Positions 1 through 64,000 of a stretch of 64,000 nt of DNA are shown one piece after another; the first letter of the stretch is position 1, and each line of letters opens with the position of its first letter. Position numbers and translations under genes: made by a program. The stretch comes from Crossaster papposus (lineage: Eukaryota > Echinodermata > Asteroidea > Velatida > Solasteridae): assembly GCA_037893245.1 (NCBI GenBank), contig JBAIAA010000076.1, positions 186,001-250,000 of the forward strand. The letters run 5' to 3'. Under the pieces are notes generated by a model. The model was not told the origin of the DNA, did no database searches, and saw nothing but the letters and a program-made list of their open reading frames with translations.

Positions 1-299
1 CTGCACCAGCCATTTATTAAAAATGTAAGCCCTGGCAGTTAAAATAAATTACGTATCATTAGTCCAATGATTAATGAGAAACTTTGTAAAATGAGCATTT
101 TTAAGCTCAGACAATCTTTATGGACTCCAAGCTCAGATGACTAAACTGTCACTAGCATGCTCATGGGAGCAAATTAGCAATGTGTCATCATACAGTCAAT
201 TTAGGAAATGGAACACGGAAGAAATTACTGAACATTACAGAGGCAGAAGAAATGTAGAGCAGATAGATCGTTTATGACTGAAGCGCAAAGTGGGATTTG

Positions 300-1110
300 A
301 GAAAGAAGTAGCTTGGACAATGAGAGGAAAGGTACTAGGCTTAAACAGCGAGAGGAAAGGTCCTAGACTTGGACAATGAGAGGAAAGGCCTTAGGCTTGG
401 ACAATGAGAGGAAATGCCTTATAGGCTTGGACAATGAGAGGAAAGGCCTTAGAGGCTTGGACAATGAGAAAAAGGCCTTAGAGGCTTGGACAATGAGAGG
501 AAAGGCCGTAGAGGCTTGGACAATGAGAGGAAAGGAAAGGCCTTAGGCTTGGACAATGAGAGGAAAGGCCTGAGGCTTGGACAATGAGAGGAAAGGCCTT
601 GGAGGCTTGGACAATGAGAGGAAAGGAAAGGCCTTACGCCTGGACAATGAGAGGAAAGGCCTTAGGCTTGGACATTGAGAGGAAAGGCCTTAGGCTTAAA
701 CAATGAGAGGAAAGGTCCTAGGCTTAAACAATAAAGGGGAAAGGCCTTACGCTTGGACAATGAGAGGAAAGGCCTTGGGCTTGGACAATAAGAGAAAATT
801 TAGGCCTTATAGGCTTGGACAATGAGAGGAAAGGTCCTCGGCTTGGACAATTAGAGGAAAGGCCTTAGGCTTGAACAATGAGAGGAAAGGCCTTAGGCTT
901 GGACAATTAGAGGAAAGGCCTTAGGCTTAAACAATGAGAGGAAAGGTCCTAGGCTTAAACAATGAGAGGAAAGGTCCTAGGTTGGACAATGAGAGGAAAG
1001 GCATTAGGCTTAAACAATGAGAGGAAAGGCCTTACGCTTGGACAATGAGAGGAAAGGCCTTAGGCTTGAACAATGAGAGGAAAGGCATTAGGCTTAAGCA
1101 ATGAGACACT
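300..1110. repeat. Minisatellite, about 28-bp unit
   Basis: Tandem array of a degenerate unit of about 28 bp built on GGCTTGGACAATGAGAGG followed by AAAGGCCTT. Units vary in length and some carry small duplications. No long reading frame runs through it. Confidence 0.95.
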
Positions 1111-1119
1111 GCTGTAACA

Positions 1120-2980
1120 GAAACTAACTCACACTGCATCCTATAAAGACAAAAATAAAGCAGCAATGAGCAGGTATTGGGAGAATGCTTCAACAGTCAT
1201 GAATAAAACCAAGAAGTGACAGAATGTATAGAATTTACTCAAGTATCTAATCACAGACAAACTTGAGTGAAAAAGGATAAAGTGTACAATATTTTTTGGA
1301 CTTGTTGAAGATACAAATATTTACATGTACATGTAAGTAGAGGGCTTCCTTCCCAACACAAACATAATGTGTGTACCTGTACTTACACACCTGCATACAC
1401 TCTCATAACAAAAGTACATAAGAATTCAACAGTGGCCAAAAGGTCATGTATTGGTACATGCAACCTTACTGAAATTAAAAACAAATAAGGCAACAAATAC
1501 CAGTTCAAAAGTACACAGCAACATTTGAGATGGGGTAGGATATTTTGATTTATTTCAACGAGTGCAAGGGACACATTCAGAGGCAGTTAAGATTGGGAGC
1601 AGAGCCCTGAGGAGACCTATCAAATGTCCCTTCCCTCCTTACCTCTAATTGATTAGGAGCCGGAGGTGCTGCCTCTTATTAACACTCATTTTGACCCAGC
1701 TCTCTGACTAGCTGACAAGCTAGTGGCCAACCAGCCTTCCTCCGTAATCAATAGTCCTCTAATGTACTGGCTATTATTTAGTCTACAGTGTCAAATTCAA
1801 CACACCAGGGACTCTGGCCAAATTATTTTCTACTAGGTATTTTTCCTTCAAACCAGGCAAAAGCAGTCATTTTGGCTGCATCTAGACCCTAGGGGATGAG
1901 CAACTGAGTATTCTTGCTTAGACACTCCAGAAGAATACCATCTTTTTACTATCATTGATTGTGAGGCACATATTTCTGTATGGTAAAGCATGACAAAGAT
2001 TGGGTATCACATCTCATATGGTTTGTTTTTACTGCACTTTGTTGCTCACAATCACTTCAAATATCACGCTCTCTAGTTAACTCAAGTTACAAGCGCAGGC
2101 GTTTTTCAATTTAGCACGTCTGACTCCATGGCAAAGCCATTGATTGAAGATTGTTTCATTCCAACAGAACTGAATTGGCACACGTACATGATGACAAAAA
2201 TGGGTGGGGAAATCAATATTCAATGACTTATTCATTAGTAAGTACATGTAAAGTCCTTGCTCTGCACAATAAAAAAACTGAAAACCTTAATGATTGACAA
2301 TGTGAAAATGCTTCATAAAATTAGTGATCATGTACGATGCCATCTTTCTTTCTTATAAAACAGACCAACATACATAGAAGACTTATATAGCGCCGGTATG
2401 TCATTGGTACATATATTATATTCAATAAAACAGTCAAACAACATTGAAAATCTATTATATCCTAGTCAAAATTCTCGGGCACTTTCAGGAATGTTTTTTG
2501 CAGCAGAATATAGAAATTATTAAAGGTAAGAGGTAGCAATTTAAATGCTAATAGAGTAAAATTGTGACCATCCACGACAAAAGGGCTTTAAAGTGGCCAG
2601 AGCTTATTTCGAGAAAAGGACCATTAAAATATGTGAAAAACAAAAAAAAATAAGAATGTTCATATTCAGTGTTACTTTTTGTAGCTAACCATAAATACCA
2701 ACTACATGTATGTCTTGTAATACATAATTTTAAAGCTTATTTTGTGTAGATTTAATTTCTCTAAATATCTCAAAACGTCAAGATGCCTACTTTAAATCCC
2801 TTTCGTCGTAAACGGTCACAATTGTGCATACATAAGCTTCTGCACACTTCCACTCTACATAGTTAGTCATTTAAACTTTGTGCTATACATGCACATGTAT
2901 TACTCTTATATATTTACCACTTTAAATTAGGTATGCATTATGACATTCTAGGTGTACCAAAATTTTTATTTCTTATTAAT
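1120..2980. other. Intergenic, no gene seen
   Basis: AT-rich unique-looking sequence on both strands. The only open frames are short and lack domain-like sequence or convincing splice sites. I see no RNA gene. Confidence 0.4.
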
Positions 2981-2984
2981 AAAT

Positions 2985-3660
2985 ACCTAGGAGAGTTGCT
3001 AGCTTCTGATTGGTCTCGTTCACGAGACTCGGTCACGTGGAGTGGATTATTATGTAGTAATAACCCGGCTTTCAAGAAGAAGCGAATAAATGTTCCCTGA
3101 ACCAGCATTCGTAATCAAGCATCTATATGCCAACGATTGGCCGAATGCAACAGTTCTACGGTAACTTATAGCAAGAACGCGTCAAATCTTGATACTGCGC
3201 GCTATAAATGTACGCGTAGAGTGTTTGTATAGTATACGCGCGGCATTTTTTCAAAATGCGCGTGTCGTCTGTTAACGCTAGCGTGTTGCTATGTATGGTG
3301 GGCATCAGTGGTCAGCTAGTCTGGTCTCAAAGTATGGGTTATAATAACAACACTTATTAAAGAGACATGCATAAGCTAAAACATGTCTCCTAAACATGAA
3401 CACAAAATACTGGAAATATATCGCCGAAAGGAAAGTCACGAAATTTGAAGCATTTTCACATTTTTTCGCGTTAAAAATGTATTTATTAAAGGTAATAACA
3501 GTGCAAGGACCTGGTTATTACTGCGTGATAATGACCGGGTTGGGGGATGACCGCTGGTAATGGACCTCGCCTTCGGCTCGATCCATTACCAGTGGTCATC
3601 CCCCAACCCGTTCATTATCACGCAGTAATAACCGGGTCCTCGCATTGTTATTACCTAATT
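2985..3660. repeat. Dispersed repeat ending in a hairpin, copy 1
   Basis: Begins TTATTAATAAATACCTAGG and is repeated at 6795-7375 with clear similarity along about 550 bp. The right part (3491-3655) is a 74-bp inverted repeat. Copy 2 keeps only the right arm. Probably a non-autonomous DNA transposon. It encodes nothing visible. Confidence 0.85.
3491..3655. repeat. 74-bp-arm inverted repeat (hairpin)
   Basis: The left arm 3491-3564 and right arm 3582-3655 are reverse complements with about five mismatches, around a 17-base loop. Each arm starts or ends with GGTAATAACA or its complement. Confidence 0.93.
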
Positions 3661-4267
3661 ATACTACTGTTGTGAGGTCACTACGGCTATTCAGAAAGGT
3701 GTTGCTTCTTTTTAAAGAATGTACACTTAAATGTACATTCGAGAAACGTTTTGTTTGTTATCAACACAGAGTCCAGACATGGAAAATATTTTATTTATTT
3801 AGTTTACCACTAAACAAGGGAATTCATTCATCTAATACCTCTTGACATTGATTGTGAATATGACGTAGTTTAAGATGGAGAAATGACTCAAAAGGTGGAA
3901 ATTATATTATTCAAATGGAGCGAGGACGCGAAAGAATGCCCACTTTTTTATCATTTCTTCTTTAACAAAATGTCACAAAAAATCCTCCAGCAGAATTAAA
4001 TGTTTCACTAGAAATTGAATAACACAGACTAGGAAAGGTTTTGGATATCAATCAATAGTTTAGAACTTTGAATAGAAAAGAAGTAAATAACTTATTAAAT
4101 CTGAAAGGCAGAATTTATTTGATTTATTCATCAGGAAATGTGACACCATGCCCACTTATCGTGTTACATGTAACCCCAACTCTTTCCAATTTATTTATTT
4201 ATTTTGGTGTCTATTTAAAATGATCAAGTTACTGGAAACTGATTTATGTGCACTTTTGCTTAACCTA
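3661..4267. other. No gene seen
   Basis: AT-rich spacer between two transposon-derived repeats. Short open frames only. Confidence 0.35.
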
Positions 4268-4597
4268 AAAGGTAGGATACACCATTGGTCATTACTTGAA
4301 TTATCAGGAATGGGTGAAATTTGGTGGGTTCCATTTTATAGTTAATATCGTTTAACAGACCTGTCTCAAGTTTTACAATCATGGATGCCGAAAAAACACA
4401 CCACAAAAACGACATATGTTTTCAACCAGTGTCAGGCAGTTGTTCTTGTTGTTCTTGTTGTTCTTGTTTAGTTCACAATCCCCGTCTGGGAACAATTACA
4501 GGATATCTAGTGCAATTATTTTACTGGATGCCTAGAATCATTATTTACTTTCAAATATTAAGATAACTTTTGATATCTGCAAATGGTGTATCCTACA
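4268..4597. mobile_element. MITE family 1 (AGGTAGGATACACCA termini), copy a
   Basis: Terminal inverted repeats read AGGTAGGATACACCA and its complement. The internal sequence (ACAGGATATCTAG, CTAGAATCATTATTTAC) is shared with the copies at 9962, 11801 and 17761. No coding capacity. This copy has degraded outer ends. Confidence 0.85.
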
Positions 4598-5234
4598 TGT
4601 ACCTTCAACAATACAGATCAAATTTCAATGGCAAGTGCGACATTAAACTAATTAATTTGCAATAATGTTTTTTGTTTGACAGCTGACTTGAATTTCTTAC
4701 ATTACATTTTTTTCTTCCATTTCTAATTCATATCGGTAACAAATAACAGGTATGTGAGTAATGAACTGATCTGTAATTGAACTGATCTGTAATTAAACTG
4801 ATCTGCAGGCAAAAACAGTTTTTAATTATGTATTTAATGTTTTATGCCCAAAATTAAAATTTATCAAGATTCAACCCTCAATTCTACCCAGCAATACCCT
4901 GAAGCTTCGCTTTTGGTGTGAATGACCTGCTACTGAGATTTCATTGCATCTGTGCATATAATGCCCCAAGCTATGAAATCGTACAACTTGTTTTCGTCCT
5001 ATTTCACTGACAAAAATGAAACCAATTTACAACTCTAAGGTGAATAAAAGATCCCGTGAAGATCCAAGAATATTCAGATGTTTTATTATTAACATGCTAA
5101 TTTATTTGTAAAAACAAGGAAATGTTTTAGTGCAGAAAGAAAAATGTTTTGAAATGTGGTTTCACATCTCATGAATATACATTTTACCAAGAGCAAATAA
5201 AATAAAGCACTTTTCTGAAGGCTGCGCACTGACT

Positions 5235-7825
5235 CTACTCTCTGCATTTCTTCAAGCCCTTCATTGAACTACAGTATCCCTTCAAAACATTCATTATGTC
5301 GCTATAGTGGCCAGTGCTCAGTAAGTCAACAAACAAATTAGAGAACTGCGGGAATGATTGAGCTAAATCAGTTGTTATTGATGTACAATCGACAGTGCTT
5401 TGGCCTAAACTGTTCTGGTTAATAGCACCATCAGCTCGGAATGCAACCACGAGGATTGGGTCTGCACAATTTACACTGTTCTACCTAAACAGCTCACTAG
5501 TGATTACGTTTCTGCAAGAGTCTCAAGTCTTCTCATCCCAATGATTATATTATCGGCATAAAAATCAATACAGCACAAATGTAGACTTTGAGTAATGCCA
5601 ATCAATAAGTTGATCAAACTGGGTTTCAATTTCAGCATAAAGATTATTATATGACAGACTTTCAAATAAGCGAGAAAACTGATGAGTATTGTCTTTCACT
5701 TGGTGATCTTTGGATTTTACAAAGATTTGTTAATGCAGGCTGGGGAATAAAAAGACTTGTCAATTGTGCAATCGCAATAACATTTCTGTCAGCTGAAAAT
5801 CTTTGACTTAAAAAAAATTACATGTACATGTGTATGTACTGTACTTTCTTAATAAAAGGGTTCCCCGTAGAGCCCATGCAAACATCCGCCCCAACCACAA
5901 AAAACACTCTCTTAATATTAAAAAATCATTCAAAGTGATCCAGATTCCTGATCTGGATCCAGATCAATCTGAAAATTTATCCTCGACTCATAACGTATAA
6001 ACCATCAAGTTTTGCTGAAATCCTTCTGGTAATTTCTCGGTAATCCTGCCGAAAGGATAAACAGCCAGCCAGCCCAACAAACAGACTGACAGCCCGACAG
6101 ACAGACAGACAGACAGACAGGGGCGAATACATAAGCACTGCCATTAGAGATGAGCGGAGGTAATAAGAACATTATATAAAAGCACTCATTCCTCGTTCAG
6201 GTCTATACTAGTGAGCCCTCTGTTGGTCTAATTTGTACCGCAGTACATGCAAGGACTTGTCGGGATAACGGTCCTCCAACATTTACTTGGTGTTCTGAGA
6301 CAGGTGGAGCCAATGGCTCCTGATTTAGTGAAGTCTTTGACTGCATCAAGAAAACCGGAAGCAAGTTGAGTCCATAGACATGATTTCCTCATCACCTGCA
6401 GCCTTAAGACATTTAATCCTCAGATTGGCAATATAATACTTTCTTTGTGTCATAATCTTGTGAATGTTATCACTCTATAGGCGGCTGGACTATAACGCAG
6501 TATCATCTCTTGTGCCAGTGTCCTTGCCACTGGCCTATATTAAATTCATCATTCTTAAAAAGATTAAGATTGTCCCCATAGCTCTTACAATGCAGGTGCA
6601 GGTGTCTTGTTCTCTATACATACACATACGTTACGTACGCACATAGGCCTGTAGTTAAACATTGAAACGGGATAAAGATGGGTAGGATTATTAGATACCC
6701 TATGTCAAAAATGCCTCCTTATTCTTACTGCTGCATTGACAGACTAGAGGAGTCACAAGGCCCTTAGCTTTGGGGATGGTGGTAGGAGTATATAATAAAA
6801 ACACTTATTAATAAATACCTAGGGGAGTTGATGGCTTCTGATTGGTCGAGACTCGATTACTTGGAGGGCATTATTTTGAAGTAATTGCCCGGCTTCCAAG
6901 AAGAAGCGAATAAATGTCCTCTGAACCAGCATTAATCAAGCATCATGTAAGCCATTGATTGGCCGAATGCAACAGTGCTACGGTAACTTGTAACAAGGAT
7001 GCGTCAAATCTTGATACTGCACGCTATAAATGTATGCGTAGAACGTATATACACGCGGCAATTTTTAAAATGCGCGTGTCTTTTGTTAACACTAGCGCGT
7101 TTCTACCGGTATGCAAGGTGGGCATCAGCTAGTCTGGTCTCAAAGTATGGGTAATAATTACAACACCTTTTGAAGAGACCTGTAAGATACCATGCATAAG
7201 CTCAAATATGGCCCCTGAACATGAAAACGAAAAACTGGAAATATCGCCGGAAACAAAGTCACAAAATTTAGAGTATTTTACCATTTTTCTCGTTAAAAAG
7301 AAATTTATTAAAGTCATCCCCAACCCGGTCATTATCACGCATTAATGACCGGGTCCTCACACTGTTATTCCCTAATTAATAATCATTAAGATTCAGAGAG
7401 CAAATTCAACTGATTTACAAATATCTGCCACACAGCCATGTACACATTTAGAATAAACAACTTCCATGTACACCTGTTTCTGTTTGACAGCCTGGGGTGT
7501 ACGGTACAACAGGGTCTTTTCATGTCAAATCACCATGATTGTTGACCTGACCCTCATGGATTGAAATGATATTTGGTGTTATAATTGGCCATTTGGCTCA
7601 AAACAATTTTTTTTTTGTTTAGCGCGTAGAAGGCCAAGTTGTACATTGTACATCATATTGAAGCTCTTTGAAACACAGTACAATGTAGTTTGGCTCAAAC
7701 GACACCAGTAGTTTGTCCCATTACCTTAAAGTAATTGGTGTTAAAATTCCATCTGTCACAAAAGAAATTATTCTTTTCACCGCACAAAGTACCATTAAAC
7801 ATTCATTATTTGTTTCATTCAATGC
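5235..7825 (-). CDS. Unidentified multi-exon gene, 3' part
   Basis: I do not recognise this protein. Minus-strand exons: 7725-7825 (ALNETNNECLMVLCAVKRI...), 6396-6474 (...QRKYYIANLRIKCLKAA), 6287-6340 (KDFTKSGAIGSTCLRTP), 5572-5707 (...NNLYAEIETQFDQLIDWHY) and 5235-5475, which ends in TAG. The last four exons join in phase (1, 1, 2) with GT-AG borders, giving one continuous frame to the stop. The intron between 6396 and 6340 is only about 55 bases. The join from 7725 to 6474 is out of phase, so one exon there is missing from my model, or 7725-7825 belongs elsewhere. The product looks soluble and leucine/serine-rich, with no domain I can name. It lies downstream of PWP2 on the same strand. Confidence 0.55.
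6061..6121. repeat. GACA/CAGC microsatellite within a dispersed repeat
   Basis: CAGCCAGCC followed by a run of GACA units, ending in GGGGCGAATACATAAG. The flanks (TTCCCCGTAGAGCCC ... GCGGAGGTAATAAG) look like the ends of an old repeat. Confidence 0.7.
6795..7375. repeat. Dispersed repeat, copy 2
   Basis: Second copy of the element at 2985-3660, starting AACACTTATTAATAAATACC and ending GTTATTCCCTAATTA. It lacks the left hairpin arm and lies between two exons of the unidentified gene. Confidence 0.85.
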
Positions 7826-7839
7826 CTGAATAAAATCCT

Positions 7840-8258
7840 TGCCATAAAGTTGTTCCTGATTGGTCAGATCGCGACTGTGCAATGGAAGTTCTATTCACCG
7901 TATAATAGAACTATTGAATATAATTTTTTATGGTGCGGCCATACCATGTGATAGAATTAATAATTCAATGCACATTACTATTCTCCACAAGGGTTTTTTT
8001 GCAAAAATGTTCACCGCCCTGCAATTTTGTTCATTGGATTTTCCCATATTCTTCTCTGTCTTCACAGTTTATCTAAGAAGTTTACCACACTCTGTGGAAC
8101 ATGGAGAGTTTGTCATCATAATATTCAGTAGTATTGCAGTACCGTTAATGAATCGAAAGATCTGACGCAATGTGCGCAACATGTAACACAGTTTATCTAA
8201 ATTGCAATGTTCTTGCGACTGTTGTTATGTCTTCATGGGCGCTGACATTTTGTTTTAC
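7840..8258. other. No exon established
   Basis: Gap between the candidate first exon (8259-8331) and the exon at 7725-7825. It contains the short palindrome-like stretch CACCGTATAATAGAAC. I found no exon here that repairs the reading phase. Confidence 0.3.
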
Positions 8259-8331
8259 CTCCTGCGTTATTCGCTGCATGAAGTTGTTTCTGTCGTTCAT
8301 TAGGTCTCGTGTTTGGCCGTAATTCATTCAT
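8259..8331 (-). CDS. Candidate first coding exon of the unidentified gene
   Basis: Minus-strand ATG at 8331 opens MNELRPNTRPNERQKQLH (24 codons plus one base) and meets a good donor, GGAG|GTAAAA. It has no homologue I know. Its phase does not fit directly to the exon at 7725-7825, so it may belong to a different transcript or need an intervening exon. Confidence 0.3.
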
Positions 8332-8616
8332 CTTAAGTGTTGGAAACGTTTCCACGCATTTTCAGCTCAAAAAGTCAGGGGAAAGTGGCCAAGAAATGCC
8401 TCAGATTGCACTACAGAGCATCTAGAATAAAAATGAATCCAGCATCTAGAATCCAACGCTGTAAGGGCTTTGCGCTTCTCGCTCGTAGTGTGTCTGCCGC
8501 ACTGCTGAAAATTAAGGCCGTGGAGAACACTGCATGTGATCAACGATCTACCAATCAGACGACAGGGAATTTGTTCAGGTGTTGTAAAATTTAATAATAA
8601 TTCCTTGAAATCTGAC

Positions 8617-11600
8617 CTTGTTTAAATGGAATCATCTCGACCACTTCCTGTATTAGCTTGACTTCATTGATTCTGAAGCTCAGCATAAGGGCATTACTCC
8701 ATTCCTTACGATGTAACGTATCACGTACCATGCTGGGGGTAATCTCAAGCGTCAAATCAAAGGGGTCAAAGGTCAACGTATTGTCCAATGAGTAGAGTAA
8801 TAAGCCCTCAGTGGTAGTTGCAGCAAACTGACGACCTATCAAAATCAACAATTCATCATAATTATAATTGATACATAATTACTGACTAGAATGCAGCTTT
8901 GATTACAAATATTTACAACTGGAATTATTCTTTGTGACTACCCGCTGATAATTATGGTATTTGTGTAACACAAAGAACAAATGTTTGCTGTTATAGATTT
9001 TACAATTCAAATTGAGTAGATGGGGAGATCCTAAGAAACTACCAGTACTACAAACTGTGGTTACCTGTTGGTGAGAATTTAACCCCCGATACGTTGACCT
9101 CAGGCTTGAAGAATCTTGAACTCATGTCTCCCTTGGTAACACCAGGAAGACTAATTGCTTGAGAACTATCACCATCTTCCTCAATCAGAGAAATGTTTCC
9201 AAACTCTGTCATCTTACGACGATTTAGAAATTCCTGCAATTTATTTTAAAAGAATGGACATTTTTTATCGGCAGTGGTACATATTCCTCATAATCACCAA
9301 GTATTATTGGAATAGAATCTCTTCTCAATACAGAAACTTAATCCTACCTCCACAGCATCCAATGACAGATTACACGACACTTCAAATCTCTTGAGTAACA
9401 TCTGCTCCTGCACGTTGTAGATGCACACATGTTTGGATTTACCAGCGGCAAGAATACATGTCCCATCTGCTGAATAACACAAGGTGTTGAAGGATCTGCA
9501 AACAAATTATAAAACCTCTTTTAATTCCTAATCTCTTGATGCCGGTATTTACCTGCATTCTATTTCTCACAGCACGGGAATATACGCATGACTCCACATC
9601 AGCCTCTGTCCAGTAGCTGCACTGAACAATGGACCAAGGGTGCAACTGTCACACAGGCTGTGTTTTACGGTGTGGCACAGCTGGTCCACAATATTCTGGA
9701 TGGATTAACGGGCCACAGCTATGGCAGCTCCCTGGAAGCAAGGGGTGAACCCTAGCCCTTCTCAGTCCTCTAAAGCCCTCATTGCAGTTTTAGAGGATTT
9801 TGGCTCGCAGTGAGGGCCATCCGCTGTATCAATGGTATTCTATGGCCCTAACAATGGTATTCTATGGCCCTATAACTAACCACAGTGTTCTATGACATGC
9901 AGTGAAAAAGGGTTAAGCTTATGTCAATAATAGTTACAAAACTTTGGAATACTCTTAATACTTAAAGTTAGGATACACCATTGGTAATTGCTTGAATTGT
10001 CATGAATGTGTAGATGTGGGGGTTGTATTTTATAGTAAATATGTTTAACTGACCTGTCAAAAGTTTTACAATCATGGATGGAAAGAAAAGCAAGAAAAAC
10101 AGCGTTTGTTTTTAAACGGCGTCAAGCAGTTATTCTTATGTTATTTGTGTTCTTTCGCGATCGCCGTCTTGTTCTGTATAAAATTATATTTTTCAGAATA
10201 ATTACAGGATATCTAGCACAATCATTTTTCTGGATGCTTAGAATCATTATTTACTTTCAGATAAGTAAGTTATTTCTTAATAATTCGGTAGTAAATATTT
10301 ATCGATATCTGCAAATGGTGTATCCTACCTTTAACCAGTTCGCGCCGGATGACGAATATAAACGCAAAAATTTCCCCAAATTCAAAACGGATGACGAATA
10401 TATACGCCAAGTTCAAGTTCGGAAATATATGTCAGCAGCGCGCAAGGCCGGAAATGCGTGGGTGTGCTACCCAGCACTATAGGCCTGAACACGCTTCGGA
10501 TCGAGTTTCGTTAAAAATAATCCCGCCCGTCGGCTCGGCGATGTTAAAATAATCCCGGCGCGAACTGGTTAAGGGAAACAAATTGCTGACAATGAAAGAT
10601 GCTTTACTTTATACAAGCTTATTACATTAGAAGATGTAAATTGTCAGTAGTAAATAAACACTACATGAATGTCTTACTTAGTAGCAGCCGATGTCTTAGC
10701 TGTCACCATATCACCTTCTCTCCTTCCTCCTCCAAGATCCGTCTTGCCTTCAATAGATCCTGTCTGGGTTGCTGTATGAACATTCCAGAACGTGAGCTGA
10801 CCATCTAGTGTAGCTACGGCTAACTGCTGACCATCAGGACTAAAGGCTACGGCTAGACCTGTTACAAACATTGATCTTGAATAAACTGTGATGCATCAAG
10901 TGAATTTGAGTCGTTCTCTAAATTTAGGGTCTAAATTGTTGCATTTTCCCTGGTTCTGTTGCCTTAGTCCTTTAACCTGTTCGCGCTTTTTCCAGGCACG
11001 ATTATTTTTCACGAACATCGACCCCAGCAGGCCCAGGCCAGCAGTCTGTGGGCAGCACATCTACACATGCCAGCTGCGAGCTGGTCGCTGACAGATTTTG
11101 CCAGCCTTGCTAGTGGCTTGTTTATCAGTCATCTATTTTGATTTTCCGGAAAATTGTGCGTGTATACACGTCCTCCGGAGCGAACTGGTTAAGACTGATT
11201 GTTTGGTAGAAATGCTGCATTCCAATCGCGTCGTATTTATCGTGTTCACGAGTTCACGAGTCGTATAATGGCGTTCTAATCGCCTGGTAACTCGTGTTCA
11301 CCAGTGGTGAACTTGAGGTGGATTTTTTTTCTCCATGTTCACTACTCGCGCATGCGTGTTGGTTCACTTACGAGTTCTTGAGCGATAAAGAATGTCCTTA
11401 CCGCACGACTAACTCGACTAGGCGTCTTGGTGAGTAGCGTTTGGAACGCAACCTACTCGTGAAAATGGAGAAATTCACGGTGAACACGATAAAAACGACG
11501 CGATTGGAACGCAGCATTAGTCTGCAATTCTAAGATGACACCAACATTAAGGAGTTCACCAGAGTTATACAATCATATGTCAAATGTAACATGGACAGAA

Positions 11601-14600
11601 AAAGAGTGTACCCCAAATTGATTCCCTGACCCATGTAGCAGTTTTTGTAGGTATTGCTTATCACAGAGCTGATGACAATAAAATCCAATTAAGTTAGTCC
11701 ACTATTCACAATCACTCTAATAGAACATCAACATTGAGCAGTGAACCAGAGTTATAAAATGATATATTGCCAGAATCCAATCCATCTACATCTTGTTGAT
11801 TTAAAGGTAGGATACACCATTTGCAGATATCGAAAATATTTACTACTGAATTATTAGGAAATATCTTACTCATTTGAAAGTAAATAATTATTCTAGGCAT
11901 CCAGCAAAATTATTGCGCTAGATACCCTGTAATTATTCCGAAAAATTGAATTTTATAAAGACAAATTCGCGATCGCCGGCCGGCGATCGCGAAAAAACAA
12001 AAATAACATAAGAATAACTACCTGATGCTGGTTAAAAACAAACGCCGTTTTTCGTGCTTTTCTCGTCATCTATGATTCTAAAACTTCGGACAGGTCAGCT
12101 AAATAATATTTACTATAAAATACAACCCTACAAATCTACCCATTTATGATAATTCAAGCAATTACCAATGGTGTACCTTTAAACAATCCATCATATAAAT
12201 CACATGCATTAACACACACAATTCAAACTTATTAAGTACAAAACAAACCTACCATCAGTCAAAACCTGTAGAGTCTCCCTGGCACCTTTGTGCTCGTAAA
12301 TATTCCAGAGTTTCACTGTCTTATCCCATGATGCACTAGCCAATATGTCTGCCACTGAGCTGAAACAAAGGCTTGATACCGGGCCCTCATGGCCAGCAAG
12401 AACCTGACAGATAAGATGTTTAACAAAAGCAAATTATGTGAAAGTAGTGTGGTAGTACGTTAACAAAAGGAATGCTAGATGTTTCAAATGTAAAGGATTT
12501 TTTCTCAAAAAGAGTTTGTTAGGAACAGAAATGTCACCACTGGGTGTTAACTTCATTAAATTCATTTCACTGTTTCATTCACATGATGTAGATCTGCCCT
12601 TACCTCTAGCAATCGTCCAGTTTGCATGGACCAGACAAAGATTTCAAAGCTATCCTGAGCTCCTGCAGCCACTAACTGACCGCTAGAGTCAACAGCCAGG
12701 TAAACAAACTGAGCAGGATGAGGAGATGTAAAGGTGCGGAAATTACGATATCTGAAACAAAATAATCAGAAAAACATGTCCACAACATTAATAAATCAAA
12801 GTTCTTGGTTTCAAAACAGTCACACAATTGTCAATTCTACCGACTTCTCATTTGAGAATGAAACAAACAATTTGAAAATGCCAGTATTATGATTTCAGTC
12901 CTTTCTGATTGTGTCAAATAAAGCTTTTTGGGTAGAGTGTAGCCAACACTTTATTTAAATGACTATACAGGGCCCCCCCCCCTAAAAAAAACTTAAAAAA
13001 ATAAAAAAATAAAAATAACCCCAAACAAGAACAAAGCGTGCTTTCACTGCACTGAGGCCAAATTAAAATAATGGATGGAGAGTCTTTGTGGAAGAAAACA
13101 ATACCAAGTGGTCTGGAGCTAAAACTACTGGACCAAATCGGGATTTATTTGGTATTATTTTTCTTCTAGAAGTATTCTCCATTCATTGGTATAGGTAGTT
13201 TGGGCTTTAGGTAGTGGTGTGCTTGCCCTCTTGTGGGCCACCCTGTATAAGTTGCACAACATCCTATTTTTTGTATTGGATTATTATTACAATGATTCAG
13301 CTGAGTTCATTAAGAACCAAGTTATTTGACCTTTGCGGTTGGCCACAAAGCAAGATCGTTGGACTAACCTGTGCAAATCAAAAGCTCTGACTGTGCCATC
13401 AAGTGAGGACGATACCACCACTTTGCCTGCTTTACCACTGAATGTAATTCCTGAGATGGATGCAGTATGTTCACTGAATGTCACAAAGCAAGAACGTTGG
13501 ACTTACCTGTGCAAATCAAAAGCTCTGACTGTACCATCAAGCGATGACGATACCACCACTTTGCCTGCTTTACCACTGAATGTAATTCCTGAGATGGATG
13601 CAGTATGTTCACTGAATGTCACAAAGCATAGACCACTGCTGCTATTCCATACCTTCACCTGAATTTCAGGACAGAGAAATGATCAACGATGATGATTCTT
13701 GTAAAACTATGATATAGTGCCCCACTCAGCTTATTAACAAAAGGTAATTGGCTCCTAAAACTAGCCAGAAGCAGTAGTTGAACCGTACAAATTGTCACCG
13801 AACTTGAGACTACATGTGTGGGAAGTGAACAAAACATATGAACCAAGGACAACTTTTGTGTGCTTATGCTAAATTGTGCATAAGCTCAGAAACTTGTCAA
13901 ACTTTATGGTCTAAAGTTATCACTAAACTTTAGACCATGTAGTTGGCTCTCTGTTTTGCACTGCAATAAATATGTTTAAAACTGTAAAGCAAACAACTTT
14001 TTTGTGCTGGTCTTAAATAAATAAGATTATAAATTAGATCACTTGGTGAAAATAGAAACCAACTCAAGAAACGTGCTAGTTTTTATCTCAATTTAATCTC
14101 ACCTTTCCATCCTGTCCACCGGTCACAATCAGCTGACCATCAGGTGAGAAGTCCAAACAATTCATGTTGTTATGGTGACCTTGTTGCTTCAAGACATAGC
14201 ATTCACTCTGCCATTCCCAGACTAGTAACTGTCCAAGTCCTGAGCAACCGAACCCTATCCAATCTCCTGATGGATTAAACCTGACTGCTGCTATACACTG
14301 GTGGGATATACTAGGAAGACAAACAAATACACTTGAAATTAACTCAGGTTGAGCATGGGGTCTGAAAGAAAGAACCTACAATGTAGACACTGTCATTGTA
14401 AGGAGAAACTGAGGGTGCTACAATGAAGTAGACTAGCAAAGACAGAGTAGACAGGACTCAGCTTGGACTAATAAACTATGAATGCCTGAGAACAGAGAAA
14501 TGTTAACAGAGTTCGTCTCAAAAGTCATCATCATGTCAACTACACAGGCCTCATCAAGCTACCTCACAAATAAGAACAGATGATACAAATTGTGGGGGAA

Positions 14601-17600
14601 ATGATTTACACATTACACAAGAAACAAACAATATTCCTGATGTTATGAGAACAAAATTAACTTGAGTTTACAAAATAAATAGAGAAAATGGGTGTGTCCA
14701 TTAAAATCTTGAAGGGGTCTAAGTTTGCCCATGTTCACCTTCAAAATATAGTCATCAACACTAGACATACGTGTATGGGCATTCTGTCTTAACCAACATA
14801 CCTGAGTGAATGGATGAGATTGAAGTCAGGTAGTTCATGAAGATGAAATGTTCCTGATTCAAACCCTGTCACTAACATGTGACTCTTCTTGTGATAATCA
14901 GCACATGTCAACTTTGTGAAGTCACCCTCCTTGTTAAGGTAATGCCTGCAATATGAAGGTAGATAATACAAAGAGTTCATTTAAAGGCGGTTCATACTCT
15001 GAGCGAACATGAATTTGTGAATTTAGGAGAGGTTTTTGCGCTGCAATTTGCAAAAGTTCAACACATTTCAACTTGGGGGAATTTTCGCAGTGAATGCTTT
15101 TTGACATCAAATTCGCATTGCATTCACGTGAACTATAAATCGGCCTTTAGAAAGGAGTGACGAATCATTGCATCCAATAAAAATACTGAGGGCTTTCTTT
15201 GTACCAAGCTCAGACTAACAGCCAAAGGGGCAAGAGGCATATACAGAGCAATGTCTACTTGTTGAAATCATTTTAACAAACTTGAAATAGATTTAAACAA
15301 AAAGAAAAAGGATTCAGACCCTGCGGAAGACACAACGCATAATGCACTTTTTAAATTTAGCTTGTATACTTTCAGCAAATTTACCTAGCTATTTTTTTGT
15401 ACAGGGCTTTGTTCCGATCATCCGATGTATTCTCTTTTGTTCTTTGTTCAGCAGACAGTGATCGTTCTGCTTTGTTGCTATGGTTACTAGATGATGAATC
15501 CAGAGGCCGTAGATCCTTTAAGTCTGTGTCGCATTCCCAGATCACAAGTTCTCCTTTACGACTGATGCTGTATAACTGATATGTACATGTTAAGGATTGA
15601 TAGATAAAATGGTTCTTATATTCCTTCAATAGACCAATAAAAGAAATTATCTCAAAGCTTCCAAGGCATACAAAGTGTTTTTTAAATCCAACCTATTTTG
15701 AAGCATGTATTGTTTAGATATCTGCGGTAGGTTGGTCGTGAATAGTGGACTAGACTAGTTTAACCATCGACGACTAGTGTGAGTTCAATCAGAGTTATTT
15801 GAACTATGGTTAACTATAGTCCTTGATCGAACTTGCTCACCTATGTCTGCCTGGCGCCAGTCCGCAACACTCAGACATATTTTAAAAATCTGACAAGCTT
15901 GACACCCCCCCCCCAAAAAAAAAAAAAAAAAAGGAATTTATATATAAATAAATAAATCTCCTTGATCCACCCCTGGATATAGAACACTGCAACACACGTT
16001 TTGCAGTATTTTAACCCTAACATCGCTGGATCCGTCAAAAATCCATACATTTTTTTACACATCCTAGAAGCGTAAATGAACTAGGGAGTGCAAAAAATCC
16101 ACTCGTATTACCTTATTGTCAGATGGTTCTTTAACCAGTTCACGTCAGGATTATTTTGACATTGACCGGGCCCAGACGCGGAAGTGTTTTTCATTAACCT
16201 TGATCCGAGACAGGTTCAGGCTGGCATTTGCGGGTAGCACACTCTGATAATTCTGGTCTTGCTCACTGCGAGCCAGTCACTGACAAATATTTCCAGAACT
16301 GGTTATGGCTATAGATACAAGATGTTGGATGTTAAATGATTCAAGAATGTTTCCAGCCAACTTGCCCAGTGAGTTGGTGTTACAAAAGGATACATCCAGT
16401 GAGTCTTCTTCAAAGAAGACAGACACAACGCAGTCTTTATGACCTCCTAGTGTGTAGATGACCAATTGTTCCATGTCTGATGCAGCAAAGACACGAGTGT
16501 GCATGTCCTTAGAACCTACAGCAAAAACCCTGTCACAAGTTTAGAAATAATTCAGATTAAACACAAGTGAAATTAAAAAGTGCCTTTTAGCAGAAAAAAT
16601 GTTGAGTATCGTTATTAACCAGTTCGCGCCGGATGACGTATATAAACGCAAAAATTTCCCCCAATTCAAAACGGATGACGAATAAACACGCCAAGTTCAA
16701 GTTCGGAATTGTATGTCAGCAGCGCGCAAGGCCGGAAATGCGTGGGTGTGCTACCCAGCACTATCTGCCTGAACACGCTTCGGATCGAGTTTCGTTAAAA
16801 ATAATCCCGCCCGTCGGCTCGGCGATGTTAAAATAATCCCGGCGCGAACTGGTTAATAGGGGACACCTAAATGTGAGCCCCCAACTTATGTACCATATTC
16901 CCAAACTTCTAAAGCTTGGGTTTTGTGCAAACACAGTTAACAAATAGGTCATGAATGAGTTGGCTAGTTTGTGGACTGTGATTGGATCTTGTGGTTAGGT
17001 CTCAAGATGCCATCTTAGGTTCTTATAGACGATGTGATTGGATCTTGCGGTTAGGTCTCAAGGTGCCATCTTAGGTTCTTATAGACAACGCTTACATCTA
17101 TATCTAAATGTGCCCAGCGGTATGCGCTCGCATCGTATTTAGCATACAATTTAGTTAAGAAGTGACGTCACAGGTCAGATCGTCTTCGAATTATGTGACC
17201 TCTGATGTCACCTCTTAACTGGGCACATTTGAATATAGATATAAACAGTGAAGATCAAAATATTACAACTTTAATTTCCAAAGACAGCTTTGTAATACGA
17301 GCTATTTACCTAGAATCTGAAGACCAATCAATGCATGTTGTGTCATCATATGCTCCATAGTAAGTCCGATGTAACAACAATGGGTTGAATTTTCTAGTGC
17401 TTCCTGGTGCATGGTATACCTGCACTAGTGTCTCTTTGGTCAAGGCAATTTTCCTGTTGTAAAGTCAGGAAAAGAAGTAGTTTAATAGAAACCAATAGCA
17501 GCCTCATTAATATGCACATATACTACTTTACTTCTTATGCACTACTTTACTTCTTATGCACTACTTTACTTCCCAGTTCACTTCTATGACCGAGTCAAAC

Positions 17601-20196
17601 CAAACTTTGCCACTGTCAAGACGATTAGATTTAATTACATCAAACAGTTTTTGAAAAGAAAGATAACATTCTAACTAATCCAATAACAATTAACTTGATT
17701 AGTAAATAAGTACTAATATATAACATATCAAATTAAGTTGATCAATGTTTGGTTTACCATTTAAAGGTAGTATACACCATTGGTCATTGCTTGAATTATC
17801 ATGAATGAGTAGATTTGGGGGGTTGTATTTTATAGTAAATATCGTTTAACTGAGCAGTCCGAAATTTTACAATCATGGATGCCGAGAAAAGCACGAAAAA
17901 CAGCGTTTTTTTTTAACCGGCGTCGAACAGTTATTCTTATGTTATCGGCGATCGCAAATTTTTCATTATAAAATTCTATTTTTCTGAATAATTACAGGAT
18001 ATCTAGCGCAATCATTTTGCTGGATGCCTAGAATCAACATTTACTTTCAAATGAGTAAGATATTTCTTAATAATTCGGTAGTAAATATTTTTGATATCTG
18101 CAAATGGTGTATCCTACCTTTAATAAGTGTTAATATGTAAGATTCATGCATACTTTCCATCAGGGCTGTATTTGACTGCAGTAACTGGTCGATGGAAGTG
18201 TACATGATGTAATACTGTCTTACTGATGAGACTACATAGCATTGTAGCACCCTCTGGCAAAAAGAAATCACATGCAATCATATTAAAAAGAAAATCATTT
18301 CCTTAACCCTCCTATATATAGTGCACTTGCCATAGAATTGTCTGACCTTTCAAAACCTATCAAGTTTCCTGGACTGAAAGGTTTTGAAAGGTGAGAAAAC
18401 TGTCCGACAAAAGGAACCTATGAAAGATTTCGAAAGGTAAAACAACTTTCTGAACAAACTGGTGAGAAAAAAAATACCTTTCAAAAGGTATTGAAAGGTG
18501 TAGTAGTGCAGTAGCAACAAATTCTGGAGCGTTTTGAAAGGTTCATACTTATTTATAGCCATTTGTCAAGTAAGCAGATTTTGAAAGGTTTTGAAAGGTA
18601 AAACCATAGAAGAGTTAATCGAGAAAATCTCAGTATTTATTTAAATATTAAAGATGCCCTTGGCAAAATAAACTTCTACAACTAATTGACTTTTTGTTTT
18701 TATTTCTCAATGTTCAGAGAAGTGGTTCTGATGAAGAGGGTTTCATAGCAAGTACAATCCAATAAGCATGATCTTTATACAAACAAATGTCAAGTTCAGT
18801 GATCATTATTAATAGGAATTCCATTAGTAATATTTCACCTTGATCAACAATGATGCAAGTGGATCCATCGGGAGATAAGGCCACACAGCTTATGTTCATT
18901 CGTGCCTCAATAGGGAAGGTTTCAGACTTGTTGCTAAAACAAACATCAACTTAATGTAAAAAAGCTTTTACTTTGATACTGCACAGAGAAACTCTATCAA
19001 AATTTGATAACAATAACAATACAATCAGTTAAACAAAGAACGTGTGGAGATAAACCCAGAATATTGAATTCTGACAAACGTTACTACAGGATACAGTCAG
19101 TTTCAAACAACTTTTAAAACTGGTTTTTTTTTAGAAGTCATTGCCTCATGAACTTTTGCCAAATGAAATGACAAAATAGCATGTTATAACATAACAATGC
19201 AATATGCATACATTGCACATGTTGTACATGTAGCTGGTACATGTTGTACCTGGTATGTGTACATCTTTCCATTTTTGTACCAGTTGACAAAAAGACCAGC
19301 TTTCATAGGTTGGCGTAGCGATTCTTGCCTCGCCTTCTACCGCTATGACCCAGGTTCGAACCGAAGCCTGGGCCAATATGTGGATTGGGTTCTCAGTCCC
19401 TGCTTAATTCCGTGTGTTTTCCCCAGGATATTGTTCTTGGGTTTTCCTCTAGCCTCTAATACTTTACCTTCTTCTCATTGTATTCTCTCAACAGGTGTCT
19501 TCAGGCTTGCGAGCTACAGTGCTTTTGAGGGATCCTTGGTTTCATTACCAGAAAGAATTATTAACAATAAGGAATAATTTCAAAGGCAACCAATTTGTTT
19601 ACTTTTTGAGGTCAAACTTGGTAATCCTGTTGCCCACTGGACTGATGACGCAATTCCCATCAGAGCTAAAGTTCAAGTTGCCATGACGATATACTGCTCC
19701 AAGCAGATTGGAAAACTGAATAATGTAAGATAGGAAAATTATTATAAAATGGTGGATACAAATAATGAACATATTCTAACTGGGATGAGCAGTGGTTATC
19801 ATTCTGTAATTTATTAACTGTACCACAGGAGTCTATCGGCAATAAGGCCAAAAAAACAACCTGTTTAGCGTCACCGCCCGCTTCCTTTTTGGGGGGCCGC
19901 CTCCTTTTTTCTTTTTAAAAATTTTTTTAAAAAAATATAAAAAAAGAAAATAATAAAAAAAGAAAAGATATTAACATTTTAAGATTGTATTTTAGACTTT
20001 AGCATTACTGTGTACTAACTGTGGAAATATTTTGTATCTAATGGGAAGGCTAGGGTGTGTCGTGTACGGTGCATACATGATCGACCCACATGAATTTAGA
20101 TTTTTAATCGTGGGTGAACCATGTTTTAATTTTAAATTGGAAGATATGGTGTGACATGTTCACTACATGACTCGCATTAAGATGTGTCGGGCGGCC

Positions 20197-20228
<32 letters not shown>

Positions 20229-20379
20229 CCTAGTGATGACGCTAAACCTGTTATTTTTTTTATTTGGCCTGATTAGTAGGTTTCTTGTATGAATTTAATA
20301 CTTGTAAAAACACCGTTTTCCAATGTGTAGTGTTAATGCATGTCACATAATAATCACATACCTTGAAAGAAAACCTCAT
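8617..20379 (-). CDS. PWP2: Periodic tryptophan protein 2 (UTP1 homologue), C-terminal exons not found
   Basis: WD40 scaffold of the UTP-B subcomplex, which binds U3 snoRNP in the nucleolus for 18S rRNA maturation. Exons in gene order: 20379-20362 (MRFSFK), 19715-19603, 18933-18839, 18253-18154, 17453-17310, 16529-16394, 15575-15385, 14945-14802, 14310-14103, 13658-13507, 12751-12604, 12403-12253, 10858-10678, 9495-9348, 9233-9065, 8835-8617. All junction phases agree and give 772 codons. Diagnostic stretches: FSNLLGAVYRHGNLNF, ALGGHKD-type TLGGHKDCVVSVFF, NKEGDF, SGLGQLLVWEWQSE, DGTVRAFDLHRYRNFRTF, AQDSFEIFVWSMQTGRLL, EFLNRRKMTEFGN, LPGVTKGDMSSR, FAATTTEGLL. The family is about 900 residues long. 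The last roughly 150 residues, with most of the Utp12 domain, are not found after MIPFKQ. The start is supported by the short first exon typical of PWP2. Confidence 0.94.
9962..10334. mobile_element. MITE family 1, copy b
   Basis: Bounded by TTAA and AGGTAGGATACACCA-type inverted termini, in a PWP2 intron. TTAA target sites suggest mobilisation by a piggyBac-type transposase. Its right-hand TTAA is shared with the next MITE. Confidence 0.88.
10331..10572. mobile_element. MITE family 2 (CCAGTTCGCGCCGG termini), copy a
   Basis: TTAA, then CCAGTTCGCGCCGG ... CCGGCGCGAACTGG, then TTAA. 242 bp, nearly identical to the copy at 16615-16856. The short open frames inside are not conserved genes. It lies in a PWP2 intron. 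Confidence 0.92.
10972..11192. mobile_element. MITE family 2, diverged copy c
   Basis: TTAACCTGTTCGCG ... GAGCGAACTGGTTAA with a different core. It shares the termini and TTAA sites with copies a and b. Intronic. Confidence 0.8.
11211..11518. mobile_element. Inverted-repeat MITE (AATGCTGC termini)
   Basis: Ends AATGCTGCATTCCAATCGCG and CGCGATTGGAACGCAGCATT are near-perfect complements. The interior carries repeated GTTCACGAG/CTCGTGAA motifs. Intron of PWP2. Confidence 0.88.
11801..12182. mobile_element. MITE family 1, copy c (inverted), with central palindrome
   Basis: TTAA|AGGTAGGATACACCA ... GGTGTACCTTTAA, in the opposite orientation to copies a, b and d. At its centre (11966-11993) is a perfect 28-bp palindrome rich in GCGATCGC and CCGG. 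Confidence 0.9.
13346..13621 (-). repeat. 138-bp tandem duplication covering most of PWP2 exon 10
   Basis: Two adjacent 138-bp copies differ at about six sites. The copy at 13507-13658 is the complete WD40 exon (VKVWNSSSG ... RAFDLH). The copy at 13369-13473 lacks the first 15 codons but keeps its donor (CACAG|GTTAGT), and gains an AG just before its GAACAT codons, so it would be a 105-nt in-frame cassette. The gap between the copies is only 33 nt. Confidence 0.92.
14983..15149. mobile_element. Short MITE (AAAGGC ... GCCTTT)
   Basis: About 165 bp with AAAGGCGGTTCAT and the roughly complementary end GAACTATAAATCGGCCTTT, in a PWP2 intron. No coding content. Confidence 0.6.
16131..16305. mobile_element. 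MITE family 2, diverged copy d
   Basis: TTAACCAGTTCACGTC ... CCAGAACTGGTTA, within 100 bp of PWP2 exon 6. The core resembles copy c (GCGAGCCAGTCACTGACA). Confidence 0.75.
16615..16856. mobile_element. MITE family 2, copy b
   Basis: TTAA-flanked, 242 bp, almost identical to 10331-10572. That suggests recent activity or conversion between two introns of the same gene. Confidence 0.92.
16975..17090. repeat. 57-bp tandem duplication
   Basis: GTGATTGGATCTTG(T/C)GG ... GGTTCTTATAGAC occurs twice in tandem with two or three changes, in a PWP2 intron. Confidence 0.9.
17095..17243. mobile_element. Inverted-repeat MITE
   Basis: ATCTATATCTAAATGTGCCC and its complement near 17222-17243 flank a core with GTGACGTCACAGGTCA. 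Only about 70 bp from PWP2 exon 5. Confidence 0.8.
17761..18123. mobile_element. MITE family 1, copy d
   Basis: TTAA|AGGTAGTATACACCA ... GGTGTATCCTACCT|TTAA, same orientation as copies a and b, in a PWP2 intron. Confidence 0.9.
18345..18600. repeat. Dispersed GAAAGGTTTTGAAAGG-type repeat
   Basis: At least six irregularly spaced copies of TTTGAAAGGT, or its complement, in a PWP2 intron. Looks like a degenerate internally repetitive element. Confidence 0.6.
19290..19575 (+). mobile_element. SINE, tRNA-like head
   Basis: A-box-like TGGCGTAGCGAT and B-box-like GGTTCGAACC near the start. The 3' part, TCTTCAGGCTTGCGAGC ... CCTTGGTTTCATTACC, is shared with the SINE at 20636. Overlaps the border of PWP2 intron 2. 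Confidence 0.7.
19845..20270. mobile_element. Inverted-repeat MITE with A/T-rich core
   Basis: AGGCCAAAAAAACAACCTG then TTTAGCGTCA at the left, complementary to TGACGCTAAACCTG ... ATTTGGCCT at the right. The core holds long A and T tracts. In the first intron of PWP2. Confidence 0.88.
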
Positions 20380-20635
20380 TCTGATTTGTTGTTCTTCCTC
20401 GTTATCAGAATATCGTGTGTACAATCAGTAAATCACAGCTGAAAAAAGTACATTTACATTGTAAACATCCTAAATTTTTATAAAATTACGAATCAAAGGA
20501 TTCAACATTTAGAATAAATAAATGTAATTTGTAAGTTGTGTGCATAAGCAAGCAACGGAGGGAGGGCGACAATTAACAACAACAGAACTAGAACACATTA
20601 TGTAAATCGGCTGCGTCGCAAGCGTGTATCTTTAC

Positions 20636-20985
20636 TCGTGGCTGAGTGGTTAAGAGCGTGTGTTTTCTGTTCCACAGAGCGTGAGTTCGAATCCCGGCTG
20701 TCGACACGTGTGTCCTTAAGCAAGGCAATTAAACCACTATTGCTTCGTCCTTCGGATGGGACGTAAAGCCGTTGGTCCCGTGTGTGTATTGTGTATATAT
20801 TGAACCTGGACACGCACGTAAAAGAACCCAGTCACGCTTATCGCTAAGAGCAGGGGTTCGCCCCGGTGTTTATGGCATTTCGTTCATCCTCCTGCAGGTT
20901 TTCTCAGGCTTACGAGCTTACAGTGCCTTGGGAGCTTTTTGAGGAATCCTCGGTTTCATTGCCGAAAGAAATAAGATAATAGATA
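20636..20985 (+). mobile_element. tRNA-derived SINE
   Basis: The head has an A box (TGGCTGAGTGGTT) and B box (GAGTTCGAATCCC). The body is GCTTCGTCCTTCGGATGGGA ... CACGTAAAAGAACCCAG, and the tail TCAGGCTTACGAGC ... GGTTTCATTGCCGAAAG. It lies about 260 bp upstream of the PWP2 ATG, in the promoter-side flank. Confidence 0.85.
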
Positions 20986-20989
20986 ACAA

Positions 20990-23340
20990 TACATACACGT
21001 TCAGTCTTTGGCAGATTTGTTAATATATTGTTGACTTAGCAACTTTTTTGTATTCAGCAGATTTGTAGGACTCTAGACCAGGACTCGGACTCGAGTCTGT
21101 CTCGAGTCACAATTTCGGTAACTCGGACTTGACTCGCGTCGGCAAAAGACTCGGACTTCTCGCGAGTCACGTATTTTTACAAACAATACCTTTTTTTTTA
21201 ATAATTAAAAACAATTCCGATGATCCGATCGTCATGCACATAAACTTAAAGGTAACGTTTACCGGTACTTTAGCACATGAATTTGAAATAACGTTTGTCA
21301 ATCATGTCATTGCCATTGCATTCGTTGTCAAACACGGCAATGATGTTAGCAAACGCCACTATAGTGAGAAAGAGTATGGTACTCTTAGACAAGAAAACCA
21401 ACGTATTAAATTAGTTACACTAGATAGGTATTACCATGGAGGTAGGAAACATGGAGTTAGCACGAATCCCAGCGCAATTAACGTGATTATCTGGCCTGCA
21501 CAAAACCTATGCCATCCAGTTGGACCGATTTCTGTTCAACCTGACGAAATCGAAAAAAGATGCAACGAACACGTGGATAGCACGAGTGTTTACGTCCAGG
21601 AACATGACCGAAAACAACATACTATTTCACTTTTTCATTCTTTACAGCGCCCTCTATGTTTGCAACGCAAAGTGGATTTTGTACCACACCAACAAAACGC
21701 GCCCAACCAAAGGAAACAATGCAAAACCAGAGACAAACAGCGCCGCCTCGCGACGCCCAGGAGTAGGCTGGCACTGTGTTTTTCACTGGAAATTAAGACC
21801 CTATAGCAGTTTCTTTTCAATTTTACTAGGTTTGACAGAATAGATTTAATTTCGTCAATTCCGGATGGACTCATTATACAATTGTACTAGATTGTACTAC
21901 GTGACAGTCGGATTCACCATTTAAAGCGATCGCTCTATGCAAAACTTCTCCGAGCGCTGACGACAGGAACTTGCCCGAATGCCCTGAATTCAGTCTGAGC
22001 GGTGATGGGATCACCTTCGGCTTTTTCCTATTGTTTTACGTGTGTTTTCCGTTTTAGCCCCTTTTCTATCAATCTTTAGCCTAAATCTTCGGATCATCTT
22101 ACCATAGGATAGACCTATATGACTTGCCGTCGTTTATTTGCACCAGGCAACCGGACGGTCTCCAAACCATCCAATGACAGCGTTGACTTTATAGTTACGG
22201 CAAAATACTTAGTCAATATTTCGGAACTTTTACGGGTCAAACAAGACATAATAATATCCAGAGCGCGAAACCATCAGCCGTTTCCCAGCTACAGTGGGTA
22301 CGAGCGAAATAATAATCCCAGCTATGAACAGTGGGTAGCGGAGCGAAATATAGAATATCCGCCGCTCAGTGCACGTTATATATATCGTACGGTACGGGAC
22401 TAGGCCCTACTAAGATAGTGTCGGAGGCTCAGGTTAGTCGTCTTGTTGAACGTTATGAATCCTTTTTTTTAATATTATAATTGTACTAACTGTTATTGTT
22501 TAATCTTTAGCATCTGCTGTTTATACGACAGAATTGTGCATGTATATTATTTACTAAAAAAGAGTCTGCATAAATACATTGACGTCAATAAATAAATGTA
22601 TGTCAATCATGCAACGCAAGAGCCCTAGCTTTTTGTAAATACGTACAAGAAAGGTTGTTCTGTTTTGTCCATAAGCATGAAGTGTTTAATAATACAAACA
22701 GAGATCATGAAACTTAGAACTTAGAAGAAGTATTAAGTAAAAGTTGATACTCAGTGCTCCCCAAAATAATAAAAATGTATAATGCACCTTAATCCATACA
22801 AAAGCGCATTACATTAAAATTAATTACATATACTTCAAAAAGAAAAACCCAAAGGACACAGAGATCTGTATCAAGTCACCACGCTGCTCAGACCGCAGTA
22901 TTGGGATACGTCTTAATGGTTGAAATTCAAACTTTTAAAAAGTAGTCACTGACCGCACACTTATTTTATAATGTTGATTCAACACTTTAGTTATAAGCGA
23001 GTGCCTTTCTTCTACATGTGCAATAAATCATTTTAAACACCCCTGCAGGTGGTATTTTTAAACCATGAATTTATTCGTGTAAGATTAAACGTTCGATATT
23101 ACGGAGCCCCTAAAGAGACATAATGGTGAAATAATCTGAGCTCTTTATTTCGTAATGAGAAATCCACAGGAGCCCCTAAATATCGGTCACCATAAAGCCT
23201 GTCATTATATTAAACAATAAGTATTACTTGAACATTTTGTGAAACAGGAAACTAAAGACAATGCCTTTTAATTTCCACCTGTTTGCAAGTTGATCCATCT
23301 TTGTTAATCAAACCATACAGAAAACCTGCAGCCATTCATA
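20990..23340. other. Intergenic; degenerate GACTCG repeat, no gene seen
   Basis: 21070-21170 has repeated ACTCGGACT/ACTCGAGT motifs, probably an old transposon end. A 225-codon open frame at 21129-21806 has no domain-like content. 22260-22350 has short internal repeats of AGCGAAATA. No supported gene. Confidence 0.4.
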
Positions 23341-23350
23341 TTCAAACATA

Positions 23351-24757
23351 AGAAAGTGACGTGACCGATTACTACAGCTAGAGTTCTTTGCTACATCTTC
23401 AGACTTGCCGTCTATACTAAGACAACCATACTAAGAAAGTGACGTGACCGATTATGATGGTGAGAGTTCTCTGCTACATCTTCAGACTTGCCGTCTATAC
23501 TAAGACAACCATACTAAGAAAGTGACGTGACCGATTATGATGGTGAGAGTTCTCTGCTACATCTCCAGACTTGCCGTCTATACCAAGACAACCATACTAA
23601 GAAAGTGACGTGACCGATTATGATGGTGAGAGTTCTCTGCTACATCTCCAGACTTGCCGTCTATACCAAGACAACCATACTAAGAAAGTGACGTGACCGA
23701 TTATGACGGTGAGAGTTCTCTGCTACATCTCTAGACTTGCCGTCTATACCAAGACAACCATACTAAGAAAGTGACGTGACCGATTATGATGGTGAGAGTT
23801 CTCTGCTACATCTCCAGACTTGCCGTCTATACCAAGACAACCATACTAAGAAAGTGACGTGACCGATTATGACGGTGAGAGTTCTCTGCTACATCTCCAG
23901 ACTTGCCGTCTATACCAAGACAACTGTACTAAGAAAGTGACGTGACCGATTATGATGGTGAGAGTTCTCTGCTACATCTCCAGACTTGCCGTCTATACCA
24001 AGACAACTGTACTAAGAAAGTGACGTGACCGATTATGACGGTGAGAGTTCTCTGCTACATCTCCAGACTTGCCGTCTATACCAAGACAACCATACTAAGA
24101 AAGTGACGTGACCGATTATGACGGTGAGAGTTCTCTGCTACATCTCCAGACTTGCCGTCTATACCAAGACAACTGTACTAAGAAAGTGACGTGACCGATT
24201 ATGATGGTGAGAGTTCTCTGCTACATCTCCAGACTTGCCGTCTATACCAAGACAACTGTACTAAGAAAGTGACGTGACCGATTATGACGGTGAGAGTTCT
24301 CTGCTACATCTCCAGACTTGCCGTCTATACCAAGACAACCATACTAAGAAAGTGACGTGACCGATTATGACGGTGAGAGTTCTCTGCTACATCTCCAGAC
24401 TTGCCGTCTATACCAAGACAACTGTACTAAGAAAGTGACGTGACCGATTATGATGGTTGGAGTTCTCTGCTACGTCTCGAGACTTGCCGTCTATACCAAG
24501 ACAACCAAACTAAGAAAGTGACGTGACCGATTATGATGGTGAGAGTTCTCTGCTACATCTCCAGACTTGCCGTCTATACCAAGACAACCATACTAAGAAA
24601 GTGACGTGACCGATTATGATGGTGAGAGTTCTCTGCTACATCTCCAGACTTGCCGTCTATACCAAGACAACCATACTAAGAAAGTGACGTGACCGATTAT
24701 GATGGTGAGAGTTCTCTGCTACATCTTCAGACTCGCCGTCTATACCAAGACAACTTT
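23351..24757. repeat. 83-bp satellite array, 17 copies, each with a CRE-like motif
   Basis: The exact 83-bp period is visible from AGAAAGTGACGTGACCGATT recurring at 23351, 23434 and onward to 24679. Copies differ at a few fixed positions (GATGGT/GACGGT, CCATAC/CTGTAC). Each unit contains TGACGTGA. The array ends about 150 bp from the stop codon of the lectin receptor, downstream of it. Confidence 0.97.
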
Positions 24758-24905
24758 ACACAACGCAATAGACCAGTGGCCAGGGCCTGGTTCATGCTTT
24801 TTCGTTAAGTGTTCAGTAATTAATATAAGAAACCTATTTATACAACTTAATTGTTTGACGACTAGGATGCAGGTTTTAGTATCCGCGTCTGATAAGAACA
24901 TTCAT

Positions 24906-27900
24906 TCACTGTGACAATAAAGCACTCATTCGGACTTGAGATCCGTACTTCTGTTTTCGTCTTACTTCAAGAACCTGTAGTAAATAAGGTTAGAAACAAT
25001 TAAGGCACAATTGAGAGGTTTGTCGTACATATTTATTTTACGGTTTTAATGTTGTTACTACTATTTCAGCTGGTTTTTACTGTTGTTAATATCGTCTTAT
25101 TTGGTTACGACAGCGGTTGTTTTGTAATACATGTTGTTGTTTACCTTGACAACGACCATGGCAATAATGAGTAAGATACAGCAGGCAGCAAAGACAGCCA
25201 CAGCCACAGTCAAACCAGATTCTGCAGGGACAACAACATCAGAATAACATGCTTTTGTTCAATCCTTTACATGAACGTGAATGACGCCTGATCAACACAA
25301 ATCAGGTATGAAATGAAGATTATTAATCTACTCGTTTATAATGATGGTATTGTCAGTATTCACCACCGCAATTACTTACCAGCATTGCCGCCAGTTGTAA
25401 GTTCTATGTCTCCTTGGACTGTTTTGTGACAAGAACAAGAAGAAACCAAAATATCAAATTTGATAAATATTTCATAACACATATTAAATAATTCAATCGG
25501 AACAACAAAGGGAATGTCTCACCTTTATTGGGTTTTGGCTTCGGGATGGGATGGGATAAAATGTTGGCTGTTCAAAAAAAAAATTCAAACGGAAAAAATT
25601 AATTCAAGACTAATATTAAAGCGCTCAATTCATAATTTTTCGAGTGATGTTAGTTAATTGATACTCACATCTGACTTTGACATAGGCACTGTCGATTCTT
25701 GTCATCGGTACTATACCGACGGTTGTCGAAACAACACATACGTAATTCCCTGTATCGTTCGTAGTAGTATTGTAGATCACCACCTGAAAAAAACCAATGA
25801 TGAATTAAATCTGAAGTGTTCTGAATAAAACTATTGTTGTAAGCTCCTCTTTTCCTATAACTATTGCCGGTGTACGGACTGGTGTTGTCTAGTCTGCTGT
25901 GAAGGATGGTCGCCGTTATACCTCCTTAATAATACTGAACTATTTAGCTTTTAGAGACCGTCGCTGAACGTGTCAGAGACCGAGGATTACTGTATAAAGC
26001 ACTAAAGTCATAATTATTTCAGGCTATCAGTCGGATGGTCAGTCTGCACTTACTCTATAGTAACCATTCTCTTCATTATCCAATAAGAATCGAGTCCTGT
26101 GCTCTGGAAGGGCGTTACCGGGAGAGTGCGCAGTCACGTGTTCGATTTGAAGTGAATAGTCAAGCTTAGGGATGTTCACATGACATTTTAATTCAATGGA
26201 TTCCCCCTCTTTTACGTGACTTGCAGTGCGCAGACTCACTCTGACATCAGCTGACAGATATAAGAAAAAACTGCGTTAAAGGTGATGAACGGATTTTGAA
26301 CGTAAACTTGCGGTCCTGCGACCTAGAAAATATCACGCATCCGTATAGTGTTCATATGTTTTAAAGGGATCGTATACGTTTGGTAATTACTCAAATATTT
26401 AATGGCAATAAAAGCTTACTTGGAAGAAGTACAGCAGCTTTGGATAGTATAATGCATTTTTAGAAACTTTTCACTTTGAAGTTCTGCGGTTTTGGAAAAA
26501 GATATCACTTTTTATCCCCAAAAATTTGAATCTGTGAAGCGTTACTGCAGTGACGTTTCTTAGACTGTGTATTCCAATGCAGATTATTCTTCCTGCGTGG
26601 ACATAACCGCTCGAGATTTACGGCAATATCTCAAAATCGCTACCACCTTTTGAAATGAAATAATTTTTACAGGTTAGTTTTATGGTATATATCTATTACT
26701 TTATAGGATTGAAACAAATAGTGGGTCCTAATTACCAAACGTATACGATCCCTTTAACGTTTAATTTATACAAATAAATTAATACATGTAAATAATACAT
26801 CAAAACCAACAAAGTGTTGTTTATTAACAGATAATACAGTAATCTCCTTAAGCAGCAACTGACCAATCAGAACTGTGAAAATTGGTAGTTCAGCATGTTA
26901 AATTCTGGTTTGTATACCAAAAATGCACTTCCTTATCATAATTTGTTATTATTCAAACAATTCCACGATACAATTTAAATTTTTTGGCAAACATAGGTTC
27001 ATATTCGCATTAGATCTTCTTTAGTATTCGAAATATTGGAAATCATTCATGGGAAAGCGTGACTTCGTCACTGTCATGGCATGCATGGGGTTGAAAATTG
27101 GAGTATAAAACCAAATCACGACAATGTCATGTTCTTGGTTAGAAGGTTATCGTATAGCATTTGTACACGATCTACTCTTAATGTTTAATAATGTGTAATA
27201 AAGTTGGTTCCCACTTCGTTTATATCTGTAGTTACTTTAATTTGTGGCAAACTGGCAGAACTCCAGTAACATATACTGGTGTTTTTTATACCCCGTCTTT
27301 TTACAAGAATAGCAACGTAAACTGGCACCATTCGGAAGTCGTTAAAAACAACCCGTATAATGGCCACCGTTTTTTTTTTAGAGGGACAGTCCTGGCGTCC
27401 CGACTGCCAGGAATTTCCCGTAAAATTACGGCTTTAATTTTTTACAGTGTTATACTATCTTTGTCAGGCCAATCAATTTTGCCAAAATCTTGCATTATCT
27501 CGATCGATTATGTCTGATTTAGGCATCATAGATTGATTGTCGTTTGTATTAATGTGTCGTTTGGTGAACATGTTTGATAATTTTGTAAGCTGGTTCAAAT
27601 TGGATGAAATAAACTAACCTTTATCACACACCATGCCATGAAATCGCTTCAAGCAATGGCATCTGCCACCATATAAGCAATATCCATTTGATACACACGA
27701 ACAATGCGGACTGTCTTCAAGGCACGGCCCACTTCCACCAGATCCTACTTCGTCATTAACACAAGCTGTCATCACAAAAATTATGATACAAACATCTGTT
27801 ATGCCCTATAATATTAGTTTGAACACCTTGTCTTTAATATTAACGGTCCTTTGATAAGAACTTCAGGTTATAAAAACACAAAATAGCGGTATTTGCGCTA

Positions 27901-30900
27901 GATTCGTACTTTAAAAGTTCGAATTATTTGTTGATAAATTTGACAAGACATAATGGGATGCTGGCCCTCATAGATCACCCCATTAAACATGACGACTTAG
28001 GCTCTCAAGAAAGCTTTTGATTAGACCACTTCCACGCGTGCGTATAGTAACAATTATTGTTTATATTTTTAGAGATGATAATATTTACATTTGTATGCAG
28101 GTTGACAGCACAAAATAATAGTTTGTATACGGTATCGAAAAAATAGAAAATGTCGATTATTCGTTCAAATATCAAAGTGCAACACCCAAAGAAAACACAT
28201 ATTCCAAATCCAACGGACAACGGAGGGACCGGAAATGAGTCTAGGAATGCGAGCCACCATGGATATTGTTGGTTGTGACCACAGAGCTATATTAAATTAC
28301 TAGAGCGCTGGCTCGATGTACAAAGTTATGCCTTGCTGGGCGCATCCATGTTTGTAAACAAACCTAGGAAACCTCAATAGTGTGTACGGCTTTGGTACGA
28401 CTATTTGCATATGTGCGTTTGTATTCTTTATAGTGCGTTACCGAAGCTATACGCCCAAAACCGAAACGCATCGATCAGCAAATGAGCGTTAATATTTTTC
28501 TCTGCGCAAACAGCGCAAATGCGTGCGCGTATCCGCTGTGACTTTATTAAAACTGGCATAACGCGCTTAAGTAACCGTCTGTTCTACTACACGCACATGA
28601 ATTCAAAATGTCTGCGCGCAGGATGGATTCAAAGTATCAAAAAAAGGAGTTGGCGCTCTAGTAATTTAATATAGCTCTATGGTTGTGACTCACTTGCCGT
28701 TTTCTATTATATGCCTATGATACAGAGATTAATTATGACTTACGTGGTAAAGCACATACTACATGGAAAGTACGATGTCCACTACATGGCATGTCATTCC
28801 ATCCACCAGTACCATAGTCCATTGTAACACAATGTTCTCCATTCCTACCGGCATTATTTGGCTCGCCTGGTAACCAATTACTGCCAAGAAAAGTCCAATC
28901 AATGGTCAGGGGCGGCTTTAGTTTTGGAAGGGGGGGGGGGGGGGGGGGGGTGGGGGGGGGGGGTGATTGACTAAAAATGCTTTGAAGTATGCAGCAAATA
29001 TCTCAAGTTAACTTAAATATAAAACGTAAATGAGATGAGAATTTGAAATTAGTTTTTTTTTTAGATAAAACATTACTTATAGGTTGTTTTACTTCCATCG
29101 ACCCATGAAAAGCGACCTTCGTGTTGAGCGTCAGTCAAACCAATCCAGATTGCAGGGTAAGCTAACTTGGATAAAAATGCCTGCAGTAACACCACAGACT
29201 ATGAGTTAAAACTTAAAAGCTAATAAATTCGGTTCCAGTAACCAATGAACCCAGCCAAAAGTTGATTCAACCCCGTTTCGTTCAACGCAACTAAATCTTA
29301 TCCATCTTAACCCACCCTACCCAATTGCAAACAAAACCAAACAAAACCAAACAAAACCAAACAAAACCTATTTTACTAAGCATTATTATTTAACAAACAA
29401 TCCCGACCCAACCTTGTCTATAGGCCTGCATCCACTTATGCCAATCATATTTATACTCAATACTAAACAATCCCTTAAGACTCAAGAAATCTAATGCCTG
29501 ATATCTTACATTCAGTTCCCCATCTCGGATGATGACCATTTGTGCCCCTTCCTCAATCTGTCTACACGCTTCCTGGGCTAATTGCATGGAGCCTTTTTTC
29601 TCCTCGACGTACCAGTAACATCTATCACGGAAAAATATCCCTCCACTGTGACAAATAGGATAATTACCTGCAACAAAGAATGAATATCAATGAATGGAAC
29701 CAATTAAAAATGCCACTTTACGTTTTAGAAGGATGTTTTTGAAGTAAGTTAGTAAGTTTGTTTGATTTTTAGGTATAGCTAGTACCACCCTTTTTTAAAC
29801 GTCGTGTCTTTTATTCCCAATAAGAGATGGCGATTGCTCAGAGGGGCAAATGATGAATGGCATTTGGAATTTGTGAAATTGATGTTTCTCATTTTCACCG
29901 CTGAGGGCGTACTGTCTAAAGTTTGTCTTGTTCACGAAGTATAATCAATCACTTTACTTTTGCAACTCTGTCAATTTACACACTTACCCACCTAAACAGG
30001 AACATTTTAAATCTCGACATGCAACAATTGTATTGGACAATTTTGAGCCTGGATACTACGTACCATTTGATGAACAAGCGTAGTGATACTTAGAAAGACA
30101 TGGTTGATCCACCCAGTGACCTTCAAGATGAGACATCACTGCACAATGAGATGCGGAAGGATGAGACGAAGCCCAATTGCTATTGTAATCAAAGAAATAG
30201 ATCGTATCTCACCAATAATCATTAATATTAAGTTTAAAATCAGGTAATTCAGAGTTTTTAAACTGAAAGGTGAAAGTGACAGATCTAATTAATTCGAATA
30301 TATCATTACCTTTTTAAAAGAACGACAGTGAATGGTTGAGATTGATAAAATTATGTGTCCAATTAATGATAGATGAGTTCTTTCTTATTTAAGAAAGCAA
30401 CTTACGTATAATTTGGGTATGTGCCGTCTACCCACAGCCAATGTCCATCGTTATGTGTATCATAAAGACCAATCCATAGATCGCGATAGGGCAATGTCGA
30501 ATATAACCATTTCTGTGGGAGATACAAGATGGACGTCTAAACTACAAGTTTCTGTCGGGCGATTAATATCGTTTTTTTCAAAAATGGGTCAGGAAGATTA
30601 TATACATGTATAACTTTGTAAAGTCCAAACAATTAATTCTTAGAAATCCTATTATGAGCTAATAGTTCTAAAAGCTTCACCTATACTAATATAGGCCTAT
30701 GTAGTAATTTAAATCTCTTTTCGCGTCTTTTATCGATATAATTGTCTCATGTTTAACTTAGCAGCAGAGGGCGTTCCTGAAGGATTGACGGCGTAATATA
30801 TCCTACTTACTTGTTGTTGTTTGCTGGTAATCACAGCCAACTGAACATTAGCCCCGTATTGGTTACGGCATTTGTGATGTGCATCCAGCCATTTCGCTGG

Positions 30901-31357
30901 TTCACTGCTAAACCAGTAACATCGATTCTGAAATTGGAACCCATCTGAGCAATACTGCGGGTGATGGTCGTCTGGAAAAGAAGGTTGAGAAAAACTAAGC
31001 AGAGGCTTGTCGGCGCAAAACAAAAATTGTACCATTACCAGTAAGGCAAATCAATTAAACGGGGCTTACAGTAATTTATTTTCTGTCCGTATACATGTAC
31101 AAACTGTACATTAATTAGTGCACAAAAAGTTGCACTAATTTGTGCATTTGCATATAGATGAAAAGAGTAAGTTGAAGGCACCATGCGTGTTCGTCTTATA
31201 TCAGTTATGTCTTAATCTAAATTAATTTAATCTATTTTGAAAACAACACACAAACATCAAACAATCAAACAAGATTTACAAGTTTACCAGATTGACATCT
31301 TATCCCCGAGAGACAGGAAAGCATAGCAACAAAGATCCATGAACTCGTCCAAGCCAT
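24906..31357 (-). CDS. Transmembrane receptor: two C-type lectin domains, EGF, Ig
   Basis: Complete gene, 14 exons, 513 residues, all phases consistent: 31357-31288, 30971-30811, 30512-30406, 30179-30064, 29667-29510, 29180-29077, 28880-28744, 27765-27619, 26250-26054, 25783-25669, 25567-25523, 25418-25380, 25221-25145, 24974-24906. Signal peptide about 1-22 (hydrophobic WIFVAMLSCLSG). CTLD1 about 24-151 lacks a sugar-binding EPN or QPD and has WVD instead of WND. CTLD2 about 152-284 has WIGL, EPN (NWLPGEPNN) and WND (GGWNDMPC), the calcium/mannose-type set. A cysteine-rich EGF-like exon (residues 285-333) follows, then an Ig fold with DTGNYVC on two exons, a short Lys/Pro stalk, a transmembrane helix (VAVAVFAACCILLIIAMVV) and a 23-residue basic tail ending ALLSQ. 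Likely a cell-surface glycan receptor in adhesion or immunity. Family is firm; ligand unknown. Confidence 0.93.
26361..26757. mobile_element. MITE family 3 (AGGGATCGTATACG termini), copy a
   Basis: TTAA|AGGGATCGTATACGTTTGG ... CGTATACGATCCCT|TTAA. About 390 bp, closely similar to 56377-56773. In the intron between the EGF and Ig exons. Confidence 0.93.
28271..28689. mobile_element. MITE with 9-bp flanking direct repeat
   Basis: Terminal inverted repeat AGAGCTATATTAAATTACTA (28283 and ending 28678), flanked on both sides by GGTTGTGAC (28271-28279, 28681-28689). In the intron between CTLD2 and EGF. Confidence 0.9.
28929..28965 (+). repeat. Long G run
   Basis: About 35 G interrupted by one T, inside a receptor intron. 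Could form G-quadruplexes. Length in the assembly is uncertain. Confidence 0.9.
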
Positions 31358-31442
31358 GTTGGTATAATGAGGAAATCTGACCCTGTAAACGGAAACACAA
31401 ACTCCGATAAACCGGACGTAACGTTACTATAGTTCACCACAA

Positions 31443-31516
31443 ACTGACACTCGTAGTGAGTGTCAGTTCGTGAAACCGTACACCGATGAGTCCATTTGGG
31501 TTTCACGAACTGACAC
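31443..31516. promoter_or_regulatory. Overlapping hairpins upstream of the lectin receptor start
   Basis: Two alternative hairpins share one segment. ACTGACACTC/GAGTGTCAGT (31443-31452/31458-31467) has a 5-base loop. GTGTCAGTTCGTGAAACC (31460-31477) pairs exactly with 31499-31516. They lie 86-160 bp 5' of the receptor ATG, so in the 5'UTR or core promoter. A regulatory role is only inferred. Confidence 0.6.
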
Positions 31517-31519
31517 CCA

Positions 31520-32870
31520 ACTTATTCCCGCCCAACGGGCACTAGTTTAGTAGTTAGCAAAAGAAGAAGCATGTTGCGGGTATAGGATTTTTAAAACCTT
31601 TAAACTCGTGGAAGTAAGAAGGGTTTCAATATTCGTGAAAACGAAAATATGCAGAGCGCACACTGCTGTACTTGGGTAATGTCAGTTCGTAAAAACGAAC
31701 AATACTCGGTTCTGTACATACTCGTATAAATACTGTATATTTTTCTTCTATTAATTTATTAAATAACACATTATTTCTTCTAATGCCATCAGTAAATATT
31801 TTTTTTAAATCTTAATCAATGAAGCAATGAAGTTGTTTTTGCTGTGGCATTCGTGAACTCTTAAACTTTAAAATAAACGACCCTAACAAATTGCGAATTA
31901 GAACCGTGCAAAGATTTATTTGGATACACACCCAAAAAATTCCCCAAAAGCCTAAGACTAAAAAAGTAGAATTTTTGTTTATCATACCAAAGCTAATAAT
32001 TAAATTGCTTAAAGAAAAACGGAATTTTGTTATGAAACCACTTTGTTAATAGTAATAGGATCCGTGGCCTGGTTTTAACTTCCGAGGCTATTTGTTGAAT
32101 GAATTATCAATATCAGAACAACGGTACACTCTAGGCCCTAACACGTGTTTCCTAAACAGGCCTGAATGCGAAGTCATAATGCACTGGTATTTTGTCAAAA
32201 CGAAAACAATAATGACCGATATTTCCACAATCTAAAAGAGCTATGATGAATGTGGTATAATAGAATACGATTTTCAAACGGAAATTTAAAACATGCACAT
32301 CTCTTTATTTATTCAATTACATAATAGCCTATAGTTCAAGACAGTGTTTCACTGTAATAAGTCGGGCTGTTCACGACATACACATCACCGGTTTCCACTT
32401 CGTTATTATAATCATCATATAAAATGCGAAACCAATGTATTCCAATTATTATAAACGACTACAACAGAAAACGTACAAAAGCGTAACAGTGCCCTGAATT
32501 ACCTTGTTCAAACTGGAGCTATGGTGCTAGTATCTCGCAATCGTGCGCAAATGGCGTACGTATGCTGCGGTTGTCTTCTCAGTACTGAATGGTGCTACCG
32601 TGACTTCGAGGAACTTCTGTCCATTTATAACCTTGGTAATGGGTCGTGCCAGTCATGTCCGGATATCCAAGAATACAACGGATGTATATAACACCAGGAA
32701 CTTCCACTTTTCATAATTTACAGGTTTGGACGCGATTAACGCGTCCAAAAACCAAGGTCATGACCCAGTTTTAAACATGTTTATATAACCGGCCAACCTC
32801 ATTTACATTCCCTTATTTAAACTGGACCCATCATTAAATTAAAAAGAAAATGTTAATTGGCTTTTAATTG
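31520..32870. other. Intergenic, no gene seen
   Basis: AT-rich upstream flank of the receptor gene. A third relative of the hairpin motif (GTCAGTTCGTAAAAACG) occurs at 31681. No exon-like sequence. Confidence 0.4.
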
Positions 32871-32893
32871 TCTTCTCTCTGTTAGTTTCTTCA

Positions 32894-33140
32894 GGCTTGC
32901 GAGATACATGACGGGTTATGGCCGAGCGTTTAAGAGCAAGCGGAATTATGCTCTGGTGTTTCTGATCAGCAGAGTGCGGGTTTGAGTCCCATATGTCCTT
33001 AAGCAAGGCTTTAACCACTATTGCTTCGTCCTAGTTCGGATGGGACGTAAAGCTGGAGGTCCCGTGTTGTGTAATGCACGTAAAAGAACCCAGTAACACT
33101 TATCGCTAAGAGGGTGGGTTTGCCCCGGTGGCGTTTCCTG
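32894..33140 (+). mobile_element. tRNA-derived SINE, second copy
   Basis: A box TGGCCGAGCGTTTA and B box GGGTTTGAGTCCC. The body CTATTGCTTCGTCC ... CACGTAAAAGAACCCAG matches the SINE at 20636. It is preceded by a stray SINE tail fragment (CTTCAGGCTTGCGAGA). Confidence 0.85.
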
Positions 33141-33147
33141 ACAGCAT

Positions 33148-33970
33148 CCTGAGCCACGCACCGCTTTTCGAGCTTTCTACTATAATAGCACTGCGGGCAT
33201 TCGGCCAGATCCGTGGTTATTAGCGCACAAAATCATGCGCCCCATCAGAGCCTCCGTTACAAACAGACGAAGGCCATTTCCCAAACCCTGGCTTTGGATC
33301 CGTTTCGGCTACAGTCTATTGCTAAACTGTATGAATGAAGCCTGAGACGAAGACAAGCTGGGGTTCGAAAAACAGCCAAAGGCATGCGAACCAACGCACA
33401 TTTCTATTGGTCCATTCGCTTGGACATTGGATGCCATTCTGAGCCACGCAGCGTTTAACGGGCTCTTGAATTGTCGCAGCAATTGTTAAACAAGTTGGCC
33501 AATATTATGATATGAACGACCACCCCTGGTAAAAGGACAATTTCTACCTTTATTCTTAATTTTATTGGCGTTTACTTAGCTTTTCAGTCTTTTATGTTTT
33601 TTATTCTGTATAATATAAAATAGCAAAGCTTTATTTCACGTTATGTACGTTAATTTTTACAATTTTTTCGATTAATTAAAAAATTTACGTGGGAGGATAA
33701 ACATTGTGAGAACACCTCAGATGTCCAAGCGAATGGACCAATAGAAATGCGCGTTGGTTTGCATGCCTTTGGCTGTTTTTCGAACCCAAGCTTTGTCTTC
33801 GTCGAAGGCTTCATTCATACAGTTTAGTAGACTGTAGCCAGAGACGGATCAAAAGCCAGGGTTTGGGGAATGGCCCTGGTCTGTTTGTAACGGAGGCTCT
33901 GATTGGGCTCATGTGGTTTTTTTGCGCTAATTGTGCTAAGCGCGTAAAAGCGCTGCGTGGCTCAGGATGT
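33148..33970. mobile_element. Foldback transposon with arms of about 250 bp
   Basis: CATCCTGAGCCACGCA at the left is complementary to TGCGTGGCTCAGGATG at the right, and the match continues inward: GCCTCCGTTACAAACAGAC, GTATGAATGAAGCC, CGAAAAACAGCCAAAGGCAT, TTGGTCCATTCGCTTGGACA. The spacer (33440-33710) holds a third CTGAGCCACGCAGC. A further partial direct copy follows at 33990-34070. Confidence 0.9.
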
Positions 33971-34237
33971 GCGGACACTGGGCAAGATCCGTGATCATTT
34001 GGCGCAAAGATCCATGCCGGCGCCCAATCAGAGCCTCCGTTACAAACAGACCAAGGCATGCAAACCATGCAACCTCGACCCAAGGCAGAAAATTGCAGTT
34101 TTTCATTGATAAAACGCGGTACTTATTCCTGGGTCCGAGGTTGGCTTACAAACAAGTTGGGCCTTTTCCCCCGATTCTCCCGAAGTTCTTCCGCAACGCG
34201 CATTTGGAGTTGCCCCATCTACATTTTAATGGAGTGC

Positions 34238-34250
34238 ATGCGCGGATCCA

Positions 34251-34287
<37 letters not shown>

Positions 34288-34450
34288 CGCACCCGGCGCG
34301 CGCCCCCCCCCTAAAAAAATCTCGAGAAGATTGAGAAGATCTCGGCGTTGGGGCTTCGCGCCTCCTGCGCTCCCATATCTTCTCCCAATATATTATGTTG
34401 ACAATTTTTGGCGCCCCCTCTAACCGAAATTCCTGGATCCGCCCCTGGAG
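34238..34450. mobile_element. Small MITE with GC-run termini
   Basis: GCGGATCCAGGGGGG at the left is complementary to CCTGGATCCGCCCCTGG at the right. It includes a run of about 40 G (34248-34287) followed by GCGCGCGCCCCCCCCC. No coding content. Confidence 0.75.
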
Positions 34451-34729
34451 TGTATAAGCACTCAATGACCAATACATGCATCATTGCTCCTACACCACTG
34501 TTGTTTATGTTGTACCATATTATTACTGCATTCCCAATTTATTTTCTCATAATGTTTCCAATCATAATAATAACTGAATCAAAATTATCCGTAGTTTTTT
34601 AATGTGCAAATTCTCCACATAAAACAAAACTTTATTTATGCTTTATTAGACTTACTTAATCAACATAAAAATACAAAAACTGAAATTAGAACAACATAAT
34701 TAACGCAATTCTCACACAAAAGTCCCACG

Positions 34730-36172
34730 GTGTTCCCCCATGGTGTTCATACCCCATGGTGTTCATATCCCATGGTGTTCATATCCCATGGTGTTCATAT
34801 CCCATGGCGTTCATATCCCATGGCGTTCATATCCCATGCTGTTCATATCCCATGCTGTTCATATCCCATGGTGTTCATATCCCATGCTGTTCATATCCCA
34901 TGCTGTTCATATCCCATGCTGTTCATATCCCATGGTGTTCATATCCCATGCTGTTCATATCCCATGCTGTTCATATCCCATGCTGTTCATATCCCATGCT
35001 GTTCATATCCCATGGTGTTCATATCCCATGGTGTTCATATCCCATGCTGTTCATATCCCATGCTGTTCATATCTCATGCTGTTCATATCCCATGCTGTTC
35101 ATATCCCATGCTGTTCATATCCCATGCTGTTCATATCCCATGCTGTTCATATCCCATGCTGTTCATATCCCATGCTGTTCATATCCCATGCTGTTCATAT
35201 CCCATGCTGTTCATATCCCATGGTGTTCATATCCCATGGCGTTCATATCCCATGGCGTTCATATCCCATGCTGTTCATATCCCATGGTGTTCATATCCCA
35301 TGGTGTTCATATCCCATGGTGTTCATATCCCATGGTGTTCATATCCCATGGTGTTCATATCCCATGGTGTTCATATCCCATGCTGTTCATATCCCATGCT
35401 GTTCATATCCCATGCTGTTCATATCCCATGCTGTTCATATCCCATGCTGTTCATATCCCATGGTGTTCATATCCCATGGTGTTCATATCCCATGCTGTTC
35501 ATATCCCATGCTGTTCATATCTCATGCTGTTCATATCACATGCTGTTCATATCCCATGCTGTTCATATCCCATGCTGTTCATATCCCATGCTGTTCATAT
35601 CCCATGCTGTTCATATCCCATGCTGTTCATATCCCATGCTGTTCATATCCCATGCTGTTCATATCCCATGGTGTTCATATCCCATGGCGTTCATATCCCA
35701 TGGCGTTCATATCCCATGCTGTTCATATCCCATGGTGTTCATATCCCATGGTGTTCATATCCCATGGTGTTCATATCCCATGGTGTTCATATCCCATGGT
35801 GTTCATATCCCATGGTGTTCATATCCCATGCTGTTCATATCCCATGCTGTTCATATCCCATGCTGTTCATATCCCATGCTGTTCATATCCCATGCTGTTC
35901 ATATCCCATGCTGTTCATATCCCATGCTGTTCATATCCCATGCTGTTCATATCCCATGCTGTTCATATCCCATGCTGTTCATATCCCATGCTGTTCATAT
36001 CCCATGCTGTTCATATCCCATGCTGTTCATATCCCATGCTGTTCATATCCCATGCTGTTCATATCCCATGCTGTTCATATCCCATGCTGTTCATATCCCA
36101 TGCTGTTCATATCCCATGCTGTTCATATCCCATGCTGTTCATATCCCATGCTGTTCATATCCCATGCTGTCA
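34730..36172. repeat. 16-bp satellite (CATATCCCATGCTGTT), about 90 copies
   Basis: Perfect 16-bp period with variants GGTG, GCTG and GGCG after CCAT. Because 16 is not a multiple of 3, all three plus frames are open for about 500 codons, each cycling a 16-residue motif such as SHAVHIPCCSYPMLFI. Variant order repeats with a 448-bp (28-unit) higher-order period. I do not treat the open frames as genes. Confidence 0.97.
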
Positions 36173-36440
36173 TTTTTCTGCAACTTTCCATGGTGTTCGC
36201 ATGGCCCACCATGGTGTTTCAGGAGACCACCATGGTGCTTTATTTGTAATACTTCATGGTGTCCCCATGGTGTTCCAATACTCTGTATGGTGTTCCCATG
36301 GGGCACCATGGCGTTCCCATTATTGTACATGGTGTTAACACGGGCTACCATGGTGTTTTTAGCGACCACCATGAGTACATCCAAAATCCCAATGGGATCC
36401 CCATGGTGTCCCATGGGGAACCTATGGCGTTGCCATGGGA
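36173..36440. repeat. Degenerate edge of the 16-bp satellite
   Basis: CCATGGTGTT motifs continue at irregular 15-20 bp spacing with diverged linkers, as expected for the decayed margin of the array. Confidence 0.8.
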
Positions 36441-37300
36441 CATTTTTGTAAGGGTTGTTTGTAATACGCGAATGATGCCTTTAACCATACAAACCTGCAA
36501 GTTCGGTGTGCATGCTCAAACAATGCCTCGTATTCTTACGTGTTTACCTGCTAGACTGACGAGGAAGGTGTGGCAATTGGCTAAGTATTAGCGCGAAAAC
36601 ATATTAGAAAAACAAGCGGAGAGCACGCCGCGATGTTTGCACAAGAGCCACCGAAGCGTTTATTGTAGAGGATGACTTTATAATAGAGGCTTACTAGCAG
36701 GAATGTCATTTCTTTTCTTAAATGAGTGGTACTGGACAATACAATCTCAAGCGATCCGATTTGAGGTGGTAAGATAGAATTAAACATTTGAATGGCGTCA
36801 GTCTAAATATCCTGGTAGAATTTGTCATTCGTATAGGCAAACAAATATCGACTTTATGGCAATTTAGTTTACCAAATTGAACATGACAAATGTAAACAAA
36901 AGATCGGTCACTATCTCAACCTCTATTGTTTATTCTAAGAAATGACAGGAATAAAACAATGCAATGTTAATGCAAAGATGTTTTAGTACATGTACAATAA
37001 TTCCCTAGACTTTATGTGTAAGATACATTGTTATATGTGTGCTTTGATACTGTAGTTTGATTGGTCTAGAACGATCACGTGTCCGGTCTATACAAACGTA
37101 CGGCACACTCCCAGTGTGATATCACGTGTTCTAGGATGAGGACGATGTCAGCTATATCATTGGTACCCCCGCAACTTTCACCTACACCATTACGATAGCA
37201 AACTATAGCTAAGTGGCGGAGCAGTGACTTAGCAGACGATCTACTGTGTTTTGACCGCGTGAGTTGTTTGAAACATAGAGGTAGTTTGTATTTGTTTCTT
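36440..37300. other. No gene seen
   Basis: Unique-looking sequence between two repeat blocks. Short open frames only, no splice-supported exon. Confidence 0.4.
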
Positions 37301-37302
37301 AA

Positions 37303-38868
37303 AGCCCCAGTCACACCGGACTCCCGGACCATCCCGGACCACCCCGGACGTGGTCCGGGGCAGTCCGGGGTCCGATCCTTGTTGGGTCCTTGTTCGTCCG
37401 GGGCGGTCCGGGATGGTCCGGGATGATCCTTGGCGGTCTGGGAGTCGGCCCCGGACGTTTTAAAATGTTTAAAACATCCGGGGTGATCCGGGGCGATGGC
37501 TTAATCCGGGGTGGTCCGGGGTAGTCCGGGGCGGTCCTTGTTGGGTCCTTGTTGGCTCCGTGTTCATCCTTAGTGCCTCCTTGTTCATCCTTGTTCATCC
37601 TTGGGCATCCGGGATGGTTTATTCGGACACGGCAAGGCTACGGATGACCCCGGACGAACAAGGACCATACAAGGTTCATGTTTTTATAGGGAAAATGCTG
37701 TGGTCCGGGGTGGTCCGGGGCGGTCCGTGTAGCATCCGTGTAGCATCCGTGGCAGTCCTTGTTGAGTCCGGGGCGGTCCGGGGTGATCCGGCATAGTCCG
37801 TGTCTCTTCCGTGCTGGTCCGTGCCGGTCCGGGGTCATCCGTGTAGACACCGTGTGCGGTCCGTGCTTGGTCCGTGTCACCTCCTTGTTGATCCGTGCTC
37901 ATCCTTGTTGACTCCTTGTTTGTCCGTAGTGCTTCCTTGTTGGGTCCGGCGTGAAGGAGTTTTGACGGTCGTCGGTCGCTTTTTCGCTCCGGACCACCCC
38001 GGACTGATAAAATTGTGGTCCGGGGTTGTCCGGAGTGGTCCTGGGTGGTCCTTGTTGGGTCCTTGTCCGGTGTGACCTAGGCTTTAGCCCCAGTCACACC
38101 GGACTCCCGGACCATCCCGGACCACCCCGGACGTGGTCCGGGGCAGTCCGGGGTCCGATCCTTGTTGGGTCCTTGTTCGTCCGGGGCGGTCCGGGATGGT
38201 CCGGGATGATCCTTGGCGGTCTGGGAGTCGGCCCCGGACGTTTTAAAATGTTTAAAACATCCGGGGTGATCCGGGGCGATGGCTTAATCCGGGGTGGTCC
38301 GGGGTAGTCCGGGGCGGTCCTTGTTGGGTCCTTGTTGGCTCCGTGTTCATCCTTAGTGCCTCCTTGTTCATCCTTGTTCATCCTTGGGCATCCGGGATGG
38401 TTTATTCGGACACGGCAAGGCTACGGATGACCCCGGACGAACAAGGACCATACAAGGTTCATGTTTTTATAGGGAAAATGCTGTGGTCCGGGGTGGTCCG
38501 GGGCGGTCCGTGTAGCATCCGTGTAGCATCCGTGGCAGTCCTTGTTGAGTCCGGGGCGGTCCGGGGTGATCCGGCATAGTCCGTGTCTCTTCCGTGCTGG
38601 TCCGTGCCGGTCCGGGGTCATCCGTGTAGACACCGTGTGCGGTCCGTGCTTGGTCCGTGTCACCTCCTTGTTGATCCGTGCTCATCCTTGTTGACTCCTT
38701 GTTTGTCCGTAGTGCTTCCTTGTTGGGTCCGGCGTGAAGGAGTTTTGACGGTCGTCGGTCGCTTTTTCGCTCCGGACCACCCCGGACTGATAAAATTGTG
38801 GTCCGGGGTTGTCCGGGGTGGTCCTGGGTGGTCCTTGTTGGGTCCTTGTCCGGTGTGACCTAGGCTTT
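37303..38868. repeat. Tandem dimer of a 783-bp element rich in TCCGGGG
   Basis: Units 37303-38085 and 38086-38868 are almost identical (very few differences, e.g. GTCCGGAGTGG versus GTCCGGGGTGG). Each begins AGCCCCAGTCACACCGGAC and ends GTCCGGTGTGACCTAGGCTTT, so its ends are inverted repeats. The interior is a degenerate run of TGGTCCGGGG and TCCTTGTTGG motifs. It looks like a transposon duplicated head to tail. Open frames inside are low-complexity. Confidence 0.95.
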
Positions 38869-38869
38869 A

Positions 38870-39328
38870 CAGAGTAAGTTATACTTAAATCCAGCTATTT
38901 ATCTTGTTGACATAATTGGCACGATATAACAAAACAATTTATTGTTGACTGCTGTGATGTGGGATGTGATGTTTTAAACACTCTCGGGGACGCATAGCAG
39001 AGGCGTGTGCAGGATTTTTTCCTGCGGGGGGCTGAATCAAAATCGTTTCGGTAGAGCGAAGCGAGCGGAGAGTCTAACAGCGTTTGGTCCAGGAAGTCTG
39101 GGCCTCGGTGGGGGTCCAGGATTTTAAGACCTGAAATCGCCTTTTCAGGTTTGTTGGGTACCATTACTGTCAAGAATATCGATCGTTTTGTTACAGTTGT
39201 CCTTTGAGTAAGTTTTTCCGAGGTTTAAGTTTGTATTTTTTTCCCCTGTACTTATTCGTTCAAGCTTTAATTTGCAAATTTTTAAGATAATGTTTTATGG
39301 GACACAAAACTGTTTGCCATTTGTTTAT
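38870..39328. other. No gene seen
   Basis: Spacer between the 783-bp dimer and a hAT MITE. 39000-39120 looks like a repeat remnant (GGGGGGCTGAATC, GGTCCAGG). Confidence 0.35.
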
Positions 39329-39336
39329 GATTGTAT

Positions 39337-39338
39337 CA

Positions 39339-39369
<31 letters not shown>

Positions 39370-40107
39370 CGGAGGGGGGGGGGGGGGGGGGGGGGGCCCT
39401 TCGAGGCTGTGATTGCGAAACGCTGTGGTACCGTCCATTCTCAAAATAGGGGGGAACAATTTTCTCACTTGAAAAATAAAGAGTTTTTGGCATCCAATCT
39501 GAACATCTTGTCTTTTGTAGTTGTACAAGGTTGTTATTTACCTTAATGTTTATCATCCAATGACAAAAATTGTATTGAAAATGAAAAAAGCAGTCGAAAA
39601 AATTAAGCGTTGACGTACCGTTGATGCGCGTGGAGATTGTGCACAAATACTCAAACGACGTTAACAAATACCTCCCCTAAAAAGGGCAATAATAATCGAT
39701 AAATTGTGAAAACTCGTGCTTTGACCCCACTCATTTTTTTCCATGGATACGTTAAAAAAGGATGTAGCAGTGATATACTGAATTTTTAAAAAAATCTGCC
39801 TGTGACCCCCTTGCGTTTTATCGTGTTGTTTTCGAACGAAAATGGCAGAAAATGACATCGCCCCAAACAAAATCCGTGTAGATCGTGCCTGTGTACCTGG
39901 CTTTGCGGACGTTGTATGAATCACTAAATGCGGAGAGCGATACACGGAGCAAATCTGTACGTGTTTCAATGGTGCGCTTCGCGGTAGCGATATCTATACG
40001 TATTTACTGTGTGAGATGTGTGGCTCATGAGCGTGGAAGAACGAATGAGATACATTTCAACGTTGGTGGCGCACTTTCTTGGGCCCCCCCTCCGCCCCCC
40101 CCCCCTG
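39337..40107 (+). mobile_element. hAT-type MITE, copy A
   Basis: CAGGGGGG ... CCCCCCTG termini with an exact 8-bp target duplication GATTGTAT (39329-39336 and 40108-40115), the hAT signature. It shares about 730 bp with 57649-58376 and, inverted, with 41174-41935. The G-rich end here has expanded to about 60 bases. Non-coding. Confidence 0.93.
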
Positions 40108-40302
40108 GATTGTATAATAATCTTCTGAGTGTATCATTGGAAAATGTGCTGAATTAATTCACGGTCCCACGGACCCGAACCTGCAATGTGGTTTTGAAAC
40201 CTGATACTGCCAAAGCGATATTTGCCTCTATTGTATCAAAGTCACTCTGCGACCAGCCGAGCACATTTGCGGTCGGCTTTTTTTTGCTACATTTCGTGTC
40301 GG

Positions 40303-40375
40303 CTCACTTAAAGGATTTAGTGTCGGCTCACTCAAAGGATTTAGTGTCGGCTCACTCAAAGGATTTAGTTCATTG
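40303..40375. repeat. 24-bp unit in triplicate
   Basis: GTGTCGGCTCACTCAAAGG then ATTTA occurs three times in tandem. Confidence 0.9.
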
Positions 40376-40679
40376 AACCTTATTTATTTTGGAAAAAGAC
40401 GTGCCATCATTGTAGGCGTGCAATTATGGGGAGCAGCAAGTCAATTCATTTCCTGTCAATTCATTTACAAACATTTATTACAAGCTGAAAGTAAACTCCA
40501 CGCAATCCGGGATCGCTGTTGACAATCTGGCTCTGAAAACAGCGCTCCTAACTTATCTTGTCATTTTTTTCACTAGACCGCCGGACTTCTTAGAAAAGGG
40601 TTTTGACTAGACCGCCGCTGAAGTAAGCATGCAATGCCAGCGCGGCAGTCGCGCTGCAGCTTGCTAGTGGAGTAAGCAA

Positions 40680-41160
40680 GGGGATGTATACTTGCACGTG
40701 CCGACGTAGCCTTTTGTCAAGGCCTTCGTGGCTGCGATCCCAAGCGACCGGAACGGAGACCACGCACGCGAGTGGCGAAGCCACGAGGGCCTTTTCCAAC
40801 TTGTTTGCGGTTTCTTATGTGTTTCTTTATAATCTCGATTTTTGCTACCCAAAACGGTAGCAAAAGTCCAAACCAATCAGAAGCGACGGGGGTCAGCGGG
40901 TCAGCATACATTAACAAATTATGCAAATCAACAAGTATACAAATTGGTTAATCGTTCAGCACTTTACTTGTTTGCATACAAGTAATGAATAATGCACGTA
41001 TCATACTCTATGAATAATTCATCAAAACAAACCGCAAACAAGTTGGAAAAGGCCCTCGTGGCTTCGCCACTCGACTGGCGCGCGTGGTCTCCCTTTCCAG
41101 TCGCTTGGGATCCCAGCCACGAAGGCCTTGACAAAAGGCTAGTGCCGACGCGGTGTATAC
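40680..41160. mobile_element. Foldback element, arms about 130 bp
   Basis: GGCCTTCGTGGCTGCGATCC ... GGCCTTTTCCAACTTGTTTG (40725-40810) recurs in reverse complement at 41034-41130. The spacer is about 215 bp. It sits between the two inverted hAT MITE copies. Confidence 0.88.
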
Positions 41161-41173
41161 TTTCGGGTTTTTC

Positions 41174-41935
41174 AGGGGGGGGGGGGGGGGGGGGGGGGCG
41201 GAGGGGGGGGGGGCCCAACAAAGTGCGCCACCAACGTTGAAATGTATCTCATTCATTCTTCCACGCTCATGAGCCACACATCTCACACAGTAAATACGTA
41301 TAGATCGCTACCTCGAAGCGCACCATTGAAACACGTACAAATTTGCTCCGTGCTCGCTCCCCGAATTCAGTGATTCATATAACGTCCGCAAAGCCAGGTA
41401 CACAGGCACGATCTACACCAATTTTGTTTGGGGCGATGTCATTTTCTGCCAGTTTGGTTCGAAAACAACACAATAAAACGCAAGGTGGTCACAGGCAGAT
41501 TTTTTTTAAAATTCAGTATATCACTGCTACATCCTTTTTTTTAACGTATCCATGGAAAAAAATGAGTGGGGTCGAAGCACAATTTTTAACAATTTATCGA
41601 TTATTATTGCCCTTTTTAGGGGAGGTATTTGTTAACGTCGTTTGAGTATTTTTGCACAATCTCCACGCACATCAACGGTACGTCAACGCTTAATTTTGTC
41701 GACTGCTTTTTTCATTTTCAATACAATTTTTGTCATTTGATGATAAATATTAAGGTAAATAACAACCTTGTACAACTACAAAAGACAAGATGTTAAGATT
41801 GGATGCCAAAAACTCTTTATTTTTCGAGTGAGAAAATTGTTCCCTTCTATTTTGAGAATGGACGGTACCACAGCGTTTCGCAATCACAGCCTCGAAGGGC
41901 CCCCCCCCCCCCCTCCCTCCCCCCTAAAATAAATA
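41174..41935 (-). mobile_element. hAT-type MITE, copy B (inverted)
   Basis: Same element as 39337-40107 in reverse orientation. The left end CAGGGGGG is intact. The right end (CCCCCCTAAAAT) has lost the terminal CTG, and no target duplication is visible. Confidence 0.88.
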
Positions 41936-42311
41936 CCTGTCCCATTGTCGCCAAGTCACTGCATAGTCAGCCGAGCTGTTACGTTTGTACTCGGGTCCGA
42001 ATGAAAGTGCACAAAAAATCGCAGTATCCTTGAATGTTTTCTAGTTCAGGAATCTGGATTTCAGTAGTACGGCAGGGGTCTAGTAGGGAGATTGCAAAAC
42101 TACTACGGACGGATACGTAGGTTACGTACCCGATAAGGTATCACAATGTGCATGCTGATTGGATGGCGCTTACTGGGCTCTAACAAAGGGTTTATATACG
42201 TGCGTGCGTGTGTGGGTGTGTCTTACTTGTTAAACGCCCTTTCCATTCCACAGCATTACAGACAACGTCCTCCGACAATTAATCACTGCTGTTGACTGCA
42301 TTTGTTGCAAA

Positions 42312-42866
42312 ATGGACATGCTGCGAAAAGTTGCTGCTGTTTGTACGGCCGAAATGAGTACTTTGCCGCCGCCATATTGTGGACAATTCGAAACTGAAAT
42401 CGTTGAATTATACTCAATCTTGGGAGTGGGCTTACCCATGGTGCCCATTGTACCGCCAACGTTTAACGAACTGGTATTTACACAGCCAACAATTGAATTC
42501 CGAGGAAGGGACGTTTTCAGCACTCTGCAGGACCATCCTAGATCTTTTTGGCGAGAGACTGGGGAGACCGTAGCCTCTTTTAGCCAGCTGTCAGAGTTCA
42601 TACAAACTTACCTTCAGGAGGGGGAGGGCAATGGAAGGAACCTATTACTAGATGAACAGAACCGACTAATAATGACATTAATCTGGCTCCGTAAATATCC
42701 GGACTTTAATTCGCTTTCGGTTTTGTTTGATGTCAGTAAGAGCACCGCGTTGAGGATAACAAAGTCTGTCACAGAGGTTCTGTGGAATAAACTGACCAGT
42801 GGAATCGCCTGGCCAGACGAAGCGGGGTGGAATGAAATGCGAAATATGTGGGAGCCATTCCCTAAT
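42312..42866 (+). pseudogene. Harbinger transposase, N-terminal part (broken by LINE)
   Basis: Begins MDMLRKVAAVCTAEM. A helix-turn-helix of the DDE-4 transposase type is visible (LDEQNRLIMTLIWLRKYPDF ... VSKSTALRITKSV). The frame runs into the LINE's (TAA)n tail just after RNMWEPFP. The first catalytic aspartate region would have followed and is missing. The rest of the gene resumes at 45773. Confidence 0.88.
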
Positions 42867-45690
42867 AATAATAATAATAATAAAACCGTTCTTATAAAGC
42901 GCATTACACACAGAGTCTCAATGCGCTGTACATAGGGGAAATTAATCAACATTGAATAAATGGGTTTTGAGAAGGCATTTAAATTGATCCAAGGTTTGTG
43001 CATCTTTGACGCTTTGGGGGAGTTTGTTCCAAAGATTGGGAGATGACGTAGAAAAAGCACGCTGGCCGTATGTCTTTGTCGATGACGATGAACAGGTGAG
43101 TAGGGATTGAGATTGTGAGCGCAGTTTTCTAGGAGGTTTATATTTGTGAATCAGATCCTGTAGATAAGTTGGTGCGTTGCCGTGGATACAGTTATATGCA
43201 AGCACAAGTACTTTGTACACAATCCGTTGTCTGACTGGGAGCCAGTGCAGGTCGCGGAAGATTGGTGAAATGTGGTCACTACTTTTGGTTCTTGTGAGCA
43301 ATCTGGCTGCTGAGTTCTGAACCCGCTGTAATTTGGAAATTGTTGAGTCAGGTAGTCCAAGAAGAAGACTGTTGCAAAAATCAAGCCGGCATGTGATAAA
43401 AGCGTGAATTAGCTTTTCTGTGGTGGATTTGTCGAGAAATTTGCGTATTTGTCCAATCTTGTATAATGCGAAGTATGATGATTTGCAGATATTATTTACA
43501 TGGATGTCCATCTGAAGATTGTTCTGAACAATGACACCAAGATCACGCACTTTCTGAACTGGTTCTGTTAAAAAGCTTCCTATGGAAAACGGTGAAAGGC
43601 GGGATTGGTCTCGGAAACGAGATGTAATGTGGATAACCTCTGTCTTGTCTTCATTCAATTTCAATTTATTAGCGGTAGACCATGCTTTTATGTCATTAAG
43701 GCAACATTCTAGTTGTGGAAGGACTAATGAGCGGTCCTGCTCTTTCATGATGACGTATACCTGTGTGTCGTCCGCGTATATCATTCTGTTAATACCATGA
43801 GCCTGAATGACGTCTTCAAGAGGTGAGGTGTATAAAGTAAAGCACAAAGGACCCAGCACAGATCCTTGTGGGACACCACAATTGGGCACACGGGCATCGG
43901 ACTGATCATCGTGGATGACAACACTCTGAGAGCGATTCTTGAGGTAGGATTCGAACCAATGGATTGCATGGCCGAATATGCCATATCTGTTTGTTAGACG
44001 CTGAAGCATGATGGTGTGGTCTATGGTGTCGAAGGCAGAAGAATAATCGAGGAGGACAAGAACAGCTTCTTGTCCCTTGTCAGTAGCCAAAAGGAGGTCA
44101 TTATAGACACGGAGAAGGGCAGTCTCAACGCTGTGATGTTTCCTGTATGCGGACTGCATGTTACCATAAAGATTATAGTCCGAAAGATAATCTTTGAGCT
44201 GAGCAGCAGCTGCACGTTCGATTGTCTTTGAAAGAAATGACAGATTTGCGATGGGTCTGTAGTTCTTGAGAAGTTCAGTGTCAAGGTTTGGCTTCTTGAG
44301 TAGTGGGGTGATGTGGGCTCGTTTCAATGTTTCGGGAAAGTGTCCATTGAGAAGAGAACGATTGGTGATCATCGTGATGATGGGAACAAGTTCATCTAAA
44401 CACATCTTTAGAATCCACGTAGGAATCGGATCAAGCCTGGATGTTGTAGAAGGTGAACCAGTGATAAGTTTTCTCACCCGGTTGGCAGATAGGGGTTCAA
44501 ACTGGGGGAAAGTAGTCATGCACGTGTCAGACACTGGCTTAGAGACTGCAGGAACAAGGTTGTCAAGTTCTTCAGTGATGTTCTGTGTTTTGTTAGCAAA
44601 GAACTGTGAAAATCGATCAACAAGGGGTTCAGATGACAAATCAGCAGACGGAAAGGATTTTGGAGACTTTGGAGTGCATAATTTGTCAACTTTGCGAAAA
44701 AGTTGGCGAGAATCACAGTCCTTTAATTGTGTCTTGTGATATTCAGATTTAGCCTTGATTATCAGTTGATTATAGCGATAACTATGCTCGTTGAGAAGTT
44801 GTTTGTGGATCTCTAGTTTGGAGGATTTCCACATGCGTTCACACTTTCGAAGTTTTCGTTTTTCTTTGCGAATGTCTTCACTGTACCAAGGTGCATGAGG
44901 ATGAGATGAAATGGTACGAGAGATCAAGGGGGCATGTTTGTTTAGAAGATCGCTCAAAGTTGTGTCATATTGATGAATGAGCGAATCTAGGTCGTTGGCT
45001 GGGGTAGTGCTTAATAGTGAATCAAGAACATCTCGGCGAAAGGCCTCAATGTCAATCTTGCGAAGATCTCGAAACTTGATTTCTCTTTTGACAGAATCAG
45101 GGCGATTAATTTTTAGCGAGCATGTTACAGCAGCATGATCGGAAGGCAGGTAATGAGTAGTGTCCACATGAGAGATTACGTCATCAGTTAAGCGCGTTAA
45201 AATAAGGTCTAGTGTGTGACCATCGCGATGTGTAGGGCAAGTGACATGCTGCTCGAGATTAAACGAGTCGATAAGATCGCGAAAGATCGAAGCTTCACGG
45301 TTAGATTGGTCGTCCACGTGAAAATTGAAGTCTCCCGAAATCAAAATGTACCCTGGCTCAGACACAACTGATTCAATGAGGGTGGAGAAGTCACTGGAAA
45401 ATGTTGGACCAGTCAGACGGCCATTGGCTAGTCTTTGGGGTCGGTAGATGACAATGAGGCGGAGAGGGGTATGAGAGCGGGCGTTGATAGATACATCAAT
45501 ATGTTCAAAGGATTCAAATGATCTACACTCGTTTCTGTGAACATCAAAGCTCTTCCGAAGAAGTACACAAACACCTCCACCAGCCCGGTTTATACGAGGG
45601 ATGTGATGAATTTGGTAATCAGGTAATGTTGATGTCAAATCAGCAATCGCACGATGGTCACGATTATCACCAGATAAACAAGTTCAACCT
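42867..45690 (-). mobile_element. CR1/L2-like LINE, 5'-truncated
   Basis: Non-LTR retrotransposon on the minus strand, ending in a TTATTA microsatellite tail at about 42867, as CR1/L2-type elements do. The 5' end is cut inside the endonuclease domain, near CLSGDNRDHRAIADL. It is inserted in the Harbinger transposase gene. Confidence 0.9.
42942..45638 (-). CDS. LINE ORF2: endonuclease (partial) and reverse transcriptase
   Basis: Open frame of 898 codons with no internal stop. The partial apurinic-type endonuclease keeps SGDFNF (about residue 101) and PSDHAAV (about 165). The reverse transcriptase has DYSSAFDTID (about 531), GVPQGSVLGP (about 588) and the catalytic YADD (621-624). The C-terminal region LHWLPVRQRI ... 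FNVD is typical of CR1/L2/Daphne-type elements. Codons upstream of 45638 continue the endonuclease in frame for about 15 residues before the truncation point. Intact reading suggests a young insertion, but the missing N-terminus makes it non-autonomous. Confidence 0.93.
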   Translation of the reverse strand: MTSTLPDYQIHHIPRINRAGGGVCVLLRKSFDVHRNECRSFESFEHIDVSINARSHTPLRLIVIYRPQRLANGRLTGPTFSSDFSTLIESVVSEPGYILISGDFNFHVDDQSNREASIFRDLIDSFNLEQHVTCPTHRDGHTLDLILTRLTDDVISHVDTTHYLPSDHAAVTCSLKINRPDSVKREIKFRDLRKIDIEAFRRDVLDSLLSTTPANDLDSLIHQYDTTLSDLLNKHAPLISRTISSHPHAPWYSEDIRKEKRKLRKCERMWKSSKLEIHKQLLNEHSYRYNQLIIKAKSEYHKTQLKDCDSRQLFRKVDKLCTPKSPKSFPSADLSSEPLVDRFSQFFANKTQNITEELDNLVPAVSKPVSDTCMTTFPQFEPLSANRVRKLITGSPSTTSRLDPIPTWILKMCLDELVPIITMITNRSLLNGHFPETLKRAHITPLLKKPNLDTELLKNYRPIANLSFLSKTIERAAAAQLKDYLSDYNLYGNMQSAYRKHHSVETALLRVYNDLLLATDKGQEAVLVLLDYSSAFDTIDHTIMLQRLTNRYGIFGHAIHWFESYLKNRSQSVVIHDDQSDARVPNCGVPQGSVLGPLCFTLYTSPLEDVIQAHGINRMIYADDTQVYVIMKEQDRSLVLPQLECCLNDIKAWSTANKLKLNEDKTEVIHITSRFRDQSRLSPFSIGSFLTEPVQKVRDLGVIVQNNLQMDIHVNNICKSSYFALYKIGQIRKFLDKSTTEKLIHAFITCRLDFCNSLLLGLPDSTISKLQRVQNSAARLLTRTKSSDHISPIFRDLHWLPVRQRIVYKVLVLAYNCIHGNAPTYLQDLIHKYKPPRKLRSQSQSLLTCSSSSTKTYGQRAFSTSSPNLWNKLPQSVKDAQTLDQFKCLLKTHLFNVD

Positions 45691-45772
45691 GACCAGGCAT
45701 CTGTTCACTGTGATTCCACCGCATCCGACTTTTCTTTTAATTGTATTTTAAATAAATGGTGCTCATTTACAG

Positions 45773-46147
45773 TCTGGCTTCCTCGGACACACCAATGATG
45801 CCACCCAGTTTCGCCTGCTACCGGATATTGGACACCAGAGGACGCTGCATCTTCCCCGAGGCGCCTACCTCCTGGCCGATGGAATCTATCCAAACGAAGA
45901 TCCACTGCTGACTCCTTGGAAGGCACACCAACTTCGGGGAGATGAAGATGAGAGGGGCAGACGGATGATTTTTAATAAGGAACATGCGTCTTATCGAGTT
46001 TCCATCGAGCACACTATCCGGCACCTGACGACTTATAGAATTTTGCAAGGGAGGTACAGAAACAGTCGGGATATGTTTTCCTTAATTGCTGATGTGTGCG
46101 TTTGTCTGGCTCAGCGCCATATTACATTTTACAGCCAACTTCGTTAA
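45773..46147 (+). pseudogene. Harbinger transposase, C-terminal part
   Basis: After an acceptor-like CATTTACAG the frame reads SGFLGHTNDATQFRLLPD ... GAYLLADGIYPNEDPLLTPW ... NKEHASYRVSIEHTIRHL and ends at TAA. ADGIYPNEDPLLTPW corresponds to the second catalytic Asp block of DDE-4 transposases, and the EH...EHTIRHL helix to the catalytic Glu. With 42312-42866 it makes one transposase split by the LINE. Confidence 0.88.
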
Positions 46148-46682
46148 GATGGTACAGCCTCTTTTAAGGCCCGGTAGCTTAAATGGATACAGTATTGCCA
46201 AGATTAATTTGTGTTTATTAATGAAAAATTGCCCTCTTGTTTTTTTACGGTGTTTCACATTAGCAATTGTACCTTTAACCCGAATTTCAAAACCAAGGCG
46301 GCTGGTTATCTGGATAAATTATTCTAAAGAATTACAAGGGTTGTCTACTTGTCTATGAAAAATGTAACGGCATAAATAGATTCAGTGGATTTGTATACAA
46401 ACAAGACCTTTATTGCTTTCTCCTGATCTTGAAAATATTATATTATGATAAGAATTTCGCAACGACATACATGGTTAATTTATAGCACCTTGGCCAAGGT
46501 CGGTCAAGGATTTTTTCTAGTTGTGTTCGAAAAACGTTTGACAATAAAACAGGATAATGCTGTACGGAGCTGGAAAGTAAAAAAAAACCAGTAACCATGT
46601 TCGTTTTTTCTTCTTTAATATCACAATAGCTGAAAATAAAAACAAACAACATATGCATATCCAACGATATACTTTTAAAACC

Positions 46683-47396
46683 CTATAAAGCATGCTCAAT
46701 TGCATCAAGGATGCGCTCCACCCTTTCCAAACGCCTCTCATGTGCGTTCAACAAGTCTGCGTAGCGCTCCTGATTTCGCCTTGCTAGTTGCCAAAGAGGT
46801 ATCCGCCTTCGGACACCTACTTCTACATCACCGTCATTGTCAACTTGAGGTTCTTCGGACAGGGATGGGTGGGGCGACCAATAACTCATTTTCAAGAGGG
46901 GGTGAGGGCGGTCTAGGAGCCGGTAAATTGTCCGGTGGATCTTCCACTTGTTCTTCCGGTGGTGGGGCGGGATTAAGTTCGTCGTCCAGAGGTGGGGCAG
47001 CATTTGGTGCCTCATCAACACGTCGCCACGGTGCTACTGGCCTCCCCGCGTGTCGCCTCTCCTGGGCCCTTTCTTCAACTGCGCTAAAATTGTAATGCAG
47101 AATATTATTAATATCCAAAACTGCAGTGGCAACTTCCCAGACGAATTTGTGTGTCCCGTATAAGGCTATAAAACTTACTCCTGTAATTCACGTGTAGCAA
47201 AATCACGTATTCGTCGACGAAGGGCTGCGTCTCTTCTCCCAGCATATATGTGCTGCAAGTGCTGTGGTATGTGCTCCCTAACATAAGCCAACAAGCGGAC
47301 ATAGTTATTTCTGTGTACCAGCCATCCTCTACGAATTACTCTCTTTTCTTGGTCACTCATTACAAAGCGACCCCTCGCAACTGCTCTGTCTGCCAT
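46683..47396 (-). pseudogene. Second Harbinger protein
   Basis: Starts MADRAVARGRFVMSDQEK, with a basic N-terminal part (RRGWLVHRNNYVRLLAYVRE). A donor at CAGGA|GTAAGT leads into a proline-rich middle (PNAAPPLDDELNPAPPPEEQ) and a charged C-terminal helix (RRNQERYADLLNAHERRLER). The proline-rich frame and the helix frame are offset by one base near 46870, so there is a frameshift or a missed intron. In this superfamily the second protein usually has a Myb/SANT-type fold; I cannot confirm that here. Confidence 0.6.
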
Positions 47397-47760
47397 CGTG
47401 GCGATACAGTCAAAGTTTACTGTACTAGGCGATACTCAATCACATCTGGCTTGTAAAAGATTAAAAGGAATAGGCGCGGTGAAAACCATTTCCAGCGATA
47501 ACAATGATGAAGCTATTATTATGGAAATTTCCAGGTGGCTAGCGAGAGTTGGGGGCTTCTCTATCTTTATTTTCTTTCGTATCATTATGGTAATTGCCAA
47601 GCGCTCCTACTTGTCAAAGGCTGGACCATCACTGGCCAATTGCATACTCGGATACGCTACCGATAGCTAATAATTATTCATTACAGTGATTTTGGGAGGA
47701 TACGTAGTTCTGTAGGTCATTTACGTATCCGTCCGTAATAGTTTTGCAATCGACCTAGTA

Positions 47761-49717
47761 GGGAGATTGCAAAACTACTACGGATGGATACGTAGGTTAC
47801 GTACCCGATAAGGTATCACAATGTGCATGCTGATTGGATGGCGCATACTGGGCTCTAACAAAGGGTTTATATGATTGCGTGCGTGTGTGGGTGTGTCTTA
47901 CTTGTTTAACGCCCTTTCCATTCCACAGCATTACAGACAACGTCCTCCGACAATTAACCACTGCTGTTGACTGCATTTGTTGCAAAATGAACAGAACCGA
48001 CTACTAATGACATTAATCTGGCTCCGTAAATATCCGGACTTTAATTCGCTTTCGGTTTTGTTTGATGTCAGTGAGAGCTAGACCACAGGGCATGGCCGAT
48101 TATCTTGCACCTTCTTGACGCATATCGTGAATCTATATAAATTTTACTTTAAACTACTGAGGAAGTTGTTGGGAAACTCACAAATAAAATCCCCAAACGG
48201 TCTGCGAACCAGTACTCGATAAAATCTCAATTTAAAATTCATGTTTTCCAACGACCAATCAACGAGGCCCTTCTGTCGTGGTGCGGCACGTTTGTGCGAA
48301 TAGTGGGAAAATGGACCAACAGTGGGCGTTGTAAAATAGAGCGAGCGTAGGCGCTGTTGACACGAGCTGCTCAGATGATAGCGATTTGAACAAGAAAAAG
48401 TATATTATGCACGGTTCAGATGCAGATTCCACGGTTTTGTTGTTCTCTGAAAAGAGTTTAAAACAATTCCACGCTTGTGCCGGTAGGTGGAAAAATGTAT
48501 CCAAGCAAACATCGCCCGCAAAGCGGAGATGATCATATTGGCATTCCAATCGTACACGCACTGGTTGATGTACCGCAGGAATCCGCATTGTCAACAGTAC
48601 GTGATGTAGTTGAGTATATGCCGTTAAAAAAAGAGAACAGAGGTAGAGTTTGGACAAAAAGACCCGAACAACTGTCCTTGACAAACATTCACAATGCCAG
48701 ACGCTAACTGTAAGAAAGCTTCTGGAAGCAGCGAGGAAAAAAGAAGATCAGTGGCTGCTCTCACAGATCGAAGGGAAGGATCTTGTCACCACAGAAACAT
48801 TGTATCACACAGTCTGCGTTCCATCTGACTCTCCCTAATATAAATTCAGCTGGAAATGGGCAAAATGTTTGTTATAACAGAATTGTGTATTAAATGTAAA
48901 TCGGTACGAGTTGTTGTTCACCCACTCACAAGTACATTGTTAAAGACATGGACAAATTTCAGTTTTACCGTCACGAATAAACATGTATCAAAGACTAAAG
49001 CTAAAAAAAAACTCTGGTCGTGTATATATTTTTTTCATACAATTTACATTTAGATTTTTAACCCCCCCAACAAACAAAAACAAAAAAGATTAAACAATTA
49101 TAATACAAAAATCAAACAATAACAATAAAAAAATGACACTATTAAAAAGTTTAAATTATGGCAATGAACAAAATTTGTATTAAGACATTAAAACACATCC
49201 TAATTCCTCTTTAATCGAATGTTGTATTATCTGTAGATTCCCTTTTGAGCAAGCAACTGCAATAAGCAATCTTTTCCCATTTCCAATCCTGGTCAATAGT
49301 TATACACAGGTGATTAAAATGCAAATATTTAATTAACTGGTGAACATTTAATTGGGGATTTTTGTTTTTCGTGATCCACATGATCCCAGCTAACAGACTG
49401 CAGTGATTCCACTTAGATTCGAGAGGTGCGCCAAGGAAATTGATTTCTGAGCACATTTTGCAGCCAAGCTCTGTGGTCTAAGCACCGCGTTGAGGATAAC
49501 AAAGTCTGTCCCTAACATAAGCCAACAAACGGACATAGTTATTTCTGTGTACCAGCCATCCTCTACGAATTACTCTCTTTTCTTGGTCACTCATTACACA
49601 GCGACCCCGTGCAACTGCTTTGTCTGCCATCGTGGCGATACACTCAAAGTTTACTGTACTTGGCGATACTCAATCACATCTGGCTTGTAAAAGATTAAAA
49701 GGAATAGACGCGGTGTT
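47761..49717 (+). mobile_element. Deleted Harbinger copy, abutting the first
   Basis: Begins GGGAGATTGCAAAAC directly after the shared TAGTA. It matches 42086-42310, then jumps (TTGTTGCAAAATG|AACAGAACC) into the helix-turn-helix region, is split by an insertion at 48077-49480, and resumes with AGCACCGCGTTGAGG. It then jumps again to sequence equivalent to 47278-47480. No right terminus found. A derelict non-autonomous derivative. Confidence 0.88.
48077..49480. mobile_element. Element inserted in the deleted Harbinger copy
   Basis: Ends TAGACCACAGGGC and GCTCTGTGGTCTA are inverted repeats, and AGC is present on both sides of a site that is uninterrupted at 42738 (AAGAGCACCGCG). So it is a roughly 1.4-kb DNA element with a probable 3-bp target duplication. 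Interior frames (e.g. MYPSKHRPQSGDDHIG at 48496) are not recognisable. Confidence 0.8.
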
Positions 49718-50744
49718 TTACTTACCGTTTAACGCTTGCTTGAATATAATGTTTCGAAGCAAGTGGCTATATTTCGAAGAATCTTTTGTAGCTATGATCA
49801 AGTTAAGTTCCAAATCTCCTTGACACCTTACAACCATGTGGACAACGATGAAAACACGTTGAACAATGAAAATCATTCAGCTCGTATTAACGTCATTATA
49901 GCCAGCATAGTCCGGGAGCATCTCCACAGAAAAAAAGTCCCGTGGGATTTTTTGTATGAAAGGAAGCCACCCATCTAAATGTCTCAAGGGCATCCCAAAG
50001 AACAATAAAAAACATGTTGGCAGTCTGAAATCTCTAGCAGATAAAAATTGTGAAGGAAAAACGGAAAACAACAACATTTTACTTGGTAGACCTTTTTTAT
50101 TTTTAGGGGTAGGTCCATGTTGGTATAGAGGGCACTTCAAAAAATAATATTTTTGAGGTGATGAACAACTAAGTGAAGAATCCAGAACAAGCATGTATGT
50201 TTATTATAGACCAAACTTTATTTGGTCGAAATCGGTTCATAATATAAGAAAATATGAATAAATCCTAAAACATTTTTGGAAATTAACCATACATTTTTAA
50301 GGTCAAATAATTAAATTTACCAAACATCACATTCACTATGATTCAATCTTTTGATCAAAATATGGTTGACAATTGAGGTGTCTTGAGGGCGCCTTCTTAT
50401 GTTAACAACTGCTCTTTAATTAAAACAGCCCTGTTTCTTAGCCGTTTGTATAATTTTCTACTTCTACCATTTAAACATAATTGAATTATAACTATTTGTT
50501 TTAACGATAACTGATAAGTTTTAGTTCCTAAAATTATTTGACCCAAACTATAAACTATCGCTTTAACGATAAACCATTTGTAGATACATAATTATATACA
50601 GAGGATATTTTAACATATTTCAGCTATAATAATGTCATCATTATAATAACAAACCAACCAATGCAACTTTAAATAATTATTACCTTGTAATATTTGCAAG
50701 ATAGTAGATTACTAAAATAATAAGTATGCGATGCCAAAGGTGTA

Positions 50745-50756
50745 CAGAGGGGGGTA

Positions 50757-50787
<31 letters not shown>

Positions 50788-50817
50788 GGGGGGTAGGGGG
50801 GGGGGGGGGGGGGGGGG
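50745..50817 (+). repeat. Long G runs
   Basis: More than 60 G interrupted by single A or TA, the longest G-rich tract in the window. Confidence 0.9.
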
Positions 50818-51178
50818 TGTTTGACACCCTCTTTTAGCGAACAATTACTTGTTATAGGTATTCAAACACACCCAAACTACCGGCCAGTGAATGAAGCTAA
50901 AACACCCCCGTTGAAACATGGGTATGTTTATGTGCTATGTTTTGTTGCAGTTGTTGCAATGGTGTAGTTGTATGGTACCAGTAATAATATCTGGAATTGC
51001 CCGGGTTTATAAAGCAAAGCGACTTGGTTACAAATAAAATCATATATTTGTAGACTAGTCAACTGAAATTAACAATATCTTTGAAAAGTCCCGTGGGACT
51101 TTAGGTATATCTCAACTATCTTCAAAATATCTCAAGGGCGCCCCAATAACATACAGATACAGGATATGTTGACATATT

Positions 51179-51376
51179 TTACCTAGCCTTGCAGAGGAAC
51201 TCTTCGAGACCATCATATAGCATTTCGGCCTTAGCATGGTTCCTAGAAAAGTAGCACATAAACATAAATTTGTTTCTTTCTGATATCCCGCAATTAGCAA
51301 CAAACAATATATTATGTTTGGAGTGGCAGTTCCTGACAACACACTTGTCACTCCTTTTATTTGTCTTTTTAAACAT
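51179..51376 (-). other. Unrecognised open frame inside the inverted-repeat element
   Basis: Minus-strand frame containing KCVVRNCHSKHNILFVANC and a charged C-terminus. The paired Cys and His are suggestive of a zinc-binding fold, but I cannot assign a family. An overlapping frame at 51112-51438 is equally open. Confidence 0.25.
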
Positions 51377-52284
51377 TTCTCCAATACATAAATCCGTAAG
51401 TCATTCTGATTGATACGGTAAGACCAACCATTTTTCATTATTAATAATTATACAACATAACACGCATGTAATCGGTCCAATATACCGGACACATCCGCTA
51501 CCAATCCCGTAGCGGGCCTGTGTATCAAGTTCTAAAAAGTCAGCACGCACGAAACCCCTACGCTTGCTGCCTAGATAAAACAACCCTGTGGGGGAAAAAC
51601 AAACTACAAACAAAAAAACAGACGTGTCTAGTCTGGGAGTAGGCATGACTCAAACTGCCAAGGTCACTCAAACTATTGCAATCCTACTACACATGTAACC
51701 TGTGAAGAATAATGTAAAGTAAACTCGGCGTGTACGCCATCAGGAAGACGAATAACAAACCGCAAGAATACAACACTTATATAACCTGCCTGAGCAACGC
51801 TTGGTTTCCCAGGCAGGTTATACCCCATTCTAATTGCTTACGAAGCGAAAGGAAAGTGTTTCTGTTCTAACAAAAGACCGAAAAGAAACACATTTCTATA
51901 ATAAACATTACATGCTTGTTCTGGATTCTTCACTTAGTTGTTCATCACCTCACACAAATATTATTTTTTGAAGTGCCCTCTATACCAACATGGACCTACC
52001 CCTAAAAATAAAAAAGGTCTACCAAGTAAATGTTGTTGTTTTCCGTTTTTCCTTCACAATTTTTACCTGCCAGGGATTTCAGACTGCCAACATATTTGTT
52101 ATTGTTCTTTGGGATGCCCTTGAGACATTTGGATGGGTGGCTTGCTTTCATACAAAAAATCCCACAGAAATGTTCAGGCTCCTTGACTAGCACGTCGCCA
52201 ATTAAAACTATCAACCAATTGGATCATCATTCATGTTCAGTCAAAGCCGATTGGTTTGATCACCAGTTTCTGCCGATTTAATAA

Positions 52285-52420
52285 TTTTTCTTTCTTTCTC
52301 TCTTTCTTTCTTTCCTTTTTCGTTTATATATATATATATTTTTTTTTTTCATTTTTTCTTTCGTTTTTTTTCCCCTCCTTTCCTTCTTTTTTCTCTTTCA
52401 TTTTTTTTTGGGGATCCGTG
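52285..52420. repeat. Pyrimidine-rich low-complexity tract
   Basis: CTTT/TTTC runs with a TATATATA stretch, followed by GGGGGGCTTCAGCCCCC. Confidence 0.85.
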
Positions 52421-52459
52421 CGTGCGGGGGGCTTCAGCCCCCAAAGCCCCCCCCTGGAC

Positions 52460-54226
52460 ACGCCATAGCATAGCACCCTCAGCTTCGCAGCAGTCAACAA
52501 TTATTGTTAAATGGTAATTGTTCTATGAACATACAGTACATTGAGATTAAACTAGTAATTTTGTCAAAGCGTATACATTTTACAAAGCAAGAATGATCCT
52601 ATAATTCGATGATATCGAATGATACACACAATATTTCATGTTAGCATTTTGGTCATTATGTTGCAACACCATACCCAGTTTTGAGTTTAGCAATAGTATT
52701 TGCAGAAGAAAAAGAAAGAACAAGTAAGCTTAATTATAAACATTACAAGTAAACGAATACTAGCGTTGGTGACATACACACTATACTACAAATACACAAA
52801 AACACACACACGCCTAATGCATGTGAATTCTACTTAACGAAACCAATGTTTCCCATGCAAATTGAGTCTGTATGTATGTACTTGCCAAAACAGTTATTTT
52901 GCTTTAGTTTTATACAAGTTTGTAAACACGTACTAGCTAATTAAATTCAAAAGATGACATAAGCTATCCGACCATAAAACAAAGTTGAATTACTTCTACT
53001 GTTTAAAGGTAAATGCAAACAGAAAACTGTCAAATATTAATAACAATTATCTTAAATAAACCACGTTTTAACTACATTTTTTATTGTAACAAAAACGTGC
53101 CCAGATCTTGTATAAAGTTTTCTTTTAACTCATCCAAAATCCGACGTGTAGAAATAATCCCTCGTTTCGTTAGGAGTCAGTGAACAGACAATAAACATTT
53201 ACGTTAGTAAATCACATGTATTTCAAGACTGCTAAAGTTCAGTTATGTTAACACTTATATCACTACATTTCTCAACACGACACATTAATTTAGTCCCCGA
53301 ACATTATCGAGCTCAATTCTCAAGTCTAAAAAGTTAGCAATGGATTTTTATTAAAGTCGCAGTATAATTCAAATTAGTAGCATTTCAATTCGTCCTAAAC
53401 TCGTAAAATTTGTCTGATTGGGAGATCGGTGTTGAATTTAAAAAGACAAACTCATGCTGTTGTTTGCTTTAAATCACTTAAATTATTTTACCAACCGTAA
53501 CGTTTTAGAGTTAACGAAACAGAACGAAATGGAATGACAATAGCCTCAGGAAAAAACTCCGATCGCCCCATCAATTTGTTGTTACGAATTTAGCACAAAT
53601 CGGAATGCTATAAATTTAAAGTTGAATCGTGAATCGGCAGTGACCACAGTGAAAATGCTCATTTGTTGACGGCAGGTAACGCCGACAACACTCGTCAATA
53701 CACACATTTTCACTGTGGTCTTTGCCAAAATTGAAGTCAATCTGAAAATGTTGTCGGCGGAATATTTGAAAAATTTGAAAGAATCATAAACAATTAACGG
53801 ATAACGTCACAATGACGTCACCTCAACCTTTTACACAATAATGACAATATATGTACCTACCCGCCAAGTTTCATGACGACATGTCTTGATGACGTCACCT
53901 CAACTTACACATGTAACACATTCCGGAATATTATGCATACCAAGTTTGAACCTAATCGGACCTGTACTTCGGGAACATACGGTCTCGACAAATACACCTT
54001 TAATGTGACAATGATGAATTTATTATAGGACCATCTGTGGGTGGTGGTCTAAGTTTGTGTCAAATTTCAGGTCGATCAGATTTACTAAAGTGCCAAAGTG
54101 TACCCGAAGCAGGCACAAACTAAACGTGTACAAACCCCATATGAGATAAGTCTAAAAAGGAGAGAAAACATCTTAACGAAAACAAGAGCTTGGCTTCACT
54201 GATTCTTCATCCGTGGGCTGGACTGG
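52460..54226. other. Intergenic, one hairpin, no gene seen
   Basis: AT-rich. GACCACAGTGAAAATG (53642) and its exact complement (53705-53720) form a 16-bp inverted repeat with a loop of about 47 bases. No exon-like sequence. Confidence 0.45.
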
Positions 54227-55144
54227 TTATTCGGCGATCGCTTCCAGTTTGATGTTGCTTTGAATTTGGTTGACCTCTTTGGTGGGTATGCCAGAGGACG
54301 TACTTAATTGATACGTGTACGTAGAAGCACTACCAGCAGACATGTTGTCTACGATTTTATCTAGGGCAATTTTCTCACCGAGTGTGACGTTGGTGATTTG
54401 GGGCTTCTTCAACTTTTCACACAGAGAATTGCATTTGTGATTCTTAAAGAACTTGACGATGCCGAATTTCCCCAGATCAGTAGGGCCGTAGTAACCGGGG
54501 GTTGGCGTTTTGCCGCTGAGAACAGCCGGGTCGGTGAACGAGTACCCGGACATGCCGCGCACCCCTTGCAGATCGCAAACAAGAATCTCGCCATTCGAGG
54601 CGTCGTAGGTGAAATGACTGAAGGCAGCTGGCGAGGCGGTGTCTTTGGCGTCCACGAATCCCGAGTTACTGTTGAATTTGACGTACTTTCCTTCCAGGTA
54701 GCTCTCCACGGCAAGGGTAGCGTTTTCCGGGATAATATTGGAAACGAAGTCGGTCGTACCGGGGAGTTTTCCTTTCACCGTTGTGGCGAACGAAATGAAG
54801 CCGAGGAAGTTGAAAGCGGCGAGGGTGTTGACTCGGGTGAACACGGGTTTGGCAAACTGAATCGGCTTGTTGGTGTTGAACTTGATGTTATACAACTGCG
54901 CCATCTCGTCGGCCTTCTGGTAGGCGCGGTCGTCTGCCTTCCAGGTGTGTTCGGACAGGTTTTCGTACCATTCTTCTTTGTAGACCTTCACCACGCAGGG
55001 CTTCCCTTCAAAGTGGGGATCCCCGTGGAATCTGCCCTTGTAGGCATACCGGGAGGCCCCTTGAGCGAACCAGTCGTTCTCAAATTCCACCCACGCGGAC
55101 GTGAATCCGATCACCTTGGAGGTGTTGCTCTGACTGCTTCCCAT
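54227..55144 (-). CDS. Alpha-kinase domain protein, single exon
   Basis: Atypical (alpha-kinase/eEF2K/MHCK/TRPM6-7-type) Ser/Thr kinase of 305 residues from the chosen start. Visible: glycine-rich GASRYAYKG (29-37), ATP-site Lys in VVKVYK (51-56), VESYLEGKYVKFNSNSG (147-163), SHFTYD and ILVCDLQGV (176-195), FTDPAVLS (203-210), GPTDLGKFGIVKFF (220-233). The zinc set is His177, His236, Cys238 and Cys242 (HKC...C). I chose the ATG at 55144 because MGSSQS is a textbook N-myristoylation start. The frame stays open to an ATG at 55288, which would add 48 residues with a hydrophobic stretch (GFIFMFTLSTLHY). No introns, so a retrocopy is possible, but the frame is intact. Substrate unknown. Confidence 0.92.
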   Translation of the reverse strand: MGSSQSNTSKVIGFTSAWVEFENDWFAQGASRYAYKGRFHGDPHFEGKPCVVKVYKEEWYENLSEHTWKADDRAYQKADEMAQLYNIKFNTNKPIQFAKPVFTRVNTLAAFNFLGFISFATTVKGKLPGTTDFVSNIIPENATLAVESYLEGKYVKFNSNSGFVDAKDTASPAAFSHFTYDASNGEILVCDLQGVRGMSGYSFTDPAVLSGKTPTPGYYGPTDLGKFGIVKFFKNHKCNSLCEKLKKPQITNVTLGEKIALDKIVDNMSAGSASTYTYQLSTSSGIPTKEVNQIQSNIKLEAIAE

Positions 55145-55364
55145 GTTGCAAGAGATTGGGTCCGCTCTGGAATGAGAAGGTTTCAGCTTGTAATGTAACG
55201 TTGATAATGTAAACATGAAAATGAACCCTGGAAGATTCACCCTGACATAAAGTGACTTGGTACTCATAGAGTATTCTCTGGAAGGCATGTTTCTTGTATA
55301 CAGGTCGGTTGAAAACGGCTGTTAGTGTTAATCCAGCAGCCAACTATAGCTTAACCTGGAAGTG

Positions 55365-55658
55365 GAGTATATACAATGTTTTTGGGTTGATTTGGGTCAC
55401 TGAGTCCATAAATAATAAGAATCCGCTTGATGACACCTGAAGCCTCGTTAAAACATTTTAGATTGTTTTAAAATCCCTTCTAGAAGCCGAGATATCTTAA
55501 TTGTAGTATATTCAGTAGAACAATGGCGACCAGCTTGGTTTTATGCAAATTAGAAAACATGACCAAAGGTGACAGGGTGTCGTCAAGCGGATTCTTATTA
55601 TTTATTGACTCAGTGACCCAAATCAACCCCCAAACATTGTTTTTACCCCACTTCCAGG
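55365..55658. mobile_element. Inverted-repeat MITE 5' of the alpha-kinase
   Basis: CCTGGAAGTGG ... CCACTTCCAGG, with arms continuing inward (GGGTTGATTTGGGTCACTGA, AAATAATAAGAATCCGCTTG). It begins about 80 bp upstream of the outer ATG, so it is in or next to the promoter. Confidence 0.9.
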
Positions 55659-55659
55659 C

Positions 55660-56376
55660 ATACCCCTAAAATCTCATTTGGCTGCCAGACTACGTTGTTT
55701 ACATTCAGTTAGTAGTCCAGGCAAAATACATAATTTTGTTTTGTTGACCTCAAACAAATTGCAACAAATTGTTTTTCACCACAGTGAACTTCTATAAGGT
55801 CCCTAGAATTACATACTAAAAGTCTACACAAATCCAAGTGGTGGAAATATGTCTAATTTGCATAAATCTTTAATCCCTGCCGTGTAATATGTTTATTCCC
55901 ATATTTGGGTATATATTTTATTTTTATTTTTTGAAAAGTTTATTTTGGCGATTATACTTAAACATCCTTACTTCAATAACATTTTCTAAAGCTTATAAGT
56001 GACTAAATAATTATGAGAACATAGTAATTATCCAGAATGACAACTTCGTGACCCTATAAATGTGCGCACATTACACTGTCTCCAGATATCATCAAGTAGT
56101 CAGTATTGGTGAGCTTCAAATTCACCAAGTTGCTTACTGGCACAGTTATCCTATTAAAACCTTGTTGAAAATCATATAAACAATGATAACATTGTGATAT
56201 TTAGCCCAGCAAACAAAAACTGGAAAAAAAGGAGCTGCACGATGGGCTTTTTTATTTTTAGGTTTTTGCAGTCATTTTACACCTATGTCACACAAATTCT
56301 CTATAACGAGATTTTCAATTTCCCTACGGTACCTGAACATCGCCGAGCTTAATTAAAAAACAACAATGAATTTCAT
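55660..56376. other. No gene seen
   Basis: AT-rich spacer between two MITEs upstream of the alpha-kinase. No exon-like sequence. Confidence 0.35.
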
Positions 56377-56773
56377 TTAAAGGGATCGTATACGTTTGGT
56401 AATTACTCCAGAAATGTATGGCAATAAAAACTTACTTGGTAAGAATTAGAGCAGCTTTGGACAGTATAATGCTTTTTTAGAAACTGTTCACTTCGTAGTA
56501 CTGCGGTTATGGAAAAAGATATCACTTTTTATCCCCCAAAATTTGAATCTGAGAAGCGTTACTGCAGTGACGTTTCTCAGAGTGTGTATTCCAATGCAGA
56601 TTATGCTTCCTGCGTGAACAAAACCGCTCCATAATTTCGGCAATATCTCAAAATCGCTACCACCTTGTGAAATGAAATTTTTACAGGTTAGTTTTATGGT
56701 ATATATATCTATAACTATATAGGATTGAAACAAACAATGGGTTCCAATTACCAAACGTATACGATCCCTTTAA
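56377..56773. mobile_element. MITE family 3, copy b
   Basis: TTAA|AGGGATCGTATACG ... CGTATACGATCCCT|TTAA, closely similar along its length to 26361-26757. Confidence 0.93.
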
Positions 56774-56774
56774 G

Positions 56775-57640
56775 GTGCAGTTATAATTTTAATCTGTCAC
56801 ATTCTAATTTGTCCTAAATTAGACAAATTCGTCTCATCGGGCGATCGGCGTTGAATCGAAAAATCAAATTCGCTTTCTGTAATTTTTTCTTTAATGTTGA
56901 AGTTAAATATTTTTCTAATTTCGGTGAATATTTTAAAAGTTGTTAACCCTATTACGCTATTACGATTTTATTTTTTAATTTCAATGCTTTGTTTTGTTTA
57001 ATACGTGTTTGACGTTTTGACGCTGTTCTTTTTACTGAAAGGTAGACAAAAACGTTTAAATAAATATTATTTTTTATTTTAATAATAACACAAAATGTGA
57101 ACGATATATCAAATTAGGGAAAAAGAGAGTGAATAATTCTAGTTACGTCATACGTACGTCATACCATTCGCTTTAGTTTTTCTAAAAGCGTAGACCGCCC
57201 GTGCAGTATGCGGTGGTCGTTATAATCTACGTCTGCCCACGTCATTACTAGCGCACGTTGAAGCCGGTTTGGTTGAACTGAGCAATTGATAAGCGCACGT
57301 GCTATATGTTTATTTGTTCTTTCTCGATTAGCCATTTATGTTAGTCAGTGCTTTTGCCCTAAACATACATTGTTATCTCTTAACCTAGACCTATACTCAA
57401 ATAGCAAGAGCATCATATCTAATAACTTACGTCTTTTTGAGAAAACTTCAGCTCGATTTGCAGGTGTAACTAGTTGGCCCTCGCACCCCGACGTTTTAAA
57501 GACAAAAACATACACCTCGCACGAGAAGTTGATTTCGATTGTGTATCACGCCCTTCGACGAATCATGTTGTGCAGTATGTGAATGATCGGCAGTCAGTTT
57601 GCTTAAAAATGTTGCTATTAATAACGACTGGAAAAAACCA
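56775..57640. other. No gene seen
   Basis: AT-rich at the left. The right half has short open frames only. Confidence 0.35.
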
Positions 57641-57648
57641 GGCACGTC

Positions 57649-58376
57649 CAGGGGGGGCGGAGGGGGGGCCCTTCGAGGCTGTGATTGCGAAACGCTGTGG
57701 TACCGTCCATTCTCAAAATAGGGGGGAACAATTTTCTCACTCGAAAAATAAAGAGTTTTTGGCATCCAATCTTAACATCTTGTCTTTTGTAGTTGTACAA
57801 GGTTGTTATTTACCTTAATGTTTATCATCCAATGACAAAAATTGTATTGAAAATGAAAAAAGCAGTCGAAAAAATTAAGCGTTGACGTACCGTTGATGCG
57901 CGTGGAGATTGTGCACAAATACTCAAACGACGTTAACAAATACCTCCCCTAAAAAGGGCAATAATAATCGATAAATTGTGAAAAATCGTGCTTTGACCCC
58001 ACTCATTTTTTTCCATGGATACGTTAAAAAAGGATGTAGCAGTGATATACTGAATTTTTAAAAAAATCTGCCTGTGACCCCCTTGCGTTTTATCGTGTTG
58101 TTTTCGAACGAAAATGGCAGAAAATGACATCGCCCCAAAACAAATTCGTGTAGATCGTGCCTGTGTACCTGGCTTTGCGGACGTTGTATGAATCTCTCTA
58201 AATGCGGAGAGCGATACACGGAGCAAATCTGTACGTGTTTCAATGGTGCGCTTCGCGGTAGCGATCTATACGTATTTACTGTGTGAGATGTGTGGCTCAT
58301 GAGCGTGGATGAACGAATGAGATACATTTCAACGTTGGTGGCGCACTTTCTTGGGCCCCCCCTCCGCCCCCCCCTG
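57649..58376 (+). mobile_element. hAT-type MITE, copy C, with perfect target duplication
   Basis: CAGGGGGGGCGGAGG ... CCTCCGCCCCCCCTG, 728 bp, flanked by exact GGCACGTC repeats (57641-57648 and 58377-58384). The clean ends of this copy define the element. The G runs are short here, whereas copies A and B carry expanded ones. Confidence 0.96.
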
Positions 58377-58384
58377 GGCACGTC

Positions 58385-59505
58385 CATTTGGATGGTGGGT
58401 TGAGAATGCGGTAACACCTGAAACGCGTTTTTAAATCAATCGACAAAGAACAACCTTTTCATCGAGAAAAAATAGCTTTGCGCCTCCATTGCCCAAACTA
58501 AAATAAACCATCCTTGCAAATTGCTTTTCTAAAATGTATTTACTGGGTACAGGGTTCTGAATTTTTTTATCTGCCAGTGATGTTCTTTGAAGTGTACACA
58601 ACTGCTTTGTGTGAGTGACATTGCTCCGTTCGAAAATAACCTCCTATATAAAAAGTGGTGCATTCTATTCACAGCATATTGCTCAACCCGGGGTTTACCA
58701 GTTTTCTTTGACTAGATGAATACAGGGTGTCCAATAATAGGGTGCATATATCTAGCCTAATTAAAGCCATGGGGAAACCGTGTAAAATCAACAACGTTCA
58801 GGGCCAAGTTTCATGCAAACCGACATCACTGGGGTTTTCCAAACAACGATCAGATTATTGCCTTGGTCTTTATCTTACCATTTCTTTTCAATTGTTGGTG
58901 GGTTAGCCAATTGCATTTTGTTATATTCACACCAAAAGAAACTCGTGTCCCGAGCACTGGCACAGCTTTTTAACAAATGGCACCGTTCCACGTTCTCGGG
59001 CATGATTACAGGCCCGTACGCAGGATTTTTTTTATGGGGGGGGGGGGGGGGGGGGGCGAATTTGTACTTGATGGGACCAACAATGAAACGATTTGTTTTC
59101 GTGTGTCAGTACCGTTATTTCTACATCAAAATACCATTATTTATCCCAGAAAATGTGGCCCTTTTGGTAATTAAAAAAAAAAAAAATTATGACCCATTTC
59201 CAACCGTAATTTTACCAAGTCTGCCGTCAGATTGAAGCCCCCAAACCAGGGAGTTGATTATAGACTTATTTACACAATCCCACCATTTTTTTTAAAACCA
59301 ACTACGGCCTCCTTTAAAAATAAACCCAAAATGCAAGTTTTACCGCCGACTCGCGTAAAAATTCTCACTTCAATTAGTGTGGTGTACCCACAAGATACAG
59401 GTATTATATGAAACACTGCCGATTCATTCAAATACGGAAGTGTTAAAGGGGCTCTAAACTGAGGTCCTGAAATCCCCGAAAATGTTATGTTTTTGATTGT
59501 TTATT
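58385..59505. other. No gene seen; G run at 59037-59056
   Basis: Spacer with a run of about 19 G after TTTTTTTATG, and an A run at 59174. No exon-like sequence. Confidence 0.35.
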
Positions 59506-60408
59506 CTATTTTAAACATGGTTGAAGAGGATAGGCTGAATCTCCAAGAAGGATTCCATCTCTGATGTGACCGTTTTCAAAGTCCTGATTTAGCCGGCATG
59601 TATTGCATACAAACGCATCATGGGTAGTCCCCGGCATCTTATTACAAGAATAGTGAATTTTAGCTGGCGGTTGCAAATTTCTCGAACAAGTTAATTGCAT
59701 GATACCGCTTCCGACATACAAATGCATCTTCATTCTGACTGGGAGCATGGATACTAAGCTACCATCAAGGCAACCAAGCACATTTGGTATGCGGTGTCTG
59801 TCTCTCTCAAAGAAACCCTCCTTGACGGTTTGTTGATCTCTTTGCAGCCGAGGGAACTTAATCAACTCCTGACTTTTGTTCGCAACAGCAGCCGACACCC
59901 GTGTTACAATCCGGGACACCAAGGCCCGACTGATTCCAGTTAGGTCTCCGCTAACAAATTGAACATTCCCAGTTGAATAATAGCGAAGTGCGCACAGTAT
60001 ACACAGTAGACTTGCTGGTATGGCATGAGACCGTTGTGTCGGATGTTTAATATCAGTTTCAATCAAATTAATGACCTCCAGAATGACATGGCGAAGCATC
60101 CGAAATTGCTTTTTAAAATCAACGTCATCATACTGTTCGAGAGGATTTATCATATCGCGAAAAATCCTAATCCTGCGAAGATTTCTTCGCATAGCCGCGT
60201 CTACAGCAAGCAATAGCGCCATTTTCTCCCGTCCAATCTGCGAAATTATCCTATTAGCGTTGCAGATTGCGTCCTTGCTAAAATAGCGCCGCAAGCCCGC
60301 AAACGCTTGCGTTCCTTTTGTGAATAAGGCCTCTGGTTTGTATACCCCATCTGTTGTCGGCACTGACCGCCGCAGAGAGGCCGAACCGAACACACAGTCG
60401 TGAACCAC
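59506..60408 (-). pseudogene. HARBI1-like (PIF/Harbinger) transposase, C-terminally truncated
   Basis: 300-codon open frame. The natural start is probably Met63 (MALLLAVDAAMRRNLRR). The middle shows the family pattern: CALRYYSTGNVQFVSGDLTG, SRALVSRIVTRVSAAV, then the first catalytic block GCLDGSLVSM (Asp215), MPGTTHDAFV in place of the usual pre-catalytic PGSTHD, and LLGDSAYPLQP (Asp290). It stops at residue 300, before the third catalytic acid, so it cannot be an active nuclease as it stands. Unrelated in detail to the 42-kb Harbinger. Confidence 0.87.
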
Positions 60409-61270
60409 ATAACGACCGAGGATCCCCTATTGTGTTTTCCTTTATTTCTGTACTATAACCTAACCCTATTACCTAGCGCTTATACCCGAACGATCGAGGA
60501 CCGAATTCGAACAAGCAAACCGTCCTTCGTCTGTTGTGTTTCGATCCTCGATCGTAATACGATACAAGAGCACGCGTAGACAGCAGAGGGGCAGCGACGC
60601 CAGTCGTGTAACAGCCACACGACCGATTCAACAATTTCCCCGATTTTTCAGCACAGGTTTGGCGCCGCGGGAGCCGATGCCGCGGGAGCCTTTGTTGGAC
60701 AAACATTTTAGATAAACTTCCTCTTATACAAATGTATAGATAAATACAGCAGAACTGTGTTCAAATCGCATTAATCATTAATCTCATGTGCTCCAAGTTG
60801 GGAGTTAAAACTAGCAATCACTTTTTTAATTTCTTTTTTACGTTTTTCCATTTTACATGTACAAAACAGTACAATTACGAGCATGATTCAGAGGTGCCAA
60901 TCATATGGACATACATGTACTCATTTTAGTTGCCAAGGGCCTGCACAGAGAAAACTGCGATATGATCTGTATAAAAAAAAAAAATGACCAGTACCACATG
61001 TTAAGTATTTATCAAGTTTTAATATTTTTAAATTAGATCTAGATGCTAAACAGGCTTTGAATGACGAGAACCTCAGAGAAGTAGAAGATGAATAAATATA
61101 ATATGATAATTAGAATAATTCCAACATACATGTACATGTATATGAAGAACTAGCACAATCCACTTTTCAATGTCTTTTTCTTTAAGTATCACTGAAACTG
61201 CAGGTGTAAGTGTGAATGTTCACGTGGTACGTTCACCCCTTGTGCCCCCTACAAAATTAATCCTATAGTT
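60409..61270. other. No gene seen
   Basis: 60440-60710 holds paired CCGATCGAGG/CGATCCTCGATCG motifs, possibly a terminus of the transposon at 59506. The rest is AT-rich with no exon-like sequence. Confidence 0.4.
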
Positions 61271-61316
61271 ATGTCGCTGGGTCATATTAAACACTATATC
61301 CATTGCCAGTCAATCG

Positions 61317-62245
61317 TGGAGAGAAATGGAAGGGAGGTCACTCTCTTGTTGACACGTTACATGCTGCTTACGGAAAGAAATGGAAGGGAGGCCATTCTCC
61401 ATCACGGAGAGGAATGGAAAAGAGATCACTCTCAATCACGGAGAGGAATGGAAGGGAGGCCATTCTCCATCACGGAGAGGAAAGGAAGGGAGGTCACTCT
61501 CTTGTTGACACGTTGCATGCTGCTTACGGAGAGGAATGAAAGGGGGGTCACTCTCAATCACGGAGAGGAATGGAAGGGAGGTCACTCCCAATCACGGAGA
61601 GGAATGGAAAAGAGATCACTCTCAATCACGGAGAGGAATGGAAGGGAGGCCATTCTCCATCACGGAGAGGAAAGGAAGGGAGGTCACTCTCTTGTTGACA
61701 CGTTGCATGCTGCTTACGGAAAAGAATGGAAGGGAGGTCACTCCCCATCACGGAGAGGAATGAAAGGGAGGTCACTCTCCTTCACGGAGAGGAATGGAAG
61801 GGAGGTCACTCTCTTGTTGACGCGTTGCATGCTGCTTACGAAGAGGAATGGAAGGGGGGTCACTCTCAATCACGGAGAGGAATGGAAGGGAGGTCACTCC
61901 CTATCACGGAGAGGAATGGAAGGGAGGTCCCTCTCAATCACGGAGGGGAATGAACACGAGGTCACTTTCTTATTGACACATTGCATGCTGCTTATGGAGA
62001 GGAATGGAAGGGAAGTTACTCTCAATAGAAGGGAGGTCACTCTCTTGTTGACACGTTGCATGCTGCTTACGAAGAGGAATGGAAGAGAAGTTACTCTCAA
62101 TCCTGGAGGGGAATGGAAGGGAGGTCACTCTCTTGTTGACACGTTGCATGCTTCTTACGAAGAGGAATGGAAGAGAAGTTACTCTCAATCCTGGAGGGGA
62201 ATGGAAGGGAGGTCACTTTCTTGTTGACACGTTGCATGCTGCTTG
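61317..62245. repeat. Composite minisatellite carrying copies of the RECQL5 exon end
   Basis: Units of about 34 bp (CACGGAGAGGAATGGAAGG then GAGGTCACTCTCAAT) alternate with a block CTTGTTGACACGTTGCATGC then TGCTT, which occurs eight times (about 61341, 61500, 61690, 61813, 61970, 62042, 62132, 62220). On the minus strand that block reads KQHATCQQ, the end of the last RECQL5 coding exon. A 318-codon plus-strand frame is a by-product. Confidence 0.95.
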
Positions 62246-64000
62246 AAGTAGTCCTTGACAAGTTTCTTTGCTTTATCCTTCACTAATAAATAAATATTTA
62301 GGGAGAAACAAAAAAAGAGACGTTCAGAATGTAGATAAAGTACTAGTTGACAGAATAAATATTTCAATCTTTGAAAGATGGCCCCTAAACTCAGCCCATC
62401 GCCAGCTTTGGGCGATAATAAGTTTCAATGATAATTCAAACTTAAACTACATATAAGATAATTCACTTACACGGTCGTTTGGTGAGTGCACCATCCAGTG
62501 TTATCCGATGTGCAAGTCGTTTTGCAAGCATCTTAAACAAGTCCTAAATGAGAGGTACATTAATGAATTATGAGAGAGAAATTTAGAAATGACATGTAAT
62601 CATGATGATAAACACCTGTATAAAATACTAATACAAAAAAATATCAAAAGGATGGAGATGGTGGCAACTTGGGGAAGACAGAAATTGTTTAAAAATTCAA
62701 TATTTAACAACAGTGCTGAGAGTTAATACAGAGAAATGTATTACATGTACCAACCTTTGAGGCAAATTTGTTGTCTTTGTAATATGGGGTCAGCAACTTG
62801 ACCACAACATCTGCAGCCAACCGTCGGACATCTTTAACTGTTGAAGTTCCCTGCTTAACCTCTCTTGACTTCTCATTGTCTACTGTACTTGGGTCAAAGG
62901 TCACTGATCTCCTTGGATTGCTATCATCTGCACTTACGCTACCCAAGTTATTATCTTCAGAGTTTTTTGGATCTTGGCTTGAAAGTTTGGGCCTCTTGGA
63001 AAACTTAGGATGCTGTTAAGAGAGTAAGACAACATGCAAGTTACTTGCTTCAGCTGCTTTCGTAGGAGTATGTCTTAATTATTTCATGTCGTCATCAATT
63101 ATCCCCAAAACAGCCTCCAAACAAGTTTTGACAATTTTTTCCTTTCTTTTACCAGCCCTATATTTAGGGCGTCATTTCCTTATTGCTAACAAAGAAAAGT
63201 TCTGCCCGTTATTTAGTACATGTACTAATAAAAAACATTAACCGATGGAGGTTTATCTGATAGAGGCTTCTGTTCAATGAAATAGTACACTATGAGGATT
63301 AAACCATAAATCTGTACCTACTTTAAGTGTTGAATCAGTGGTTCTCTTTCTGCTTGACGACTTCATCAAGTCACTGCCATCACCATCAATACTGTTAATA
63401 AAAAGTAGAAAATAAACCAAATTGATGTTCGTATGCTTAGAGGAACTACAGGAATTCTGAACCCCCCCCCAAGGGTGAATCAAATTTTAAGTCTTATAAC
63501 TGACAACTACATTGTTCCATTTCATAATTTGTTGCAAACTGCACATTCATCGACATAAAGATAAATTGTAATGTTTATCAAGCCTTACCTTATTACAGAT
63601 AATGCTAAATGTTCCTCATCTGGCATTTCCATGTTAGAAATTGAATATCCTCCGTCTTTACAGTCAGAAACACATTTTTCTGTTGAAAAGGAACTTCTCC
63701 TAAAAGGTTCAGCAAATTCCGAGATGGACAATGGATGAGATGATACACTAGACTCGTCATCTGAACAAACCAAGGTGGTTGCATCAGGTGTGCTTACTTG
63801 GTTCATCTTGACATTCCTCGAACAGGTGCCAGACACACTAGAGTTTGCACGGGGTGAATCCTTTATGCCAAACACACCAGAGTTTGTGCAGGGTGAATCC
63901 TTTATGCCACCACTATTAGCATTTATAGAATCATATTGATGCTCGTCATGTACAGGTTCCACATCTGTTTGACTGTCTTTAATTCTGCTGCTGGGTGATG
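62185..64000 (-). CDS. RECQL5: RecQ5-type DNA helicase, C-terminal part (SRI domain), runs off the window
   Basis: Exons in gene order: 64000 (edge)-63589, 63391-63322, 63012-62755, 62543-62471, 62282-62185; all phases agree. The first exons encode a serine/acid-rich linker with an internal repeat (GIKDSPCTNSGVF, GIKDSPRANSSVSG). The C-terminus is an SRI (Set2-Rpb1 interacting) domain: DVVVKLLTPYYKDNKFASK, LFKMLAKRLAHRI, then KDKAKKLVKDYFKQHATCQQ. In RECQL5 this module contacts phosphorylated RNA polymerase II, linking helicase activity to transcription-associated genome stability. SETD2 also has SRI, but the KFASK-x-LFK...ARxL and the C-terminal KxEA-like helix fit RECQL5 better. The stop (TGA at 62185) lies inside minisatellite sequence, so the last 8-10 residues are repeat-derived. 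The helicase domain lies outside the window. Confidence 0.88.

Follow-up and report, generated by a model that had tools for sequence, protein, structure and literature searches.

A minisatellite very probably born from the terminal coding exon of RECQL5 in the sea star Crossaster papposus

In the VNTRs of CEL, MUC1 and PRDM9 the repeats are translated in frame, and SLC6A3/DAT1 is an example of a VNTR in a 3′UTR. To our knowledge, few minisatellites can be traced to a recognisable seed. Minisatellites are built of units some tens of bp long, repeated in tandem. Their arrays range from about 0.5 kb to several kb (PMC2820488). DICE is a repetitive CU-rich 3′UTR sequence that silences translation (PMC3745930). 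Here we describe an array at the end of RECQL5, found in a 64,000-nucleotide stretch of the Crossaster papposus assembly (the window). We argue that this minisatellite very probably arose in situ from that gene's terminal coding exon and has grown by tandem duplication. The locus is an unusually clean case of a known phenomenon, a minisatellite with a known coding birthplace. Among the matches listed for literature on minisatellite origins, coding or terminal-exon minisatellites and RECQL5, no paper dealt with this array.

The end of RECQL5 and the anatomy of the array

The C-terminal part of RECQL5 is encoded on the minus strand of the window by the following exons.

63391-63322 and 63998-63589 (upstream end open), minus strand: RECQL5 exons further upstream, from splice signals
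62755..63012, minus strand: RECQL5 coding exon in which the SRI domain starts (splice signals, Pfam)
62471..62543, minus strand: the coding exon that precedes the terminal one (splice signals, frame)
62185..62282, minus strand: RECQL5 terminal coding exon, 98 bp, with the end of the SRI domain and the C-terminal tail

All have AG acceptors and GT donors wherever applicable. The terminal exon, read from 62282 to 62185 with an AG acceptor in front, translates as ...KDYFKQHATCQQESDLPSIPLQD* and closes with a TGA stop codon at 62187-62185 (minus strand). We assigned it from splice signals and frame, the Pfam SRI match, the human RECQL5 alignment and the sea-star orthologues. In the joined C-terminal 302 residues, Pfam places an SRI domain (PF08236, 1e-17) at residues 225-292, and residues 224-295 align with human RECQL5 913-983 (2e-12). 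RECQL5 proteins combine a RecQ helicase with an SRI domain that follows it at the C-terminus; here the SRI domain lies in the window, and helicase exons, recognised by eye only, lie upstream of the RECQL5 piece that the window holds. The full-length orthologue P0001 carries DEAD, Helicase_C, RecQ_Zn_bind and SRI, all above the Pfam cut-off. The three coding exons for the last 94 RECQL5 residues are each single-copy in the assembly.

From the 13th codon of the terminal exon onwards, 62244-61312 (minus strand) tiles without a gap into 8 copies of a module K and 23 of a module E.

61312..62244, minus strand: whole array, with the coding exon as its first K-E copy (tiling, Tandem Repeats Finder)
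62221..62244, minus strand: K1, the probable seed copy, coding KQHATCQQ and starting right after the Phe codon that closes ...KKLVKDYF
62187..62220, minus strand: E1, coding ESDLPSIPLQD plus the first base of TGA (tiling)
62133..62156, minus strand: K2 (tiling, unit comparison)
62045..62068, minus strand: K3, followed by an E cut to 21 bp (tiling)
61970..61993, minus strand: K4, the most diverged copy, with ATG for ACG and TAA for CAA (tiling, copy comparison)
61814..61837, minus strand: K5 (tiling)
61692..61715, minus strand: K6 (tiling)
61502..61525, minus strand: K7 (tiling)
61312..61369, minus strand: K8 and the last E, the distal edge copy, reading KQHVTCQQESDLPSISLHD plus TGA and then unique GACTGGCAATGG (tiling)

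Module K has 24 bp and encodes KQHATCQQ in the coding copy; module E has 34 bp and encodes ESDLPSIPL.D plus the T of the stop codon. The RECQL5 stop codon straddles the E1/E2 junction, with its T in E1 and its GA as the first two bases of E2. Fifteen E modules are 34 bp long, seven are 30 bp and one is 21 bp; the 30-bp form lacks the last four bases, and one such module precedes each of the seven later K. Successive K are spaced 88, 88, 75, 156, 122, 190 and 156 bp apart, each spacing comprising one K with 2 to 5 E modules. The distal edge copy (61369-61312) encodes ...ESDLPSISLHD followed by TGA, so that it ends GATTGA, and its His codon is CAC. Tandem Repeats Finder reports 61310-62217 (period 156, score 917), 62024-62244 and nested arrays. 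With 34-bp and 24-bp modules across 933 bp, the array is of minisatellite size. A preliminary description of this DNA had an exon-derived block recurring eight times in 0.9 kb, and both the tiling and Tandem Repeats Finder bear this out: the KQHATCQQ-coding block occurs eight times within 61325-62244, the exon itself included. In detail, KQHATCQQESDLPSIP is broken in some copies, and translations and K spacings place the copies in differing reading frames.

The window contains other repeats and elements. At 63827-63909 a RECQL5 coding exon holds a 39-bp in-frame tandem duplication (GIKDSPCTNSGVF/GIKDSPRANSSVS), two stretches where the Patiria RECQL5 protein has one. A 138-bp unit is present in 2.1 copies (96%) at 13344-13628, where the minus strand duplicates the end of what appears by eye to be a WD40 coding exon (...SSLDGTVRAFDLHR) plus its GT donor, the donors reading GTAAGT and then GTTAGT; this looks like an early-stage exon-edge duplication in another gene. 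Since both of these also touch coding sequence in the window, such duplications may be common in the genome. Minisatellites are frequent in the window, given three further large arrays at 311-1106 (28 bp x 27.5), 23349-24754 (83 bp x 16.9) and 34737-36170 (16 bp x 89.6). Downstream of the RECQL5 array, a 306-residue open frame at 59506-60426 (minus strand) has a below-cut-off match (18.6 vs 24.8 bits) to DDE_Tnp_4, which we take to be a Harbinger-type transposase. Outside the window and upstream of RECQL5, open frames of 546 and 1210 codons at about 261632-267016 of the contig look by eye like a LINE-type retrotransposon.

Turnover of the copies and possible roles

The exon unit (62244-62157) differs from unit 2 (62156-62069) at 2 of 88 sites, and the two have a CAG codon in common. 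Because of this small difference, a duplication (or conversion) next to the exon appears to be among the most recent events and to have involved the coding end. Compared with exon K+E1, the six remaining full-length copies show differences at 2 to 8 of 58 sites (5-8 of 58 for five of them), and the truncated copy at 2 of 45. Unit 7 and the initial 156 bases of unit 6 are identical except at 6 sites. The unequal units in the array suggest turnover. Mean pairwise divergence is 14.7% for E and 5.2% for K, and among the seven linked full-length copies it is 0.148 for E and 0.060 for K, a difference that is not significant when judged by variable columns (5 of 24 in K, 12 of 34 in E; P 0.26). The lower divergence of K might reflect constraint on K or exchange between E modules. 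Relative to the exon, the six full-length array copies have 16 nonsynonymous codon differences (one a stop) and 8 synonymous ones, counts that do not represent independent events, as the copies are related. From the sequence, we consider a neutral, locally born minisatellite the most likely reading.

Exchange with the array could still reach the protein. The Patiria RECQL5 structure model was built from a 3-row alignment and is poor overall (mean pLDDT 31.2), with the SRI end as its one usable part. It places the end of the third SRI helix at residue 1182, which is residue two of the K block; confidence is fair over residues 1181-1190 (block mean 80) and poor over residues 1196-1199. A review (PMC7073763) assigns human RECQL5 a PIP motif at 964-971 and maps RNA polymerase I binding to 955-991. 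Counted on the human alignment, the PIP motif ends one residue ahead of the K block. The proposal that array changes would alter the C-terminus must be narrowed: they could, but in the Patiria model no earlier than the final two residues of the third SRI helix. An exchange would, on this model, change the tail behind the helical bundle, and loss of the ordered K-E stretch, as in a 7-residue tail, might matter. Could the array then be a reservoir of alternative C-termini, whose exchange swaps the last 7-32 residues of RECQL5 among individuals? Swapping in copies 2 to 8 would give tails of 19, 32, 7, 21, 29, 29 and 19 residues, so that two of the seven would keep the 19-residue length, and the close match between the exon unit and its neighbour implies that exchange or recent duplication has involved the exon unit. 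However, the coding copy has retained the tail length seen in Patiria and Acanthaster. This suggests that swaps are selected against, and we regard a reservoir as unlikely.

On the RNA side, the nearest of the two commonest polyadenylation signals behind the array is the following candidate.

61018..61023, minus strand: ATTAAA, candidate polyadenylation signal

A weaker AAGAAA lies at 61182, likewise behind the array, and AATAAA is absent within 1.7 kb behind the stop (none before 60446). A 3′UTR of about 1.2 kb, most of it array, is plausible. The array RNA has a folding z of -1.76, and 0 of 20 shuffles fold as well; since it is predicted to fold somewhat better than shuffles, some RNA structure is possible. 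A combined role, in which a self-derived, recombining array at the RECQL5 stop both re-makes the tail (from seven spare drifting copies, each exchangeable) and forms most of the 3′UTR as a multi-copy CU-rich control element, strikes us as quite improbable. We also think it improbable that the CU-rich cores (CCUCCCUUCCAUUCCUCUCC and variants; 22 full, one cut) recruit KH-domain or PTB-like RNA-binding proteins in the 3′UTR and tune RECQL5 translation, in the manner of DICE. The sense strand is indeed pyrimidine-rich at E positions 10-28, and changes there are mostly C/T (27 transitions and 4 transversions in 430 cells), but transitions dominate positions 1-9 too (16 to 1). Nor is the core clearly more conserved, with 0.072 changes per cell against 0.082 at positions 1-9, so this test does not support constraint on it, and the array RNA has no Rfam match at gathering thresholds.

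The plus strand has a 343-codon open frame antisense across the array (61196-62227). We rejected an antisense gene there. The open frame is likely compositional, the scarcity of plus-strand stops being a property of the units (1, 5 and 6 stops per frame across the array on the plus strand, against 11, 16 and 22 on the minus strand), and its two Pfam matches are below the cut-off, with no stretch passing on its own.

Which came first, exon or array

At an E threshold of 0.001, three proteins among 250 candidates passed the homologue search. These RECQL5 homologues are from Patiria miniata (91% over the last 103 residues), Acanthaster planci (86%) and Asterias amurensis (60%), the first two being members of order Valvatida; a second search, started from Asterias, returned only Asterias itself and Patiria. 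The tails read ...LVKDYFKQHATCQQESDLPSIPLQD in the window, ...LVKEYFKQHAMCQQESDLPSIPLHA in Patiria, ...LVKDYFKKHALCNQESDLPSAPLHQ in Acanthaster and ...LVRYYFREHAMCNSESELPPMPSK in Asterias. Tail homology reaches the stop, with the same end residue in Patiria and Acanthaster and an end one residue earlier in Asterias, and the human RECQL5 alignment extends through ESDL. The preliminary description, which aligned residues up to about CQQESDL with known RECQL5 ends, was thus right for human and can be extended to the stop in sea stars. With homology reaching this far in both sea stars and human, the tail was coding long before the array.

The two edges of the array tell a similar story. The first copy runs on upstream into the exon, and the last copy abuts unique sequence. 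At the protein level, the His encoded by CAC in the distal edge copy is common to Patiria and Acanthaster. This codon is reached by 22 E modules: it begins with CG in 18 and is CAG in two (the exon and unit 2), CAT in one and CAC in one. The distal-edge CAC is two base changes away from CGT, the form in most E modules. In the simplest history, growth of the array took place between the exon-side edge and this distal edge. The stop codon had been described as lying inside the repeat. It does lie in repeat sequence, but its position is ancestral and older than the array, because Patiria and Acanthaster end at the same residue and the distal copy closes with GATTGA before unique sequence.

We searched the assembly (1,023,315,904 bases in 1841 contigs, one assembled haplotype) for further copies, with pattern counts that are lower bounds. 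A 26-bp K pattern allowing up to 3 mismatches gave 8 matches in 1.02 Gb, every one in the array, and its reversed control gave 0. With a 28-bp E pattern at the same tolerance, all 18 matches fell in the array (control 0); this pattern misses 5 of the 23 E modules, which have more than 3 mismatches or are truncated. Array-only matches and empty reversed controls rule out chance recurrence of K and E. A dispersed repeat family was also rejected, as no K or E copy was found elsewhere in the assembly at up to 3 mismatches.

Tail homology, the absence of modules elsewhere in the assembly and the ancestral flanks at the edges point from exon to array. The view that the terminal RECQL5 exon seeded the array, already taken in the preliminary description, is well supported by them, and we found no evidence against this direction, with the relatives compared as proteins. 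The opposite order, in which a downstream array existed first, an older RECQL5 stop was lost and the frame ran in, so that the tail is a recruited repeat, would account for the last codons and stop being repeat sequence; we reject it as most improbable, since it is contradicted at the protein level by the tails of the relatives (of the same length in Patiria and Acanthaster, similar minus one residue in Asterias, alignable through ESDL in human) and by a distal edge copy that encodes the His of the Patiria and Acanthaster tails and whose TGA lies beside unique sequence. A collapsed or inflated repeat is just as improbable: arrays are prone to such assembly errors and one haplotype was assembled, but the copies are distinguishable, at the mean pairwise divergence of E given above, and tile in an orderly way. 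The presence of the array looks safe, its exact copy number less so.

For an array descended from the exon, we infer the following order of events and mode of duplication. The ancestral exon, judged from the two edges, would have ended ...F-K-E-TGA and been followed by unique 3′ sequence. The 34-bp stretch E (the last 11 codons and the first base of the stop) would then have been duplicated in tandem, and a larger block, K-E-E′, likewise. Misaligned exchange or slippage may have brought the array to 8 K and 23 E, the units now measuring 75, 88, 122, 156 and 190 bp. Throughout, the coding copy would have stayed the first unit with its frame kept, since each duplication of the block takes the end of the frame with it. 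The array is probably non-coding 3′UTR that evolves neutrally, with the coding copy taking part in the turnover. By inspection, junction microhomology is 2 and 0 bp, and the probability of seeing at least 2 bp by chance is about 0.16; we therefore rejected microhomology as a mark of the duplication mechanism, as it is not above chance.

Comparison with known systems

Because protein conservation shows which sequence was the seed, both ancestral edges survive and the tiling is gap-free, the course of birth and growth can be reconstructed here and put to the test in sister species. The locus also offers a natural experiment on whether an array homogenises the coding exon it came from, or whether that exon is protected from its array.

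Local tandem growth of unique sequence, as proposed here, is likewise the subject of two earlier models, one of them that of Taylor and Breden 2000 (both cited in PMC2820488). Unlike in those models, the seed is the identifiable end of a coding exon with its stop, both ancestral flanks are readable, and the microhomology (2 and 0 bp) is no more than expected by chance. With the SLC6A3/DAT1 VNTR and DICE, the locus has in common a tandem array behind a stop codon. The DICE of 15-lipoxygenase mRNA, which is bound by hnRNP K/E1, is also repeated and CU-rich, like this array. In contrast to both, the unit here derives from a coding exon, and the array is known from DNA alone. Finally, as in the coding and terminal-exon VNTRs of CEL, MUC1 and PRDM9, the units overlap coding sequence and can change the protein. 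Whereas the repeats of those genes are translated in frame, in RECQL5 the first unit alone is coding, and the rest follow the stop codon in no single frame.
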